A stretch of DNA of 64,000 nucleotides, taken from positions 1-64,000 of the forward strand of contig JAUNKR010000003.1 of the NCBI GenBank assembly GCA_030532705.1. The letters are read 5' to 3'. The translations under genes were made by a program, and so were the position numbers. This stretch comes from Peptostreptococcaceae bacterium (GTDB lineage Bacteria; Bacillota; Clostridia; Peptostreptococcales; Filifactoraceae). The notes below the pieces were generated by a model. That model was not told the DNA's origin. It was given only the letters and a program-made list of their open reading frames with translations, and did no database searches. Positions 1 to 64,000 of this stretch are shown here, in pieces. How positions within the stretch are numbered: the first letter of the stretch is position 1; every line of letters begins with the position of its first letter.

Positions 1-25
1 ATCGGCCAAATACTGGGATAAATAT

Positions 26-54
26 TTGCATAACTATGGTTGTTGTTGTATAAT
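26..54 (+). promoter_or_regulatory. sigma-A-type promoter of the first ATPase gene
   Basis: TTGCAT (26-31) and TATAAT (49-54) are separated by 17 bases. A TTG at 26 is in frame with the downstream gene, but it lies inside this promoter. That argues for translation from the later ATG at 89. Confidence 0.6.
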
Positions 55-88
55 GGTGATTGAAGTTAGAGTGATTGAGGTGATTGAA

Positions 89-1360
89 ATGAAAGAATAT
101 ATGCCTAGGATAGTAGATCAAATTCTAGAAGAAAGGTTAGGCTTTAAAGGTGCTATTTTGATCGAAGGCCCTAAGTGGTGTGGGAAAACAACAACAGCAA
201 GGCAATTTTCAAAAAGTATGATATCCATGGATCAACCGGATTTAACAAAGCAATATCTGGAAGTAGCAGATCTTAATCCTCTACAGCTTTTGCAAGGAGA
301 AACTCCTCGTCTTATAGATGAATGGCAAATTGCTCCTAATTTATGGAATGCAGTACGATATGAAGTAGATCAAAGGGATGACTTTGGGCAATTCATATTA
401 ACCGGATCCTCCGTACCCGTAGAATTAAATTCAACAGCACATACAGGGACTGGAAGAATATCCCGATTATATATGAGGCCAATGAGTTTATTTGAGTCAG
501 GAGAATCTTCTGGGACAATTTCTCTTAAAGAGTTGTTTGATGGGAAAAATATTGGCGCACAAGATAATCATACATTAGAAGATATTGCTTTTTTGATTTG
601 TAGAGGGGGCTGGCCAAGATCAGTTGGTCTTTCTGAAAAGAATGCGCTTTTCCAAGCGATTGACTACTTCGAAGCAGTTACATCTAATGATGTAAGCAGA
701 GTAGATAATGTTAAAAGAGACAAAGAAAAAGTAAAGAGGGTGCTAAGATCATACGCAAGAAATATTGCTACACAAACATCACTTGAAACGATTCGACAAG
801 ATATTATAACAAATATTCAAGATACTTTTGATAATTCAACTTTGTATTCATACTTAGATGCACTAAAAAAAATATTTATAATAGAAGATTCCCCATCTTG
901 GAACCCAAACTTAAGATCAAAGACCTCTATTAGAACAACCGATACAAGATATTTTGTTGATCCTTCTATAGCAGCGGCAGCATTAGGGATAGGGCCCAAA
1001 GATTTATTGAATGACCTTAATTCTATGGGATTATTTTTTGAAAATCTTTGTATAAGGGACTTGAGGATATATGCAGATGCTTTAGACGGGGGAATTTATC
1101 ATTACAGAGATAAGAATGACTTAGAATGTGATGCAGTCATACACTTAAGAGATGGGTCGTATGGTTTGATTGAGATAAAAATGGGAGGAGATCGGCTCAT
1201 CGAAGAAGGTGCTACAAATTTAAAAAAACTCTCATCAAAAATAGACACGGATCGTATGCATGAACCGGCTTTTTTAATGGTTTTGTGCGCAAAAGCTCCA
1301 TTTGCCTATAAAAGAGAAGATGGAGTATGGGTTGTTCCGGTCTGCTGTCTAAAACACTAG
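89..1360 (+). CDS. AAA-family ATPase with DUF4143 domain
   Basis: A 423-residue solitary ATPase of the AAA_14/DUF4143 family. Walker A is GPKWCGKT (about residues 27-34), a Walker B-like segment RLIDEW follows near 74-79, and a sensor-like ILTGSS lies near 103-108. The C-terminal half carries the DUF4143 region, with DLECDAVIHL and LIEIKMGG resembling a PD-(D/E)XK nuclease core. The ATG at 89 was chosen because GAGGTG lies 6-7 bases upstream and the promoter covers the earlier TTG. The gene stands alone and is followed by a strong terminator. Cellular function in this family is largely unknown. A second, divergent member lies at 6166. Confidence 0.88.
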   Translation: MKEYMPRIVDQILEERLGFKGAILIEGPKWCGKTTTARQFSKSMISMDQPDLTKQYLEVADLNPLQLLQGETPRLIDEWQIAPNLWNAVRYEVDQRDDFGQFILTGSSVPVELNSTAHTGTGRISRLYMRPMSLFESGESSGTISLKELFDGKNIGAQDNHTLEDIAFLICRGGWPRSVGLSEKNALFQAIDYFEAVTSNDVSRVDNVKRDKEKVKRVLRSYARNIATQTSLETIRQDIITNIQDTFDNSTLYSYLDALKKIFIIEDSPSWNPNLRSKTSIRTTDTRYFVDPSIAAAALGIGPKDLLNDLNSMGLFFENLCIRDLRIYADALDGGIYHYRDKNDLECDAVIHLRDGSYGLIEIKMGGDRLIEEGATNLKKLSSKIDTDRMHEPAFLMVLCAKAPFAYKREDGVWVVPVCCLKH

Positions 1361-1374
1361 TAAATATAAAACAC

Positions 1375-1432
1375 AAAAAAATCGCTCAACTGATATGTAT
1401 GATCCGGGGACATATCAAGCGAGCGATTTTTT
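1375..1432. terminator. bidirectional intrinsic terminator
   Basis: A long hairpin between convergent genes. An outer stem AAAAAATCGCTC / GAGCGATTTTTT encloses an inner stem TGATATGT / ACATATCA. A-rich and T-rich arms on both sides suit termination from both strands: the ATPase gene on + and the sigma-factor gene on -. Confidence 0.85.
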
Positions 1433-1565
1433 ATCTCAAGCAATTCGACCTTGGTGGAAGAATTGCCCAATTATCTATTGTATCCTGCCTTTGAGCAGGT
1501 TTTCTTTTCCTTTATATGTAGGGGGCTGGTCTACATACTCTTTGTCTGCCTACTTCTCCGAGCTG
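1433..1565. other. intergenic stretch with three short hairpins
   Basis: No gene is evident. Three inverted repeats follow one another: GCAATTC/GAATTGC (1440-1466), CCTGC/GCAGG followed by TTTTCTTTT on + (1485-1508), and ATGTAG/CTACAT (1516-1536). It is the 3' untranslated region of the minus-strand sigma gene. The second hairpin may be a back-up + strand terminator. Confidence 0.4.
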
Positions 1566-2147
1566 CTATTGTACATAATTTTGTTTTCTCAAATGTCCGA
1601 GTGCCTTTTTCTTAAGATACTTCACCTGATCGGTCGAAAGCGAGAGCTGTTCTCCGATCTTTCCAAGCGGCATCCCATACATCACATTCTGCGTGAGAAT
1701 GTATCGTTGCTCCTGATCGAGCGGACGAAGCAGATCATCGACCTCGATCTGCAAAAAGCCCTTCTCATCATAAGATGCACGATCCAGCTCATCCTCCGAA
1801 TAATAAGAAATGCTTTGCGACTTCCGAAGCTCCGCCTTTTTTAGATCCCAATAAAAGCAGGTGACAAATTTCGTCATATAACCTAAGAAACGGATCTCCG
1901 CCTTCTCCGGGTCGAAGCGCCGAATAAGCTCCAGTGCTCGAATACGACCCTGCTGGACCAGATCCTCCGACGCATACCCGAAATAATGACGGCAATACTT
2001 CACGATCAGCGGCTCCAGCATCAAAATCAGCTCGCCCTCCGCCTTACTGTCCCCGTTCTTTGCAAGATGAAGCAATGCATCCACCGCCTCATACGAATTT
2101 TTTTGGTGCCTGTGAGCACGTTTCAAGATATCTTTGTTTTCATTCAT
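1566..2147 (-). CDS. sigma-70 family RNA polymerase sigma factor (UviA/TcdR-like context)
   Basis: A 193-residue small sigma factor. Region 2 is seen around residues 60-105 (EDLVQQGRIRALELIRRFDP, then an aromatic stretch ending FYWD). Region 4 is seen around 140-190 (LDQEQRYIL, then the helix-turn-helix LGKIGEQLSLSTDQVKYLKK). Region 1.1 and most of region 3 are missing, as in alternative sigma factors. The start has AAGGAGG about 4 bases upstream. It is transcribed divergently from a BhlA/UviB-like holin and an amidase. By analogy with UviA/UviB of clostridial bacteriocin plasmids and TcdR/TcdE, it may switch on the lysis or secretion genes next to it; that role is inferred. Confidence 0.85.
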   Translation of the reverse strand: MNENKDILKRAHRHQKNSYEAVDALLHLAKNGDSKAEGELILMLEPLIVKYCRHYFGYASEDLVQQGRIRALELIRRFDPEKAEIRFLGYMTKFVTCFYWDLKKAELRKSQSISYYSEDELDRASYDEKGFLQIEVDDLLRPLDQEQRYILTQNVMYGMPLGKIGEQLSLSTDQVKYLKKKALGHLRKQNYVQ

Positions 2148-2202
2148 AGATCCTCCTTACTCAAAACTTTTCGATTTGTGTTATCACTCACACCGTGGCT
2201 AT

Positions 2203-2231
2203 ACTATACCAAAAATGTTTTCCGACTTCAA
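2203..2231 (-). promoter_or_regulatory. sigma-A-type promoter of the sigma-factor gene
   Basis: Read on the minus strand: TTGAAG (complement of 2226-2231), a 17-base spacer, then TATAGT (complement of 2203-2208). It lies about 55 bases upstream of the sigma-factor start. Confidence 0.55.
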
Positions 2232-2241
2232 GAATAAAACA

Positions 2242-2264
2242 AGAAATATTTCTAGAAAATTTTC
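2242..2264. promoter_or_regulatory. two adjacent perfect palindromes upstream of the holin gene
   Basis: AGAAATATTTCT (2242-2253) abuts GAAAATTTTC (2255-2264). Both are perfect dyads in the divergent intergenic region. They sit where an operator or an alternative-sigma promoter would be expected for the holin-amidase genes. Confidence 0.35.
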
Positions 2265-2323
2265 GCAAAAAATTCCCCGAAAAAATAAAATCCGCCATAT
2301 ACCATCGCAAGGAGGTGAAAGAA

Positions 2324-2482
2324 ATGGAAGAACTATTTCGAGAAGTAGCAAACTTTGGATTTCCGATGGTACTGAGCATCTACCTGCTTGTGCGCCTTGA
2401 AGCCAAAATGGAAAACCTGTCGATGTCCATTCAGCGACTCAGCGTAGTCGTCGAAAATGCCACCGAACAAAAAGTTCCATAA
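2324..2482 (+). CDS. BhlA/UviB-family holin-like peptide
   Basis: A 52-residue peptide with one N-terminal membrane segment (ANFGFPMVLSIYLLVRLE, about residues 9-26) and a charged amphipathic tail. This is the form of the BhlA/UviB holin-like family. The ATG has a perfect AAGGAGGTGA seven bases upstream, which sets the start. It lies divergent from a small sigma factor and upstream of an N-acetylmuramoyl-L-alanine amidase, so it most likely forms membrane lesions that release or activate the amidase, or export another protein. No other phage genes accompany it. Confidence 0.85.
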   Translation: MEELFREVANFGFPMVLSIYLLVRLEAKMENLSMSIQRLSVVVENATEQKVP

Positions 2483-2641
2483 AATCGGAAATATAGGATC
2501 ACAAAGAGGAAAACTACATCTGAAAAGAAAGTCATAATGGATCATTCAAAGTGGAGAAGCACAGTGTGAAAAGGAGAGAGTCGGTCAAAACATCCACTAT
2601 AATGACCGACAAAGAAGGACCGGACAACAAGAGAGGAACAG

Positions 2642-2707
2642 ATGCAGATCACAAAAACGAAGCTCCCGTCTAAAGTAGAAACCCAAACAAAGAAAAGAAA
2701 GGAATAA
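2642..2707 (+). CDS. possible 21-residue peptide upstream of the amidase
   Basis: A short lysine-rich reading frame (MQITKTKLPSK...). AGAGGA lies about 5 bases before its ATG, and the stop falls 2 bases before the amidase start. It could be a leader peptide coupling translation, or the relic of an older amidase N-terminus. No family is recognised. The rest of 2483-2709 shows no convincing gene. Confidence 0.2.
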   Translation: MQITKTKLPSKVETQTKKRKE

Positions 2708-2709
2708 TT

Positions 2710-3363
2710 ATGAACGAAAGAATTTTGAAAGAAAAACCTATTGAGCAAGTTATGGACGGACAGCTTATGTTTGAACAAAACTTGAATGAACAGCAAGTAC
2801 AGATCACAAAGATCATCGATTTTGCATCGGGAAACGGTGCACAAGGAGAAGGGACACATCCCGCAAGACATACGGAGCTTGTCAAAAAGACCATGCTCTC
2901 CAAATTCAACCACTCCTCACGCCGAGGCTCCAAGATCAAATACCTTGTCATCCACGACACCGGCAATCGCAGAAAAGGAGCCGATGCCATCGCCCATGCA
3001 AAATACTTCGGCAGAGCAAACCGCAATGCCTCCGCACACTATTTTGTGGACGATCACAATATCGTGCAGATCGTTGCCGATGAGCAGGCGAGCTGGCACT
3101 GTGGCGATGGCAGAGGTCGAAACGGCATCACCAACGAAAACTCCATCGGTATTGAGATGTGCATCAACAGTGATGGAGACTACGACCTTGCATTCGTCAA
3201 TACCGCGGTGCTGATCGCAAAACTTATGGACAAACACAAGATCCCGATCAGCCGAGTCGTTCGACACTACGATGCATCCGGCAAGATCTGCCCCCAAAGT
3301 ATGTACGCACACAATTGGCAAGAATGGGAAGAACTCAAAAGCCTTGTCGAAATGTACCACTGA
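2710..3363 (+). CDS. N-acetylmuramoyl-L-alanine amidase (Amidase_2), endolysin-like
   Basis: A 217-residue peptidoglycan amidase that cuts between MurNAc and L-alanine. After about 75 polar residues the Amidase_2 domain begins at KYLVIHDTGN. Expected zinc ligands are His in VIHDTG, His in VVRHYDASGK and Cys in KICPQS; GIEMCI carries the usual acidic residue. There is no signal peptide, so export probably depends on the holin-like peptide upstream. AAAGGA precedes the ATG. No wall-binding repeat is visible at the C-terminus. With the sigma factor and holin it makes a compact lysis or secretion cassette. Confidence 0.9.
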   Translation: MNERILKEKPIEQVMDGQLMFEQNLNEQQVQITKIIDFASGNGAQGEGTHPARHTELVKKTMLSKFNHSSRRGSKIKYLVIHDTGNRRKGADAIAHAKYFGRANRNASAHYFVDDHNIVQIVADEQASWHCGDGRGRNGITNENSIGIEMCINSDGDYDLAFVNTAVLIAKLMDKHKIPISRVVRHYDASGKICPQSMYAHNWQEWEELKSLVEMYH

Positions 3364-3394
3364 TCTAGACAACTTACAATTTCATATTTACACG

Positions 3395-3426
3395 CAAAAA
3401 AAGAAGCCGCGCGGCTTCTTTTTTTA
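3395..3426. terminator. bidirectional intrinsic terminator
   Basis: A perfect palindromic stem GAAGCCGC/GCGGCTTC, flanked by seven A and eight T, lies between the amidase (+) and the convergent stalk-domain protein (-). Confidence 0.9.
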
Positions 3427-3490
3427 CTTATTAAACTTTATTGCAGGATCACAAGTGCCGATCACTCAGCATCCAATCATGCCGATTATT

Positions 3491-4369
3491 TTACTTAATC
3501 TCAAGTACGGATGCAGATCCTCTATCTTTGCTATAGTTATAATCTGCTTCAACCATCGCTGTTCTCATGTTGGAATCCGTGTAGATTGTCAAATTGATAT
3601 TATAACCTTTGTAATCTTTCAATACACCCTTGATCATGTCGCGAACGTCACTTTCCACAAAAGAAGCAAAATCATCCTCAAGATTCTCACGATCACGCTT
3701 ATTCGTTACACGATTATTCCAATCTTGACCTTCTGCACCTGCTCTAGTAAAAGTTCCGCTATATGGATATAGAGATACTTCTACTGCACGAGAGGAGATG
3801 GACACCTGACCGCCGAATTTTTGATTTCGGTCGAATCTTGTATTTGCTCTCAGATACTTGATCTCACCTTCAAGATCCTTGATAAAGGTACGCTTTTCAG
3901 ACGAGCTTAGGTCAGACAATTCTTTTGTTCCGTTGTCTTTCTTCTTGTTATCCGTAGAAGAAGAACCTTTCAGCTTCTCGATCTCAGCCTTTAGCTGATT
4001 GTTCTCATATTGAAGACGAGAGATCTCTGCTGTTTGAGCCTGTACTTGCTGCTGAAGTTGAGCAACATTGCCCATCGAACCATTATTATTCGAGCTTGAA
4101 TTTACGGATACGGTCTTGCTTGCCTTGTCATAAGCTGCTGTCGCGATACCCATTTGGTTCAGCGCCGCGATCGAAACATAAGTTCTGCCGTCCTGAGTGA
4201 TGAAAGGACGCATAGAGCTGTCAGTTACTGCAAAGTTTGAGCCGTTCACACGAAGGACCACGCCATAGTTTGCTACCAGATTTTTCTTATCCGGAGTCGC
4301 TGCTGCCAGAGAAGACAACATCATCAATGAAGCCAGTGCACCTGCAGCCAATTTCTTATTAAATTTCAT
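3491..4369 (-). CDS. secreted stalk-domain (copper amine oxidase N-terminal-like) coiled-coil protein
   Basis: 292 residues. A signal peptide (MKFNKKLAAGALASLMMLSS) is followed by a single copper-amine-oxidase N-terminal-like stalk domain (about 30-95: VVLRVNGSNFAVTDSSM to GRTYVSIAALNQMGIAT). A coiled coil follows (about 105-140, VAQLQQQVQAQTAEISRLQ), then a polar linker and a C-terminal globular region of unknown type. AGGAGG lies 5-6 bases before the ATG. A longer in-frame N-terminus upstream lacks a ribosome site and would bury the signal peptide. The architecture matches the protein at 14459. Probably attached to or outside the cell wall; function unknown. Confidence 0.82.
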   Translation of the reverse strand: MKFNKKLAAGALASLMMLSSLAAATPDKKNLVANYGVVLRVNGSNFAVTDSSMRPFITQDGRTYVSIAALNQMGIATAAYDKASKTVSVNSSSNNNGSMGNVAQLQQQVQAQTAEISRLQYENNQLKAEIEKLKGSSSTDNKKKDNGTKELSDLSSSEKRTFIKDLEGEIKYLRANTRFDRNQKFGGQVSISSRAVEVSLYPYSGTFTRAGAEGQDWNNRVTNKRDRENLEDDFASFVESDVRDMIKGVLKDYKGYNINLTIYTDSNMRTAMVEADYNYSKDRGSASVLEIK

Positions 4370-4412
4370 AAAAACCTCCTTATTATTTAGGGAAACTCCC
4401 TTTGCTAAAAAT

Positions 4413-4421
4413 ATTGTAACA
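4413..4421 (-). promoter_or_regulatory. extended -10 promoter of the stalk-domain gene
   Basis: On the minus strand TGTTACAAT forms an extended -10 (TG-N-TACAAT) about 45 bases before the start codon. No good -35 is seen. Confidence 0.4.
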
Positions 4422-4438
4422 CAAAAAATCAAGATATT

Positions 4439-4478
4439 TATTACAAAAAGGTTAAAAAAACGTAACATATTGTGGAAA
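4439..4478 (+). repeat. 40-bp intergenic repeat, copy 1
   Basis: Identical over 40 bases to 7394-7433. The core is AAAAAGGTTAAAAAAACG followed by TAACATATTGTGGAAA. It lies between the divergent promoters of the stalk-domain gene (-) and the DUF3990 gene (+). Copy 2 lies directly before the promoter of another stalk-domain gene. It is likely a shared operator or a remnant of duplicated promoter DNA. Confidence 0.85.
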
Positions 4479-4487
4479 TCAAACGAT

Positions 4488-4516
4488 TTGACAAAGTGAT
4501 ACTGTAGTATTACAAT
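4488..4516 (+). promoter_or_regulatory. strong sigma-A promoter of the DUF3990/HTH operon
   Basis: Consensus TTGACA (4488-4493), 17 bases, TACAAT (4511-4516), about 23 bases before the ATG at 4539. Confidence 0.75.
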
Positions 4517-4538
4517 AAAAGAGAGTGAGGGGTACGAT

Positions 4539-5261
4539 ATGAAACAAGAATGGGTGCTATACCATGGCTCAGACCATATTATAAAAAAACCAATATTCGG
4601 AGCCGGGAAAAACTATAATGATTACGGCAAAGGCTTTTATTGCACAAAAGATCTTGAACTTGCAAAAGAATGGGCTTGCATGCAAGAGGTCGACGGATAT
4701 GCAAATCGATATATCCTGGATCCCGACGGTTTGAATTTTATGCATTTGACCGAAGGGAAATTCAATATTCTAAACTGGTTAGCTATCTTACTTGCAAACC
4801 GAAAATTTGACATCACCTCATCGATCGGCAACAATGCAAAAGATTTTATCCTGTCACGCTTTTTGCCTAATATCGACAATGTGGATGTGATCATTGGTTA
4901 TCGTGCCGATGATTCCTACTTTTCTTTTGCGGAAGACTTTGTGAACAACACGATCTCCTTGAGAGATCTAAGTAAAGCGATGCAGCTCGGTAGACTGGGC
5001 GAACAAGTGGTGCTGATCTCTGAGCGTTCCTTTGAGCAGATCGAATTTATCGGGCACGAGATCGTCGACGGTACTGAATATTATTCAAAAAGGATCGAGC
5101 GTGACAAAAATGCCAGAGCAGACTATGATAGCAAAAAGAAAAACCTGCAGCAGCTCATGGACGATTTATTTGTACTCGATATTATAAGGGAGGATATGAA
5201 ACATGATGATCCACGCCTACGATCCGCTATATCTGGCGAAAGCATCCCGTACCATCGGTAA
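4539..5261 (+). CDS. DUF3990 ADP-ribosyltransferase-like protein (putative toxin)
   Basis: 240 residues of the DUF3990 type, which has an ADP-ribosyltransferase-like fold. An H-Y-E triad can be read: His9 in LYHGSD, Tyr34 in GKGFYCTKDLELAKEWA and a Glu near 155 in GEQVVLIS. The PARP-like 'YHG...GKGFY' N-terminus is clear. A GAGTGAGG ribosome site precedes the ATG. The 3' end overlaps the next gene, an HTH protein, by 59 bases, so the two are translationally coupled. A toxin-antitoxin role is inferred from this pairing. The substrate cannot be told from sequence. Confidence 0.78.
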   Translation: MKQEWVLYHGSDHIIKKPIFGAGKNYNDYGKGFYCTKDLELAKEWACMQEVDGYANRYILDPDGLNFMHLTEGKFNILNWLAILLANRKFDITSSIGNNAKDFILSRFLPNIDNVDVIIGYRADDSYFSFAEDFVNNTISLRDLSKAMQLGRLGEQVVLISERSFEQIEFIGHEIVDGTEYYSKRIERDKNARADYDSKKKNLQQLMDDLFVLDIIREDMKHDDPRLRSAISGESIPYHR

Positions 5262-5829
5262 TATGCTTCATGATGCGGTACTGGAGTTTGGGATGGACGG
5301 TTCCGACTTTCTCAAAAGATTTATCCGATCCGGTATTGCCAAACAATTTGAAAGCGGCAACCCAAAATATATTGCCGGCAAAAGTGGCATGGAGCTCTTT
5401 TTGGATGTGATGGAACATACCGGAGAAAGTGTTGAAGAGCGATCCGTCGAAAGCTACGAGCGAAGCGACGTTTATTGGGTCGGTTGGGTGTTGGCGCATT
5501 ATCAGTGGTATTCGGGACACAGCTTCGAGAAGATCCTTCGTGTGATCCCTTACGAAAGATTTTTGCAACTCTATCCTACACTTCACGAAGCCGATGTGCG
5601 AAAAAACTATGAAGTTCTGGATAACTATTTTATAAACGCCGAAAGCCCTCTCAGGACCATAAGAAAAAAATGCGGCATAACCCAAGAAGCACTCGCGGAG
5701 GCAGCAGGCGTATCCATCCATGCGATCAGAGCCTACGAGCGAAAAACCAAATCACTGAACAAAGCCCAATTCGATACCGTTGTACGCCTTGCCAAAGTGC
5801 TAAAATGTGATCCATCTCAACTTATCTAA
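5203..5829 (+). CDS. HTH (Xre-type) protein partnered with DUF3990 (putative antitoxin)
   Basis: 208 residues. The N-terminal 150 form an all-helical-looking region with aromatic motifs (YWVGWVLAHYQWYSG) that I cannot place in a named family. The C-terminal 58 are a clear Cro/C1-type helix-turn-helix (IRKKCGITQEALAEAAGVSI). The start ATG follows GGGAGG by 9 bases and lies inside the end of the DUF3990 gene. This order suggests the protein neutralises and/or represses the ADP-ribosyltransferase-like partner. A strong terminator follows. Confidence 0.78.
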   Translation: MMIHAYDPLYLAKASRTIGNMLHDAVLEFGMDGSDFLKRFIRSGIAKQFESGNPKYIAGKSGMELFLDVMEHTGESVEERSVESYERSDVYWVGWVLAHYQWYSGHSFEKILRVIPYERFLQLYPTLHEADVRKNYEVLDNYFINAESPLRTIRKKCGITQEALAEAAGVSIHAIRAYERKTKSLNKAQFDTVVRLAKVLKCDPSQLI

Positions 5830-5850
5830 AAAATATGATCCATCGGACCC

Positions 5851-5889
5851 AAAAACTGTTGTAGATCCAAAATACAACAGTTTTTTTTT
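5851..5889 (+). terminator. intrinsic terminator after the DUF3990/HTH pair
   Basis: AAAAACTGTTGTA pairs with TACAACAG followed by nine T. Confidence 0.88.
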
Positions 5890-5891
5890 CA

Positions 5892-6084
5892 TTTATACTC
5901 CGGTAAAATAACAACGGATATTTTTATCATCTATACTCGAGAACACACAACGAATGATCCTCAATGCTTATATTTTAAAAATAAAACTTTGTCGTTTATA
6001 CTCGACAAAATATCGAGTACATATAATTTTATCGACTATACTCGATAAAAATCATAAAAATCTATTGATTGTCGAGTATAAATG
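5892..6084. repeat. cluster of TTTATACTCGAC boxes in the promoter region of the second AAA ATPase
   Basis: At least five direct or inverted copies of a TTTATACTCGA(C/T) box lie at 5892, 5931, 5994, 6034 and, inverted, 6067-6084 (TTGTCGAGTATAAA). The copy at 5994 is followed at once by an inverted half-site TATCGAGTACATA. The copies at 5994 and 6067 are exact inverted matches over about 14 bases. They lie in an AT-rich leader just before a DUF4143 ATPase gene and look like multiple operator sites or a structured target sequence. Confidence 0.7.
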
Positions 6085-6165
6085 ATATAAACTGAAATCA
6101 TATCCGAATGGAAATGAAAAACTTATGGTACTAACCTATATAAGACTTACATGAGGAGGAAAGAA

Positions 6166-7377
6166 ATGATCAAGCGAGAATTGTATATGAACCGCATCCG
6201 TCCTTTCATCGATACTGATCTGATCAAAGTGATCACCGGGATCCGGCGATCCGGAAAATCTGTGATGCTCAAACTGATCCAAGAGGAATTGATTGAATCA
6301 GGCATTGATTCCTCAAGATTCATCTCGATCAATTTTGAAGATCTACGGTTGGAACATCTTCGCAATGCGGTTTCTCTTCATCTGGAAATACGCGAAAGAG
6401 CAAAAAATACCGAAGGCAAAGTGTATTTGTTTTTGGACGAGATCCAAGAAGTTTCCGATTGGGAAAAGTGCATCAATTCCCTGCGTGTATCGTTAGATTG
6501 TGACATATACATTACAGGCTCTAATGCCAAACTACTATCCGGCGAATTGGCAACTTATTTGGGAGGGCGCTATGTGGAATTTGTGATCTACCCTTTTTCA
6601 TTCAGCGAGTTTCTGGAGCTTTACCATGTGATCGACCCTGAGGTGTCCGTACAACGATCCTTTCAGAAATACCTTACCACCGGAGGAATGCCTTATCTCT
6701 TTAATATCCGCTATGAGACCGAGCCGACAAAACAATACCTGACTGACCTGTTTAACTCCGTACAACTTAAAGATATTGTCAAAAGATACAAGGTCCGTGA
6801 TGTCGAACTTCTCGAAAGGATCATCGCTTATGTAATGGCAAATATCGGCACGACCTTTTCAGCATCCTCCCTTGTCAAATTCCTAAAAAACGAGCGCCGC
6901 ATGACCTCTACCGACACCGTGATGAACTACCTCAAATATTGTTGCGATTCATACCTTTTTTACCAGGTGAAGCGTGAAGATCTTCAAGGAAAGCAGATCC
7001 TTATGACAAATGAAAAGTATTATATCGCAGATCATGGCATCCGAGAAGCCGTTTTTGGAGGGAACTTGAGAGATATTCAGTTGATCCTCGAAAATATTGT
7101 ATATGTAGAACTTTTACGCAGAGGGTATCAAGTGACGATAGGAAAGACAGAGAACAAAGAGATCGACTTCGTGTGCGAAAAACAAGGCCAAAAACACTAT
7201 GTCCAAGTTGCCTATATCCTTGCTGACCAAAGCACCATCGACCGAGAATTTGGTGTGTTTGATAAAATTCGAGACCATTTTCCGAAATATGTCATCACCA
7301 TGGATGAGATCGATCGAAGTCAAAACGGCATCATCCATAGAAACATCCGTGACTTCTTATTATCGAGCGAATGGTAG
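6166..7377 (+). CDS. AAA-family ATPase with DUF4143 domain
   Basis: 403 residues. Walker A is GIRRSGKS (about 25-32) and Walker B is YLFLDEIQEV (about 87-96), followed by YITGSNAKLLSGELATYLGG. The C-terminal DUF4143 part has a nuclease-like core (YVELLRRGYQV, then KEIDFV, then YVQVAY). The ATG at 6166 has GAGGAGGA six bases upstream; the ATG at 6151 overlaps that site. It is monocistronic and preceded by a cluster of TTTATACTCGAC boxes. Related in type, but not closely in sequence, to the gene at 89. Function unknown. Confidence 0.88.
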   Translation: MIKRELYMNRIRPFIDTDLIKVITGIRRSGKSVMLKLIQEELIESGIDSSRFISINFEDLRLEHLRNAVSLHLEIRERAKNTEGKVYLFLDEIQEVSDWEKCINSLRVSLDCDIYITGSNAKLLSGELATYLGGRYVEFVIYPFSFSEFLELYHVIDPEVSVQRSFQKYLTTGGMPYLFNIRYETEPTKQYLTDLFNSVQLKDIVKRYKVRDVELLERIIAYVMANIGTTFSASSLVKFLKNERRMTSTDTVMNYLKYCCDSYLFYQVKREDLQGKQILMTNEKYYIADHGIREAVFGGNLRDIQLILENIVYVELLRRGYQVTIGKTENKEIDFVCEKQGQKHYVQVAYILADQSTIDREFGVFDKIRDHFPKYVITMDEIDRSQNGIIHRNIRDFLLSSEW

Positions 7378-7393
7378 TAAGCTTCCTGTACTA

Positions 7394-7433
7394 TATTACA
7401 AAAAGGTTAAAAAAACGTAACATATTGTGGAAA
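7394..7433 (+). repeat. 40-bp intergenic repeat, copy 2
   Basis: Identical to 4439-4478. It ends 3 bases before the -35 box of the S-layer-like gene at 7517. Confidence 0.85.
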
Positions 7434-7436
7434 AGC

Positions 7437-7465
7437 TTACATAAATATCAAATATACGCTATAAT
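7437..7465 (+). promoter_or_regulatory. promoter of the first S-layer-like gene
   Basis: TTACAT (7437-7442), 17 bases, TATAAT (7460-7465). The leader to the ATG at 7517 is about 45 nt. Confidence 0.65.
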
Positions 7466-7516
7466 AAAAAAGGGAATACCAAAATGTTCAACCAAAAATA
7501 AAGGAGGAAATGTAAC

Positions 7517-9664
7517 ATGAAGATTCTTAAAAAACAATTTTCAGTTTTGATGACGCTTCTGATGATCCTGTCGCTTGTACCATTGACAGCATTTGCGGAT
7601 GAATATCCTCAGATCAGTCTGATCGGACAGGCACAGACCTTTACGACAGCAGACAAGGATAAGGAAGTAAGATTCAAAGTAGATCTAAGCAGATATTTTG
7701 ACCTAAAAATGGGTCGAGTGATCTTTGAATTAGAAAATGCGAAATTGGCGACCGTTGCAGGAGCAGCGAAGGCTACAGTGGTTCAGGGAGATACCAATCT
7801 TATGGATCCGGATGTCGTATTCTCTGCACCGGGTGGAGCACTTGCAGGTGGAGAAAAACTATTTAATCTGGACATAAACAAAGAAGTAAAGGCAAATAAC
7901 AAAGATAATATCGAAGTGATCGTATCTCTAAGACTGGATTTCTCTGAATCTGTACCTGGAGAGATGAATGTGGTTTTAAGAGATATCGGTAAAGATGGGG
8001 TGCCGACAGGGATCGGGGACCACAAATTGATGCCGACAACAGGACAAACAGCTGCAAAAGATATCGAGCTGAAAGTCGATAAGCCGGATACAAAGATCGG
8101 ACCTGCAGGTGGAGCGCTATCCTCTGTGATCGTATTAGAGCTTAAAAAACTTTCTGCAACCACTTCTGAAAACAAGCTGGTAGTATCCTTGCCATCAGGC
8201 TTTCTGTTCTCACCTGCTTCCAAGGTGACTACCGATGGAGCTGCACCGACAGTGGCTTACTCTGCAGACAAAAACGAGATGACTATCACAGGCATCACTA
8301 GAAATACGGCTTATGTAAAAGTTGAGCCGATGGTAGTATTGAAGGCATCGGGTTCTGCTGCAAATGGCAAGATCATGGCAGGGTTCGAGCTTCGTGTCAA
8401 TAATAAGAAGGTATCTGAAAAAGATGCTGTGATCGGAGAACTCGTATCTTACGGCTTGACAGTGACTGCAGTAGAAAAAGGCAAGCGTGAGATTCCGATG
8501 CTTGTTAAAGGAATGCCTAAGGCTGTTGAAGTGACAATCAAGGCAGTGGACGGTACATTGACCAATGGAGCAACGATCGACCTTGATGTAGATGGCGCAG
8601 AGATCGTATACAATACCCTCAAGGTCGTAGAACCGACAGGATTGATCCTTACTGCTCCAAAATCTGCAGGATCGAAGGATGCGGATAAGGTATCCGGATA
8701 CGAAGTCTATGCGGACAGCAAATTTGCGCTTCGTACACATAAATACGACGTTCAGAATATCAAGCTATCTTTTGACATCGTAGCAAGTCCGAAGGCAGAA
8801 AAAAATGCAACTCTTATGGTAAGCACATCCAGAGTGGATGACCAGAAGATCGATATTGCCAAAGTATCAAAGACCGTAGATGTTCAGATCGTAGCAGCAC
8901 AGGTCGATAAGGGAGTTAAAGCGGACCTTCCAAAAGTAGTGATCAAAGAAGTAGAAAAAAATCTTCTTCAAAATGGAGACAAGATCTACCTAGAGTTGAT
9001 CTACCCTGGAAGCGAAAAAGACAAAGGTCAACATGTTGCTTTCAACTCTGCAAAAGAGATCAAGGTAGAAACTACAAATAGCTTGAAGATCGATTCAGTC
9101 GAGCTTGGAAAACAGGAGAATATCCTAGTGCTTACAGTGGGATCCAGATCCTTTGAAGGACCGGGGATGATCACATTGACAGGTATTCGAGGATTCTTGA
9201 CCGAGAAAGCACCGATGAATCAGGTAGACCTTCAAGTGAGGATCAATGATAATATTGAATCGGTAACACCTTTTTTCTCTGTGGGTACAGCAGTATCGCT
9301 CAAGACAGTATTTGCGATCAATAACAAGACCTATACCGTGAATGGACAAATGAGAACATTGCAGACTGCGCCATATATCAATAATGGAAGAACGATGCTT
9401 CCGGTAAGAGCGGTAGGAGAGTCTCTAGGGCTTCAAGCAAGCTGGGATAATGCAACAAAGACAGCGACCTTCATGAATGATAGCAAGACAGCGATCGTGA
9501 AGATCGGACAGAGCACCATCAGCGTGAACAATACACCGCTTCCACTTACTGTCCCTGCAGAGATCAAAGACGGCTCTACGATGATCGAGCTTCGTTCTCT
9601 AGCATCTGCATTTGGTGTGAATATCCACTGGGATGCAGCAACAAAAACAGTAACGGTAAACTAA
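7517..9664 (+). CDS. secreted S-layer-like protein with C-terminal stalk (copper amine oxidase N-terminal-like) domain
   Basis: 715 residues. A signal peptide (MKILKKQFSVLMTLLMILSL, cleaved near AFADEY) is followed by long beta-rich regions without recognised domains. A C-terminal stalk domain covers about 595-715, with INNGRTMLPVRAVGESLG and STMIELRSLASAFGVNI. In Clostridia such domains are found on abundant surface proteins and may mediate wall attachment. AAAGGAGG precedes the ATG. It is paralogous in layout and C-terminus to the 732-residue protein at 10087, but its codon choice follows the rest of the chromosome (many ATC, GCA, GAT). Probably a structural surface protein and possible glycan acceptor (inferred). 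Confidence 0.82.
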   Translation: MKILKKQFSVLMTLLMILSLVPLTAFADEYPQISLIGQAQTFTTADKDKEVRFKVDLSRYFDLKMGRVIFELENAKLATVAGAAKATVVQGDTNLMDPDVVFSAPGGALAGGEKLFNLDINKEVKANNKDNIEVIVSLRLDFSESVPGEMNVVLRDIGKDGVPTGIGDHKLMPTTGQTAAKDIELKVDKPDTKIGPAGGALSSVIVLELKKLSATTSENKLVVSLPSGFLFSPASKVTTDGAAPTVAYSADKNEMTITGITRNTAYVKVEPMVVLKASGSAANGKIMAGFELRVNNKKVSEKDAVIGELVSYGLTVTAVEKGKREIPMLVKGMPKAVEVTIKAVDGTLTNGATIDLDVDGAEIVYNTLKVVEPTGLILTAPKSAGSKDADKVSGYEVYADSKFALRTHKYDVQNIKLSFDIVASPKAEKNATLMVSTSRVDDQKIDIAKVSKTVDVQIVAAQVDKGVKADLPKVVIKEVEKNLLQNGDKIYLELIYPGSEKDKGQHVAFNSAKEIKVETTNSLKIDSVELGKQENILVLTVGSRSFEGPGMITLTGIRGFLTEKAPMNQVDLQVRINDNIESVTPFFSVGTAVSLKTVFAINNKTYTVNGQMRTLQTAPYINNGRTMLPVRAVGESLGLQASWDNATKTATFMNDSKTAIVKIGQSTISVNNTPLPLTVPAEIKDGSTMIELRSLASAFGVNIHWDAATKTVTVN

Positions 9665-9713
9665 GAGGCAAATTTTACTAGGATAAAGATAGTATAAATA
9701 GTATAGTAATGAA

Positions 9714-9743
9714 GAAATGGCAGTCTTTTTTGGCTGCCATTTC
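9714..9743. terminator. stem-loop after the first S-layer-like gene
   Basis: A perfect 10-bp stem GAAATGGCAG/CTGCCATTTC has a T-rich loop. There is no T tract after the stem, so this is an atypical terminator or an mRNA-end stabiliser. Confidence 0.45.
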
Positions 9744-9758
9744 CCAAAATCTCTTGTG

Positions 9759-9796
9759 GTAACAGATTTGTAACAAAAAACAACAAACTTGTAACA
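9759..9796 (+). promoter_or_regulatory. three phased GTAACA boxes
   Basis: GTAACA occurs at 9759, 9770 and 9791, spaced 11 and 21 bases, close to one and two DNA turns. The same hexamer lies in the 40-bp repeats (around 4461 and 7416) before other stalk-domain genes. It may be an operator for a regulator of surface proteins. Confidence 0.35.
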
Positions 9797-9834
9797 CACA
9801 AGAGCCAAAAACTGTGATATGATATGTTTATCGA

Positions 9835-9925
9835 AATAATACTATGGGTTTCGCTCAAAATGATTGACGAAAAACGGCATTTTATAGTATTATTAGCAAT
9901 AGGGGACAGAGCGAAGCTCGGTTCA
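9835..9925. other. nested inverted repeats in the 422-bp gap before the second S-layer-like gene
   Basis: AATAATACTAT (9835-9845) pairs with ATAGTATTATT (9884-9894). TTCGCTC (about 9850-9856) is complementary to GAGCGAA (about 9910-9916), and GAGC-GAA-GCTC also forms a small hairpin there. It lies upstream of the mapped promoter, so it is either a separate RNA or a regulatory DNA structure. No Rfam class is recognised. Confidence 0.3.
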
Positions 9926-9966
9926 ATCGGTAAAATTACAGTTATGTTACAATTTGTCATTATGAA

Positions 9967-9995
9967 TTGACATCCATACAGTCGATTGATATAAT
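9967..9995 (+). promoter_or_regulatory. consensus promoter of the second S-layer-like gene
   Basis: Perfect TTGACA (9967-9972), 17 bases, TATAAT (9990-9995). The leader is about 85 nt, with AAAGGAGG before the ATG at 10087. Consensus strength fits a very abundant product. Confidence 0.85.
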
Positions 9996-10086
9996 GGCTG
10001 ATGTAAATCGGTATTTTACCAAAAAGGGAAGAGAGCCCTAACCTCTCAAGAAAATTTATCTTTTATATTAAAAGGAGGAAAACAAA

Positions 10087-12285
10087 ATGAAGAAGAGATT
10101 ATCTCTTTTATTGGCAGCGTTGATGATCATCACGTTGCTGCCAATGTCATCATTTGCAGTTTCAACACCGAAAGTAAACGTTCAAACTGTTACAAATGAA
10201 GACAAAGGCTCTAACAAGGCTGTTCCTGTAAGAGCTTCTTTTGAATTTACAAAGTCTGCTACTACAGCAAATATGGCAGCACAAAATTTGGTGTTTACAT
10301 TAAACGCTGGTTCGTTCTCTACAGGAACATATGATCATGATGATAATACTACTACAGTTGAAATAGCAGTTCCAGCTCCAGCAGTACAATGGAATGGAGC
10401 TGCTCTAGGTACAGCTGTAGTCAATGTTGAATCAGGTGTTATGACTGTTAAAGTTCCTGCTGCTCAAGCGCTTGCGGGAGCTAATGGCGACATTACTGCA
10501 CTTACAGTTGATTTCTATGTGGATATTACACAAGCTTCTGCTGGTGATCTTACATTCTCAGTACTTGACTCTAATGAAACTCTTGCTGTTGGAGAAGATA
10601 CAGTAGGAACTAAAGAGAATATTAAGTTACTAGTAATTAAAGATGCGGATACATCTGAACTGGCTATGACAGCTAAGGATTCAGAAAAAGCTGTAAGCTT
10701 TGATGGTGGCGACCTATCTCAATTTGAAATCAGAAACTTCAAAAAGATGGCAACTCCAATGGCTGCACCTACAACTGAGTTTGATGCTCCAGACAGAAAC
10801 CAGCTTGTTATTTCTTTTGAAGATGATTATGTGAAATTTGATGCAGGTACAAAAGTAATCGTGGATGGAGGAACTATTGCGGGTGCTGTTCAAGCGGATG
10901 GTAGAATAGTTCTTACATCAGCACAAGTACCAGCTACTACTAAATACGTTCTTGTAATTCCTAAAGTAACTGGAATGAACAGAAAAGCATCAGAAGGTAG
11001 TGTGAGAGTAAATGCTGCTATTATTCAAGATAGAGCTGCAGCTCCAGGAGCAGGCCTAAAAAAACCTAACCCAATCACACTTGCATCTAACAGTGTTGTT
11101 GTAGGAAAGATCGTTGATTACTCTGTGACTATGACTGTAGTTGAGAGAGGGAAAAAAGAAATTCCTTCTGTATGGGGTGGAGAAGAAGCTAAAGTAAAAG
11201 TTACTCTTAAAGGACCTAAAGGATCATTCCTTAATAGAGTAGTTGAGTTCAAAGCTGAAGGAGCAGATGTTAAGTACATCAGTGGCTCTGGATTTACAGG
11301 GGAAAAAGATGGCGAAGTATTCAAGGACGGCGAGTTCGAATACAAGCCAGCAACTCCTGCTGATCTATCTCAAGCAACAGAGTTCTCTTTCTTTATTGAA
11401 ATCATAACTGCAGCTAACAAAGATGGTGTTGCTACTCTAACAGCAGCACAAAGAGGATGGGAAACTAAAGCAGATCTTGCAAAAGTAACTCCTAAATTCT
11501 CAATCAAAGCAGATGCTATGCCAGTTAAAAAAGGTGAAGCTAGAGCGACTGCTGATGTAATGATCACAGAAGCTAAAGCTGGTCTTTTGACTAAATCTGA
11601 CAAGATTCAACTTAAATTCAGCACAAGAAGAGATTATACTCAATTCTCTACAAAAGCAATTAAAGTAGAAGCAACAAATGGAATGAAGTTTGGTGATGTA
11701 GATTATGGTAATAGTGGAAAAGACTTTACAGTTCTTGAAATCCCAATTACTAAACAATCTCATGGAGAGCCAGCTGTAATTACTATCTCTGGTATTAAAG
11801 TACTAGTTGATGGTTCATCTACTGATGATACTATCAAAATCAACGGACAGCTTAACAAAGCTACTGTTGCTAACACTGAATACATTAAAGTAGTTAAAGA
11901 GTATGCTCTTGAGTCTATCCTAACTGTATTCACAATCGGACAAACTCAGTACACTGTAAACGGTGATGCTAAGACAGCTGCGTCTGCACCATACATCAAG
12001 AATGGTAAGACTATGCTTCCTATCAGAGCACTTTCTGAGTCTCTAGGACTAACAGTTCAGTGGAACGGACAAACTAAGACAGCTACATTTACAGATTCTA
12101 CAAAAGTTGCTGCTGTAACAATCGGCGCTGAGAAGATGTTTGTAAACGGAACACCTATTCCACTAGCTGCAAAAGCTGAGCTTGTAAACGGAACAACTTT
12201 CGTTGAGCTTAGATCTCTAGCAACTGCATTCGGCGTACAAATCGACTGGGATGCTGCTGCTAAGACAGCTACAGTTTCTAAATAA
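10087..12285 (+). CDS. major secreted S-layer-like protein with C-terminal stalk domain
   Basis: 732 residues. A signal peptide (MKKRLSLLLAALMIITLLPM, cleaved near SSFAVS) is followed by beta-rich, Ala/Thr/Val-rich repeats of unknown fold. The C-terminal stalk domain covers about 612-732 (IKNGKTMLPIRALSESLG, TTFVELRSLATAFGVQI). It has a consensus promoter, a long leader and a strong terminator. Codon use differs sharply from neighbours, with GCT, ACT, GTT and ATT preferred. This is consistent with very high expression or a different origin. It is paralogous to the gene at 7517. Likely the main S-layer or surface-coat protein; inferred, since no SLH or CWB2 repeat is seen. Confidence 0.84.
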   Translation: MKKRLSLLLAALMIITLLPMSSFAVSTPKVNVQTVTNEDKGSNKAVPVRASFEFTKSATTANMAAQNLVFTLNAGSFSTGTYDHDDNTTTVEIAVPAPAVQWNGAALGTAVVNVESGVMTVKVPAAQALAGANGDITALTVDFYVDITQASAGDLTFSVLDSNETLAVGEDTVGTKENIKLLVIKDADTSELAMTAKDSEKAVSFDGGDLSQFEIRNFKKMATPMAAPTTEFDAPDRNQLVISFEDDYVKFDAGTKVIVDGGTIAGAVQADGRIVLTSAQVPATTKYVLVIPKVTGMNRKASEGSVRVNAAIIQDRAAAPGAGLKKPNPITLASNSVVVGKIVDYSVTMTVVERGKKEIPSVWGGEEAKVKVTLKGPKGSFLNRVVEFKAEGADVKYISGSGFTGEKDGEVFKDGEFEYKPATPADLSQATEFSFFIEIITAANKDGVATLTAAQRGWETKADLAKVTPKFSIKADAMPVKKGEARATADVMITEAKAGLLTKSDKIQLKFSTRRDYTQFSTKAIKVEATNGMKFGDVDYGNSGKDFTVLEIPITKQSHGEPAVITISGIKVLVDGSSTDDTIKINGQLNKATVANTEYIKVVKEYALESILTVFTIGQTQYTVNGDAKTAASAPYIKNGKTMLPIRALSESLGLTVQWNGQTKTATFTDSTKVAAVTIGAEKMFVNGTPIPLAAKAELVNGTTFVELRSLATAFGVQIDWDAAAKTATVSK

Positions 12286-12308
12286 TTAGACTGTAAAGTT
12301 TATGTAAT

Positions 12309-12339
12309 AAAAAGAGAAGTCGAAAGACTTCTCTTTTTT
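12309..12339 (+). terminator. intrinsic terminator after the major surface protein
   Basis: AAAAAGAGAAGTC-GAAA-GACTTCTCTTTTTT. It stops 15 bases before the next start codon, so the membrane-protein gene downstream may depend on read-through or an unseen promoter. Confidence 0.9.
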
Positions 12340-12353
12340 GTTAAGAGGGAGAT

Positions 12354-14348
12354 ATGGAAGAAAATACGATGGAATATCCGAAGGAGCCGACATCGGAAAA
12401 TGTAGGCGACGGATGGAGTGACGATGATAGACAAGCCGATCATCCAACAAAGGAGATCCAAGACAATGAAAGGGGTCCTGACATTTCGGTTGATGTGATG
12501 CAGACAGGAGAAGCTCTGGCAAAAAGAAAAAAATGGGATCAGGTAGCGATCATACCATTGATACTGATCATAGTGATCGTACCACTATTGATATACACTC
12601 AGGAGGTGCAAGTATCGGATGAGGTCTTCCGATTTTGGGGAATGCGAAGTTTTTATGACAATTACAATTATAGTAAGGCGCGGTTGATCCTGTTGCTCGA
12701 TATCGCTCTTCTTATCGGTCTGGTATTTTTATTTATTACCCGACGAGATCAAATACTTCGAAGAGTGAGGAGGACAAAATGGTTCTTGCTCGGGTTTGCG
12801 ATTTTTTCTCTGTTTACGATCATCAGTGCAGTCAGCTCAGCTTATCCCGACCTTGCGTACAACGGTTCGCCGGAGCGATATGAGGGGCTTTGGATATTGC
12901 TCAGCTATCTCTTGATCAGCGTCTATGCCATCTTTGTGCTAAAGGAGAGCATGCTGCGATATCTCAAAGGGGCATTTTTGTTTTTGGGGATCGTCATTTC
13001 TTTTTTGTCTATTGGACATCTCATGGGGAGAGATTTTCTTTTTGATTCTTGGCTAAAGCAGTTCACATTATTGCCGAATATGACGGTATCCTTTACACAG
13101 GATCATCGAACTTTTTGGTCTTTGACCTTTTATAATCCGAATAATACCGGAAGCTATTGCGCGTTGATGATACCGCTTTTTTTTGCGTGGACGATGGATG
13201 CAAGAGAGAATAAGATCATTCGGATGATGACGGGAGTTTTGTTTTTGTCGCATATTGGGATCTTGTTTTTTTCACGTTCGCAGGCAGGGATGGTCGGTGT
13301 CTTCTTAGCAGTTTTAATAGCACTCTACTATTATTCGCCTCTATTGCTTCGACATCAAACGCTGTCTCTTGGATTAGGCGCTTGGCTGATCTTTCTGGCA
13401 CTTGCCGGAAATTTTTTTACAGGGGGCAAATTACTTTATGAGGTTCAAGATATTTTTGAGGGAGCAAAAAAGCTGGTGACCTCCAATGCTGAATATGTGC
13501 ATGATCCGACTTATGGAGCATATATCTATGATGTGCAATTTCCGGAGAGGGATGTGATCCGATTGTCGACATTGGATGGAGATATCGATGTTCTGACAAA
13601 GCAGGGGGACTTTCGGATCGTAGATGCTCAAGGGAATTCCTTGCTCAAGAAGTTTGATAAAGACATGGGCTATGCACTGCTTAAGGGACCTTATGATGAT
13701 ATTGCACTGAAGGCGGAGATGAACCAAGAAGTCAATAAGATCGTAATAACGATCCTCCATCAGAAAAAAATTGCTTTTTTGGTGGCGAAGGAACCAAGCG
13801 GGGAGAGCTATCCGGTATCGAATCTTTCCTATCAGCGATGTGATATGGTGCAGGCTCCATATTGGGGATTTGAGGGTAAGGAGAGACTGGGCTCGGGACG
13901 AGGTTATCTATGGTCAAGGTCTATTCCGCTCATCAAGAATACATTGATCCTTGGCTATGGTCCGGATAATTATTTGGCGGTCTTTCCGCATGGAGATTAC
14001 CTCGCAAAAGCCATACTTACCGAGAATATTTTGATGATCGTCGATAAGCCGCATAATATGTATCTCCAATGGATGATCAATGAGGGTGTGGTGGCAACAT
14101 TGGCACTGATGTTATCTTTTGCGATCTTTGTGGTCCATGCGATACGATCTGTAAGGCGACAGGAGCGATATTCTTCAAGAGAGCATTGGCTGATCGGCTG
14201 TCTGTTGGCGGTCATATCCTATTTGGGCACCGGATTCTTTAATGATTCTGCTGTATCCGTCGCACCGATCTTCTGGGCAGTGCTCGGGATCGGAATGATA
14301 TTGTCTGCTCTTTCAGATGAGGAGCGGACTGTGAACACAAAAGAATAG
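12354..14348 (+). CDS. Wzy/WaaL (O-antigen ligase family) membrane protein, paralog 1
   Basis: 664 residues. A hydrophilic cytoplasmic N-terminus (about 55 residues) is followed by roughly 11-12 membrane segments. The central LTFYNPNNTGSYCALMIP and FFSRSQAGMVGVFLAV match the Wzy_C/O-antigen ligase family. A large exported loop of about 200 residues lies between mid-protein and C-terminal helices and ends in GSGRGYLWSRSIPL, GYGPDNYL and KPHNMYLQWMINEG. This type polymerises lipid-linked glycans or moves them onto an acceptor. It sits between surface-protein genes and has a close paralog at 15605. GAGGGAG precedes the ATG. Confidence 0.8.
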   Translation: MEENTMEYPKEPTSENVGDGWSDDDRQADHPTKEIQDNERGPDISVDVMQTGEALAKRKKWDQVAIIPLILIIVIVPLLIYTQEVQVSDEVFRFWGMRSFYDNYNYSKARLILLLDIALLIGLVFLFITRRDQILRRVRRTKWFLLGFAIFSLFTIISAVSSAYPDLAYNGSPERYEGLWILLSYLLISVYAIFVLKESMLRYLKGAFLFLGIVISFLSIGHLMGRDFLFDSWLKQFTLLPNMTVSFTQDHRTFWSLTFYNPNNTGSYCALMIPLFFAWTMDARENKIIRMMTGVLFLSHIGILFFSRSQAGMVGVFLAVLIALYYYSPLLLRHQTLSLGLGAWLIFLALAGNFFTGGKLLYEVQDIFEGAKKLVTSNAEYVHDPTYGAYIYDVQFPERDVIRLSTLDGDIDVLTKQGDFRIVDAQGNSLLKKFDKDMGYALLKGPYDDIALKAEMNQEVNKIVITILHQKKIAFLVAKEPSGESYPVSNLSYQRCDMVQAPYWGFEGKERLGSGRGYLWSRSIPLIKNTLILGYGPDNYLAVFPHGDYLAKAILTENILMIVDKPHNMYLQWMINEGVVATLALMLSFAIFVVHAIRSVRRQERYSSREHWLIGCLLAVISYLGTGFFNDSAVSVAPIFWAVLGIGMILSALSDEERTVNTKE

Positions 14349-14392
14349 CATATTATGATTATTACAATAAGATAACAAATGACGCTCTTTGC

Positions 14393-14421
14393 TGTACAAG
14401 GGGCAGAGGATAGCCTATAAT
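14393..14421 (+). promoter_or_regulatory. promoter of the short stalk-domain gene
   Basis: TGTACA (14393-14398), 17 bases, TATAAT (14416-14421). The -35 is weak. Confidence 0.5.
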
Positions 14422-14458
14422 ATAGGTAGGAAATCATCGGATGATAAAGGAGGAACTA

Positions 14459-15214
14459 ATGAAAAGATATTCAAAGATCATGGCAGTCGGATTGGCGGCG
14501 CTTACGATCATGACCGGCTCAAGTATCGCTGCAAATAATGCGGTGAGCGGTGTGTCGAAAGTCGATTACAAATTCGTCATCAATGAGAACGCGATCACTT
14601 TACCAAACAACTATCTCGTGATGAGCAAGAACGGAACGACCTATGTGCCACTTCGATTTATATCGGAAACTCTGGGTGCAAAAGTCGATTATAAGCAAGG
14701 GATGATCTCGATTGCGGATAAGCCGAATACGACAATGTCACAGCCGGAAGATAGCAAGAAGATCAAGGAGCTGGAAGCGGAGATCGACAAGCTAAAAAAA
14801 GAGAAAACAGAGATAGAAACAAAATTGACAACCATTCAAAATTCAATGCACTACAAAAGGTTGCCTTTGTCAGAAAGTAGTGTTAATGAGTTAAATATTA
14901 AACTTCATAATATAAGAAGAGATGGAAAGAATACAAGATTTTCAATCGAGATTATAAACAAAGCTAAAGCAAGATATTTTATTGTAGATCCTTTTAGAAC
15001 AGTAGTTACTGTTGATGGAGTAAAATATTATTCCAATTTGGATACTTCTGCAAACCTGAACTCTACACTAACAAAAATGGATGAAAAACTATCAGGAGAT
15101 ATTGTGATTGAAGGAATGGATACAGAAAAGGCTAAGGGTACTATTGTATTCCAATTAAATGATAATGGTGAATTTACGGATTACATCACAATGTACTTCG
15201 ACAATACAAAATAA
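14459..15214 (+). CDS. secreted stalk-domain coiled-coil protein
   Basis: 251 residues. A signal peptide (MKRYSKIMAVGLAALTIMTG) is followed by one stalk domain (about 35-90, NGTTYVPLRFISETLGAKVD). A coiled coil comes next (about 97-130, KIKELEAEIDKLKKEK), then a C-terminal domain of unknown fold. AAAGGAGG before this ATG sets the start. The layout equals that of the protein at 3491. The C-terminal half, from about 14830, is visibly richer in A+T and uses different codons from the first half, suggesting a mosaic gene. Probably wall-associated; function unknown. Confidence 0.8.
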   Translation: MKRYSKIMAVGLAALTIMTGSSIAANNAVSGVSKVDYKFVINENAITLPNNYLVMSKNGTTYVPLRFISETLGAKVDYKQGMISIADKPNTTMSQPEDSKKIKELEAEIDKLKKEKTEIETKLTTIQNSMHYKRLPLSESSVNELNIKLHNIRRDGKNTRFSIEIINKAKARYFIVDPFRTVVTVDGVKYYSNLDTSANLNSTLTKMDEKLSGDIVIEGMDTEKAKGTIVFQLNDNGEFTDYITMYFDNTK

Positions 15215-15233
15215 CCGATCTTACGAGTAAGCA

Positions 15234-15310
15234 TATCATAAAACAGTTTTTGTTTTCCTTATGATAAAGAGACTCATCACCTAGGAGAATTCCTAGGATG
15301 ATGGGTCTTT
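15234..15310 (+). terminator. intrinsic terminator and preceding hairpin
   Basis: TATCATAA/TTATGATA (15234-15266) is followed by a strong imperfect stem from GACTCATCA-CCTAGGA to TCCTAGG-ATGATGGGTC, ending in CTTTT (15271-15310). The rest of the 390-bp gap (15311-15604) holds the promoter at 15461 and no gene that I can support. Confidence 0.75.
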
Positions 15311-15460
15311 TGCATATCGTTTTTTGATATTGAAATCTGTATCACTTTTAGATATCCTAATTTTTTATAACAAGGTCAAGGGATCTCAGGACTGCTTGAT
15401 AGAAAGGAAAATATCGATCGAATAATACCGGAGTTCAGTCTGTCACTTCCTTAAAAAGCG

Positions 15461-15489
15461 TTGAAATGACTCAAGCAATATGCTAAAAT
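15461..15489 (+). promoter_or_regulatory. promoter upstream of Wzy/WaaL paralog 2
   Basis: TTGAAA (15461-15466), 17 bases, TAAAAT (15484-15489), giving a leader of about 110 nt. Confidence 0.5.
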
Positions 15490-15604
15490 TATGTATAGAA
15501 TTCAAAAATAAACAACATAGATCGATGAAGAATATCCAATAATAGAAGAAGATATAGTCGAAAGAGAGTGTATCGAGTTTGTATATAATCTAAGGGGGAT
15601 CATT

Positions 15605-17581
15605 TTGGATAAGAGATCCGTGCAGGGCAATGAAAACGGGGGAGTATTGAACGCTCAAGAGAGGGACAAAACAAAATATGAAGGGGATCGACAAGAGCGG
15701 ATAGAGGACGGGCGAGGCTTGGATAACCAAAGAACCGCTTTTTTTTCTGTGTTTAGGTTTCAAAAGATGGAACTACTTCCTATCTTGATGATGATCGGGA
15801 TCGTTCCTTTGGTGGTTCGAGTAGAGATATTGGATGTGGCGAAAGAATTGAGAAAGTTTGGAGCCAATGCGATGGTGTATGATATATACAGCTATGGCAA
15901 AAGTGTTGTGATCTTGGCACTGGATATTGTGATGCTACTTTTTTTGGCTCATTTCTCGAGAGAAAAACGTGAGTTTGTTCAAGATCATACGACGAAGAAG
16001 ATCCTGTATGGGTTGTTTTGGTTTTCGGTTCTTGCCATTCTCAGTACGATCTTCTCAAATTACAAGAATGTGGCGATCTGGGGAAGTCCTGAACGAGACG
16101 AAGGGATCTTGATGGTATTAAGCTATGTATGGATCGTGATTTATATCCTTTTTGTACTGCGTGATGCATCGGCGGTCAAACATATTCGGTCAGCAGTATT
16201 TTTTGTTGCTGCGATGATGTCGATATTAGCATTAAGCGACAAGATCTCCGGAAAGGATATGCTTTATGCAGTACCTTTATCGTATATGGTGATCCCGTCT
16301 TATTTAGAGGGATTTGATTATGGAAGCAGTGGAGATTGGATCTCTTTGACTTTGTATAATCCGAATTTTGTCGGGAGTTTTTGTGCGTTGATGATCCCGA
16401 TGCTTTTTGTGATGAGTCGGGATAAAAGCGCATCTTCGAAAATACGATGGTTTTCTTTTGTCCTGTTTTGTAGCAGCTTGTGGATCCTTTTTGTCTCGCG
16501 ATCACAGGCGGGAATGGTTGGAGTAATGTTGTCTGCATTTGTCGGACTGTATTATTTTGTTCCTGCGCCGGTGAAGAAAAAAAGTTTTTTTGCAATTCTG
16601 CTCGGAGCATTGTGTGTCGGTGCGGTCGCTTCGGATCGTATGACGGGCAGTGAAGCGTGGTATCATATCAAGGATATTTTTGTCGAAGGCGCAAAACTCG
16701 TTTCGCAAGATGAGGACTATGTGTATGATCCGACCTATGGCGCTTATCTCTATGATGTGATCATTGAGGGTAAGGTTGCGACTGTTCGAACGAGGGACGG
16801 GGATCTCAGGGTCTTCTTTGGCAAGAACTCGGCAGATATCGTAGATATGGAGGGGCGATCGGTCCTTGGGGAGCAGGAGACCGTGGTGGAAAACGGTGTG
16901 GAGACGATCTATACTCTGTTGCATGAGCCTTATGACTCCGTAAGAGTGATGGAGGAGTATGAAGAAGAAAAACAGCATTTTTCGATCGTGTTGGAGCATG
17001 AGGGCAAGGTGAAGTTTTTGCTGAATCATGATCAGAAAGGTGAAGTGTATCTTTCGTCATGGAGCAAGGAACGTCTGGACATGGTGACGGCTCCGCATTG
17101 GGGCTTTGAAGGGAAAGAGCGAATCGGGTCGGGACGCGGATATATTTGGTCGAGAACGATCCCGATGTTGAAAGAAACGATCCTTATCGGTCATGGTCCG
17201 GATAATTATATGATGGCATTTCCGCAGGGGGACTATCTGGCAAAAAATAAATTTAACCCGGAGAATCCTTTTATTGTGATCGATAAGCCGCACAATATGT
17301 ATTTGCAATGGGCGGTAAATGAGGGTGTGGTCGCAACTGTGGCACTCTTGTTCTCACTGGGGTATTATCTGGTGAGCTCGATGAAGCTGTATCGTCGAAA
17401 GAGGGAATATACGCTGCCGGAGCTTTTCGGGATCGGCTGTATGCTTTCGGTGATCGGATACATGGGTGCAGGCTTTTTTAATGACTCGGTGGTCTCGGTC
17501 GCACCGATCTTTTGGAGCTTTTTTGGAGCCGGGATCGCAGTGAATGTGTTGGTTCGCAGGGAGTTTGTGGATCGAATTTGA
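15605..17581 (+). CDS. Wzy/WaaL (O-antigen ligase family) membrane protein, paralog 2
   Basis: 658 residues, with the same layout as the protein at 12354: a polar N-terminus, membrane helices, LTLYNPNFVGSFCALMIP, SRSQAGMVGVMLSAFVG, a large external loop, GSGRGYIWSRTIPML, GHGPDNYM and KPHNMYLQWAVNEG. It starts with TTG, supported by AAGGGGG eight bases upstream; no better ATG or GTG is near. The two paralogs share the conserved catalytic-looking loops but differ in loop content, as expected if they recognise different glycans or acceptors. One may be the polymerase and the other a ligase or protein O-oligosaccharyltransferase (inferred). Confidence 0.8.
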   Translation: MDKRSVQGNENGGVLNAQERDKTKYEGDRQERIEDGRGLDNQRTAFFSVFRFQKMELLPILMMIGIVPLVVRVEILDVAKELRKFGANAMVYDIYSYGKSVVILALDIVMLLFLAHFSREKREFVQDHTTKKILYGLFWFSVLAILSTIFSNYKNVAIWGSPERDEGILMVLSYVWIVIYILFVLRDASAVKHIRSAVFFVAAMMSILALSDKISGKDMLYAVPLSYMVIPSYLEGFDYGSSGDWISLTLYNPNFVGSFCALMIPMLFVMSRDKSASSKIRWFSFVLFCSSLWILFVSRSQAGMVGVMLSAFVGLYYFVPAPVKKKSFFAILLGALCVGAVASDRMTGSEAWYHIKDIFVEGAKLVSQDEDYVYDPTYGAYLYDVIIEGKVATVRTRDGDLRVFFGKNSADIVDMEGRSVLGEQETVVENGVETIYTLLHEPYDSVRVMEEYEEEKQHFSIVLEHEGKVKFLLNHDQKGEVYLSSWSKERLDMVTAPHWGFEGKERIGSGRGYIWSRTIPMLKETILIGHGPDNYMMAFPQGDYLAKNKFNPENPFIVIDKPHNMYLQWAVNEGVVATVALLFSLGYYLVSSMKLYRRKREYTLPELFGIGCMLSVIGYMGAGFFNDSVVSVAPIFWSFFGAGIAVNVLVRREFVDRI

Positions 17582-17772
17582 ATGGATGGCACAAAACAAG
17601 AAAATGATATGCAGAGCCCGGTAGAAAGGGGCAGTTTGAAATAATACGGAAATGACTTATGGCAGAATGTGTGAGGTCGAGCTTCCGGGGAATACAATAA
17701 AAAGTTGTATGGGTTATTTGCGAGGAGTGGATATCAGATCATGCGGAATGTTTTTTAATTGACCGATCGCTT

Positions 17773-17800
17773 TTGATCCACATGGTATAAATTGTAAAAT
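17773..17800 (+). promoter_or_regulatory. promoter of the glycan operon
   Basis: TTGATC (17773-17778), 16 bases, TAAAAT (17795-17800). It lies before the first of the long co-directional gene run. Confidence 0.45.
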
Positions 17801-17868
17801 AGTGAGTTGTAAGTAGTAATTAAGATGATGGGTCGCTGATTTTATCAAGGGAAGTTTTGAGGTTGGGT

Positions 17869-19758
17869 ATGAGTTCAAAATTGATTACGAGAAGAACGGT
17901 ACTGATTACGATCGATGCGGCAATTATTGTGCTGGCGTATCTGATGAGTTATCTGATTACGCTGCCGAATGAGCTTTGGGAGACTTATTTGCAGACCTAT
18001 CGAAGCTCTGTTCTGATGACGGCGGTCGTGTTCAGCATGTCTTTTTATTTTTTGGGGATGTATCGTCAGATCTGGCGTTATGCGGATGTGCAGGAGTATC
18101 GACTGTGCGGGATCGCTTCGGCGGTCGGTGGGGCGATCTTTGTCTTGCTGGGGGAAATCGCAGGGTATAATGTGCCGATCCGTATTCAGTTGAGCACGCC
18201 TTTTTTGGTGCTGAGCTTTATTTTGCTGAGCCGGATCGGATATAAGACGATAGCGGATGGGGAATCTGCGGTGGTCAACGGTAAGAAGGAGAAGTTTTCA
18301 AAAAAGGATCGAAAGCGTGTGGCGATCGTCGGCGCAGGTTCTGCGGGAGTCCTTCTGCTTCGCGAGATCAAGTCGAATCCGCATCTGCGATATGAGGTGG
18401 CGCTTTTTGTCGATGATAATCGAAGCAAGATCGGACGGAGTTTGAATGGCTATCCGATCGCCGGTCCGATCGACCATCTGCCGGAGCTGGTAAAGGAGCA
18501 TAAGATCGAGGAGATCATCATTGCGATCCCGACGGCGACAGGCGAGGAGCGAAAGAGGATCATCGGTTTTGCCACAGAGGCGAAGGTGAAGGCAAGGATC
18601 TTGCCGAGTATGGCGGTGACGCTGAGCGATACGGAAGATCGGGACGGGAAGAATGTTTTGATCGGGAAGCTGCGTAATATCGATGTGGAGGACTTGCTGG
18701 GCAGGGACTCGGTCAAGGTCGAGGATGCGGATATCCGGTCGTATATTTCGGGCAAAACGGTGATGGTGACAGGCGGTGGTGGCTCGATCGGGTCGGAGCT
18801 GTGTCGTCAGATCGTTCGATATGGTGCAAAAAAATTGATCGTGCTGGATCATTATGAGAATAATGCGTATGAGATCGAGCAGGAGCTGATCCGGGAGCAT
18901 GGATTTACACCGCAGGTGGAGATCCTTTCGGTACAGGATCCGGATCGGGTGGATCGACTGTTTGCCTCGGAGCAGGCGCAGGGAACGCCGATCGAGGTGG
19001 TTTTTCATGCGGCGGCGCATAAGCATGTGCCTTTGATGGAGCATAATCCGGAGCAGGCGATCAAGAATAATGTGCTGGGGACTTATCATATTGCAAGGCT
19101 CTGCGATAAATATCAGGTAGAGCGGATGATCCTGGTCTCGACGGATAAGGCGGTCAATCCGACCAATGTGATGGGGGCAACGAAGCGAGGCTGTGAGCTG
19201 GTGGTCCAGTCGATGAACAAGGTGTCTTCGACGGTCTATGCATCAGTTCGCTTTGGGAATGTGCTGGGGAGCAATGGCTCGGTGATTCCGCTGTTTAAGC
19301 GTCAGATCGAGTATGGCGGGCCGATCACGGTAACGCATCCGGAGATCATACGGTATTTTATGACGATCCCTGAGGCAGTGTCCCTCGTGCTGAATGCAGG
19401 AGGGCTGGCAAAGGGCGGCGAGATCTTTGTGCTCGATATGGGCCAGCCGGTCAAGATCGTGGACTTGGCAAAGAATTTGATCAAATTGGCAGGGCTGGAA
19501 GTTGATCGGGACATCCGGATCGTATTTACAGGTCTTCGTCCGGGTGAAAAGCTGTATGAAGAGCTTTTGATGGCGGAGGAAGGATTGATGCGGACAAAGA
19601 GTGAGAAGATCTTTGTCGGCAAGGTGACGGAGCTGGATGAGCAGAAGGTATTCGGAGCGATCGAGCGTTTTAAGGCACAGAAGGATCCGTCGGAGGATTT
19701 TGCAAAGAACTGGCTTCGTGAAGTCGTATCGACTTATCGGAGACCTTTGGAAGAATAG
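17869..19758 (+). CDS. membrane-bound UDP-sugar 4,6-dehydratase (PglF/FlaA1/CapD type)
   Basis: 629 residues. Four N-terminal membrane helices (about 1-125) lead to a CoA-binding-like Rossmann region (VAIVGAGSAGVLLLREI) and then the Polysacc_synt_2 short-chain dehydrogenase domain (GGGGSIGSELCRQI nucleotide loop, STDKAVNPTNVMGATKR catalytic segment with Met in place of the usual Tyr). This class converts UDP-GlcNAc to a 4-keto-6-deoxy sugar, the first step to bacillosamine-like or QuiNAc sugars. The ATG at 17869 has GAGG six bases upstream. First gene of the glycan run. Confidence 0.9.
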   Translation: MSSKLITRRTVLITIDAAIIVLAYLMSYLITLPNELWETYLQTYRSSVLMTAVVFSMSFYFLGMYRQIWRYADVQEYRLCGIASAVGGAIFVLLGEIAGYNVPIRIQLSTPFLVLSFILLSRIGYKTIADGESAVVNGKKEKFSKKDRKRVAIVGAGSAGVLLLREIKSNPHLRYEVALFVDDNRSKIGRSLNGYPIAGPIDHLPELVKEHKIEEIIIAIPTATGEERKRIIGFATEAKVKARILPSMAVTLSDTEDRDGKNVLIGKLRNIDVEDLLGRDSVKVEDADIRSYISGKTVMVTGGGGSIGSELCRQIVRYGAKKLIVLDHYENNAYEIEQELIREHGFTPQVEILSVQDPDRVDRLFASEQAQGTPIEVVFHAAAHKHVPLMEHNPEQAIKNNVLGTYHIARLCDKYQVERMILVSTDKAVNPTNVMGATKRGCELVVQSMNKVSSTVYASVRFGNVLGSNGSVIPLFKRQIEYGGPITVTHPEIIRYFMTIPEAVSLVLNAGGLAKGGEIFVLDMGQPVKIVDLAKNLIKLAGLEVDRDIRIVFTGLRPGEKLYEELLMAEEGLMRTKSEKIFVGKVTELDEQKVFGAIERFKAQKDPSEDFAKNWLREVVSTYRRPLEE

Positions 19759-19811
19759 ATCCGGGGTTTATGCTTGAGATGAAATTATATTGAGATAATA
19801 AAGGGAAATTT

Positions 19812-20648
19812 ATGAGTTTTAAGTTGATGTATATTACGAATCAGCCGCAAATCGCAAAGCTTGCGGAGGGCAATGGAGTGGACTGGATCTTTGTGGATCT
19901 GGAGCTTCTTGGAAAGGTGGAGAGACAGGGACATCTTGATACAGTCATCTCAAAACATACGATAGATGATGTAAAGAATATCCGTAAGGTGTTGAATCAT
20001 TCGGAGCTTCTTGTTCGATGCAATCCTATTCATATTGATTCAAAAAAAGAGATCGATGAGATCATTGATGCAGGTGCAGATATTGTTATGCTTCCCTTTT
20101 ATAAGACAGTAGGAGAGGTTGAGGAATTTATTGATTTGGTGGATTTCAGAGCGAAGGTTTGTTTGTTGCTGGAAACATCAGAGGCTGTCGAGATTCTGGA
20201 TGCAGTTTTGGAGCTTGAGGGAGTGGACTATATCCATATCGGATTGAATGACCTTTCGCTCAGTTATCAGTTGGATTTTATGTTTGAGCCTTTGGCAAAT
20301 GGGTTGGTGGAGAGGATCTGTCATAAGATCCGTCAAAAAGGCGGGATCTCTTATGGGATCGGAGGAATTTCGCAGCTTGGGAAAGGGGATCTGCCTTCCG
20401 ATATTATTTTGGGAGAGCATATTTATTTGGGTTCATCGATGGCGATCCTTTCAAGAAATTTTTGTGATGTGAAGAAGCTTTCTTTGAAAGAAGTCGAACA
20501 TATCTTTTCGACCGAGGTACAGAAGATAAGGGATCATATTCGATCTCTTGATCCGGGGGATGAGGTGTATTTCTTGAAGAATCGGGAGATCATGAAGGGT
20601 AAGGTTGCTGAGATCGTGGATAGGATCAGAAGGAAGAAGGGGATCTGA
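19812..20648 (+). CDS. HpcH/HpaI-family aldolase
   Basis: 278 residues with the TIM-barrel features of the HpcH/HpaI aldolase / citrate-lyase-beta family: WIFVDLELL, LLVRCNPIH, GADIVMLPFY, CLLLETSEAVE, IHIGLNDLSLSY. The Glu and Asp in the LLETSEA and HIGLNDLS segments would hold the divalent metal. Such enzymes join or split pyruvate-type donors and aldehydes. Its stop overlaps the next start (TGATG). Between a dehydratase and a PLP decarboxylase-like gene, it probably makes a non-sugar decoration rather than serving catabolism. Confidence 0.8.
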   Translation: MSFKLMYITNQPQIAKLAEGNGVDWIFVDLELLGKVERQGHLDTVISKHTIDDVKNIRKVLNHSELLVRCNPIHIDSKKEIDEIIDAGADIVMLPFYKTVGEVEEFIDLVDFRAKVCLLLETSEAVEILDAVLELEGVDYIHIGLNDLSLSYQLDFMFEPLANGLVERICHKIRQKGGISYGIGGISQLGKGDLPSDIILGEHIYLGSSMAILSRNFCDVKKLSLKEVEHIFSTEVQKIRDHIRSLDPGDEVYFLKNREIMKGKVAEIVDRIRRKKGI

Positions 20649-21886
20649 TGCAGATAAATTATCAAGAGATCAAAGGAATATCGGAGATCGTCGGCGATTC
20701 ATTTTATATTTTGGATATTGAGCAATTTGGAAAAAACTATCAAGAGCTGAAAAGTGCTTTTTGTAAGTATTATCCGAAATTCAATATAGCTTATTCATAC
20801 AAAACGAATTATATTCCGAAGCTTTGCAAGTTGGTCGATGATCTTGGAGGCTTGGCAGAGGTCGTGTCGAGTATGGAGTATGAGCTGGCTCTTCGAGTCG
20901 GGGTCCGTCCACAGAATATCATTTTTAATGGACCTTACAAAAAATCTTTGGACATGGAGAAGCTGCTTTTAGCCGGAGGGACCGTCAATATAGATTCTTT
21001 GTATGAAACGAGTTTGTTGAAAGAGATCGCGGCAAGAAATCCGGGAGAAAAACTGAATATCGGGATCCGCCTGAATTTTGAGGTTGGTGATGGAGTGGTT
21101 TCTCGGTTCGGATTTGATGTTGACGGGGAGGAGCTCGCTGATGTGATCGAGTCATGCAAAGAGTTTGATAATATCCATATCAAAGGGGTCCACTGTCATA
21201 TTGCCAACCGAAGTCTCGCAGTATGGAAAAATAAAGTGAGCGGGATGTTGGCAGCGATCAAAAAGTTGTTTATGGATCAGAAGCCGGAGTTTATAAGTAT
21301 GGGTGGCGGTCTGTACGGGAAGATGGCAGAGAGTTTGAAAAAGCAATTCAATACCCCGATCCCCGACTATGAGGAGTATGCGCAGCTTATTGCAAAGGGA
21401 TTTGCCGATTTTTATCAAGGATATGATGAGGATGCAAAGCCGGAGCTGTTGATCGAACCGGGGAGTGCATTGGTCGGCGATGTGATGCATTTTGTGACGA
21501 AAGTGCTAAATATCAAAGATGTCAGAGGCAAAAAAATAGCAACCTTGACAGGCAGTATTTATAATATCAATCCGACCCTGAATACGAAGAATCCGCCGAT
21601 CCGGGTTTTGTCTGATAATACGGAGCAATGTTATTTTAAGGATCTGGATTTTGGGGGTTATACCTGTATCGAATCAGATTATTTGTATCGGAATTTTGAG
21701 GGAATGTTATCGGTGGGAGATCATGTGGTATTCTCTAATGTGGGCTCGTATTCCATCGTGCTCAAACCACCGTTTATTTTGCCGAATTTCCCGATCTTAG
21801 AAATGGGATCTACCGTGGATAATATAGAATATGTAAAGGATGGGGAAGATATGTCCTATATTTTCCAAACCTATCATTTTGAATAA
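20648..21886 (+). CDS. PLP-dependent decarboxylase-like protein (DapDC/Orn-DC fold type III)
   Basis: 412 residues of the group IV decarboxylase / diaminopimelate-decarboxylase-like family. PLP lysine is in AYSYKTNY (about residue 50). The glycine loop is MGGGLYGKM and the phosphate-binding loop LIEPGSALVGD. The C-terminal Cys/Asp pair is in YTCIESDYLYR, and GSYSIVLKPPF supplies the tyrosine. It is distinct from housekeeping LysA. Coupled by overlap to the aldolase before it. It may decarboxylate or bind an amino acid used to decorate the glycan. Substrate unknown. Confidence 0.8.
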   Translation: MQINYQEIKGISEIVGDSFYILDIEQFGKNYQELKSAFCKYYPKFNIAYSYKTNYIPKLCKLVDDLGGLAEVVSSMEYELALRVGVRPQNIIFNGPYKKSLDMEKLLLAGGTVNIDSLYETSLLKEIAARNPGEKLNIGIRLNFEVGDGVVSRFGFDVDGEELADVIESCKEFDNIHIKGVHCHIANRSLAVWKNKVSGMLAAIKKLFMDQKPEFISMGGGLYGKMAESLKKQFNTPIPDYEEYAQLIAKGFADFYQGYDEDAKPELLIEPGSALVGDVMHFVTKVLNIKDVRGKKIATLTGSIYNINPTLNTKNPPIRVLSDNTEQCYFKDLDFGGYTCIESDYLYRNFEGMLSVGDHVVFSNVGSYSIVLKPPFILPNFPILEMGSTVDNIEYVKDGEDMSYIFQTYHFE

Positions 21887-21893
21887 GGAAAGA

Positions 21894-22580
21894 ATGATGA
21901 TTATCTTAAAGAGAGTATTTGATATCATGCTGTCTTTGTTTTCTTTGATGATGCTTTCTCCGATCATGGCGATCGCAGCGATCTTTATTAAGCTGGATTC
22001 GGAGGGGGAGATCATTTTTAAGCAAAAAAGACTGACAAAAGATGGAAGAGAATTTTGGATGTATAAATTTCGAACGATGGTAGTAGGAGCTGAGAAGCAG
22101 GGAGCAGGCTTGTATAACTTTAAGGATGATCCGAGGGTTACAAAAGTCGGGGCTTTTTTGAGAAAGAGCAGTATCGATGAGCTTCCTCAGTTACTGAATA
22201 TATTGTTCGGGGATATGTCTTTCGTTGGGCCGAGGCCACCGGTTTATTATGAGCTTGGAGATTTTGATAAACTCAATGAGGATTATAAAGCGCGATTTCG
22301 AATGAAAGCGGGTCTGACGGGGCTGGCTCAAGTGACAGGAAGAAATGAGCTTGAATGGGATGAGAAGGTGCACTATGATAATCTCTATATTGAGCAGTTT
22401 AAGAAATATGGCATATTCCTTGATATCGTGATCATTATAAAGACTTTTTTGCGAGTGTTCAAAATGAAGAATATTTATGAGGAGATCCCTGAGGATATCG
22501 CGGGCCTTGATGCTGAGGATCTCAATGCAGAGATGACACGTAGAACGGTCGATAAGGCAAAGGGGAAGAAGGAGGAATAA
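21894..22580 (+). CDS. undecaprenyl-phosphate sugar phosphotransferase (priming transferase)
   Basis: 228 residues, the short PglC/WcaJ-C form. One membrane hairpin (ILKRVFDIMLSLFSLMMLSP) is followed by the bacterial sugar-transferase core: FKQKRLTKDGREFWMYKFRT, SIDELPQLLNILFGDMSFVG, PRPP and MKAGLTGLAQVTGRNE. It moves a sugar-1-phosphate to undecaprenyl phosphate at the inner face of the membrane and so starts glycan assembly. AAGGA precedes the ATG at 21894; an upstream in-frame ATG inside the previous gene lacks a ribosome site. Confidence 0.92.
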   Translation: MMIILKRVFDIMLSLFSLMMLSPIMAIAAIFIKLDSEGEIIFKQKRLTKDGREFWMYKFRTMVVGAEKQGAGLYNFKDDPRVTKVGAFLRKSSIDELPQLLNILFGDMSFVGPRPPVYYELGDFDKLNEDYKARFRMKAGLTGLAQVTGRNELEWDEKVHYDNLYIEQFKKYGIFLDIVIIIKTFLRVFKMKNIYEEIPEDIAGLDAEDLNAEMTRRTVDKAKGKKEE

Positions 22581-22582
22581 GG

Positions 22583-23503
22583 ATGCAGGAGAATCGATTG
22601 ATCTGGCTGAATGGAGAGATCTTACCGTTAGCAGATGCGAAGATCCATGTGCTCAGCCCGGGCTTTCAGTTTGGGGCGAATGTTTTTGAAGGGATCCGAG
22701 GCTATTGGAACGAGCGAGAGGAGCAGCTCTATATTTTTAAGCTGGAGGAACATTATAAGCGACTGAAAAATTCGATCAAGCTGTTTCGAATGGAGGATCG
22801 TTATTCGGTCGAGGAGTTGACGGAAGCTTTGCTAAGCATCGTAAAGGCAAATCATTACAGCCGGGATATCGCCATTCGACAAACGGTATTTCTTGATGGG
22901 GTCGGAGGGACCTGGAGCTCATTTGGGCCGGTCGGTATGTTTGTGGCACCGATCGCTAAGGATCGAACAGAAAATGTGATTGGTCCTGGCTTGAGTTGTT
23001 CGGTAAGCTCTTGGGAAAGGATCAATGATCGGAGTATGTCGCCTCGCTCAAAGGTGGGTGCCAACTATATCAATAGCCGAATGGCACAGATCGAAGCAAA
23101 AAACAATGGCTATGATACGACGATCCTGCTGAACAGCGAGGGGAAGGTTGCAGAGGGACCGGGTTCCTGCTTGTTTATTGTGCGGGATGGTGAGTTGATC
23201 ACACCGCCTAAGTATGCATCCATCTTGGAGAGCATCACCCGAGAGACTATTCTAGAGATCGCAAGAAAAGAGTTGGGACTGAAGGTGACGGAGAGAAATA
23301 TCGATCGTACGGAGCTTTATATTTGTGATGAGGCTTTCTTATGCGGATCTGCGATGGAGATCACGCCGATCACAAGTATTGATCGAATATTGATCAATGA
23401 AGGAGTATCGGGCAAGATCACCTATGATCTGAAAGCGCTCTATTTTGATATCGTGTCGGGGGATCGCCCGGAATACAAGAAATATTTAACACCTGTGTAT
23501 TAG
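22583..23503 (+). CDS. class IV aminotransferase (branched-chain/D-amino acid type)
   Basis: 306 residues of the IlvE/Dat fold IV family: IWLNGEILPLADAKIHVLSP, FGANVFEGIRGYW, KVGANYINSRMAQIEAKNNG with the PLP-adjacent segment, and AEGPGSCLFIVRDGELITPP. It is 2 bases from the sugar-transferase gene. Housekeeping IlvE is possible. Its place inside a glycan operon next to an aldolase and a PLP decarboxylase-like gene suggests it transaminates an oxo-acid precursor of a decoration (inferred). Confidence 0.85.
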   Translation: MQENRLIWLNGEILPLADAKIHVLSPGFQFGANVFEGIRGYWNEREEQLYIFKLEEHYKRLKNSIKLFRMEDRYSVEELTEALLSIVKANHYSRDIAIRQTVFLDGVGGTWSSFGPVGMFVAPIAKDRTENVIGPGLSCSVSSWERINDRSMSPRSKVGANYINSRMAQIEAKNNGYDTTILLNSEGKVAEGPGSCLFIVRDGELITPPKYASILESITRETILEIARKELGLKVTERNIDRTELYICDEAFLCGSAMEITPITSIDRILINEGVSGKITYDLKALYFDIVSGDRPEYKKYLTPVY

Positions 23504-23511
23504 AGGTCAAG

Positions 23512-24786
23512 ATGAAAAAAATCTGGTTGTTTAATCATTATGCGGTACCGCCTCAATATTATCCTCTGGCTCGTACGGAGTATTTTGCAAAATTTCTCGA
23601 TCTGTCGGGTTTTGAGACGAAGGTATTCAGTGCGAGTACGGCGCATAATTCGGATGTGAATTTGATAAAGGATGGCAGAAGCTTTCGCGAAGAAAATGTC
23701 GACGGGATCGATCATGTGTATTTGCGGTCAAGCAATTACAAGAGTAATGGCTTAGATCGCATTATCAATATGCTTCAATATACTTGGGGATTATTCCGAA
23801 ATCACTCAAAGTTTGAAAAGCCGGATCTTATTTTTGCATCCTCCGTGCATCCGCTGACTTGCTATGCCGGTATTCGGATCGCAAGAAAATATAAGATCCC
23901 TTGCGTTATAGAAATTGCGGATCTGTGGCCGGAAACTTTGGTAGAATTCGGTTTTTTGAAGCGCCGTTCTTTTATCGCTCAAGCGTTGTACAAATTGGAG
24001 AAATATCTGTATCGACATGCGGATGCGATCGTTTTTACAATGGAGGGCGGAGCTCAGTATATCACTGAAATGAAATGGGATCGGGCGAACGGTGGACCGA
24101 TAGATCTAGAGAAGGTCTTTCATATCAATAACGGGATCGATCTGGCATTATATCATGAGAATAGAGAAAAATATATTGTTGAGGACGAAGATCTGAACAA
24201 CAGAGAACTTTTTAAGGTGGTATATACGGGTTCTCTAGGTTTTGCTAATGAGGTCGGCGGATTGATCACGGTCGCCGAGCATCTTCAGGATCATAAGGAC
24301 ATCAAGCTTCTTGTATGGGGGGATGGAGATCATCGAAAGAGATTGGAGAAGGAAGCTGAGAGTAAGAAGCTGAACAATATTACTTTTAAGGGAAAAGTAG
24401 ATAAGAAATATATTCCTTATATCCTTTCGCAGTCGGATGTAAATATATTTTTTATAAAAAACAATCCGCTTTATCGCTTCGGGCTGAGCTTAAATAAGCT
24501 TTTTGATTATTTGGCTTCAGGAAAACCGATCATTTCGAATTACAAAGAAGGCTATTCGATCCTTGAAAAGAATCATTGCGGGTTTTATGCGGATCATTCT
24601 TCGGAGGAAAGATTCGTTTATGAAAGTATGGCAAATAGGATAGTTGAGCTTAAAGAAATGCAAAAAACGGACTATCTATCGTATCAGTCAATATGTGATA
24701 ATTCAAAGAAAACAGCCCAAGAATACGACTTTTCTGTGTTAACGGATAAGCTAATATCTATTTTTGAGAGAGTTGGAGCAAAATGA
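23512..24786 (+). CDS. glycosyltransferase family 4 (GT-B)
   Basis: 424 residues. The N-terminal acceptor domain opens MKKIWLFNHYAVPPQYYPLA, as in WbuB-like transferases. The C-terminal donor domain has FKVVYTGSLGFANEVGGL, LLVWGDGDHRKRLE and FGLSLNKLFDYLASGKPIIS. Cytoplasmic, membrane-associated; adds a sugar to the lipid-linked chain. The stop overlaps the next ATG (ATGA). Confidence 0.9.
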   Translation: MKKIWLFNHYAVPPQYYPLARTEYFAKFLDLSGFETKVFSASTAHNSDVNLIKDGRSFREENVDGIDHVYLRSSNYKSNGLDRIINMLQYTWGLFRNHSKFEKPDLIFASSVHPLTCYAGIRIARKYKIPCVIEIADLWPETLVEFGFLKRRSFIAQALYKLEKYLYRHADAIVFTMEGGAQYITEMKWDRANGGPIDLEKVFHINNGIDLALYHENREKYIVEDEDLNNRELFKVVYTGSLGFANEVGGLITVAEHLQDHKDIKLLVWGDGDHRKRLEKEAESKKLNNITFKGKVDKKYIPYILSQSDVNIFFIKNNPLYRFGLSLNKLFDYLASGKPIISNYKEGYSILEKNHCGFYADHSSEERFVYESMANRIVELKEMQKTDYLSYQSICDNSKKTAQEYDFSVLTDKLISIFERVGAK

Positions 24787-26096
24787 AAAATGAATTGATT
24801 CTTAAAATAGAACGCAAAAGTTTGAATATCGGGGTGATCGGACTGGGCTATGTCGGGCTCCCGCTTGCGGTAGAGAAGGCGAAGGCAGGTTTCTCGGTAA
24901 CGGGCTTTGATATTCAATCGAAAAAAGTGGATATGGTCAATCGAGCGGAGAATTATATCGGGGATGTGGTCGGCGAGGATCTGAAAGATGTGGTCGAGCG
25001 CAAACTGCTTCGAGCGACCTCGGATTTTTCTTTCGTGCGGGATATGGATTTTATTGCGATCTGTGTACCGACACCGCTAGACGATCATCAACAGCCGGAC
25101 ATTCGTTATGTAAAGAATTCAGCGATCGAGATCGCAAAATATCTCAAAAAGGGCAGCATCGTCGTGCTGGAGAGTACGACTTATCCGGGAACGACGGAGG
25201 AGCTTTTGAGACCGATCTTGGAGGAAGGGTCGGGTCTTCGATGTGGCGAGGATTTTTATCTTGGTTTTTCACCGGAGCGGGTCGATCCGGGCAATTTGAT
25301 TTATAAGACGAAAAACACGCCGAAGGTCGTCGGGGGCATCGGGAAAGATGCAACCGAGGTTATCGCTATGATCTATGAATCGGTGCTTGAAAGCAAGGTA
25401 CATCGGGTAAGTTCACCTGCTGTGGCGGAGATGGAGAAGTTACTCGAAAATACTTATCGCAATATCAATATTGCATTGGCAAATGAGATGGCGATCATCT
25501 GTGATCGAATGGGGATCGATGTCTGGGAAGTGATCGATGCGGCAAAGACAAAGCCTTACGGTTTTCAGGCTTTTTATCCGGGACCGGGTGTCGGAGGGCA
25601 CTGTATTCCGCTTGATCCGTATTATCTCTCTTGGAAGGCGAGGGAGTATAGCTATCATACCCAGCTGATTGAGACTTCGGGGATCATTAATGACAGTATG
25701 CCGAATTATGTAGTCAATCGAATAGCTCGGATTTTGAATCGTTTCAAAAAATCATTGAACGGCTCGAAGATCTTGGTGCTGGGCGTGGCGTATAAGCAGG
25801 ATGTGGACGATTATCGGGAAAGTCCTGCGCTCAAGGTGATCGATATTTTGGAGAAAAATGATGCAGAGGTCCGCTTCTTTGATCCTTTTGTAAAGAGCTA
25901 TCGGTATCAGGAGATCGAGAAAGAGGGGGCGAAGGAGCTGACAGCGGAGCTTGTCGAAAGCATGGATCTTGTGATCATCACGACGGCGCATACGACGGTG
26001 GATTATGGATTTGTGCAAAAGCATGCGAAGTTTATTTTTGATACGAAGAATATGACGAAGGAGCTCGCTGAGAAGTCGAATATCGAGCTGCTTTAG
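24783..26096 (+). CDS. wbpA: UDP-N-acetylglucosamine 6-dehydrogenase (nucleotide-sugar dehydrogenase, WbpA type)
   Basis: 437 residues, the usual family length. NAD-binding GVIGLGYVGLPLA is at the N-terminus. FSPERVDPGN, EMEKLLENTYRNINIALANE and the catalytic cysteine in GVGGHCIPLDPYYL follow; VLGVAYKQDVDDYRESPALK lies in the C-terminal domain. It oxidises UDP-GlcNAc (or UDP-ManNAc) to the uronate. Adjacent WbpB- and WbpE-like genes favour the UDP-GlcNAcA route to 2,3-diamino-glucuronate. Confidence 0.88.
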   Translation: MKNELILKIERKSLNIGVIGLGYVGLPLAVEKAKAGFSVTGFDIQSKKVDMVNRAENYIGDVVGEDLKDVVERKLLRATSDFSFVRDMDFIAICVPTPLDDHQQPDIRYVKNSAIEIAKYLKKGSIVVLESTTYPGTTEELLRPILEEGSGLRCGEDFYLGFSPERVDPGNLIYKTKNTPKVVGGIGKDATEVIAMIYESVLESKVHRVSSPAVAEMEKLLENTYRNINIALANEMAIICDRMGIDVWEVIDAAKTKPYGFQAFYPGPGVGGHCIPLDPYYLSWKAREYSYHTQLIETSGIINDSMPNYVVNRIARILNRFKKSLNGSKILVLGVAYKQDVDDYRESPALKVIDILEKNDAEVRFFDPFVKSYRYQEIEKEGAKELTAELVESMDLVIITTAHTTVDYGFVQKHAKFIFDTKNMTKELAEKSNIELL

Positions 26097-26112
26097 AGAA
26101 AAAGAGGTAATT

Positions 26113-27171
26113 ATGAGATATGCTGTCATCGGTTGTGGGAGGATCTCGCCAAATCATATTGCGGCGGCTCTGGAGAATGGCCTGGAAATCGTTGCGCTCT
26201 GCGATGTTGTAGAATCTGCTGCGCAGGAGAAAGCGGAGCGTTTTGGACTGGAAGGGGTCAAGCTCTATACGGATTATTGCGAGATGCTGGAGAATGAAGA
26301 TTTAGAGCTGGTGGCGATCTGCACAGAGAGTGGTAAACATGGGACGATCGCATTGGATTGCTTGGCGTATGGAGTTCATCTCATCATCGAGAAGCCGATC
26401 GCTCTTTCTCTGAATGAGGCGGATAAGATCATTGAAAAATCGAAAGAGAAGAACTTGAAGGTCTGTGCCTGCCATCAAAATCGTTTTAATAAGTCGATCC
26501 AAAAGGTACGTTCTGCCATCGAGCAGAATAAATTCGGAAAGCTTTTTCACGGGACGGCGCATATTCGCTGGAACCGTGGGGAAGAATATTATCGTCAGGC
26601 GCCATGGCGAGGTACATGGGAGCAGGATGGCGGTGCATTGATGAATCAGTGCATCCACAATATCGATCTTTTGCGCTGGTTGATGGGCGGTAGGATTGTT
26701 GAGGTCATCGGGATGACGGATAATCTCAATCATGATTATCTTGAGGCGGAGGACTTCGGGATGGCGATGGTTCGTTTTGAAAATGGGTCTTATGGTATCA
26801 TCGAGGGAACGACGAATGTGTATCCGCAAAATTTAGAGGAAACCCTGTATCTCTTTGGAGAAAAGGGGACGGTGAAGGTCGGCGGGAAGTCGGTCAACAT
26901 CATTGAGGAGTGGCGTTTTGCAGATAGCGAGGAGGAGAGTGAGGAGGTCAAGCGTAGCTTTAGCGAACATCCGCCGAATGTCTATGGTTTCGGACACAGC
27001 CCGCTGTATCAGGATGTGATCTTGGCGATTCGGGAGGATCGACCGCCTTATGTCACGGCTCAGGACGGAAGAGATGCACTGGAGCTGGTGCTTGCGATCT
27101 ATTTGTCATCAAAAAACAGGATGTCGGTAAGTTTTCCGATAAAGCATGGAAGTACGATGGATTTCAGATAG
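26113..27171 (+). CDS. wbpB: Gfo/Idh/MocA oxidoreductase (WbpB-type UDP-GlcNAcA 3-dehydrogenase)
   Basis: 352 residues. Rossmann loop YAVIGCGRISPNH, the family EKP motif in LIIEKPIALS, and an active-site His in GALMNQCIHNIDLLRWL. In the Wbp pathway this enzyme oxidises C3 of UDP-GlcNAcA for later transamination. It lies between the dehydrogenase and the formyltransferase and aminotransferase genes, which supports that reading. Confidence 0.85.
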   Translation: MRYAVIGCGRISPNHIAAALENGLEIVALCDVVESAAQEKAERFGLEGVKLYTDYCEMLENEDLELVAICTESGKHGTIALDCLAYGVHLIIEKPIALSLNEADKIIEKSKEKNLKVCACHQNRFNKSIQKVRSAIEQNKFGKLFHGTAHIRWNRGEEYYRQAPWRGTWEQDGGALMNQCIHNIDLLRWLMGGRIVEVIGMTDNLNHDYLEAEDFGMAMVRFENGSYGIIEGTTNVYPQNLEETLYLFGEKGTVKVGGKSVNIIEEWRFADSEEESEEVKRSFSEHPPNVYGFGHSPLYQDVILAIREDRPPYVTAQDGRDALELVLAIYLSSKNRMSVSFPIKHGSTMDFR

Positions 27172-27179
27172 AGGTAGAA

Positions 27180-27854
27180 ATGGATAAAAATAAAAAAATA
27201 GGAGTTTTGACCTATACGGTTCCTCATAGAAAAACCTATGATACACTTTGTTTGCTGAAGGCGAGCGGGTATCAAAATATCGTAGTTTTTGCTGAGGATA
27301 TGAAGTATGTTAAGAAAAAATTTCCTCTTATTCAGCATCGTCCTCAAACGACAAATCTATTATCCCCACAGAGTTTATGCGAAAATTTTGGGTATGGATA
27401 TATCGTTGGTCCTCTCGACAAGAAATATTTAGAAGAAGAATCTGTAGTTTTGCTATGTGGAGCAGGATTGCTTGGGCAAGAGGTCGTATCAAAGTATCGG
27501 ATTGTCAATTCGCATCCGGGATATATACCTGTTTCTAGAGGTTTGGATTCTTTAAAGTGGGCAATTTGGAATGATCTACCGGTGGGTGTCACAACTCATA
27601 TTATTGGAGATGAGATCGATGCAGGAGAGGTGATTGAAAGAGTTGAGGTTTCTGTCTACAAAGAAGATACATTTCATCAGCTTGCATATAGAGTTTATGA
27701 AACAGAGATCCGTATGCTGGTAGAGGCGATTGAAAAGCATCGAGACACGATGTATATTTCGGGCAATGGATACGATATTTCAACACGTATGCCGGAGGAT
27801 ATTGAACGAAGATTATTAGATAAGTTTGAGGATTATAGATCTAAGAGAGGTTAA
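27180..27854 (+). CDS. formyltransferase-family protein (sugar N-formyltransferase candidate)
   Basis: 224 residues. The N10-formyl-THF formyltransferase core is visible: Asn and His in VNSHPGYIPVSRGLDSLKWA and the Asp of IGDEIDAGEVIERV. It is shorter than Fmt and lacks its tRNA-binding C-terminal domain. An AT-richer codon style than its neighbours suggests separate acquisition. Between WbpB and WbpE homologs, it most likely formylates the 3-amino group made by WbpE, where the classical pathway would use the WbpD acetyltransferase. Confidence 0.78.
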   Translation: MDKNKKIGVLTYTVPHRKTYDTLCLLKASGYQNIVVFAEDMKYVKKKFPLIQHRPQTTNLLSPQSLCENFGYGYIVGPLDKKYLEEESVVLLCGAGLLGQEVVSKYRIVNSHPGYIPVSRGLDSLKWAIWNDLPVGVTTHIIGDEIDAGEVIERVEVSVYKEDTFHQLAYRVYETEIRMLVEAIEKHRDTMYISGNGYDISTRMPEDIERRLLDKFEDYRSKRG

Positions 27855-27857
27855 TCC

Positions 27858-29000
27858 ATGGAATTTAGGGATTTGAAAGCGCAATATAAAAAATATAAGA
27901 TCGAGATCGATGAGGCGGTCGGAGCGATGATGGCGTCGGGGCTTTTTATCGGCGGTGAGGTCGTGACTACGCTGGAGAGAAGGCTTGCGCAGTATGTGGG
28001 GGTGCAGCATTGTATCAGCTGTGCGAACGGAACGGAGGCGATGTCTCTTGTTTTGACGGCATGGGGGATCGGCAAAGGGGATGCGGTCTTTGTTCCGGAT
28101 TTTACTTTTTTTTCGACAGCGGAGGTCGTTTCTTTTGTTGGAGCGACACCGATCTTTGTGGATGTGGATGAGGAAAGTTTCAACATCGATGTCAACAAAT
28201 TGGAACAGGCGATCCAAAAGGTGATCGAAGAGGGGCGACTTGCACCGAAGGTCATTATTCCGGTGGATCTTTTTGGACTGCCGGCAGATCATTCGGCGAT
28301 CCGCAAGATCGCAGAGAAGTATGGTCTGAAGATATTGGAGGACGGAGCACAGGGTTTTGGCGGAAGCATTGATGGAAAGAGGGCATGCAGCTTTGGCGAT
28401 GCGGCAACCACTTCTTTTTTCCCGGCGAAGCCGCTGGGATGTTATGGTGACGGGGGTGCGATCTTTACCGATGATGATGCGCTTGCGGAGCTTCTTCGCT
28501 CGCTCAAGGTACATGGAAAAGGTGTCGATAAGTATGATAATGTGCGTATCGGAGTCAATTCGAGGCTGGATGCTTTGCAGGCGGCGATCCTGCATATCAA
28601 GCTGGATGCTTTTGTAAAGCATGAGCTGGATGATGTGGATCAGGTGGCGAAGAAGTATGCTTTTTTGCTTCGGGATCTCTCGGTAAAATTGCCGAAGGTA
28701 CCGGAAGGCTATCGATCGAGTTGGGCGCAGTACACGATCCGGCTAAACAGCAAAGAAGAGCGGGACGAACTGCAGAAGTATCTGAAGGAGAAAGGCATCC
28801 CGAGCATGATCTATTATTCCAAGCCGATGCATCGACAGGGTGCATTTTCACACTTAGGCTATGTGGATGAGGAGTTTGAGGTTTCGGATCGGCTTTGTGA
28901 TACGGTGCTATCCTTACCGATGCATCCTTATCTTACCAATGATGAGATCGAACAAGTTGCGAGGAGTATTGAGCAGGGGATCTCTCTTTGTGGGCAATGA
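27858..29000 (+). CDS. wbpE: DegT/DnrJ/EryC1/StrS aminotransferase (WbpE type)
   Basis: 380 residues. MEFRDLKAQY start, FIGGEVVTTLE, SCANGTEAMSLVLTAWG, VFVPDFTFFSTAEVVSFVGA, ILEDGAQGFGG, and the PLP lysine in TTSFFPAKPLGCYGDGGAI. This type transfers an amino group from glutamate to a 3-keto nucleotide sugar. With WbpA and WbpB homologs upstream, the product would be UDP-2-acetamido-3-amino-2,3-dideoxy-glucuronate. Confidence 0.88.
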   Translation: MEFRDLKAQYKKYKIEIDEAVGAMMASGLFIGGEVVTTLERRLAQYVGVQHCISCANGTEAMSLVLTAWGIGKGDAVFVPDFTFFSTAEVVSFVGATPIFVDVDEESFNIDVNKLEQAIQKVIEEGRLAPKVIIPVDLFGLPADHSAIRKIAEKYGLKILEDGAQGFGGSIDGKRACSFGDAATTSFFPAKPLGCYGDGGAIFTDDDALAELLRSLKVHGKGVDKYDNVRIGVNSRLDALQAAILHIKLDAFVKHELDDVDQVAKKYAFLLRDLSVKLPKVPEGYRSSWAQYTIRLNSKEERDELQKYLKEKGIPSMIYYSKPMHRQGAFSHLGYVDEEFEVSDRLCDTVLSLPMHPYLTNDEIEQVARSIEQGISLCGQ

Positions 29001-29028
29001 TTTTTGTGTAGAAAAGTGATAGGGGACG

Positions 29029-30108
29029 ATGAAGAAGATTATTGTAGAGCAACATCATGGCATAGGGGATCTGATACATATGTTGCCTTTTTTGAAGGCT
29101 CTAAGGACAAAGTTTCCCGATGCACAGATCGATATGATGCTGGGCTCAAAACAGCAGAAAGAGTTGATCGAGAATACGAATCTGGTCGATCAGATCTATT
29201 TTCTAGATCTTGTGAAAATGAGTAAGAGAGAGCTCTTGGCTTTTATATTGAAAATTCGTCGACAAAAATATGATATCGGCTTTGTTGCACCGAGTACGAC
29301 AAATTGGAAAGGAAGATTTTTGCTTCATTTGGTCGGCTGTAAACAGAAAGTGTTTTTTGGGGAAGAAAATAAAAGAAATTCTTTTTGGAATGAATATATC
29401 GTAAAAAAAGACAGAACACGTCATGTGATAGAAAGGAATCTGGATCTTTTGCGAAGTATTGAAGATGGTCTTGAGATCCAATATTTTAATATCTTATCGC
29501 CGGATGTTTCGAGTGTCGAAGCATTGCTTGGATATGATAGAGATCGAGAGAAGACGGTCGTTTGCGGTATCGGGACAGGGGATACTTTTATTTTTAGAGA
29601 TGGGAAAAAGTATTCAGAGAATGTAAAAAAATGGGATATGAAAAATTGGCTACAGTTGATCAATGCTTTGTCTATCGATCATAAGGTGATCTTGCTTGGC
29701 GGAGGAGCTGAAAAGTCGGATTTTGAAGATCATATCAGAGACTATTTGAGCAACCAGGAGAATGTGGTCGATCTTATCGGTAAGACGGGTATGATGGAAT
29801 CTGCAGCGATCATTAAAGTATCAGATCTCTTGATCGCGGGGGATACCGGTCTTCTTCATATTGCCGATTCGATGGAAAGAAATACGATCGGTATTTTTGG
29901 ACCTTCCAGCCCTTATCTTGTAGGACCGATCTCAAGCCATCGACACAATATTTTCGTAGGGCTGGATTGTCAGTTTTGTATGGATACGGAAGTTCTGTGG
30001 AATTGTGACAAAAGAAGATGTCTGGATGGAATAACGGTAGAAATGATAAGGGATCAAGCGTTTGAAATATTAGAGAGCAGTAGATTGGGGCGAAGATATG
30101 AAGAATAG
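29029..30108 (+). CDS. glycosyltransferase family 9 (heptosyltransferase-like)
   Basis: 359 residues: EQHHGIGDLIHMLPFLKAL at the N-terminus, HKVILLGGGAEKSDFEDHI and IAGDTGLLHIADSMERNTIG, FGPSSPYLVGP at the C-terminal donor site. This matches ADP-heptose-using GT9 enzymes. The next three genes make ADP-heptose, so the donor is almost certainly ADP-glycero-manno-heptose. The 3' end overlaps hldE. Confidence 0.87.
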   Translation: MKKIIVEQHHGIGDLIHMLPFLKALRTKFPDAQIDMMLGSKQQKELIENTNLVDQIYFLDLVKMSKRELLAFILKIRRQKYDIGFVAPSTTNWKGRFLLHLVGCKQKVFFGEENKRNSFWNEYIVKKDRTRHVIERNLDLLRSIEDGLEIQYFNILSPDVSSVEALLGYDRDREKTVVCGIGTGDTFIFRDGKKYSENVKKWDMKNWLQLINALSIDHKVILLGGGAEKSDFEDHIRDYLSNQENVVDLIGKTGMMESAAIIKVSDLLIAGDTGLLHIADSMERNTIGIFGPSSPYLVGPISSHRHNIFVGLDCQFCMDTEVLWNCDKRRCLDGITVEMIRDQAFEILESSRLGRRYEE

Positions 30109-31528
30109 CTATTCGAGTAGGATCATGGTGATCGGTGATATTATTTTGGATGAGTATCAAATGGGGAAGATCAATAGGATCTCTCCGGAATCTCCGGTAC
30201 CGATCTTTAACTATGAGCGAACTTATTACCGATTGGGTGGAGCGGCGAATGTCGGTGCGAATCTGATGGATGCTTTTAAGGTCGAGCTCTTGTCTATAAC
30301 AGGCGTAGACGATCATGCAGGAATGATCATGGATCTATGTGAGTCGATCGGGCTGGGAAGTGATCAGATCATTCGGGACAGTTCTCGCAAAACGACAGTA
30401 AAAACAAGGTTGTTGGTGGATAATCATCATGTTCTTCGAATCGATATCGAGGATGCATCGGATATTTCGTCATCGTTAGAGGTGAAACTTTTTGATCTTT
30501 TTGTCAAGAAGATCGATGATGTGGATACGGTGATCCTGTCGGATTATGCAAAAGGTGTTCTTTCGTCCGGATCAACAAAAAAGATTCTTGAAGAAGCGAA
30601 AAGTCGAGGCAAAAAAACCTTCGTCGATGTAAAGGGGAATGATCCTTTGAAGTATAAGAAGGCATTTTTGTTGAAGCCGAATGTAAAAGAGTTGTCGATG
30701 CTTACGGGAATGACTATATCGTCCGAAGAGGATATCTGCCGAGCGATGTCGGAGCTGAAGAAGTTGACGGAGGCGGAGGTGATCTTGGTCACCCGTTCAG
30801 AAAAGGGATATATTTTACTTAACGAGCGGAACGAGTTTGTGAGCGGACAGAGCAGGGCTCAGGAAGTTTTTGATGTTACGGGAGCGGGGGACACTTTCAT
30901 CGCTTATCTCACTTTTTTTTATACGGAGGGGAACAGTATTGAAAAGGCCGCAGAATTAGCGAATATCGCCTCGGGGATCAAGGTAAGCAAGGTCGGAACG
31001 GTTCCTGTAAAAATCGAGGAGATAGAAGAAGCGTTGAATTTACAGCAGTTAAAGAATGTGATCGTCGATAGAGATCATTTTATTCGAAATCGAAAGTATT
31101 TTTCGCAGAAGAAGATCGTGTTCACGAATGGCTGCTATGATATTCTGCATATAGGTCATATACAGTATCTGAAAAAGGCTTCGGAGCTGGGGGATCTCCT
31201 TGTAGTAGGTGTCAATAGCGATGAGTCGGTGAAGCGCATCAAGGGTGAAGGAAGACCGATATTGGCAGAAACGGATCGGATGAATATGCTTGCGGAGCTG
31301 GATTTTATAGATCATGTGGTATTGTTTGAAGAGGATACTCCTTATGAGCTGATAAAAGCCGTGAAACCGGATATATTGGTAAAGGGCGGAGACTATGATG
31401 TGGAAAATATCGTCGGAAAAGATATCGTGGAGTCTTATGGCGGTGTCGTGTGTACGATCCCTTTTGTAGAAGGGTATTCGACAACAGAGATCATCAATAA
31501 GATCTCAAGATCTTTGAAAGGGGAATGA
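30098..31528 (+). CDS. hldE: bifunctional heptose-7-phosphate kinase / heptose-1-phosphate adenylyltransferase
   Basis: 476 residues. The N-terminal ribokinase-like domain (MVIGDIILDEYQMGKINRIS, YRLGGAANVGANL, DVTGAGDTFIAYL with the catalytic Asp) phosphorylates D-glycero-manno-heptose-7-phosphate. The C-terminal nucleotidyltransferase domain (VFTNGCYDILHIGHIQYLKK, VVGVNSDESVKRIKG) adds AMP. Length and domain order equal Gram-negative HldE. It overlaps the upstream GT9 gene and the downstream gmhA. Confidence 0.93.
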   Translation: MKNSYSSRIMVIGDIILDEYQMGKINRISPESPVPIFNYERTYYRLGGAANVGANLMDAFKVELLSITGVDDHAGMIMDLCESIGLGSDQIIRDSSRKTTVKTRLLVDNHHVLRIDIEDASDISSSLEVKLFDLFVKKIDDVDTVILSDYAKGVLSSGSTKKILEEAKSRGKKTFVDVKGNDPLKYKKAFLLKPNVKELSMLTGMTISSEEDICRAMSELKKLTEAEVILVTRSEKGYILLNERNEFVSGQSRAQEVFDVTGAGDTFIAYLTFFYTEGNSIEKAAELANIASGIKVSKVGTVPVKIEEIEEALNLQQLKNVIVDRDHFIRNRKYFSQKKIVFTNGCYDILHIGHIQYLKKASELGDLLVVGVNSDESVKRIKGEGRPILAETDRMNMLAELDFIDHVVLFEEDTPYELIKAVKPDILVKGGDYDVENIVGKDIVESYGGVVCTIPFVEGYSTTEIINKISRSLKGE

Positions 31529-32106
31529 ATATGAAGGAGATCATAAGGAATTCATTTGAAAGAAGCATTGAGGTCAAAAAGAGGATATTGGAGTCTACAG
31601 AGCTACTTGAAAAGATCGAGGGGGCTGTCGAGCTGATCAATGGAGCACTTTCCGATCAGGGCAAGGTCATTTTGTGTGGCAATGGCGGTTCGGCATCGGA
31701 TGCGCTTCATATCGCAGGGGAGATGCTGGGGCGTTTTAAGAAAGAGAGAGGTGCTATTCCGGCGATCGTACTGAATGCAGATGTTGCGACGATGACGGCG
31801 ATCTCTAATGATTATGGTTTTGAGGATGTATTTAAGAGACAGTTGATGGGGTTGATGAGACCGGAAGATGTGTTTGTTGCGATAAGCACCAGCGGCAACT
31901 CCAAGAATGTACTGGCTGCAATAAAATGGGCTCATTCGGCGAATCGAAAGACGATCGCTTTGCTTGGAAAGGATGGCGGGGACATTCGATCTTATGCGGA
32001 TATCTCGATCATTGTTCCTTCAGATGACACGGCGAGGATCCAAGAGTCTCATATCACGATCGGGCATATTCTGTGTGAATTGGTTGAAATGGAATTTATG
32101 AAATGA
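31525..32106 (+). CDS. gmhA: sedoheptulose-7-phosphate isomerase
   Basis: 193 residues, a single SIS domain: CGNGGSASDALHIAGEMLGR, AISTSGNSKNVLAAIKWA, and a C-terminal HITIGHILCELVE with metal and catalytic residues. It converts sedoheptulose-7-phosphate to D-glycero-manno-heptose-7-phosphate. Overlaps hldE and gmhB by 4 bases each. Confidence 0.93.
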   Translation: MNMKEIIRNSFERSIEVKKRILESTELLEKIEGAVELINGALSDQGKVILCGNGGSASDALHIAGEMLGRFKKERGAIPAIVLNADVATMTAISNDYGFEDVFKRQLMGLMRPEDVFVAISTSGNSKNVLAAIKWAHSANRKTIALLGKDGGDIRSYADISIIVPSDDTARIQESHITIGHILCELVEMEFMK

Positions 32107-32717
32107 AATATAGTAGAGATCTGATCAAAAAAAGGGCGATCTTTTTGGATCGGGACGGCACACTGAATATAGAGAAGCATTATTTGTATAAAAAAGAAGA
32201 TCTGGAGCTGATAGATGGGACGGTTGAAGCAATAAAGCTTTGTCATGATATGGGGTTGGCCGTTATCGTAGTTACTAATCAATCGGGCGTTGCCAGAGGA
32301 TATTATAAAGAGCAGGATGTTGTAGCATTGCACGAATATCTGAACGAGATGTTGAGGATGGAAGTGTTGAGGCAATTTGGGCAAGAGATCCTACGACCGA
32401 TCGATCATTTTTATTATTGTCCTCATCACGAAGAGGCAGTTGTTGAGGAGTACAGAAAGAGCTGTTACTGTAGAAAGCCGAACAAAGGGATGATCGATGC
32501 AGCTGTAGAGGATCATAAAAAAAGAGGGATCGATTTGGATCTGTCGCAGTCGATCATTGTAGGTGATCAGGAGAGTGATATCTCTTTGGGGATCAGCGCA
32601 GGGATCGGCATGAAAGTTCTGGTGAGATCCGGGGAATACAAGGGATGTATTTCGGATACAAAGGCGGATCGGGTATGTGAGGATCTATTGGAATTTATTC
32701 TTTCGCTGCGGCTTTAG
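32103..32717 (+). CDS. gmhB: D-glycero-manno-heptose-1,7-bisphosphate 7-phosphatase
   Basis: 204 residues, HAD superfamily: FLDRDGTLNIEKHYL with the nucleophile Asp, VVTNQSGVARG, and the zinc-loop cysteines and histidines in YYCPHH and CYCRKPNKGM, then IIVGDQESDISLG. Fits GmhB length and motif order. Completes the ADP-heptose route with gmhA and hldE. Confidence 0.92.
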   Translation: MKYSRDLIKKRAIFLDRDGTLNIEKHYLYKKEDLELIDGTVEAIKLCHDMGLAVIVVTNQSGVARGYYKEQDVVALHEYLNEMLRMEVLRQFGQEILRPIDHFYYCPHHEEAVVEEYRKSCYCRKPNKGMIDAAVEDHKKRGIDLDLSQSIIVGDQESDISLGISAGIGMKVLVRSGEYKGCISDTKADRVCEDLLEFILSLRL

Positions 32718-32765
32718 CTTAGGATCACTTTGAAAATGTTTTGTTGATGTAGTTGAGGTATTTGT

Positions 32766-34274
32766 TTGAAAAAAACAGCGCTTATTATTTTGTGCATTAC
32801 TTTGATCTCTAAGATCTTGGGATTTGGCAGGGAAGTTATTTTATCGTATTTTTATGGAGCGTCACCGATCAGTGATGCTTATTTTGTTGCGGTGACGGTT
32901 CCGGCGATCCTGTTGGAGTTTTTGGGGATCGCAATAGCGACTTCGTATATCCCGATGATGAGTAGGATCTCGCATGAGGAAGGGATGGAGTCTGCGCAGC
33001 GATATACGGTAAACCTGATCAATCATGTACTTCTTTTTGTGATGATCGTATTCGTTCTGGCGGAGCTGCTTGCGCCATTTATCGTAAAGTTGCTGGCGGT
33101 CGGTTTTGAGGGTGACCTTTTGGAAATCACGGTAAAGTTCAGCAGGGTGATGCTAAGCTCGATCTTCGTTTTGGGGTTGCTCAATATCTTTGGGGGATAT
33201 CTCCAGCTACAGGGGAATTATCTGATCCCGGCGATGATGGGTCTGCCGCTCAATATCATAACGATCCTCTCGATCTATTTGGCGGCAAGGAGCAATGATC
33301 ATGTATTGATCATCGGTACGGCATTAGCTCAGTTTTCGCAGATGTTTTTTATGTTGCCTTGGGTATGGAAAAGCGGGCTGAAGTATCGAAGGTCTTTGGA
33401 TCTTAAGGATGAAAGGATACGGGCTACGATATGGATCGCTCTTCCTGTGATCCTTGGAGCATCAGTAAATCAGATCAATCTATTGGTCGATAAGACGATC
33501 GCTTCGACCATCGTGGTGGGTGGAATATCTGCACTAAACTATGCCGGCAAGCTGAACTTGTTTATCCAAGGTGTTTTTGTGGTCTCGATCACGACAGTGC
33601 TTTTTCCTCGTATTGCAAAAATGGCTGAGGAAAAGAATATCCAAGGGATCCGAGAGGGGATATCGGAAAGTTTTGCAATGATCGATCTTTTGGTGATACC
33701 GATCACGATCGGGGCGCTGATCTTCTCGAAGGAGATCGTGGCGGTCTTGTTTGGGCGAGGGGCTTTTGATGAGAATGCGTTGCTGTTGACCTCGTCGGCA
33801 CTATTCTTTTATTCGATCGGAATGATCGGGTTCGGATATCGGGAGGTCTTGTCGAAGGCGTTCTACTCGATGCATGATACCAAAACGCCGGTGGTGAATG
33901 CGACGATCGGTGTGGGGATCAATATCATATTGAATCTGGTGTTGTCTCGATTTATGGGGCTGGGCGGTCTGGCGCTTGCGACGTCGATCTCGGCATTGGT
34001 GACTGCCGCGCTGATGATGGGAAGTCTGCGAAAGAAGCTGGGCAAGCTGGATATTTGGAGCATCGATGTGGCGAAGATCCTTTTGGCATCGGTCGTGATG
34101 GGCGGCTGTGCAAAGATGACATTCGATCTGCTTTCGGTGGGAGGCGGGATGTTCTCGTCTCTTGTTTTGGCGGTGCTTTGCGGCGTTGTAGTCTATGTGA
34201 TCTTGGGGCTCTTGCTCAAGATCGAGGAGGCGGTCAAGCTCAAAAATATCGTGGTCGCTCGCCTCAAGCGATAG
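32766..34274 (+). CDS. murJ: MurJ/MviN-type lipid flippase
   Basis: 502 residues with about 14 membrane helices. The MviN signature is at the N-terminus (ISKILGFGREVILSYFYGAS, DAYFVAVTVPAILLEFLG), with GRGAFDENALLLTSSALFFY later. TTG start with GAGGTA six bases upstream. At the end of a glycan operon it could flip the lipid-linked glycan (Wzx role) or lipid II. The sequence alone does not decide, and a second murJ elsewhere would favour the glycan role. Confidence 0.85.
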   Translation: MKKTALIILCITLISKILGFGREVILSYFYGASPISDAYFVAVTVPAILLEFLGIAIATSYIPMMSRISHEEGMESAQRYTVNLINHVLLFVMIVFVLAELLAPFIVKLLAVGFEGDLLEITVKFSRVMLSSIFVLGLLNIFGGYLQLQGNYLIPAMMGLPLNIITILSIYLAARSNDHVLIIGTALAQFSQMFFMLPWVWKSGLKYRRSLDLKDERIRATIWIALPVILGASVNQINLLVDKTIASTIVVGGISALNYAGKLNLFIQGVFVVSITTVLFPRIAKMAEEKNIQGIREGISESFAMIDLLVIPITIGALIFSKEIVAVLFGRGAFDENALLLTSSALFFYSIGMIGFGYREVLSKAFYSMHDTKTPVVNATIGVGINIILNLVLSRFMGLGGLALATSISALVTAALMMGSLRKKLGKLDIWSIDVAKILLASVVMGGCAKMTFDLLSVGGGMFSSLVLAVLCGVVVYVILGLLLKIEEAVKLKNIVVARLKR

Positions 34275-34393
34275 AGAGGTTTTACAAAAAGTGTCCGCTC
34301 ATTGAATGAAGGATCGTAAAAAAATCTTTTCAAGTTGCTGACAGGCTTCGGCGTGAATTGGAGAATTATTTTTGACTAACCCTGAATTTTTAC

Positions 34394-34423
34394 TTGATAA
34401 TCATTCTTTCAAAAGGGTATAAT
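34394..34423 (+). promoter_or_regulatory. glyA promoter
   Basis: TTGATA (34394-34399), 18 bases, TATAAT (34418-34423). TTAGGAGG precedes the glyA ATG. Confidence 0.7.
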
Positions 34424-34451
34424 GATATCAAATAGAAATTAGGAGGTACTC

Positions 34452-35681
34452 ATGAATTTTGACAATCTTATAAAAAACGACCCTGAGATTTATGCAACGT
34501 TGGAAAAAGAACTGAACCGTCAGCAGAGAAATATCGAGCTTATCGCATCGGAGAATATCGTTTCTGAAGCTGTAATGGAGGCGATGGGCAGCTATTTCAC
34601 TAATAAATATGCAGAAGGCTATCCTGCAAAGAGATATTATGGTGGCTGTGAGCATGTGGATGAGATGGAGAATATCGCGATCGACCGTTTGAAGAAGATC
34701 TTCGGTGCAGATCATGCGAATGTTCAGCCTCATTCCGGTTCTCAGGCGAATATGGGTGTTTATTTTGCAATGCTGGAGCATGGTGATAAGGTATTGGGAA
34801 TGGACCTTTCTCAAGGCGGTCACTTGACTCATGGTTCACCGGTAAATATTTCCGGAAAGTATTTTAACTTCATCGCTTATGGTGTGGAGAAGGATACGGA
34901 GCAGATCAACTATGACAAAGTGCGTGAGATCGCACTTGCTGAAAAGCCGAAGATGATCGTAGCGGGAGCATCCGCATATCCAAGAGAGATCGACTTCAAG
35001 AAACTTGCAGCGATCGCGAAGGAAGTTGGCGCATATTTTATGGTGGATATGGCGCATATCGCAGGACTTGTTGCAGCGGGACTTCACAACAATCCATGTG
35101 AGGTGGCGGATTTTGTAACGACTACTACGCACAAGACTTTGAGAGGACCAAGAGGTGGAGCGATCCTATGTAAAGCGGAGTATGCTGCACAGATCGACAA
35201 GGCGATCTTCCCGGGTATCCAAGGAGGACCTTTGGCTCATATCATTGCAGCGAAGGCTGTGAGCTTCAAGGAAGCGTTGTCGCCTGAGTTCAAGAAGTAT
35301 CAGGAGCAAGTGGTAAAGAACTGTAAGAGACTTTCTGAGGAATTGATGAAGCGTGGATTTAATCTGGTGTCTGGTGGAACGGACAACCACTTGATCCTTG
35401 TAAATCTGATCAGCAAGGGAATGACCGGAAAAGAGGCAGAAACTCTTCTTGACGAGGCATTCATCACTGTAAACAAAAACTCGATCCCATTCGACCCTCA
35501 AAACTTCTTCAAGACAAGCGGTATCCGTATCGGAACGGCAGCTGTTACTACAAGAGGTATGGTAGAAGAGGATATGGTGAAGATTGCAGAGGCGATCGAC
35601 CTTGTGCTTTCACACAAAGACATTGAAGCGGGTAAGAAGATCGCAACAGAACTTACCAATAAATATCCGATCTATAAATAG
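34452..35681 (+). CDS. glyA: serine hydroxymethyltransferase
   Basis: 409 residues, typical bacterial length. [58 protein letters not shown] and the PLP lysine in [15 protein letters not shown] are all present. It interconverts serine and glycine with tetrahydrofolate, supplying one-carbon units, which the formyltransferase and purC pathways also use. Monocistronic, with its own promoter and terminator. Confidence 0.97.
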
Positions 35682-35693
35682 AGTGGAGTGAAT

Positions 35694-35737
35694 AAAGACT
35701 TTCGTTGTCGGGCAACTGACAGCGGAGGTCTTTTTTT
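35694..35737 (+). terminator. glyA terminator
   Basis: AAAGACTTTCGTTGTC pairs, with G-T pairs, with GACAGCGGAGGTC followed by seven T. Confidence 0.82.
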
Positions 35738-36038
35738 ATGGAGTGGAGAGTGAAGTTGGCTTGGGTCGTGCCGATGGAGTGGTATGCTAAACATTATCTA
35801 AGAGAATATAACAAGGGAGAGTATCATTCGTACATATTTTAATAATATGAACATTTATTTCATCCTAAATAATATAAGTGCATATAATAACGTAAATCAC
35901 GTATAAAAATGTATAATAATATTATAGTGAGCTAAAAAATTTCATCAAATTACGCAAATTTCGTTATATGATGTTGAAATGTGGAGTCGGATTGTGCTAT
36001 TATAATATTATGATTGAGATATAAGCAGGAGGTGAATC
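35738..36038. other. AT-rich intergenic region with ATPase promoter
   Basis: No supported gene. A 34-codon frame from 35738 lacks a ribosome site. The DNA is markedly AT-rich with many TATAATAAT-like runs. A plausible promoter for the next operon is TTGAAA (35974-35979), 18 bases, TATTAT (35998-36003). GCAGGAGGTG precedes the ATG at 36039. Confidence 0.45.
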
Positions 36039-37190
36039 ATGAGATTATTAAAATTATCTGTAGAAGGGCTGATGCTTTTCAAAGAGAAGGTGGAGATTGA
36101 TTTTTTTACAGAACAAAATGTTATGTCTGATAATACAGAGATGCTTTTTAACCCATTCGGCAAAATTTATACGAACAATGTGATATCTATTGTGGGTATA
36201 AATGCCTCGGGAAAGACATCTTTATTAAAATTGATCACTTTTTCTCTAAACCTATTGAATGGTGAATCGATCAATAATATTGTGACGAGAGACATATTGA
36301 CGGAATCAAAAAATGTACATTTTGAGATAGTTTTTTATGATGATAATCAAGGCGTTTGCAAACTTAGTACACAAATCTTGCCTGCAAAAGAGAATGATTT
36401 GGAGGAGCGATATGTGATCGGTGAAGAGACTTTGTATAGAAAGAAAGCCACGCAAATAAGAGCCAAAAAAGATATGTTTCTTTTCGATGAATCGGACTAT
36501 AAGGTGGTGGTACGTGATAAATCAGCGGAATTTCTTAAAGATGACGTGAGCATTGCTATTTCTATAAACAAGAACAATGGGTTTAAAATACGTAATCTTA
36601 TTCAACTAACAAATCTTAACTTTTTACGAATAACAGGTAATTTCCCAAGAGAACTGATACAATTTTTAGACTCGAGTATCAATAAGATCAGCTTTGATCC
36701 AAATACTAGGGAAATCAAGCTGGAGTTTTGTGATAGAGAAGAAATTTCTGTGAGCAATCCTTTGCAAATAGAAAGGTACTTATCCTCTGGGACAATAAAA
36801 GGAATAAATACTTTTTTAAATGCGATGTGGGTATTTGAAAAAGGTGGTTATTTAATAGTAGACGAATTAGAAAATCACTTTAATCGAGAAATTGTAGCGA
36901 CATTGGTAAGGTTCTTTATGAGTGAAACTGTTAATAAAAAAGGCGCAACTTTGATTTTTTCAACTCATTACTCGGAACTGTTAGATGAGTTTGACCGAAA
37001 TGATAATATTTATATTGTAAGAAATAGAGGGGGGATTACAGCTCAAAAATTGTATAAAGTTTTAAAGAGAAATGATATAAAAAAAAGTGAGGCATTTAAA
37101 AGTGATTATCTGGATGGGACAGTTCCTTCTTACAAATCTTATCTTAACCTGAAAAAAGCCATTATGGATCGGGTAGAAAGGAAGGGATAG
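36039..37190 (+). CDS. AAA15/AAA21-type ATPase, probable phage-defence component
   Basis: 383 residues, with an SMC/ABC-like ATPase core split by a middle insert. Walker A is GINASGKTSLL (about 53-63). The ABC-like signature region is YLSSGTIKGINTFLNAMW, Walker B LIVDELENHFN, and the switch His in TLIFSTHYSELLDEF. RloA, AbiLi and AriA (PARIS) ATPases have this form. It forms a tight pair with a TOPRIM-like gene 9 bases or so downstream. The AT-rich surroundings and lack of housekeeping neighbours suit a horizontally gained defence island. Confidence 0.8.
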   Translation: MRLLKLSVEGLMLFKEKVEIDFFTEQNVMSDNTEMLFNPFGKIYTNNVISIVGINASGKTSLLKLITFSLNLLNGESINNIVTRDILTESKNVHFEIVFYDDNQGVCKLSTQILPAKENDLEERYVIGEETLYRKKATQIRAKKDMFLFDESDYKVVVRDKSAEFLKDDVSIAISINKNNGFKIRNLIQLTNLNFLRITGNFPRELIQFLDSSINKISFDPNTREIKLEFCDREEISVSNPLQIERYLSSGTIKGINTFLNAMWVFEKGGYLIVDELENHFNREIVATLVRFFMSETVNKKGATLIFSTHYSELLDEFDRNDNIYIVRNRGGITAQKLYKVLKRNDIKKSEAFKSDYLDGTVPSYKSYLNLKKAIMDRVERKG

Positions 37191-37202
37191 GAGGAAGTTT
37201 TG

Positions 37203-37724
37203 GTGAATTCTAAAATAGTTGCCTGTATTGTAGAAGGAACAGCGGAACGAGTAATAATAGAAAAATTGTTGGAGGCAGATAAATTAATATTTTCAAGAAA
37301 AGAACTATTGGATCAAGAGTTACTACGATGTAGAGATGCAAGAACTTTTGAGGAAAGGTATTTAGGAAAAAGTTTTGAATCAAGAATCAGTGTTTACAGA
37401 ATATTGGATTCCAAAAAAGAAGAGTTTAAGTTACGGAAAATATATCAACACAAAGTAGATGTGATCAATGTCATTACTGCTCCGGAGATTGAAATTCTTG
37501 TAATAATCAAAGAGGGGAAATATCATGATTATTGCAAATATAAAAGTAAACTCAAGCCAAGCAAATATTGTAGTCAAAAGTTAGGTATTTCTAATGTAAA
37601 GTCAAAGGATTTTGTGGAGAAATATTTTTCTGATGTAACAGAGCTGGAAGCAGCAATAAAAGAATACAAAAGTAAGCATAAATTTTCGAAAGGGGAATTT
37701 TGCTTGGCAAATATTCTTAGATAG
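37203..37724 (+). CDS. small TOPRIM/RloB-like partner of the ATPase
   Basis: 173 residues from GTG at 37203 (AGGAGG eight bases upstream). A TTG three bases earlier is an alternative. The N-terminus KIVACIVEGTAERVIIEKLL resembles the TOPRIM/RloB opening with its conserved Glu. VINVITAPEIEILVIIKEGK and KLKPSKYCSQKLG follow. It is shorter than AriB or typical RloB. Coupled to the upstream AAA15 ATPase, it may be the effector nuclease of a two-gene abortive-infection system (inferred). The family assignment is tentative. Confidence 0.6.
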   Translation: MNSKIVACIVEGTAERVIIEKLLEADKLIFSRKELLDQELLRCRDARTFEERYLGKSFESRISVYRILDSKKEEFKLRKIYQHKVDVINVITAPEIEILVIIKEGKYHDYCKYKSKLKPSKYCSQKLGISNVKSKDFVEKYFSDVTELEAAIKEYKSKHKFSKGEFCLANILR

Positions 37725-37766
37725 CAATAAGTACAGAACTTAAATCAGTACAGTGTTAATTAAAAC

Positions 37767-37955
37767 GGATTTGTATTTTATAATGACAAGGGCTTGGAAT
37801 ATACAAGGATGATTCTTTATATTCTGGAGTAGAATCTTTCACCTAAGAAAGAGGAGATCTTCAATTTGTTTAGGAGTTATTCGGGAGAATTAAGCCTGAG
37901 CAATTCGGATGACGAAATGGCAAGAGAGTTCAATATTTGTATGATACCACTTTGA
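37767..37955 (+). pseudogene. probable gene remnant of unknown family
   Basis: One frame reads through about 62 codons with a single internal stop (TAG after LYILE) and coding-like sequence (SPKKEEIFNLF, SNSDDEMAREFN). A further piece, TTKNWNVASVDRDGERAVDN, lies in another register before 38060. It has neither a start nor a ribosome site. The 590-bp gap 37725-38316 otherwise holds only the terminator at 38038 and no intact gene. Confidence 0.28.
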
Positions 37956-38037
37956 TTGATAAAAATCTTGTTGATTTCTTTATTGTTAACAACAAAAAAT
38001 TGGAATGTAGCATCAGTTGATCGAGATGGCGAAAGAG

Positions 38038-38066
38038 CAGTCGACAATATGTTGACTGTTTTTTCT
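38038..38066 (+). terminator. intrinsic terminator
   Basis: CAGTCGAC-AATAT-GTTGACTG (one G-T pair), then TTTTTTC. Likely ends the defence-like operon or the remnant after it. Confidence 0.65.
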
Positions 38067-38316
38067 TGAGATAGTTGCCTAGATGATCTTTACTATGTGA
38101 AAGAAAATTGTCAGATCATTCAAGTAATATTTCCTGCACATTATTCTCTATTTTTGTAAATTATTGGCGAAGAATAAAGCCTAGATTAAAATCTGGAGAC
38201 TATTTTCATCTTTTTAAGGGTATATGATATAAAAGCTAACGAAATAAAACTAAAAGGGAATGTAATGGTACATTTTTTGTAGGGTGGTTTTTGATAGAGG
38301 GGATGAGGAGTTTTGT

Positions 38317-39873
38317 ATGAGCAAGAATTTGGATAAAGGGAAAGAAAAGGTCTCTCAGATCATATTCGGTCGAACGATGATCATTTTGATCTTGTTTGGG
38401 GTACAGGCACTGATCCTGATGGCGATGTTTTCTTGGATGAGTGAGTATATCAATTATATCTTCGGCGGATTTACCTTGCTTAGTACCTTGGTGATCGTGT
38501 ATATCATCAATTCGCCGAGTAATCCGAATTTCAAATTGGCGTGGATCATTCCGATCATGGTCATCCCGGTGTTCGGGACATTGTTTTATATCTATGTGCA
38601 AACGGGGATCGGAGCGAGACTGATGGCGAAGAATCTGCGCAAGATCTTTGCGGAAACACGTCCGATGCTTACGCAGGATGAGGAGGCTTTGCGTGAGGTC
38701 GAAGCGCAAAATCCGAATGTGGCAAGGCTGACAAGATATATGAACAATATGAGCGGATATCCGATCTACAAGAATTCAAAGGCGAAGTATTTTCCGATCG
38801 GGGAAGAGGTGTTTGAGGAGATGATCAAGCAGCTCAAGATGGCGCAGCATTTTATTTTTGTGGAGTATTTTATCATCGAGGACGGGGTGATGCTGAGCAC
38901 TTTTCAGAAAGTCTTGGAGGATAAGGTGCGTGAAGGGGTCGAGGTTCGCTTTATGTACGATGGGATGGTGTCGCTTGCTCAGATGCCGAATTCTTATGTG
39001 GATGAGCTGAACAAATTGGGGATCCATGCGAAGCAGTTTTCGCCGATCAAACCGATCCTTTCAACGAGCTATAACAACCGTGACCATCGTAAGATCCTTG
39101 TGATCGATGGAAAGGTCGCTTTCACCGGCGGGATCAATATAGCGGATGAATACATCAACCAAAAGAAGCGTTTTGGGCATTGGAAGGATAATGGGATCAT
39201 GATCCAGGGGGATGCGGTCAAATCGTTTACGCTGATGTTTTTGCAACTATGGAATGTGGATGAAAATATCCCGGAGGATTATGAGCGCTATCTTCGTATG
39301 CCACACGGAAATGATGATTGCGACGGCTATGTGATGCCTTATGGCGACAGTCCGATGGATAAGGAGCAGATCGGGGAAAATATCTATCTGGATATCATCG
39401 CCAGTGCGCAGAAGTATGTGCATATCATGACACCTTATCTGATCTTGGATGACAGTATGGTGAGTGCGCTTTCTTTTGCGGCAAAAAGTGGCGTGGATGT
39501 TGTGATCATGATGCCGCATATTCCGGACAAGTGGTATGCGTATGCTTTGGCTCGGACTTATTATGAGGAGCTGATCCGTGCAGGCGTAAAGATCTATGAA
39601 TATACTCCGGGCTTTGTGCATTCGAAGGTATTTGTATCGGATGGGATCAAGGCGACGGTCGGTACAGTGAATCTGGATTATCGAAGTTTGTATCTGCATT
39701 TTGAATGTGGGGTGTATCTGTTTGGCGGTGAGGTGATCCGTGAGGTCGATCATGATTTCAACGAAACGCTCAAACGTTGTCATCTGATCACGCTGGAGGA
39801 AGCAGGAAAGCTGAGCATCGGGCAGAAATTTGTGGGACGATTCGTGCTTCGGTTGTTCGCGCCATTGTTGTAG
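38317..39873 (+). CDS. cls: cardiolipin synthase (phospholipase D family)
   Basis: 518 residues. Two N-terminal membrane helices are followed by two HKD motifs: HRKILVIDGKVAFTGGINIA (about 255-275) and HSKVFVSDGIKATVGTVNLD (about 440-460). It condenses two phosphatidylglycerols to cardiolipin at the membrane. The ATG at 38317 has ATGAGGAG six bases upstream. The last 60 bases of the gene recur, diverged, 100 bases downstream. Confidence 0.93.
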   Translation: MSKNLDKGKEKVSQIIFGRTMIILILFGVQALILMAMFSWMSEYINYIFGGFTLLSTLVIVYIINSPSNPNFKLAWIIPIMVIPVFGTLFYIYVQTGIGARLMAKNLRKIFAETRPMLTQDEEALREVEAQNPNVARLTRYMNNMSGYPIYKNSKAKYFPIGEEVFEEMIKQLKMAQHFIFVEYFIIEDGVMLSTFQKVLEDKVREGVEVRFMYDGMVSLAQMPNSYVDELNKLGIHAKQFSPIKPILSTSYNNRDHRKILVIDGKVAFTGGINIADEYINQKKRFGHWKDNGIMIQGDAVKSFTLMFLQLWNVDENIPEDYERYLRMPHGNDDCDGYVMPYGDSPMDKEQIGENIYLDIIASAQKYVHIMTPYLILDDSMVSALSFAAKSGVDVVIMMPHIPDKWYAYALARTYYEELIRAGVKIYEYTPGFVHSKVFVSDGIKATVGTVNLDYRSLYLHFECGVYLFGGEVIREVDHDFNETLKRCHLITLEEAGKLSIGQKFVGRFVLRLFAPLL

Positions 39874-39972
39874 GATTGACGAAAAACTTTGGGGTGGCGA
39901 TTCAGAGGAGTGGAGCATTGGGCAGAAATTTGTGGGACGATTCGTGCTTTGGTTGCTCCGTCATTGTTGTAG
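39814..39972 (+). repeat. tandem duplication of the cls 3' end
   Basis: 39814-39873 (the last 19 codons and the stop of cls) recurs at 39914-39972, with GGGCAGAAATTTGTGGGACG identical in both. The 40 bases between them also look like a third, degraded copy (AAACTTTGGGGTGGCGATTC). No transposase or integrase is nearby. Confidence 0.85.
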
Positions 39973-40075
39973 CCTGGGTAAACGCTCTAGTGCTCTTAAA
40001 AAATGTATCGACGAGACAGATCGGGAAAAATTTTGTTATGGATCGATGATTGTTATGTAGATAAAGGATAAGCAT

Positions 40076-41752
40076 ATGACTAAAAATAAGAAAACACTAT
40101 GTTTTATCATTGCAATACTTTTTTCCATTATGACGATAGTTGCCTGCGATTCGAGCATAAAATTTGAAAAGTCGCAGGATGATCTTGGCTCCACATATAC
40201 AAACCCGAATATTAACATACGGATCGTAAACAATGTAGAAAATCATGAAGAGATCTTCAAAAGCATCGAACAGGATCTGAATATCATCAATAAATTTGAG
40301 CCGATCAAAAATCTGGAGATCGGTGTGGAGCGCAATCCTGCACGAGCAAGCAAAGACGATCAAGTTTTGATCCGTCCGGAGCTTGTTTCAACGGAGGATC
40401 TTCGTAAAGAGATCATCGCCAAATCCTACGATCTGTACGACCAATGGAAGGTAGAAGGGATCTATGGCGATCTGTTTTATGATGCAGAACAAGGAAAAGC
40501 TGAATCAACGAGTGAAAATACTACTGCAGATTTTCGATCCTACTTTCAAAAAAATGAATTATCGCTGTTCAGCCTACGCTTTGACGAAGAATATTCCAGT
40601 CCCGAAGAAGTAGAAAACCTAAAACTCGCATCGACCGATCTGGTGAAATATCTTTTGAAACAAGGTAAAAAAGAACAGTTATTAAAAGAAGAAATCACGA
40701 TCGACGACATCAAAGCATGGGCAAACGAAAATAAGATCCGCACCGAATATCTGGAGACCATCTATCCTCATATCGAAAACATCAGGGTAGGGGAATCGTG
40801 GATGTTCTTTCGGCCGGAAATAAAAACAAAACGAGAGACCAACGGATTTTCCATTCATTTGATCGATCGAAACGAAAGATACGATACGGCGAAAGAGCTG
40901 GAAACGATCATCAAAACCTTTGATGAAGACATCGCAGCCAACCTGCAGGTCATCCGAGAGCAAGCCCCAAACTTTTATAAAGAGTTTGAAAAACCGCTGA
41001 CCGAAGTACCGAGGATCACTTATAAGCTGGAAAGGCGAGGAGGTATTAGTTTTGTCCCGAGCGGGAGCTATACTGCACATCTCATCCGTATCGAAGCTCA
41101 GATGTCTGAATACAATCATATCCTGCTACAAGAATCTTTCCGCTCCCATGGAATATTCGTCAATAAACCGATGTGGTTACTGGATGGATTCGATGTGTGT
41201 TTAGCGAAATTGTATTCTGATTCCTTCCCTTATAAAGAGCTTCTGGTAAGTTATATTGAGCAAAGTAAATCAGAACCGACAAGAAAGCTAAGTTCACGTG
41301 AACAGCAGTATGTAGACGCTATAGATACATTGATCCAAGAAAATTTTTCTACGGCGGAAGAGCAGCTTGATAATTTAGAAAATCGGAGAACATTTCTTCA
41401 TATTATATACGGAGACGGGTTGCGATTTGGAGATATGTATGAGATTTCGGGTTTTGGAAAAGATACGAAAGTTGCCGCGTTTACAGTGAATCCGCTCAAA
41501 AAATATGATGGGATCGAAGAACCGAATAACTTAAATGTCTTTGCCAATTATAGCTTTGCCGCCTATCTGATGGAAGAGTATGGCTTAGAGAAGATGCTCT
41601 ACCTCGGAGTGCAGGATTTTGAGAAGATCACCTTTGAAGAATACTTCGGCAAGAGCTACGAACAGCTGGATGCGGATTGGAAACAATATCTGATGGACAA
41701 TATCAAAAGTGGCGAACTGCTTGTCTATGGCGAAAAAGGAGATCCGAAATAA
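40076..41752 (+). CDS. lipoprotein with degenerate peptidase MA-like domain, paralog 1
   Basis: 558 residues. Lipobox TIVAC puts the lipid on Cys24. No known domain is certain. The C-terminal third resembles the peptidase MA-like (gluzincin) fold: NKPMWLLDGFDVCLAKLYSD stands where active enzymes have P-W-L-x-E-G, and EYGLEKMLYLGVQDFEKITF, QLDADWKQYL where the family ends. The expected HExxH reads YNHILLQESF, so zinc catalysis is probably lost. Surface-exposed on the outer membrane face; role unknown. Paralog at 42088. Confidence 0.7.
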   Translation: MTKNKKTLCFIIAILFSIMTIVACDSSIKFEKSQDDLGSTYTNPNINIRIVNNVENHEEIFKSIEQDLNIINKFEPIKNLEIGVERNPARASKDDQVLIRPELVSTEDLRKEIIAKSYDLYDQWKVEGIYGDLFYDAEQGKAESTSENTTADFRSYFQKNELSLFSLRFDEEYSSPEEVENLKLASTDLVKYLLKQGKKEQLLKEEITIDDIKAWANENKIRTEYLETIYPHIENIRVGESWMFFRPEIKTKRETNGFSIHLIDRNERYDTAKELETIIKTFDEDIAANLQVIREQAPNFYKEFEKPLTEVPRITYKLERRGGISFVPSGSYTAHLIRIEAQMSEYNHILLQESFRSHGIFVNKPMWLLDGFDVCLAKLYSDSFPYKELLVSYIEQSKSEPTRKLSSREQQYVDAIDTLIQENFSTAEEQLDNLENRRTFLHIIYGDGLRFGDMYEISGFGKDTKVAAFTVNPLKKYDGIEEPNNLNVFANYSFAAYLMEEYGLEKMLYLGVQDFEKITFEEYFGKSYEQLDADWKQYLMDNIKSGELLVYGEKGDPK

Positions 41753-42008
41753 ACACTTTGGAGCCAAAACTTGAGGGATATGAGCGTAAGATAACTTCTG
41801 AAGAAAAACAAAACGGATCGTGAGAACAAAATACAGGTTGAAAAAGATCGTATCTATCCCTAACTCATTTACAATCTTTATTTTGATCGCTTTGTAAAAA
41901 TTATGTAAAAGGTATCGACAACGAACATTTTTTATTTTATTTTACTAATAAATCGACTAAATTATTAAAAACTTATTTTAATATGCTGAGTTTTAATAAT
42001 GAGATGAC

Positions 42009-42037
42009 TTGAATATCAGTTGTAAAGATGATATATT
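42009..42037 (+). promoter_or_regulatory. promoter of the second lipoprotein gene
   Basis: TTGAAT (42009-42014), 17 bases, TATATT (42032-42037). The rest of the 335-bp gap 41753-42087 shows only AT-rich DNA. Confidence 0.5.
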
Positions 42038-42087
42038 TCACATAGGTAAAATGAATCTACATAGTTTTAGAATCATGGAGATCAGAA

Positions 42088-43944
42088 ATGAAAATACATT
42101 ATTACATTAGCAAGGTAAGTAAAATCATAGTATCGCTTCTGTTGTTTTGTGTTCTTTTATCCTCTTGTAACTCCAAACTGCAATTTGAAAAAGCACAGGA
42201 TGAATTTAACACGACCTACAAAAATCAGGACATTGAAGTTCTGATCGCAAACAATGTGGAAAATAACGAAGAGATCTTCAAAAGTATTGAACATGATCTT
42301 AACATCATCAACGACTTTGCGCCAATTAAGAAAATGACCATTCGAGTGGATAATAGGCTTGTAAATGCAGATGATAAAAACGGTGTGCAGTGTAATGATG
42401 AGTTTGTCAAAACCCCTCAATTCAAACAACTCTTGATCGCCAATGCCTACGACTTATATGATAATTGGAAAGCGGTCGGAATTTACGGTAATTTATTTGC
42501 AGATGAAATGAATGTAAATACAAGCAACAAAACAACTGAGCAAAAAACAGATCAGGCTTCAAATAGCTCAAAAGAAGAACAAGAAAGCGAGAGTGAAGAA
42601 AAAAATCAAACTACAAAAGAGAACACAAAAAATATAGAGCCAAATTCCAACCAAAATATCGGTGGAAAAGTAGGACAAAATGCCGATACCAACAAAGTCG
42701 ATTTTCAGTCTTATTACAAAAATCACGACTTCTCCTTGTTCGGTGCACATTTTTTCCATGACTTTTCGAGCGAAGAAGAAATTCAAAATCTGACCCATGC
42801 ATCGACAAGTCTTGTCAAATATCTGTTGGATAACGGACAAAAGAAAAAATTGTTGCAAGAAGAAATATCGATCGACAACATCAGGTCTTGGGCAGAGGCA
42901 AACAACATGGATATTACATATTTGGAAGAGCTTTATGCTCATATCAACGAGGTCAAAGTCAGCGATCCGTCAGCTTTTGAGAAGCTTTTTATCGATACAA
43001 GGCGTGATACGGGCGGTTTTTCGATGCATATTATAACCGATGATAAGGAATACGACACAGCAAGCGAACTGGAGCAGATCATCAAGCTGTACGATGAAAT
43101 GATCGTTGAAAATTTGGAAGTTATTCGGGAGCAAGCCCCCAATTTTTACAAAGAATATGAAAAAGAACTGACGGAAATTCCAAAAGTAATTTATACTTTT
43201 GATAATCAGGAAAAGTGGAACTATTATTTATCGAAGACCACAGAAATATTCTTAAAAAATGTGGAAGCACAAATGGTCGAGTATAACCATCTATTGTTGG
43301 AATACAACTTCGTTGAGAAAAATTCTTTTAGGAATAGAAGACCGCAATGGCTCATTGAAGGATTGGATGCATATATGGGGATCGTACATTCAAAAGCATT
43401 TCGACCAAAGCTAAAAAATATGATCTTTACACCGCAAAATATGGATCCCAATATAGACCCTAGAGAAATCGAATACTTGAACTTGGGACAAAAACTTTTC
43501 TTTCTAAATATTTCGGAGAAAGACCGCTTGAACTTAGAGGCATTTTTAGGGGAACAAGCGAATTTGGAAAAGATCCTACATATTGGTTTTGCTTCATCGC
43601 TTCCCTTCAAGGATTTTTTCGATGAAGTATACAAAGGGAACAATACGGTATTTTTGCATTATTCAATGGATGAAAAATATTTTGAAGGGATCCATGAGCC
43701 GAACCGACAGAATTTCCATGCAAACATTAGTTTCGTAACATATCTGATAAAAGAATACGGCTTAGAGAAAATGCTCTACCTCGGAGTGCAGGATTTTGAG
43801 AAGATCACCTTTGAAGAATACTTCGGCAAGAGCTACGAACAGCTGGATGCAGATTGGAAACAATATCTCATCGACAATATCAAAAGTGGAGAATTGCTCG
43901 TCTATGGTGAAGAAGGAAAAGTGATCTCGACAAAATCAAATTAA
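42088..43944 (+). CDS. lipoprotein with degenerate peptidase MA-like domain, paralog 2
   Basis: 618 residues. Lipobox LLSSC puts the lipid on Cys27. It is collinear with the protein at 40076 (shared EIFKSIEHDLNIIN near the start, VIREQAPNFYKEYEKELTE mid-protein). A low-complexity Asn/Lys/Glu/Ser insert lies around 140-205. RRPQWLIEGLDAYMGIVHSK resembles the W-L-x-E-G segment of MA-family peptidases, but HExxH is absent (EYNHLLLEYNF). The final 110 bases of shared sequence are almost identical to the paralog although the rest is strongly diverged. GGAGATCAGAA is a weak ribosome site. Confidence 0.7.
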   Translation: MKIHYYISKVSKIIVSLLLFCVLLSSCNSKLQFEKAQDEFNTTYKNQDIEVLIANNVENNEEIFKSIEHDLNIINDFAPIKKMTIRVDNRLVNADDKNGVQCNDEFVKTPQFKQLLIANAYDLYDNWKAVGIYGNLFADEMNVNTSNKTTEQKTDQASNSSKEEQESESEEKNQTTKENTKNIEPNSNQNIGGKVGQNADTNKVDFQSYYKNHDFSLFGAHFFHDFSSEEEIQNLTHASTSLVKYLLDNGQKKKLLQEEISIDNIRSWAEANNMDITYLEELYAHINEVKVSDPSAFEKLFIDTRRDTGGFSMHIITDDKEYDTASELEQIIKLYDEMIVENLEVIREQAPNFYKEYEKELTEIPKVIYTFDNQEKWNYYLSKTTEIFLKNVEAQMVEYNHLLLEYNFVEKNSFRNRRPQWLIEGLDAYMGIVHSKAFRPKLKNMIFTPQNMDPNIDPREIEYLNLGQKLFFLNISEKDRLNLEAFLGEQANLEKILHIGFASSLPFKDFFDEVYKGNNTVFLHYSMDEKYFEGIHEPNRQNFHANISFVTYLIKEYGLEKMLYLGVQDFEKITFEEYFGKSYEQLDADWKQYLIDNIKSGELLVYGEEGKVISTKSN

Positions 43945-43990
43945 AAATACAAATGACAAAAACATAATAAAATGGATATGATATAAAATT

Positions 43991-44073
43991 AAAAACCTCT
44001 TTCTAGGGCTATGGCTTCAAAAGTTGGATCGTAAATCGAACGATCGAAGCTGGCGCGATGGAAAGAGGTTTTT
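43991..44073. terminator. bidirectional terminator-like hairpin with long loop
   Basis: A perfect 13-bp stem AAAAACCTCTTTC / GAAAGAGGTTTTT encloses 57 bases with internal dyads (GATCG...CGATC). It sits between convergent genes, so it can end both. The unusual loop length is noted as a finding. Confidence 0.7.
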
Positions 44074-44212
44074 GTGTTTCAAAATATATCTGTTGAGATG
44101 ATCGTTTGGAATAAGTTTTTTGGCATCACATCTGTTAATTTATCCGGATGTTTTTTCTCAGGGCTATGGGGGTAAATCTTTATTCCGACGAGATCATCTA
44201 GCCCGGCACAAA

Positions 44213-44250
44213 GAATTTATTCCGGTCGGCTCAGACGATTGTAGATCACC
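44213..44250 (-). repeat. degenerate second copy of the DUF2339 gene 3' end
   Basis: Read on the minus strand it encodes VIYNRLSRPE and a stop. The real gene ends VIYNRLSRSE at 44284-44317. The copies are 67 bases apart. A third, weaker match (TTTATTCCGACGAGATCATC) begins near 44178. The 339-bp gap 43945-44283 otherwise holds only the hairpin at 43991. Confidence 0.75.
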
Positions 44251-44283
44251 TGTGCGTCCCTATATATTCAGTGTCCGGGGAAT

Positions 44284-46497
44284 TTATTCCGAACGGCTCA
44301 AGCGGTTGTAGATCACGCTGATGAGGAAGCAGAGCACGCCGCCGATGATAAAGGCGAGGACTCGAGTCATGGAGTTTTGCCCGCTGAGGTCGACGATGAT
44401 GAATTTGGCGACCATCAGCATGGTGATCGCCAGTCCGAATTGTCTTGTCGCCTGTGCACGAAGCTTAAATCCGATCATGATCGCAAGGACCGCAAGGATC
44501 AGTCCGCTCACGCTATATGCGACGGACTCGAAGGATAGATCGGAGAAGGTGCCAAGGACGCACCAGGTGAAGATCAGATACTTGGTGACGCTCCAGATCT
44601 CGAGATATCTTGGGATCCTTGCGGTCTTTAGTCCGATATGAGTCTGGAGCATGGCAACGGCAAGCGTAGAGAGCACGAGTATGAATTTCAGTGCGGTAAG
44701 CTCGACGACATCCGCCATCCGGAAAATGCCGAGGATGTAGAGCAATCCTGCCATATAATAGATCCCATTGTAGCTTGGATCAAAGATGAACGGGATGCTC
44801 CGATCTTCAGGAAGATCGTCCTTGGTATTGAAGTAGTTTGTTCGGTAGATGATGCAAAGCACGATCACCGCAACAAGATGTCCTAAAGCAAATTGGCTCC
44901 CCGGATAGAGATCGTTCCAAGTGAGGGATATGACAAACAAGGAAGTGATCAGATAGCTGTGGAATATCACGATACATAGTGACAGTATCTTTCGGATCAG
45001 GATCCCTCGAGTGTTTTTGTGTTGATGGACCATCCACATCAACAGTCCCGTATCAAGCAGAAGGAAGAGCGCTTTGAGCGTGATGACGGAAGTTTTTTCG
45101 TACTCGATAAACACGAGATCCGATAAAAATAGCAGAAGATCCAGTATGAGCACAAAGATCGAAAGTGCCCATGTTTTTTTGGAGGATTTGATGCGATCTT
45201 TGAGTAATAGCAGGAACATCACGATGGTCGCACCGCTTATGATCTCGAGTCGATCTCCGACGATGAGCACGGAGCCGAAGTAGATCATCAGCACATAGTA
45301 TGGAAGCAGCTGACCATCCAAGGTGCGATATTTCAAGTGGTTGATGATCGCTTGGAGCAGATGGGCTCCAAAGAAGATCAAATGGATCCGGAAATTGCTG
45401 AGCTCGGCGCTCAAATGGGCGCTCAACAGCAAGCTGAGTGCAAGGGTCGAAAGGATGGTCGTCACAAAATGCGCATAGCGAATGATCTCACGCTCGGCAA
45501 GGCGATACATCAGATTGTTGAGGATGAAGATCGCAACGACACAGCTGATCGCCACAAGATGATTTTCGGAATTGGAAATAGCATCCAGCGAGTCTGCGCC
45601 CAAAAGGATAGCAAAGTTGAGCGATGCGAGCAGGATGCTTGCGCCGTACTTGGTCTTTCCGCTGTTGTGGCTCGTGTAGATCAGGATGATCGATACGGAA
45701 GCGACAAAGAACAAAATGAGGAGCATATCGCTTGGCGTAGAGGCAAGGCTCAGTTCAAAGCATAGGTTCACAAAGCTGCCGATATAGGCGATCAGTACGG
45801 TGAAGTATAGGCCGGTGTATCGGTATGAAAACATCAGAAAAGCGGTCCACAAAGCGCAGAGCAAAGTGGAGGAGCTGTGACTGATAAAGTGGAAGGCAAG
45901 ATTTGCCGACAAAATACAGATATAGACGAGTCCCGAGCCGGTACCCAGCACGATGGAAGCGATCGGGCTTGGCTTTTTGAGTGACATACGCAGTCCCAAA
46001 GCGGTCAGCAAGGCGCCCGATACGCCGATGATCGCGAGTTTCATCTCATCGCTGATGCGATGCCATACGATCGCGACAAAGGATGCGGCGCCGATGAAGA
46101 TGAGCAGAGCCGCCAATGCACCGATGATGTACTTGCCCACGAGGGATTCGCGGTCTTTTTGTCCGACCGGCAGGATGCGTTTTTTCTCTTTTGAAGAAGG
46201 TGCCGAAAGGTCCGGAGCCTGACCGCTTTGTTGATCCGCTGTTTTGGATAGGATCGGATGGCTTTTCGGTTCGGCATGGTATTCATGGGAATGATCCACG
46301 AGCAAGATGCCGTCGGGATCGGTATCGGGTGTTATCTTTTCGGTCGGGTATTTTTGTGACCGCAGATCAGCGACTTCCTGTTCGAGCCGACGGATCCGCA
46401 GTTCCAGTTCATCGATTTTGTGTTTCAAAGGTCTCAAAAGATCTCTCCTCTCTTTGATTTCGATCGGCTTGCTCGGAGCCGGAAGATCCCGATGCAA
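44284..46497 (-). CDS. DUF2339 multispanning membrane protein
   Basis: 737 residues. An N-terminal coiled coil (KHKIDELELRIRRLEQEVAD, about 26-45) and a polar linker are followed by about 20 hydrophobic helices, including VGKYIIGALAALLIFIGAA. This is the layout of DUF2339 proteins, whose function is unknown. The only in-frame start is TTG at 46497, with GAGGAGAG rather far (about 15 bases) upstream, so the exact start is uncertain. Monocistronic and convergent with the lipoprotein gene. Confidence 0.75.
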   Translation of the reverse strand: MHRDLPAPSKPIEIKERRDLLRPLKHKIDELELRIRRLEQEVADLRSQKYPTEKITPDTDPDGILLVDHSHEYHAEPKSHPILSKTADQQSGQAPDLSAPSSKEKKRILPVGQKDRESLVGKYIIGALAALLIFIGAASFVAIVWHRISDEMKLAIIGVSGALLTALGLRMSLKKPSPIASIVLGTGSGLVYICILSANLAFHFISHSSSTLLCALWTAFLMFSYRYTGLYFTVLIAYIGSFVNLCFELSLASTPSDMLLILFFVASVSIILIYTSHNSGKTKYGASILLASLNFAILLGADSLDAISNSENHLVAISCVVAIFILNNLMYRLAEREIIRYAHFVTTILSTLALSLLLSAHLSAELSNFRIHLIFFGAHLLQAIINHLKYRTLDGQLLPYYVLMIYFGSVLIVGDRLEIISGATIVMFLLLLKDRIKSSKKTWALSIFVLILDLLLFLSDLVFIEYEKTSVITLKALFLLLDTGLLMWMVHQHKNTRGILIRKILSLCIVIFHSYLITSLFVISLTWNDLYPGSQFALGHLVAVIVLCIIYRTNYFNTKDDLPEDRSIPFIFDPSYNGIYYMAGLLYILGIFRMADVVELTALKFILVLSTLAVAMLQTHIGLKTARIPRYLEIWSVTKYLIFTWCVLGTFSDLSFESVAYSVSGLILAVLAIMIGFKLRAQATRQFGLAITMLMVAKFIIVDLSGQNSMTRVLAFIIGGVLCFLISVIYNRLSRSE

Positions 46498-46689
46498 GCG
46501 ACAAAGATTTTCTCTCCTCTATTCTATCACATAATAATCAAGTGGATCTATAAAAAAACAAAGTCGGAAAATATTTCGAATGTTATGGCTAAGATCCGCA
46601 AGCAATGTTTGTTACTGGAGCGGATGAAGCTAAAAAGAAATTACGCTCCAAAAAAATAAAAAATTATGGAGTTTTTTTCAGGAAAACCA

Positions 46690-46717
46690 TTGCTATAAAA
46701 ATTTTTTGTGGTATAAT
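46690..46717 (+). promoter_or_regulatory. promoter of the sialic-acid operon
   Basis: TTGCTA (46690-46695), 16 bases, TATAAT (46712-46717), about 22 bases before the regulator's start. Confidence 0.65.
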
Positions 46718-46739
46718 TCCCATTAAGGAGGTCGGGATC

Positions 46740-47588
46740 ATGAGATATATCAGCATCATTCAATCATTCTATCCATCGCTTTCCAAGGGCGAAAAGAAAA
46801 TAGCGGATTATGTGATCGCGGAAAAGGATCAGATCATTTATCAGACACTCCAGGAGATCTCAAAAAGCGTAGGGGTCGGGGAAGCGACGATCGTGCGTTT
46901 TTGTCATAAGATCGGTTTTGAAGGATTTCATGATTTCAAGCTGACGGTGGCGAAGGAGGTGCCGACATCCACGACGGATGAGGGCGTGCATTATGTGGAT
47001 TATATCACGATGAATCTGCAAAATGCGATCTCCAATACCAAACAGATCTTGGAAAAAGAAAAGATCGAGAAGGCGGTCGATCTGATCTGTTCGGCGGATC
47101 GGGTCTTTATCTACGGGATCGGGACGAGCGGGAATGCGTCGCTGGATATGCAGTCGCGGCTCTTGCGATATGGCAAGATGGCAAATGTGGTGACGGATTC
47201 GCATTTTCAGGCGATGACCTCTTCGGTGCTCGGGGAGAAGGATCTGGTGATCGCTTTTTCACTCAGCGGATATACACAGGATATCGTCGAGTCGCTTTCG
47301 CTGGCAAAGAACAATGGCGCGAAGGTGGTCACGATCACCAATCATACTTTATCGCCGGCGGCGGAGCTTGCGGATATCGTGATCCTTTCGGCAGGCAAGG
47401 AATCGCCGATGGATGGCGGCAGTTTGAGCGGAAGGGTGTCGCAGCTTTATATCATTGATCTTCTGTGTACGGGGTATGCGATGCGGGATCTGGAGAGAGC
47501 GTATACGATGCGTGAGCGATCCGCAAATTCAGTAGTAAAAAAGAGTTTAGAATATAAAAAGAGAAATTCGGGAGGAACAAATGGCTAA
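46740..47588 (+). CDS. RpiR/MurR-family transcriptional regulator (NanR-like)
   Basis: 282 residues. The N-terminal HTH_6 domain (LSKGEKKIADYVIAEKDQII, VGVGEATIVRFCHKIGF) precedes a SIS domain (YGIGTSGNASLDMQSRLLRY, VIAFSLSGYTQDIVE) that binds a phosphosugar. AAGGAGG lies nine bases before this ATG; an upstream in-frame extension would run through the promoter. First gene of the nan cluster, so its inducer is probably ManNAc-6-P or GlcNAc-6-P (inferred). Confidence 0.9.
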   Translation: MRYISIIQSFYPSLSKGEKKIADYVIAEKDQIIYQTLQEISKSVGVGEATIVRFCHKIGFEGFHDFKLTVAKEVPTSTTDEGVHYVDYITMNLQNAISNTKQILEKEKIEKAVDLICSADRVFIYGIGTSGNASLDMQSRLLRYGKMANVVTDSHFQAMTSSVLGEKDLVIAFSLSGYTQDIVESLSLAKNNGAKVVTITNHTLSPAAELADIVILSAGKESPMDGGSLSGRVSQLYIIDLLCTGYAMRDLERAYTMRERSANSVVKKSLEYKKRNSGGTNG

Positions 47589-48660
47589 TCTGCAGCTCAA
47601 GCATATTGACAAGATCTATGAGAATGGAAATCATGTAGTATTTGATTTCAACTTAGACATCAAGGATAAGGAGTTTATCGTATTCGTAGGTCCAAGTGGT
47701 TGCGGAAAATCGACCACGCTTCGAATGATCGCGGGATTGGAAGATATCTCCAAGGGCGAGCTGTTCATCGATGATAAGCTGATGAACAATGTGGAGCCGA
47801 AGGATCGGGATATCGCGATGGTGTTTCAGAGCTATGCGCTTTATCCGCATATGACGGTGGCGGAGAATATGTCATTTGGTCTAAAGATCAAGAAGGTGCC
47901 GAAGGACGAGATCGACCGACGGGTACAGGAAGCGGCAGCGATCCTTGAGATCCAGGATTATTTGGATCGTAAGCCGAAGGAGCTTTCGGGCGGGCAGAGA
48001 CAGCGTGTGGCGCTGGGACGTGCGATCGTGCGAAATGCAAAGGTGTTTTTGATGGACGAGCCTTTGTCGAATCTGGATGCGAAGCTGAGAGTGCAGATGC
48101 GTTCGGAGATCATCAAGCTGCATGAGCGTATCGGCGCAACGACGATCTATGTAACGCATGACCAGACGGAAGCGATGACGATGGCAAGCCGTATCGTCGT
48201 CATGAGCAAGGGGCATATCCAACAGATCGGGACTCCGAAGGAGATCTACAACGATCCGCAGAATATGTTTGTGGCAAGCTTTGTCGGAGCACCGGCGACG
48301 AATTTTGTCAACGGAAAGATCGAAGGCAAGCATTTTGTCTGGGATGAGAACAAGATCGAGATCCCATCGGACAAATTGGCGAAGCTTGGAGATTACGAGG
48401 GCAAAGAGGTCGTGATGGGCATCCGTCCGGAGAATATCCACAAGGCGAGTGAAGGAGCGCCGAACAGCTTCTTGTATGATGTAGAGGTCAGCGAGCTGCT
48501 CGGGCATGAGAGCATCCTGCATGGAACGGCGGGAACACAGCGTTTGATCGCAAAGGTGAGTGTCGATGAAACGGTCGCATCTCACAGCAAGGTACCGTTC
48601 CGATTGGAGACGGAGAAGATGTATTTCTTCGACAAGGACAGTAAAAACCGCATCGCATAG
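47581..48660 (+). CDS. sugar ABC transporter ATPase (MsmK/UgpC family)
   Basis: 359 residues. Walker A GPSGCGKSTTLR, signature LSGGQRQRVALGRAI, Walker B VFLMDEPLSNLDAKL, then the C-terminal TOBE region with VVMGIRPENIHKAS. It energises a CUT1-type importer. The start overlaps the regulator's stop by 8 bases, with GGAGG before it. It lies in a single operon with the binding protein and permeases downstream. Confidence 0.93.
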   Translation: MANLQLKHIDKIYENGNHVVFDFNLDIKDKEFIVFVGPSGCGKSTTLRMIAGLEDISKGELFIDDKLMNNVEPKDRDIAMVFQSYALYPHMTVAENMSFGLKIKKVPKDEIDRRVQEAAAILEIQDYLDRKPKELSGGQRQRVALGRAIVRNAKVFLMDEPLSNLDAKLRVQMRSEIIKLHERIGATTIYVTHDQTEAMTMASRIVVMSKGHIQQIGTPKEIYNDPQNMFVASFVGAPATNFVNGKIEGKHFVWDENKIEIPSDKLAKLGDYEGKEVVMGIRPENIHKASEGAPNSFLYDVEVSELLGHESILHGTAGTQRLIAKVSVDETVASHSKVPFRLETEKMYFFDKDSKNRIA

Positions 48661-48749
48661 GATGAAAAGGATCTTCGGATCGGAGTTTTAAAGAGGGTTC
48701 AGCTTCACTGAGGGAGTTGACATATATTTTTTCACAATAGGAGGAAAAC

Positions 48750-50105
48750 ATGAAAAAACTTATTGCGTTGCTTTCTGTAGCGGTGATCATGATGGGTCTG
48801 ATCGCGGGCTGTGCAAAGCAAGAGAATGCAGAGCAGCCACCTGCAGAAAATGGAAATGATAAGGAAATGGCTACAGGACTTGATGCATATACTGCTGAAA
48901 ATCCGATCACGATCACTTTCTGGAACTTCCCGAACTTTACAGGGGATGCAGAATTTGATTCTAAGGGCTATGATGCCGCATTGATCAAAGCGTTTGAGGA
49001 GAAACATCCAAACATTAAGGTAGAGTATCAAGCGATCGAGTTCAGTGATGGACCGGCTAAGCTTGAAACAGCGATCCAGTCACAGACGAATCCGGACGTT
49101 GTTTATGACGCACCGGGTCGTGTGATTGACTGGGCAAGCAAGGGATATCTTGTAGACCTTGAGGACATCGTGCCAAAATCTGAGCTTATCGAAGCGGCAG
49201 TGAAGGCAAGCAGCTATGACGGAAAGATCTATATGTATCCGCAAGGTGTTGCACCGTTCATGATGGGATTCAACAAAGGAATGCTTGAAGAATTGGGAAT
49301 CGCAGACATGCTTCCTCTTAACAAAGAAAACAGAGCATGGACTGTAGAAGAGTTCCAAGCGCTTCTTGAGGCGATCCAAGCGAAGAAGCCTGAAGTTGCA
49401 CCGGTGATCCTTTATACAAAGTCTCAAGCAGGAGACCAAGGACCGAGAGCATTTGTATCCAACCTTTACGGATCTTGGATCACAGATGATGCAGTGACAA
49501 AATATACGATCAACGATGAAAATGGTGTGAAGTCTATGGAGTGGATCAAAATGGCTTACGACAAAGGACTTCTTGGAAAAGGTATCGCATTGGATGCAGG
49601 TGCGGCGATCGAGGAATTCGGTAACCAGACAGCTGCGGGAACGATCCTTTACCCTGTGAACAAGTACAAAGAGTTTACGAAAGACGGCAAAATGAATTCT
49701 GTGTTGGTACCGTTCCCGAACAATTCGGGACAGCCTGAGCTGGAGTACCTTGTAGCAGGACCTGCGATCTTTGATAACTCCGATGCGGACAGAGTAGCAG
49801 CATCAAAAGTATTCGTAGACTTTATGATCAACGATGCGGAGTGGGGAATGAGAACGCTTAAGGCAACAGGAAACTTCTCTGCAAAGATGGGCGTGACCGG
49901 TCTATATGATGATGAAGAGTTGAAATTTGCTGAAACGATGAGCCAATTCTTTGGACCATACTACAATACGATCCCTGGATTTATCCAGATGAGACAGCTT
50001 TGGTTCCCAATGGTTCAAGGCGTGCTAAACGGTGACATGGAGCCGAAGGCTGCATTGGATCAATTCGTTGAGCAGGCAAACAAGACGATAGAAGACGCAA
50101 AATAA
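48750..50105 (+). CDS. sugar (probably sialic acid) ABC transporter binding lipoprotein
   Basis: 451 residues. Signal peptide with lipobox LIAGC (lipid on Cys21), then an extracellular solute-binding family 1 fold: ITITFWNFPNF, VYDAPGRVIDWASKGYLVDL, FMMGFNKGMLEELG. Placed between the transporter ATPase and permeases and upstream of nanE/nanA/nanK, so sialic acid or a sialoside is the likely ligand. Confidence 0.9.
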   Translation: MKKLIALLSVAVIMMGLIAGCAKQENAEQPPAENGNDKEMATGLDAYTAENPITITFWNFPNFTGDAEFDSKGYDAALIKAFEEKHPNIKVEYQAIEFSDGPAKLETAIQSQTNPDVVYDAPGRVIDWASKGYLVDLEDIVPKSELIEAAVKASSYDGKIYMYPQGVAPFMMGFNKGMLEELGIADMLPLNKENRAWTVEEFQALLEAIQAKKPEVAPVILYTKSQAGDQGPRAFVSNLYGSWITDDAVTKYTINDENGVKSMEWIKMAYDKGLLGKGIALDAGAAIEEFGNQTAAGTILYPVNKYKEFTKDGKMNSVLVPFPNNSGQPELEYLVAGPAIFDNSDADRVAASKVFVDFMINDAEWGMRTLKATGNFSAKMGVTGLYDDEELKFAETMSQFFGPYYNTIPGFIQMRQLWFPMVQGVLNGDMEPKAALDQFVEQANKTIEDAK

Positions 50106-50119
50106 TGATGATCGATGAT

Positions 50120-50141
50120 GGGGAAGGGGAGACCCTTCCCC
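50120..50141 (+). other. intra-operon stem-loop after the binding-protein gene
   Basis: GGGGAAGGG-GAGA-CCCTTCCCC without a T tract. This type commonly protects the upstream mRNA and raises binding-protein output relative to permeases. Confidence 0.6.
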
Positions 50142-50169
50142 AAATTCAACTTGAGGGAAGGAAGGTAAA

Positions 50170-51084
50170 ATGGAAAATTTAGCAAAGAGCTCTGCAGATC
50201 GTCTTAGAAAAAAGCGTAAAATGAAGGAGACTTTGGTCGGCTATTTATTTTTGCTGCCAGCCCTCACTTTTTTTTGCACCTTTGTTCTTTATCCGATGAT
50301 GAAAGGCGTGTATCTCTCGTTCTTTCGTTTTAGAGGCAGAAATCAGGAATTTGTTGGTTTCAGGCATTACAAGAGCCTGATCGACGATCAGGTGTTTTTG
50401 AAATCGCTCGGCAATACGACCTTTATCACAGCGGTCGCTGTGCCGATCGTGATCGTATTTGCACTTTTTGTTGCGATCAATATCTATAATAAGAGCCCGA
50501 AGGTACGGTCTTTTTTCCGCGGAGTATTCTATCTGCCGGCGATCTCATCCGTCGTATCGGTAACGGTCGTATGGGCATGGATCTATCATCCGCAGTACGG
50601 GATCTTGAACTATGTGCTCAAATCGATGCATATTGTCTCGGACAATGTGGACTGGCTGGGGAGCAATGCGACAGCGATCTATGCGATCATTGCGATTTTG
50701 ATCACCACTTCGGTGGGGCAGCCGATCATCCTGTATGTCGCGGCGCTGGGCAATGTACCGAAGGATTATATTGAAGCGGCGACGATCGACGGGGCAAATA
50801 ATTGGACGATCTTCCGAAAGATCATCTGGCCGCAGATCTTGCCGACGACGCTTTATATCGTCGTGGTCACTACGATCAACAGTTTCCAGATCTTTGCACT
50901 GATCCAGCTGTTGACGGCGGGCGGGCCGAACTATGGAACATCGACGGTGATGTATCTCGTATATCATACTGCCATCCAAGAAGGACGATTTGGCGTTTCT
51001 TCCGCGATGGGCGTGATCTTGGCAATTATTATAGCGATGATTTCCCTTGTTCAATTCAAATTTTTGTCCAAGGATATTGATTAG
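50170..51084 (+). CDS. sugar ABC transporter permease (MalF/UgpA type)
   Basis: 304 residues, about six membrane helices. The EAA loop is seen as YIEAATIDGANNWTIFRKII. N-terminal KETLVGYLFLLPALTFFCTF is typical of CUT1 permeases. Followed after 8 bases by the second permease. Confidence 0.92.
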   Translation: MENLAKSSADRLRKKRKMKETLVGYLFLLPALTFFCTFVLYPMMKGVYLSFFRFRGRNQEFVGFRHYKSLIDDQVFLKSLGNTTFITAVAVPIVIVFALFVAINIYNKSPKVRSFFRGVFYLPAISSVVSVTVVWAWIYHPQYGILNYVLKSMHIVSDNVDWLGSNATAIYAIIAILITTSVGQPIILYVAALGNVPKDYIEAATIDGANNWTIFRKIIWPQILPTTLYIVVVTTINSFQIFALIQLLTAGGPNYGTSTVMYLVYHTAIQEGRFGVSSAMGVILAIIIAMISLVQFKFLSKDID

Positions 51085-51092
51085 GAGAAGGT

Positions 51093-51926
51093 ATGCAAAA
51101 GAAAAAATGGAGCGTATTTTCCATCGTATCGATGATCATATTGCTCGCACTTACGATATTTTTTATCTTCCCGTTCTATTGGATCGTAACGGGAGCTTTC
51201 AAATTGCAATCGGTAGCTGTACAGGTACCGCCGGAATGGTTTCCGATGAGTCCGACGCTGGAGAACTTTGACAAATTGCTCGTGCCTCTGACTGCACGAT
51301 GGTTCTTTAACTCGGTATTCATCTCGTCGATGACGACGATCCTGGTCTGTACTTCCGCATCGCTTGCAGGCTATGCACTGGCTAAGAAAAAATTCATCGG
51401 TGCCAAGTTCATCTTTGTACTGTTCGTCGGCGCAATGGCTTTGCCGAAGCAGGTCATCCTGATCCCTCTGCTCAAGTTTATCACCGAGCTTGGAATGATG
51501 GACACCTATCGCGCGCTGATACTGCCGGCGGTCGGTTGGCCGTTCGGGGTGTTTTTGATGAAGCAGTTCACGATGTCCGTGCCGAAGGAATTGCTTGAAT
51601 CTGCGAAGATCGATGGCTGTGGAGAGCTGAAGACTTTTACCAGCATCGTATTGCCGATCGTCAAGCCGGGGATCGGTGCATTGGCGATATTTACCTTTAT
51701 TTCCAGTTGGAACGACTATTTCTCGCAGCTTGTCTTTACCAATTCAGAAACGATGAAGACTCTGCCGCTCGGCTTATCCGCTTTGGCACAAAGTGCCGAG
51801 TTTACGACGAACTACGGACTGTTGATGGCGGGGGCGTTGCTCGCTTCTTTGCCGATGATCATCGTGTTCCTAAGCTTCCAGAGCTACTTTACGCAGGGCG
51901 TTACGATGGGAGCGGTCAAAGGTTAG
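51093..51926 (+). CDS. sugar ABC transporter permease (MalG/UgpE type)
   Basis: 277 residues, six helices. EAA loop LLESAKIDGCGELKTFTSIV. N-terminal FFIFPFYWIVTGAFK is characteristic. Forms the channel with the permease upstream. Confidence 0.92.
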   Translation: MQKKKWSVFSIVSMIILLALTIFFIFPFYWIVTGAFKLQSVAVQVPPEWFPMSPTLENFDKLLVPLTARWFFNSVFISSMTTILVCTSASLAGYALAKKKFIGAKFIFVLFVGAMALPKQVILIPLLKFITELGMMDTYRALILPAVGWPFGVFLMKQFTMSVPKELLESAKIDGCGELKTFTSIVLPIVKPGIGALAIFTFISSWNDYFSQLVFTNSETMKTLPLGLSALAQSAEFTTNYGLLMAGALLASLPMIIVFLSFQSYFTQGVTMGAVKG

Positions 51927-51942
51927 GGTTTAGAGGAGAAAC

Positions 51943-52236
51943 ATGATTATTTTTGCTTGGCTTTATTACAGCTCTTATTATATTTTGATCAGCATATTGA
52001 TCACGCTGGTGATGAATCGTCTGCTCAACAAGCTGTGGCTCACACCGCTGCTGATCAATGCGATCGCCGCATTGTTGCTTTTGACGGTCACGAATGTAGG
52101 CTGGATCGATCGGGAGGCGGCGACCTATGCGATGTATTTTAACTATGTGCCTGTGGTATTGACGAGCATCGTTACGAATTTGGTCATTTATATCCGAAGA
52201 AAGTATAAGAAGGACAAGAAAGGGAAGTATGAATAA
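51943..52236 (+). CDS. small integral membrane protein in the sialic-acid operon
   Basis: 97 residues with three or four hydrophobic helices and a basic C-terminal tail ([13 protein letters not shown]). I do not recognise the family. GAGGAG precedes the ATG and the end overlaps nanE by 8 bases, so it is made with the sialic-acid enzymes. It may assist the transporter; no evidence beyond position. Confidence 0.7.
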
Positions 52237-52915
52237 GGTAGACAAAATAAAAGGAGCCTTGGTCGTTTCCTGTCAGGCGCTCCAAGATGAACCGCTGCAT
52301 TCTCCGTTTATCATGGGCAGGATGGCTCGTGCGGCTGACGAAGGCGGAGCATGCGGGATCCGTGCAAATTCAGTGGAGGACATTGAAGAGATCAAAAAGA
52401 ATACGGATCTGCCGATCATCGGCATCATTAAGAAAAATTATGAAGGCTCGAGCGTATATATCACACCGACGATGGAAGAGGTCGATCGACTGGTCGAGGC
52501 GGGTGTAGAGATCATCGCCATGCATGCGACGGATGAGATCCGTCCCGACGGAAGCGATCTGGAAGGATTTTTTGCAAGGGTAAAGAGCAAATATCCGAAC
52601 CAGCTGTTTATGGCGGATTGTTCGACGCCGGAGGAGCTGATCAAGGCGGATGAGCTTGGATTTGATTTCCTGGGGACCACGCTTGTCGGCTATACCGAGC
52701 AGAGCCGATCGCTCAAGATCGATGCGAATGATTTTGAGATCATCCGAGACCTCTTGGCAAAGACGGACAAGCCGGTGATCGCCGAAGGAAATATCGATTC
52801 GCCCGAAAAGGCAAAAAGAGTGCTGGACCTCGGCTGCTATAGCGTAGTGGTCGGATCATCCATCACCAGACCGCAACTTATCACGAAGAAATATGTGGAA
52901 GCGATACGCTCGTAA
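52229..52915 (+). CDS. nanE: N-acetylmannosamine-6-phosphate 2-epimerase
   Basis: 228 residues, the NanE TIM barrel: [76 protein letters not shown]. It interconverts ManNAc-6-P and GlcNAc-6-P. Normal length. Its 3' end (CGCTCGTAAGCCTTTC) is repeated about 240 bases on, at the far edge of a palindromic element. Confidence 0.95.
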
Positions 52916-53163
52916 GCCTTTCGAGCGATACCACCTCAAAAAATTTAACATTTTAGGCACTTGCTCCAAGCTAAAAAAATTGACTCGCTCATGCATACAC
53001 TTCGCTCAGACAAAATTTTTTTGGCGAGCTTGTTTGCTTCGAGCAAAATGTTATAAATTTTTTCACAAGATCGCTCTCAGGCATACTTGCTTACGGAGTT
53101 GCAAAGGAAAGAATGCCAAGGCATTCTTTAATTGGGAAGATTGGGAACGCTCGTAAACCTTTC
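52906..53163. mobile_element. palindromic MITE-like element between nanE and nanA
   Basis: Flanked by 17-bp near-identical direct repeats (ACGCTCGTAAGCCTTTC at 52906, ACGCTCGTAAACCTTTC at 53147). Inside, 52918-53077 is a long imperfect inverted repeat whose arms share GAGCGAT, AAAAAATTT-AACATTTT, CAAGCT and AAAAAAATT. A separate hairpin AAGAATGCC/GGCATTCTT lies at 53110-53129. It has no open gene. Its features fit a non-autonomous element with target duplication, or a strong structured intercistronic element. Confidence 0.5.
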
Positions 53164-53182
53164 TATACAAAATTTTACAATA

Positions 53183-53196
53183 TGAACGATCGTTCA
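53183..53196. promoter_or_regulatory. 14-bp perfect palindrome before nanA
   Basis: TGAACGATCGTTCA lies 13 bases upstream of the nanA ATG. Candidate operator for separate control of nanA/nanK. Confidence 0.45.
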
Positions 53197-53208
53197 AAAG
53201 GAGAAATC

Positions 53209-54090
53209 ATGAGTAGTGAATTAAAAGGATTGTACTCTGCCCTGTTGGTATCATTCCATGAGGACGGAAGCGTCAATGAAGAAGGAACAAGACAGATCGT
53301 GCGTCATAATATCGATAAAATGAAGATCGATGGATTGTATGTCGGTGGCAGCACGGGTGAGAATTTTATGCTGAGCACGGATGAAAAGAAGAAGATCTTC
53401 AAATTGGCGATGGATGAATCGAAGCATCAGATCAAGATGATCGCTCAGGTCGGTTCGTTGAATGTTTATGAGTCGGTGGAATTGGCAAAATATGCAACAG
53501 AGTTGGGCTATGATGCGATCTCTGCGGTGACCCCTTTCTACTATAAGTTCAGCTTTGCGGAGATCAAGGAATATTACAGCAAGATCTTGGCGGAAGTCGA
53601 TAATCGAATGATCATCTACTCGATCCCGGTCCTTACGGGTGTGAATATGGATATCAAGCAATTTGCTGAGCTTTTTGAAAATGAGAAGATCGTCGGTGTA
53701 AAATTCACTGCAGGAGATTTCTTCCTGTTGGAGCGTATGCGTAAAGCGTTCCCGGATAAGTTGTTGTTTGCAGGATTTGATGAAATGATGCTTCCGGCAG
53801 CCGTGATCGGTATCGATGGTGCGATCGGTTCCACTTTCAACATCAACGGAGTGCGTGCAAGAGCGATCCTGGACAATGTGAATGCGGGCAATATCGCAAA
53901 AGCGAGAGAAGAGCAACATATTACCAATGACTTTATCCAGGATGTCCTTGGAAACGGGCTTTATCCGACACTAAAAACGATGCTTGAGCTTCAAGGAGTG
54001 CAGGCAGGATTCAACCGACAGCCGATGGCGAGTGCGACCGCAATGCAAAAAGAAAATGCGAAAAAGATCTACGAAAAATACTTTGCATAG
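53209..54090 (+). CDS. nanA: N-acetylneuraminate lyase
   Basis: 293 residues, DHDPS/NAL family: GLYVGGSTGENFMLS, the tyrosine in IIYSIPVLTGVNMD, and the Schiff-base lysine in IVGVKFTAGDFFLLERM. It cleaves sialic acid to ManNAc and pyruvate. AAAAGGAG precedes the ATG at 53209; an upstream in-frame start would extend into the palindromic element. Confidence 0.95.
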   Translation: MSSELKGLYSALLVSFHEDGSVNEEGTRQIVRHNIDKMKIDGLYVGGSTGENFMLSTDEKKKIFKLAMDESKHQIKMIAQVGSLNVYESVELAKYATELGYDAISAVTPFYYKFSFAEIKEYYSKILAEVDNRMIIYSIPVLTGVNMDIKQFAELFENEKIVGVKFTAGDFFLLERMRKAFPDKLLFAGFDEMMLPAAVIGIDGAIGSTFNINGVRARAILDNVNAGNIAKAREEQHITNDFIQDVLGNGLYPTLKTMLELQGVQAGFNRQPMASATAMQKENAKKIYEKYFA

Positions 54091-54120
54091 ATCGAGGAAT
54101 CGATCTTAATAAATCAAATA

Positions 54121-54170
54121 AAAGAAATTTCATGCGAACACCAGTTGTTCAGGGTGGAATTTCTTTTTTT
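54121..54170 (+). terminator. terminator after nanA
   Basis: AGAAATTTCA pairs with TGGAATTTCT followed by T-rich sequence. The kinase gene downstream may therefore rely on partial read-through or its own promoter; CTCCAC-type short repeats fill 54225-54256. Confidence 0.65.
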
Positions 54171-54273
54171 GAAGAATTTTGTGTTATGTAAGGAAAGTTT
54201 AGGAGTCGTGTGAGGTGCGAAGAGAAAACTCCACTCTTCACTCCACACACTCCACACTAAAGAAGGGGTTTTT

Positions 54274-55167
54274 ATGAAGTATATTGCGATCGATATTGGT
54301 GGTACAAAGCTAAAGCATGGTCTTATCGATGAGGCGGGGAATATTTTGGAACGTACGGAGATCCCGTCGGAAGCGCATCGAGGAGGTGCTCATCTGGTGG
54401 AGCTGGTTTTGGAGATCTGTCACGCTTATGTTCAGGATCACAAGATCGAAGGGATCGGGATCTCGACAGCAGGGATGGTGGATCCGGAAAAGGGAGAGAT
54501 CATCTACTCGGGAAAACAGATCCCGGAGTATAGCGGAACAAAGTGGAAGAGGATCATCGAGGATGAGTTCAAGGTGCCTTGTGAAGTGGAGAATGATGTG
54601 AATTGTGCGGGGCTTTCGGAGGCGCTGATCGGTGCAGGTCGAGGCTGTTCTCCATGCGTCTGCATCACGGTCGGCACGGGGATCGGCGCTTGTATGATCG
54701 TGGATGGAAAGATCTTTCATGGGGCAAGCGGGTCCGCATTTGAAGTCGGTTATATGAATATGGGGGATGGGATCTATCAGGACAAGGCTTCTACGACCGC
54801 ATTGGTAGAAAATGTAGCGGAGAAGCTGAACATTCTCAAAGGGCAGATCGATGGGCGATGGATCTTTGAACGTGCAAAGCAAGGGGATCCGGTATGTAAT
54901 GAGGCGATCGATGATCTGATGGAAAATCTTGCCTTCGGGATCTCGAATATCTGTTATGTTGCGAATCCGCAGGTCGTGATCCTCGGTGGAGGGATCATGG
55001 AGCAGGCGGAGTTCTTGAAGCCTCGTCTGGATCGTGCGATCGAAAAGATGTTGCTTGATTTTGTGCGAAAAAATACGGAATTTACCTTTGCGGCAAATGG
55101 AAATAATGCAGGGATGCTCGGGGCATTCTTTAATTTGAAAAATAAAATGGAAAAAAAGGATCAATAA
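54274..55167 (+). CDS. nanK: ROK-family kinase, probably N-acetylmannosamine kinase
   Basis: 297 residues. ATP loop IDIGGTKLKHGLIDE, VENDVNCAGLSEA, ITVGTGIGACMIVDGK. The zinc motif CxCGxxGC usual in ROK kinases is missing (GYMNMGDGIYQDKAS stands there), as in some sialic-acid-cluster kinases. Placed after nanE and nanA, so ManNAc phosphorylation is the best reading; a glucokinase role is less likely. Confidence 0.85.
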   Translation: MKYIAIDIGGTKLKHGLIDEAGNILERTEIPSEAHRGGAHLVELVLEICHAYVQDHKIEGIGISTAGMVDPEKGEIIYSGKQIPEYSGTKWKRIIEDEFKVPCEVENDVNCAGLSEALIGAGRGCSPCVCITVGTGIGACMIVDGKIFHGASGSAFEVGYMNMGDGIYQDKASTTALVENVAEKLNILKGQIDGRWIFERAKQGDPVCNEAIDDLMENLAFGISNICYVANPQVVILGGGIMEQAEFLKPRLDRAIEKMLLDFVRKNTEFTFAANGNNAGMLGAFFNLKNKMEKKDQ

Positions 55168-55172
55168 GGAGT

Positions 55173-55207
55173 AGGGTCGATCGGATGGAAAGGATCGACT
55201 CTTTTTT
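55173..55207 (+). terminator. terminator after nanK
   Basis: AGGGTCGATC / GATCGACTC followed by six T. Confidence 0.82.
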
Positions 55208-55215
55208 AGATCACA

Positions 55216-55250
55216 AAAGAGGCTGTGATCGTTTGACCTACAGCCTCTTT
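55216..55250. terminator. terminator of the 26-residue peptide gene (- strand)
   Basis: A perfect 11-bp stem AAAGAGGCTGT/ACAGCCTCTTT. On the minus strand it follows the peptide's stop by about 10 bases and ends in TTTT. Confidence 0.7.
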
Positions 55251-55260
55251 GATCTCAAAG

Positions 55261-55341
55261 TTATTTTCTTTTGTAGCCTGTCCACATGACCATAAACATG
55301 CAGAATACAGCTGCCCAAGCCCAAAAACGATGTTTTTTCAT
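55261..55341 (-). CDS. 26-residue membrane peptide
   Basis: Reads MKKHRFWAWAAVFCMF followed by a short hydrophobic stretch and the basic end TGYKRK, so it is a single-helix membrane peptide. AGGAGG lies seven bases before the ATG. A good promoter lies at 55375-55403 and a hairpin terminator directly after the stop, so it is a complete transcription unit. No function is known to me; similar tiny peptides occur in other Bacillota. Confidence 0.7.
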   Translation of the reverse strand: MKKHRFWAWAAVFCMFMVMWTGYKRK

Positions 55342-55374
55342 AATACATCCTCCTCTCGATCATTACCTATAAAT

Positions 55375-55403
55375 ATCATAGCCTACTTGACGGGAATCAT
55401 CAA
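55375..55403 (-). promoter_or_regulatory. promoter of the 26-residue peptide gene
   Basis: On the minus strand: TTGATG (complement of 55398-55403), 17 bases, TATGAT (complement of 55375-55380). An inverted repeat ACTTGA/TCAAGT overlaps the -35 box and spacer. Confidence 0.65.
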
Positions 55404-55494
55404 GTAAAATAAAATTAAAGATCGATCATAGCGATCAGGACTTGTTTGGAATAAAGCTTTTATTTGGAAATATGTTGTACCGAGCCGAAAAGGA

Positions 55495-56121
55495 TCATTG
55501 ATCCCAATCTTTTCGAAGCTGTAGATTCCACGGAATATTATAAGGACTGTTTGGAAGTTTTTTGAGACTTGCATAAGCATTTTGTTTCATTCCCAGTCCG
55601 ATGCTTGACCAAAGCTGGTTTCCTTTGAAGTAGGCTTGCATAAAAGCATCCCAAGAGCTGTATTCGCTTTGGCAGATCTTTCCGATCTCCAAGGATCGCA
55701 TAAGTGCTTCTTCTTTTTGTAAGTAACCTGCAATATAACCGGAGGATAGGAGAGACAATGCTCTGCTGTAATCCCAAGCGGCAACCTCTTTTTTGTCTCC
55801 GGTGTAGTCGGCTCTGTGCCCTTCCTTCATCAACCAGTCGATCATTTTATCAAGAGAAGCCTTGTCTTTGATATCCCAAAATTCGATCAGAGCCTTTTGT
55901 TCCTTTTTTTGATGTTTTGCGATATCGGTCACTCCCGCATAGAACTGAATGTTCTTATTATTGACTGCAAGGATCGGTCCATGGGTCGCATTGATCCAGC
56001 GTACCACATCGCTTTCGGGCTTCATCCAAGATTTTTGTTGCATCTTAACATAGATCAAGATCGCGATGATGCCGACTGTACCGCCGACAAGTATTGCCAG
56101 TAGTTTAGGTAGTATATCCAT
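55495..56121 (-). CDS. membrane-anchored DUF1266 protein
   Basis: 208 residues. One N-terminal membrane helix (LLAILVGGTVGIIAILIYV) is followed by a DUF1266-like domain: FWDIKDKASLDKMIDWLMKE, GHRADY, AWDYSRALSLLSSGYIAGYL, YSSWDAFMQAYFKGNQLW. Function of the family is unknown. The ATG at 56121 has AAGGAG six bases upstream. Confidence 0.75.
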   Translation of the reverse strand: MDILPKLLAILVGGTVGIIAILIYVKMQQKSWMKPESDVVRWINATHGPILAVNNKNIQFYAGVTDIAKHQKKEQKALIEFWDIKDKASLDKMIDWLMKEGHRADYTGDKKEVAAWDYSRALSLLSSGYIAGYLQKEEALMRSLEIGKICQSEYSSWDAFMQAYFKGNQLWSSIGLGMKQNAYASLKKLPNSPYNIPWNLQLRKDWDQ

Positions 56122-56230
56122 ATAGATCTCCTTCATTCATCATTTTTAATCGATCAAAGCGAAAGAGACAGGATGTTTTTTTCGCTTTGTTGATACATAT
56201 TTTTAACTTTTGGATCTTATCGAGAAAGTT

Positions 56231-56917
56231 TTAGCCTTCCAGCACGATCTTCTCCAGTTTTAGCGGCTCAACATATTCCCCGTTTTTGTAGGCTCTCATA
56301 TTTCCGCCGGAGATCTCATCGATCAATGCGATATGTCGATCTTCTCCGACACGTCCGAATTCAAATTTGATGTCATAGAGCTCCAAGCCTTTTTTTGCCA
56401 GCTCCTCTTTTACGATGCCTGCGATCTTGCGTGTCATATCACAAAGGGTGACATATTCTTTTTTGGTCATGATGCCAAGCATATCGAGCGCTTCGTCGGT
56501 GATCAGCGGATCGTTGCGATCATCGTCCTTGAGGGTGACTTCTACATAAGCATCCAGATCCTGACCTTCTTTGGCATATTTTCCATAGCGACGTAAAAAG
56601 CTGCCCACCGCTTTGTAGCGACAGATCACTTCGACACCTTCGCCGAATACGGTCGCCGGAAGTACGGTCATCGTGCGGTTTGGAATATCCGCATCGACAT
56701 AATGGGTCGCGATGCCTGCCGCATTGATCTTCTCAAAGAAAAATTTTGTGAGCTTCAAGCCTGCTTCTCCCGCACCTTCCATCGTAAGTCCGACCGTGTT
56801 TGCGCCGGGATCGAATACGCCGTCCACGCCGGTCACATCGTCCTTGAACTTTAGCAGATAGGTCCCGTTTTCCAAATCAAATACATCTTTTGTTTTGCCC
56901 TGATACACTTTCTTCAT
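56231..56917 (-). CDS. purC: phosphoribosylaminoimidazole-succinocarboxamide synthase
   Basis: 228 residues, SAICAR synthase of usual length: VYQGKTKDVFDL, KFKDDVTGVDG, CRYKAVGSFLRRYG, YDIKFEFGRVGEDRHIALID. It joins aspartate to CAIR in purine synthesis. Start at 56917 with AAAGGAA upstream; an in-frame upstream ATG lacks a site. It stands alone rather than in a pur operon. Confidence 0.96.
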   Translation of the reverse strand: MKKVYQGKTKDVFDLENGTYLLKFKDDVTGVDGVFDPGANTVGLTMEGAGEAGLKLTKFFFEKINAAGIATHYVDADIPNRTMTVLPATVFGEGVEVICRYKAVGSFLRRYGKYAKEGQDLDAYVEVTLKDDDRNDPLITDEALDMLGIMTKKEYVTLCDMTRKIAGIVKEELAKKGLELYDIKFEFGRVGEDRHIALIDEISGGNMRAYKNGEYVEPLKLEKIVLEG

Positions 56918-57125
56918 GTTCGTATTCCTTTCTACAATCAAATCACAAAACAATAATAACGGAAATGGAAAAAATGTTCAAGATTTTTTTGGATAAAAAA
57001 CTTGATTTTATAAAAAATTTTTAAGAAAACGATACATTTCTCGAACGATAAAAGGAATGCGCAAAAAATTTATTCGGGAAATTTTGGTAAGATCCTAATG
57101 AAAGATAGAAAAAGGGGACGGGAAG

Positions 57126-57134
57126 TGATATAAT
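57126..57134 (+). promoter_or_regulatory. extended -10 promoter of the lysO leader
   Basis: TGATATAAT is an extended -10 about 145 bases before the first lysO gene; no clear -35. It implies a long 5' leader. Confidence 0.5.
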
Positions 57135-57140
57135 CAAAAC

Positions 57141-57277
57141 AAATTGAAAACGGAGCCTTCGATGGAGGAGGGTTTTGTGGAACAAAGAGAGGGCGAATAA
57201 GGAGCGGCGATCCGGTACCGAAGGGGAAGGAGTCGCCATGCGATAAGCCTGTTTGGAGTATGTTCTGGGGAGGGAGT
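57141..57277 (+). ncRNA. structured 5' leader before lysO, riboswitch candidate
   Basis: Two helices can be drawn. GCCTTC (57155-57160) pairs with GAGGGC (57189-57194) around a TTTGT/ACAAA hairpin. GGCGA (57206) pairs with TCGCC (57233) around CCGG-TA-CCG and the purine run GAAGGGGAAGG. That run followed by GTCGCC resembles the conserved core of lysine riboswitches, and the genes encode a lysine exporter. The later helices of that class are not evident, so the class is unproven. Confidence 0.4.
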
Positions 57278-57574
57278 ATGTCACAAATTTTGTTATTGTA
57301 TATCGCCTTGCTGCTGTTGGGGATGTTTTTGAGCAGGAAGAAGCTGTTCGGGCAGAAGGTCTATGATTCGATGGAGAAGATCCAGATGGGCTGTCTGATG
57401 GTCCTTCTGTTTGCGATGGGGATGAATCTGGGGATGAATGATGAGATCCTGAAGTCCTTTGCGGCGATCGGGATCAAGGGGATCCTGTTCGGCCTGATAA
57501 CGATCGTGTTCAGCGTGCTGTTTGTTTTTGTCAGCGATCGCCTTTTTATTGGAAAGAGAGGACAAAATGACTAA
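57278..57574 (+). CDS. LysO family protein, N-terminal subunit
   Basis: 98 residues with three membrane helices: ILLLYIALLLLGMFLSRKK, MGCLMVLLFAMGMNLGMNDE. It corresponds to the N-terminal third of the lysine exporter LysO, which is one protein in E. coli but often two adjacent genes in Clostridia. GGAGGGAG precedes the ATG. Overlaps the next gene by 8 bases. Confidence 0.8.
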   Translation: MSQILLLYIALLLLGMFLSRKKLFGQKVYDSMEKIQMGCLMVLLFAMGMNLGMNDEILKSFAAIGIKGILFGLITIVFSVLFVFVSDRLFIGKRGQND

Positions 57575-58157
57575 AAAGATCTTGCTTGCAGTGGGACTGG
57601 GGATTGGGGTCGGTATGTTTATGCCGGATTCCTTTGCCTCGATCAATGACCATGTGATGACTTTTGGACTTTGTGCGCTGCTGTTTTTTGTCGGCATCGA
57701 TCTTGGAAAGAGCGATGATCTGATGGAAAAGATCCGTAAGATCGGGCTGAAGGTGTTTATCGTACCGATCTCGATCGGGCTCGGCAGTATCGCGGGAGGG
57801 ATCCTGCTCGGACTGTTGCTCGGCTATCGATGGAATGAAGGGGCGGCGGTCGCGGCGGGTTTTTCGTGGTATTCGCTTGCACCGATCCTGATCGCACCTT
57901 ATTCGTCGGAGCTGAGTGCGATCGCCTTTTTGTCCAATGTGACGAGAGAGGTTGCAGCGGTGATCTCGATCCCATTCATCGCAAAGCATATCGGACATTT
58001 CGAAGCGATCGCGCCGACCGGGGCGGCAGGGATGGATACGCTCTTGCCGATCGTGTCGAAGGAGACGGATCCGACAACGGCGCTCGTCTGCTTTGTGAGC
58101 GGGGTGGTGCTGTCTTTTGCAGTGCCGGTGCTGGTGTCGTTTTTTATCAGTCTTTAA
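57567..58157 (+). CDS. lysO: lysine exporter LysO family protein, C-terminal subunit (DUF340)
   Basis: 196 residues, about six helices: ILLAVGLGIGVGMFMPDSF, LCALLFFVGIDLGKSDDLM, AAVAAGFSWYSLAPILIA, LSNVTREVAAVISIPFIAK. This is the DUF340/LysO core that exports L-lysine. GAGAGGA precedes the ATG at 57567, inside the end of the smaller subunit gene. Confidence 0.86.
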   Translation: MTKKILLAVGLGIGVGMFMPDSFASINDHVMTFGLCALLFFVGIDLGKSDDLMEKIRKIGLKVFIVPISIGLGSIAGGILLGLLLGYRWNEGAAVAAGFSWYSLAPILIAPYSSELSAIAFLSNVTREVAAVISIPFIAKHIGHFEAIAPTGAAGMDTLLPIVSKETDPTTALVCFVSGVVLSFAVPVLVSFFISL

Positions 58158-58295
58158 GGAGATCGGAACTTCCGGGAAGTTTTCCTGTCGGCGTATTTTT
58201 GGAAATGCTTTGCCGATGACAGAGTAAATAAACTTTTCTTTATAGAATGCTATAAAAATATTTATATACTGTAACTTTTCATTATTTTTCATCTA

Positions 58296-58382
58296 TGATA
58301 TAATTAGTATGGATTCCTTTTAGAAGGAATGTAAAATTTGTTACTTAGCTACAGTTGGCAGTCCATCGACGGAGCCGACTGT
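58296..58382 (+). promoter_or_regulatory. extended -10 promoter and two leader hairpins of the HTH-cupin gene
   Basis: TGATATAAT (58296-58304) is followed by ATTCCTT/AAGGAAT (58313-58330) and ACAGTTGGC/GCCGACTGT (58351-58382). A weak hairpin AACTTCC/GGAAGTT at 58168 may end lysO. Confidence 0.5.
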
Positions 58383-58408
58383 ATGGATTTTTATGTAAGG
58401 GGAACGAT

Positions 58409-58969
58409 ATGCTCGGAGAGAAAATAAGAAATACGAGAAAAAGTAAAGGGTTTAAGCTAGGCGATCTGGCGGAGATCACGCAACTGTCTTCAAGTTATAT
58501 TTCACAGCTTGAGCGTGGCTTGATCGAGCCTTCTCTGACATCGCTTAGGAAGATTTCCAATGCGCTCAATATCCCCATCTATTTGCTGATGGACGATATC
58601 AAGAAAGACAATCCGGTGGTCAGAAAAAATGAACGGGTGAAGATGTTTTTTCCAAACTCGGCAGTTTCCTATGAGCTGATGACTTCGATGGAAAATGGGG
58701 AGAAGCACGGAGCGAAGATGCTCGCGGCAAAATTCAGCATCCGTCCGCAATCGACGGATATGGACGAGTTCACGATCCATGATGCGGAGGAGATCCTGAT
58801 GCTTGCAAAGGGAGTGATCGAAGTAACGATGGGGAATGATGTCTATGTGCTTCATCCGGGAGATACTATTTATATTATGAGCAATATTCCGCACAAGATC
58901 TCGAATATCGGGGAAAACTTTGCGGAGGGATACTATATCGTATCGCCACCAGGGCTGAATAATTTATAA
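58409..58969 (+). CDS. HTH-cupin transcriptional regulator
   Basis: 186 residues. An N-terminal Xre-type HTH (IRNTRKSKGFKLGDLAEITQ, SSSYISQLERGLIEPSLTSL) is joined to a C-terminal cupin_2 domain (EEILMLAKGVIEVTMGNDVY, VLHPGDTIYIMSNIPHKISN). PuuR/SutR-like regulators have this form and often sense amino acids or polyamines. It follows lysO, so control of lysine export or related metabolism is possible. AAGGGGAA precedes the ATG. Confidence 0.87.
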   Translation: MLGEKIRNTRKSKGFKLGDLAEITQLSSSYISQLERGLIEPSLTSLRKISNALNIPIYLLMDDIKKDNPVVRKNERVKMFFPNSAVSYELMTSMENGEKHGAKMLAAKFSIRPQSTDMDEFTIHDAEEILMLAKGVIEVTMGNDVYVLHPGDTIYIMSNIPHKISNIGENFAEGYYIVSPPGLNNL

Positions 58970-58975
58970 TAAGGT

Positions 58976-59001
58976 GGGCTGTACTTGCAGCCCTTTTTTT
59001 T
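58976..59001 (+). terminator. terminator between the HTH-cupin gene and tex
   Basis: GGGCTG-TACTTG-CAGCCC followed by eight T. Confidence 0.88.
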
Positions 59002-59015
59002 GCGAAAGGAATGTT

Positions 59016-61175
59016 ATGGATATCAAAGAGCTGTTAAAAGTGGAATTTAAGCTACGCACGGAGCAGGTGGAAAATACGATTGCTCTGATCGACGAAGGCA
59101 AGACGATCCCATTTATCGCCCGTTATCGAAAAGAGCAGACCGGCGAGATGTCGGATGAGGTATTGCGTGATTTTTATGAGCGATTGAAATATCTTCGCAA
59201 TCTGCTTGATCGAAAGGAAGCGATCCTGCGATCGATCGAGGAGCAGGGTAAGCTGACGGATGAGCTGAGGGTTGCGATCGATAATGCTCAGACGATGGTC
59301 GAAGTGGAAGATATCTACGAGCCTTACAAAAAGAAGAAGAAAACAAGAGCATCCGTTGCGATCGAAAAAGGGCTGGAGCCTCTGTCGATTGTTATTCTGA
59401 TGGGTGTGGAAGATACTTATGAGCGTGCAAAGGAGTTTGTCAACGAGGAGCTTGGCGTTCTTTCGCCGGAAGAAGCGGTGCAGGGCGCAAGCGATATTTT
59501 GGCGCAGATGATCGCAGAGGACTTTGAGCTCAAAAAGATCGTTCGAGATGTGGATTTTGACAAAGCGATGATTGAGACCTCACTCAAAAAAGGTGGCGAA
59601 GAGATCGAAAATGCCAAAGTATATCAGATGTACTTTGAGTTCGTGGAGAGCGTGAAGAAGATCCGTGACAAGTCTTATCAGGTGCTTGCGATCGACCGTG
59701 CGGAGCGTGAAGAGGTGCTCAAGGTGAAGATCGTTCATCCGGATGAGGAGATCTTCGGGATCGTTGCGGAAAAATATATCCGTACCGACCTGCATAAGGA
59801 GCTGATGACAGTGATCATCGAGGATGCACTCAAGCGTTTGATGCTTCCTTCTTTGGAGCGGGAGATCCGTTCGGAGCTGACCGAAGAGGCAGGCGAACGT
59901 GCGATCTCGGTTTTTGGCAAAAATCTGTCGAGCCTGTTGATGCAAGGTCCGGTGCAGGGTAAGGTCGTGCTCGGATGGGACCCTGCGTTTAGAACGGGTT
60001 GTAAGATTGCAGTCGTGGATGACACAGGCAAATTACTTGCGACTACGACCGTATATCCGACTGAACCGCAAAACAAAGTGGCAGAAACAAAGGCGATGAT
60101 CCTGAAAATGATCGATAAATATAGCATCGACCTGATCGCGATCGGAAACGGGACAGCATCTCGTGAATCTGAAAAGATTGTCGCAGAGATCATCAAGGAT
60201 GCGAAAAGGGATGTGAAATATCTTATCGTCAGCGAAGCGGGGGCATCGGTCTATTCGGCGTCAAAGCTTGGAACGGAAGAGTTTCCGGATCTCAATGTTT
60301 CCTTGCGGGGAGCTGTTTCGATCGCACGGCGCGTGATCGATCCGCTGGCAGAGCTTGTGAAGATCGACCCGGAGCATATCGGGGTGGGGCAGTACCAGCA
60401 CGATGTCAATCAGGGACGTTTGAAAGAGGCGCTTGGCGGAGTTGTGGAGGCGAGTGTAAACAATGTCGGTGTGGATCTGAATACGGCATCGGTTGCTTTG
60501 CTCGGCTATGTGTCGGGGATCAGTTCCGCGGTCGCAAAAAATATCGTCGAATATCGAGAGAATGAGGGGAAATTCAAAAATCGTAAAGAATTACTCAAGG
60601 TCAAGCGTTTGGGGGCAAGTGCTTTTGAACAGTCGGCAGGATTTTTGCGCATCAAGGATTCTTCCGAAGTTCTCGATAACACGGCGGTGCATCCGGAAAG
60701 CTATGAGAAGGCGAAGGCATTGATGAAAGAGATCGGGATCAAGGAGCAGGATCTGATCGACGCCAATCAGGAGACGATCAAAAAGCTCGAAGGGGCAAAG
60801 GTCAAGGAGCTGGCTACCAAGCTGGATATCGGGGTACCGACGCTAAGGGATATCATCACCGAGATCAAAAAGCCCGGACGAGATGTGCGTGAAAATCTCA
60901 ATCCGGTCGTGCTGAAATCCGATGTGCTCGATATCGACGATCTGACCATCGGGATGAAACTCGACGGGACCGTAAGAAATGTGGTCGATTTTGGCGCTTT
61001 TGTCGATATCGGACTCAAAAACGACGGATTGGTCCATATCTCCAAGCTCAGCAACAAATATGTCAAAAACCCGATGGATGTCGTTTCCGTCGGAGACATC
61101 GTCAAAGTCACCGTTATCGGGATCGATAAAGAAAGAGGCAAGATCCAGCTTTCGATGAAAGACGAAGTCGTGTAG
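59016..61175 (+). CDS. tex: Tex-family S1 RNA-binding protein
   Basis: 719 residues, the usual Tex length. N-terminal helical region with TIPFIARYRKEQTGEMSDEV, YqgF-like core (GWDPAFRTGCKIAVVDDTGK), a helix-hairpin-helix region (LNTASVALLGYVSGISSAVA) and a C-terminal S1 domain (GTVRNVVDFGAFVDIGLKND). Binds nucleic acids during transcription. AAAGGAA lies before the ATG at 59016; an earlier in-frame start would overlap the terminator. Confidence 0.95.
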   Translation: MDIKELLKVEFKLRTEQVENTIALIDEGKTIPFIARYRKEQTGEMSDEVLRDFYERLKYLRNLLDRKEAILRSIEEQGKLTDELRVAIDNAQTMVEVEDIYEPYKKKKKTRASVAIEKGLEPLSIVILMGVEDTYERAKEFVNEELGVLSPEEAVQGASDILAQMIAEDFELKKIVRDVDFDKAMIETSLKKGGEEIENAKVYQMYFEFVESVKKIRDKSYQVLAIDRAEREEVLKVKIVHPDEEIFGIVAEKYIRTDLHKELMTVIIEDALKRLMLPSLEREIRSELTEEAGERAISVFGKNLSSLLMQGPVQGKVVLGWDPAFRTGCKIAVVDDTGKLLATTTVYPTEPQNKVAETKAMILKMIDKYSIDLIAIGNGTASRESEKIVAEIIKDAKRDVKYLIVSEAGASVYSASKLGTEEFPDLNVSLRGAVSIARRVIDPLAELVKIDPEHIGVGQYQHDVNQGRLKEALGGVVEASVNNVGVDLNTASVALLGYVSGISSAVAKNIVEYRENEGKFKNRKELLKVKRLGASAFEQSAGFLRIKDSSEVLDNTAVHPESYEKAKALMKEIGIKEQDLIDANQETIKKLEGAKVKELATKLDIGVPTLRDIITEIKKPGRDVRENLNPVVLKSDVLDIDDLTIGMKLDGTVRNVVDFGAFVDIGLKNDGLVHISKLSNKYVKNPMDVVSVGDIVKVTVIGIDKERGKIQLSMKDEVV

Positions 61176-61216
61176 AAAGAGTGAAGCTAAGCAAGCAAAA
61201 TGAAGATAAAAACACA

Positions 61217-61246
61217 AAAGACGTGCCGCGAGGCACGTCTTTTGTA
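61217..61246. terminator. tex terminator, copy 1 of a repeated hairpin
   Basis: AAAAGACGTGCC-GCGA-GGCACGTCTTTT. The same hairpin recurs at 62669. Confidence 0.88.
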
Positions 61247-61303
61247 TTGTAAGCCAGATCTTCTTCAAGTATATATAATAATTATTTTATTTTTATATAT
61301 AAA

Positions 61304-61312
61304 TGATATAAT
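61304..61312 (+). promoter_or_regulatory. extended -10 promoter of the antitoxin gene
   Basis: TGATATAAT about 35 bases before the ATG, in a run of TATA-rich dyads suited to autoregulation. Confidence 0.5.
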
Positions 61313-61347
61313 TATAATATAGATTGGATTTAGAGTGAGGAGGAGTT

Positions 61348-61602
61348 ATGGTACAGATCAATTTAAAAGTGGATGATAAAGTCAAAGCAGATGCGGAGAT
61401 GGTGTTAAACGAACTCGGGTTGTCGATGTCATCAGCGATCAATATTTTTTTAAGAAAAGTGGTACGTGAGCAGCGGATCCCATTTGATCTATCGATCGAT
61501 CCTTTTTACAGCAAAGAGTATATGACTCTGTTGGCAAAACGAGTGAATGATATATCTCAGGATAAGTTTGTGGTTGAAAAAGATCTGATCGAGGTAGAAT
61601 AA
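61348..61602 (+). CDS. RelB/DinJ-family antitoxin
   Basis: 84 residues. The N-terminal ribbon-helix-helix VQINLKVDDKVKADAEMVLN and GLSMSSAINIFLRKVVREQR is typical of DinJ. The C-terminal part would wrap the toxin. GAGGAGG precedes the ATG. The usual toxin gene downstream is only an 18-codon frame, so this appears to be an orphan antitoxin. Confidence 0.87.
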   Translation: MVQINLKVDDKVKADAEMVLNELGLSMSSAINIFLRKVVREQRIPFDLSIDPFYSKEYMTLLAKRVNDISQDKFVVEKDLIEVE

Positions 61603-61658
61603 TGCAGATAAGATGGCATGAAGAAGCTTGTAGCAAAAGCATTGCAGTAAATAAGTAG
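61602..61658 (+). pseudogene. truncated toxin partner of DinJ
   Basis: ATG overlaps the antitoxin stop (TAATG), the normal coupling for such toxins. The frame MQIRWHEEACSKSIAVNK ends after 18 codons. Its opening is like RelE/YoeB-type toxins; the remainder is lost. Confidence 0.45.
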
Positions 61659-61686
61659 CCGACAGAGAATCTAGGATGAAAAGCGT

Positions 61687-61714
61687 TTGAAACATCACTA
61701 GGATATGGTATAAT
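61687..61714 (+). promoter_or_regulatory. promoter of the zeta-toxin-like operon
   Basis: TTGAAA (61687-61692), 16 bases, TATAAT (61709-61714). Confidence 0.6.
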
Positions 61715-61748
61715 AGTTACATAGAAGTACTTGAAAGGAGCGAAGGTT

Positions 61749-61952
61749 ATGTTACAGATTAAAAAGCAAAAACAAAGTGTACCATTTCACAAAATGCCAA
61801 TAAAAGAGCAGGAAGAGTTATTGGCTGCTCATGTTCAAGAAATAATAAAAGCTGCTCATGCTAAGGGGATGTCAACTTATCATGGCGATGGGAAGGATTT
61901 TTATTGGCTTCGCCCGGATGGAACTAAAGAAATAGATCCTAGAGATAAATAA
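61749..61952 (+). CDS. small protein upstream of the zeta-like kinase (candidate antitoxin)
   Basis: 67 residues: a basic N-terminus, a helical part (KEQEELLAAHVQEIIKAAHA) and an ending STYHGDGKDFYWLRPDGTKE. Not similar to classical epsilon antitoxin; the family is not one I can name. AAAGGAG lies eight bases before this ATG. It is 11 bases from the kinase gene, so a toxin-antitoxin pairing is inferred. Confidence 0.7.
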   Translation: MLQIKKQKQSVPFHKMPIKEQEELLAAHVQEIIKAAHAKGMSTYHGDGKDFYWLRPDGTKEIDPRDK

Positions 61953-61963
61953 GGGGGCTCAAA

Positions 61964-62569
61964 ATGAATCCTCCGGTATTATATATATTTGCAGGACCAA
62001 ATGGAAGCGGAAAATCTACTATAACAAGCTTATTTAAAGATACTATTTCTTCTTTTGTTTATGTTAATGCGGATGATTTAAAGAAGAAATATGATATGAC
62101 TGATCAAGAAGCTTTTGATAAAGCAAATTTAATACGAGCAAACTGTTTAAAACAGAAAATAAGTTTTTCGACTGAAACGGTTTTCTCTCATCCTAGCAAG
62201 ATAGAATTCATGAAAGATGCTAAAAAGTTGGGTTATGAAGTGAATTTGATCTTTGTAACAACATACGATGCAAATATTAACTTGAATAGGGTAGAATTTA
62301 GGGTACTAAATGGTGGGCATGATGTTCCGCCTGACAGAATTGTTTTTAGATATGAAAGGACAATGAAGTTATTGCCGGAAGCTGTGGCTTTATCAGATTC
62401 AGCTATAATATATAACAACTCACTTGACAGACCGGTTGTTATTTTACGTAAAGAAATGAATGATATAGAAATTTTCCCTCAGCCGTATCCGAGTAGATGG
62501 ACAAGTGAGAGACTTTTGCAACTAAAAAATGAAATAGAGCTACAAATGGATCCACTAAAAGGATCTTAA
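61964..62569 (+). CDS. zeta-toxin-family P-loop kinase
   Basis: 201 residues. Walker A is FAGPNGSGKSTITSLF near the N-terminus, followed by YVNADDLKKKYDM and ETVFSHPSKIEFMKDAKK as in zeta/PezT-like kinases, and DRIVFRYERTMKLLPEAVAL. Such enzymes phosphorylate UDP-GlcNAc-type substrates and block wall synthesis, although many chromosomal homologs are uncharacterised. It has AT-rich codons unlike the adjacent housekeeping genes. Confidence 0.85.
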   Translation: MNPPVLYIFAGPNGSGKSTITSLFKDTISSFVYVNADDLKKKYDMTDQEAFDKANLIRANCLKQKISFSTETVFSHPSKIEFMKDAKKLGYEVNLIFVTTYDANINLNRVEFRVLNGGHDVPPDRIVFRYERTMKLLPEAVALSDSAIIYNNSLDRPVVILRKEMNDIEIFPQPYPSRWTSERLLQLKNEIELQMDPLKGS

Positions 62570-62585
62570 AAATAGAGCATAGTGC

Positions 62586-62624
62586 ACCGACTCCTAAAAA
62601 TAATGCAAGTGAGTCGGTTTTTTT
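62586..62624 (+). terminator. terminator after the zeta-like kinase
   Basis: ACCGACTC / GAGTCGGT followed by seven T. Confidence 0.85.
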
Positions 62625-62668
62625 GTGACAAAGCAGATCCAAAAAACAAAATAGGATCAAATATAGGA

Positions 62669-62697
62669 TAAAGACGTGCCGCGAGGCACGTCTTTTG
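62669..62697. terminator. copy 2 of the repeated hairpin terminator
   Basis: AAAGACGTGCC-GCGA-GGCACGTCTTTT, the same as at 61217. The two copies bracket the DinJ/zeta-kinase segment. Confidence 0.85.
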
Positions 62698-62719
62698 TGC
62701 TACGATCAGCCTCGTTGTC

Positions 62720-62748
62720 TTGATTTTTTACATAGAAGATATTATAAT
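62720..62748 (+). promoter_or_regulatory. promoter of the cobalamin-riboswitch transcript
   Basis: TTGATT (62720-62725), 17 bases, TATAAT (62743-62748). Confidence 0.7.
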
Positions 62749-62763
62749 GTTGAATGGATCGGA

Positions 62764-62842
62764 ACGATGTCGGGAAATGGGTGAAAATCTCATACGGGTC
62801 CGCCACTGTGAGCAGAAATGCATAGTCAGATACCACATCGTC
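62764..62842 (+). ncRNA. cobalamin riboswitch aptamer
   Basis: Has the conserved GGGAA, GGTGAAAATC, ACGGGTCCGCCACTGTGA and AGTCAGATACC elements in order. The closing helix is CGATGT (62765-62770) with ACATCG (62835-62840). A terminator follows at 62886. It should switch off the uptake genes when adenosylcobalamin or a related corrinoid is plentiful. Confidence 0.9.
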
Positions 62843-62851
62843 CATGGAGAA

Positions 62852-62911
62852 GTCTGCCTTGCGGAGACCGAGGCAGAACTTATTTGGCTCGCGGTTTCCG
62901 GGGGCTTTTTT
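62852..62911 (+). terminator. riboswitch expression platform with intrinsic terminator
   Basis: TCTGCCT/AGGCAGA (62852-62876) is followed by GCTCGCGG-TTT-CCGGGGGC and six T (62887-62911), just before the ribosome site of the lipoprotein gene. Suggests transcription-level control. Confidence 0.75.
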
Positions 62912-62924
62912 ATTGGAGGAAAAT

Positions 62925-63959
62925 ATGAGGAGAAGAAGATGGCTCTTGGCGGCTCTTGCGCTGGCAATATGTTTGACGGCATGTGGCGACAAAAGCACGG
63001 GAGCACAGAGCGAAGGGCAGAAAAAGGTGCAGGATGCTCCGAAGGAATCGGTCAGCGAATTGCCGATCGAGGTCGAGGGAGCGGATTATCCTCTGGTGAT
63101 CAGAGACTACATAAAACAAGAAACTGAATTGAAGGAGATGCCGAAAAAGGTCGCCGTCTTGTCGGGCACTCCGCTGAACATATGGTATGATCTGGGTGGT
63201 AAGTCGATCTGTACATCGGACATTTCGAGCAATGTCCGTCTGGTCGAAGGGTATGAGGACGAGATCAAGGCTCTTCCGACGATCGGGCCGGTCTATTCGA
63301 TCGATATGGAGAGCGTCATTCCGCTCAAACCGGATCTGGTCATTGCGCAGACGGGCACGCAGTCCGTGCAGGGAAAGAAATTGAAGGAGATGGGATTCCC
63401 GACGATCATGACACATATTCGAAGTCTCGAGGATGTGATCTCGTATTATCGGGGTTTCGGGAAGATCTTAGGCAAGGAGGAGCTTGCGGAGCAGAAGATC
63501 CGGGAGTTGACACAGAAGAAGGAAGAGATCGTCTCCAAATTGCCGAAGGAGCGTCCGTCGGTCGTTATTTTGTATTTCACGAACAAGACGATCGCGGCGA
63601 AATTGGATCGGTCGATCGCAGGGGATGTGGCGAAGATCCTGGGTTTTGAAAATATCGCGGCGGATCTGCCGGCGGATTCTTTGGGCTCGGAGAATACGCC
63701 TTTGGATGTGGAATATATCGTGAAAAAAGATCCGGACTATGTTTTTGTGACAAGCATGGTGGAGAGCAATGAGCTTGCGGAGGAGATGATCCGCAAGGAA
63801 TTTGAGACCAATCCGGTGTGGAAAGGAGTCCGTGCGATCCAAGAGGGCAAGGTGCATCATTTGCCGCAGGAGTATTTCCTGTATAATGCCGGCCCATATT
63901 ATGATGAAGCGATCCGAACGATGGCGAGATGCGTCTATCCGGAGGTGTTTGGTGAATAA
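62925..63959 (+). CDS. btuF: cobalamin/siderophore-type ABC transporter binding lipoprotein (BtuF-like)
   Basis: 344 residues. Lipobox LTAC puts the lipid on Cys20. A Peripla_BP_2 fold follows: KKVAVLSGTPLNIWYDLGGK, ALPTIGPVYSIDMESVIPLK, PDLVIAQTG. A cobalamin riboswitch upstream indicates corrinoid uptake. GGAGGA precedes the ATG at 62925; longer frames run back through the riboswitch terminator. Confidence 0.87.
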   Translation: MRRRRWLLAALALAICLTACGDKSTGAQSEGQKKVQDAPKESVSELPIEVEGADYPLVIRDYIKQETELKEMPKKVAVLSGTPLNIWYDLGGKSICTSDISSNVRLVEGYEDEIKALPTIGPVYSIDMESVIPLKPDLVIAQTGTQSVQGKKLKEMGFPTIMTHIRSLEDVISYYRGFGKILGKEELAEQKIRELTQKKEEIVSKLPKERPSVVILYFTNKTIAAKLDRSIAGDVAKILGFENIAADLPADSLGSENTPLDVEYIVKKDPDYVFVTSMVESNELAEEMIRKEFETNPVWKGVRAIQEGKVHHLPQEYFLYNAGPYYDEAIRTMARCVYPEVFGE

Positions 63960-64000
63960 GAAGAATGGGATATTTGTTGTCTTGGCGGTATTGGCGGTCT
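63952..64000 (+). CDS. start of the ABC transporter permease (BtuC/FecCD type), partial
   Basis: GTG at 63952 overlaps the end of the lipoprotein gene by 8 bases, with GGAGG six bases upstream. The 16 codons visible (VNKKNGIFVVLAVLAV) look like the basic start and first helix of a FecCD permease. Cut off by the window edge. Confidence 0.6.
   Translation, partial: MNKKNGIFVVLAVLAV

What the first reader, a model, noticed from the sequence alone, without database searches (positions are those of the whole stretch)
1566..3363. Stand-alone sigma factor / holin / amidase cassette without a prophage
Seen: a small sigma factor is divergent from a BhlA/UviB-type holin-like peptide, followed by an Amidase_2 enzyme without signal peptide. 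No capsid, tail, integrase or bacteriocin gene lies within several kb. Known: UviA-UviB and TcdR-TcdE pair a sigma factor with a holin for release of bacteriocin or toxin. Inference: a domesticated lysis or secretion switch that may release a cargo encoded elsewhere.
Basis: partly seen in the sequence, partly recalled or inferred. Interest (0 to 1): 0.72.

Follow-up and report, generated by a model that had tools for sequence, protein, structure and literature searches.

The report
Split sigma–YvrJ–amidase release module
A bacterium carries, with no virus attached, a control gene, a tiny membrane-piercing-type protein and a cell-wall-cutting enzyme, and the same on-switch sequence also sits in front of a second, distant pair of tiny uncharacterised genes; together they look like one widespread, undescribed cell-release system of Bacillota rather than viral debris.

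Summary
The three genes are real. The "holin" is not BhlA/UviB: it is a YvrJ-family protein (PF12841). The locus is half of a widespread but apparently undescribed module: [sigma factor] + DUF1659 + DUF2922 + YvrJ + amidase. In 30 strong phylum-wide DUF2922 loci, DUF1659 is adjacent in 30 and YvrJ nearby in 25; amidases recur. In this genome the DUF1659–DUF2922 pair lies on another contig, but both halves carry the same non-sigmaA motif (TTCCC-N16/17-CCATATA), which has only three sites in the assembly. In a sister genus an analogous motif precedes the amidase, DUF1659 and, once, the sigma gene. Among 11 family genomes, sigma orthologues occur in exactly the nine that hold DUF1659/DUF2922. YvrJ relatives on viral contigs match a PHROG holin family, and at least nine lie beside endolysins, supporting a holin-like role. 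G001 has the same neighbours and no prophage, so a decayed prophage is unlikely. Best reading: a cell-owned, sigma-controlled holin/endolysin switch analogous to UviA–UviB–amidase, with DUF1659/DUF2922 as candidate cargo. Gene association and shared promoters are well supported; export, lysis and cargo are inferred. YvrJ was not found in three genomes that keep the sigma factor and DUF pair.

The parts
1566..2147 (-). small sigma-70 family factor (193 aa), divergent from yvrJ; orthologues occur in exactly the nine of 11 family genomes that hold DUF1659/DUF2922
2203..2231 (-). sigmaA-type promoter of the sigma gene, TTGAAG-N17-TATAGT with TG before the second hexamer; the second-hexamer block is conserved in G001
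2272..2301 (+). non-sigmaA promoter-like motif before yvrJ, TTCCCC...CCATATA, shared with the unlinked DUF1659 gene (contig C30:53191-53218) and with both G001 loci; presumed target of the sigma factor
2324..2482 (+). YvrJ-family (PF12841) one-TM, holin-like peptide, 52 aa
2710..3363 (+). Amidase_2 N-acetylmuramoyl-L-alanine amidase, 217 aa, no signal peptide; closest solved relative is the amidase XlyA (3hmb, E 9.5e-28)
3396..3426 (.). A-run/GC-stem/T-run inverted repeat behind the amidase, terminator-like; read directly from the sequence and not listed by the scan tool
   Evidence: sequence; not listed

Best explanation
A cell-owned, sigma-controlled release module. The sigma gene is transcribed by the housekeeping polymerase. 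When the sigma factor is made or freed, it drives two dedicated promoters: yvrJ (with the amidase) here, and the unlinked DUF1659-DUF2922 operon. YvrJ, a one-TM peptide of a family that viruses often carry in the holin position, would permeabilise or thin the membrane. The signal-less amidase then reaches the wall, and the signal-less DUF1659/DUF2922 proteins are released or assembled outside, with lysis of a subpopulation or without lysis. Shown: gene identities, conserved linkage, shared motifs, co-occurrence, viral context of YvrJ. Inferred: that this sigma factor reads those motifs, that YvrJ acts as a holin, and that the DUF proteins are the cargo.
For: Family calls: 5, 20. Own-genome DUF1659-DUF2922 pair: 21, 22, 26. 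Shared motif with three sites in 2.08 Mb, two of them the module's: 27, 93. Sister-genus motif before the amidase, DUF1659 and the sigma gene, with one further site per genome, in line with the reversed control: 69, 88. Sigma orthologue present in exactly the nine DUF1659/DUF2922 genomes of 11: 21, 22, 37. Phylum synteny, DUF1659 30/30 and YvrJ 25/30: 44. YvrJ with DUF2922 over 398 genomes 155/50/17/176, odds ratio 32: 43, 65, 68. Viral YvrJ with PHROG endolysins near it in 9 of 10 tested loci, and matching phrog_4898 'holin': 59, 61, 62, 79. Amidase related to phage-type amidases, no signal: 7, 72, 85. Comparable sigma + holin + endolysin + signal-less cargo systems: PMC9527704.
Against: YvrJ was not found in G003, G004 and G009, which keep the sigma factor and the DUF pair, nor in 50 of 205 DUF2922 genomes. 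DUF2922 occurs in about half of the sampled phylum, mostly as one copy, which looks more like a household function than altruistic lysis. The window YvrJ itself matches phrog_4898 only weakly (E 0.02). Viral neighbours were chosen for test because they looked like hydrolases, and in other viral contigs YvrJ lies near packaging or capsid-type genes. A plain alignment of the two upstream regions was not better than window controls. The motif was derived from the sites it is used to support. Co-occurrence counts ignore phylogeny.
Confidence: 0.5

Rival explanations
1. The sigma factor mainly controls DUF1659/DUF2922, which do an unknown cytoplasmic or envelope job; YvrJ is a membrane anchor or scaffold for them and the amidase remodels the wall without lysis or export.
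For: Sigma factor and DUF pair persist where YvrJ was not found; about half of sampled phylum genomes carry DUF2922, mostly in one copy; DUF1659 is adjacent to DUF2922 in all 30 loci read.
Against: YvrJ relatives in viruses often sit beside endolysins and match a holin PHROG; an amidase without a signal needs a route out of the cell.
Confidence: 0.3
2. Remnant of a decayed prophage lysis cassette.
For: The amidase is related to phage endolysins; YvrJ occurs on viral contigs.
Against: Same neighbours and no phage genes in G001; promoter motif conserved; no DUF1659/DUF2922 found in INPHARED phages or viral contigs; the module is phylum-wide in cellular genomes.
Confidence: 0.06
3. A competence- or DNA-release-linked lysis module: in another clade the operon carries a ComK-like regulator instead of the sigma factor.
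For: A ComK-family protein (PF06338, E 1.5e-6, above cut-off) lies behind YvrJ-amidase in L097, and similar proteins in other loci.
Against: Most of the similar proteins do not pass the Pfam cut-off; no ComK was looked for in this genome; no competence genes were tested.
Confidence: 0.12
4. A sporulation (mother-cell lysis) module.
For: Amidases serve that role in spore formers (general knowledge).
Against: No association of DUF2922 with Spo0A (178/27/168/25, odds ratio 0.98); no Spo0A found in this assembly, which is 72% complete.
Confidence: 0.02

Closest known systems
UviA-UviB-amidase (Bcn5 bacteriocin) and TcdR-TcdE-type release systems of clostridia
   Same: A dedicated sigma factor, a small holin-like membrane protein, a peptidoglycan amidase and cytosolic products without signal peptides; in G006-G008 the amidase is divergent upstream of the sigma gene, as described for uviA in C. 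perfringens (PMC9527704).
   Different: YvrJ is not detectably BhlA; no toxin or bacteriocin gene is seen; the candidate cargo is DUF1659/DUF2922 and here lies at an unlinked locus; distribution is phylum-wide.
Bacillus subtilis SigO-RsoA regulon (oxdC-yvrL, yvrJ, yvrI-yvrHa)
   Same: A dedicated alternative sigma system transcribes a yvrJ gene (PMC8103513).
   Different: There the sigma domains are split over two proteins and the main target is oxalate decarboxylase; B. subtilis gave no DUF1659/DUF2922 match in the control searches. Here one protein carries both domains and the partners are the amidase and the DUF pair.
Phage lysis cassettes with YvrJ/phrog_4898 holin-like proteins
   Same: Same protein family (hhalign 99.6%), often next to an endolysin.
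   Different: Viral copies lack DUF1659/DUF2922 nearby; the cellular module has its own sigma factor and promoters.

Membership tests
YvrJ family (PF12841) | Match above the Pfam gathering score | tested here: met
   59.7 bits against a cut-off of 29.5
BhlA/UviB holin family (PF10960) | Match to PF10960 or profile-profile similarity | tested here: not met
   No PF10960 match in the assembly; hhalign probability 2.7%
UviA-UviB / TcdR-TcdE release systems | Sigma factor next to a holin-like gene and an amidase | tested here: met
   Window and G001 loci
UviA-UviB / TcdR-TcdE release systems | BhlA- or TcdE-family holin | tested here: not met
   The peptide is YvrJ; only BhlA was compared directly
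UviA-UviB / TcdR-TcdE release systems | Bacteriocin or large toxin cargo under the same sigma factor | tested here: inconclusive
   No such gene near by; the shared motif marks yvrJ, DUF1659-DUF2922 and one probable chance site in the incomplete assembly
UviA-UviB / TcdR-TcdE release systems | Holin-dependent release of cargo | not testable with these tools
   Needs an experiment
SigO-RsoA regulon | Sigma region 2 and region 4 on separate proteins | tested here: not met
   Both on one protein
Phage holin (phrog_4898) | Profile match | tested here: inconclusive
   Window protein E 0.02; viral YvrJ proteins down to 1e-12
Phage holin (phrog_4898) | Membrane permeabilisation timed with an endolysin | not testable with these tools
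   Needs an experiment
Decayed prophage | Other phage genes or a complete prophage at this site in relatives | tested here: not met
   None in the neighbourhood read here or in the 5-kb G001 contig; the left flank ends at the contig end

The most novel reading that the evidence does not exclude
DUF1659-DUF2922-YvrJ-amidase is an undescribed, phylum-wide, cell-encoded release system of Bacillota, switched on by a dedicated sigma factor in some lineages and perhaps a ComK-like regulator in others, that exports or assembles two tiny conserved proteins.
Probability: 0.3. Interest if true: 0.8.

Novelty: new variant of a known kind. Interest (0 to 1): 0.6.

Why it matters
DUF1659, DUF2922 and YvrJ are common in Bacillota (DUF2922 in 205 and YvrJ in 172 of 398 genomes sampled), yet full-text search of the held library found one paper with DUF1659, none with DUF2922 and five with YvrJ. 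Tying them into one regulon with a sigma factor and an endolysin-like amidase, and placing YvrJ beside phage endolysins, gives these families a testable role. If right, sigma-controlled holin release would be a widespread cell function and not a peculiarity of toxin and bacteriocin loci.

Tried and rejected
BhlA/UviB identity. INPHARED phage records: no match to the window YvrJ or to one DUF2922. Solved structures: no convincing relative of DUF1659/DUF2922. DUF1659 and DUF2922 are not shown to be homologous (hhalign 6%). Plain local alignment of the two upstream regions could not separate them from A/T-run controls, so the case rests on the two-block motif. Sporulation. Defence systems: no PADLOC match. 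Folding of DUF1659/DUF2922 was not attempted, because their loci came from a tool outside the stated rule for structure prediction. P. sordellii plasmid hits were not opened.

Full report
What is there. The sigma factor (1566-2147, minus), the 52-aa membrane peptide (2324-2482, plus) and the signal-less Amidase_2 protein (2710-3363, plus) are real. The peptide belongs to YvrJ (PF12841, E 2e-16), not to BhlA/UviB: PF10960 has no match in the assembly and the profiles do not match (probability 2.7%). The amidase's closest solved relative is XlyA, which is a PBSX prophage endolysin of B. subtilis (from general knowledge). Proteins examined over 26-7377 show DUF4143 ATPases, a secreted-type protein, DUF3990 and HTH proteins, and no phage structural genes. 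Window base 1 is the start of contig C24.

Conservation. G001, same genus, has sigma factor, YvrJ and amidase in the same arrangement, with a DUF4143-type gene like the window's on one side and a relative of the window's 3491-4468 protein on the other, and no prophage on its 5-kb contig. In three genomes of a sister genus (G006-G008) the order is amidase, divergent sigma gene, YvrJ, DUF1659, DUF2922 (the G008 YvrJ and DUF genes). In 30 strong DUF2922 loci across the phylum DUF1659 is adjacent in 30 and YvrJ nearby in 25; amidases follow in several and a sigma gene precedes in three. These 30 are the best-scoring matches, not a random draw. DUF2922 occurs in 205 and YvrJ in 172 of the same 398 genomes, jointly in 155; phylogeny is not corrected for. 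Plasmids of Paraclostridium carry DUF1659-DUF2922-YvrJ with a nearby amidase.

The missing half in this genome. DUF1659-DUF2922 lie on contig C30:52714-53159. Upstream of both that pair and yvrJ, in G000 and in G001, is TTCCC-N16/17-CCATATA, ending some 20-30 bases before the start codon. A relaxed form of the pattern has three sites in the 2.08-Mb assembly, two of them these; G002, where YvrJ, DUF1659, DUF2922 and the sigma orthologue were not found, has two sites that look like chance. The sigma gene itself has a sigmaA-type promoter, TTGAAG-N17-TATAGT. In the sister genus GTATACCTTTT-N12/13-GATATTA precedes the amidase in G006 and G007 (weakly in G008), DUF1659 in all three and the sigma gene in G008. 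Genome-wide there is one further site per genome, at the level of the reversed control. The motifs were derived from these sites, so the tests are not fully independent; plain alignment was not discriminating.

Co-occurrence. Sigma orthologues (E about 1e-28 or better) are in exactly nine of 11 family genomes, the nine that have DUF1659 and DUF2922. YvrJ is in six of those nine. So the sigma factor follows the DUF pair more closely than it follows YvrJ.

Is YvrJ a holin? 33 viral contigs encode YvrJ relatives, profile match 99.6%. Ten neighbours that looked like hydrolases were tested; nine match PHROG endolysin families. All five viral YvrJ proteins tested match phrog_4898 'holin' (E 0.007 to 1e-12). 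In other contigs YvrJ lies near packaging or capsid-type genes, so the lysis position is common, not universal. None of the viral loci carries DUF1659/DUF2922 nearby.

Mechanism. By analogy with UviA-UviB-amidase and TcdR-TcdE (PMC9527704), the sigma factor would switch on YvrJ, amidase and the DUF pair together; YvrJ opens the membrane, the amidase the wall, and DUF1659/DUF2922 are released or assembled. Steps after transcription are inference. YvrJ under an alternative sigma system is known from B. subtilis SigO-RsoA (PMC8103513).

Alternatives. A prophage remnant is unlikely on synteny and distribution. Sporulation is unsupported: DUF2922 is independent of Spo0A. A ComK-like neighbour in other clades leaves a competence or DNA-release link open. 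A household role for the DUF pair, with YvrJ as anchor, is the main rival.

Literature. Full-text search of the held open-access library gave one paper with DUF1659, none with DUF2922 and five with YvrJ; papers outside that library were not searched.

Noticed in passing
L097:16-765, also L087, L102, L106, L110, L115, L116: ComK-like proteins behind the YvrJ-amidase genes; L097 passes the Pfam cut-off for ComK (E 1.5e-6), L087 is below it, the rest are similar by alignment only.
   Followed up: partly
L117, L118, L121, L122, L125, L126, L128, L129, L132, gene directly after YvrJ: A membrane-type protein of about 103-120 aa follows YvrJ in many viral contigs; the one tested has no PHROG match. 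Possibly a second holin or antiholin.
   Followed up: no
L013 (G010 contig C36, 11.8 kb): Small contig, plasmid-like by size, with DUF2922, DUF1659, Amidase_3 and YvrJ; plasmid nature not tested.
   Followed up: partly
L062:2085-2552 (G010 contig C28): Next to the sigma orthologue lies a second small protein with a weak sigma region 4 match, reminiscent of split sigma factors.
   Followed up: no
window 4539-5829: DUF3990 protein overlapping an HTH_3 protein, a possible toxin-antitoxin-like pair.
   Followed up: no
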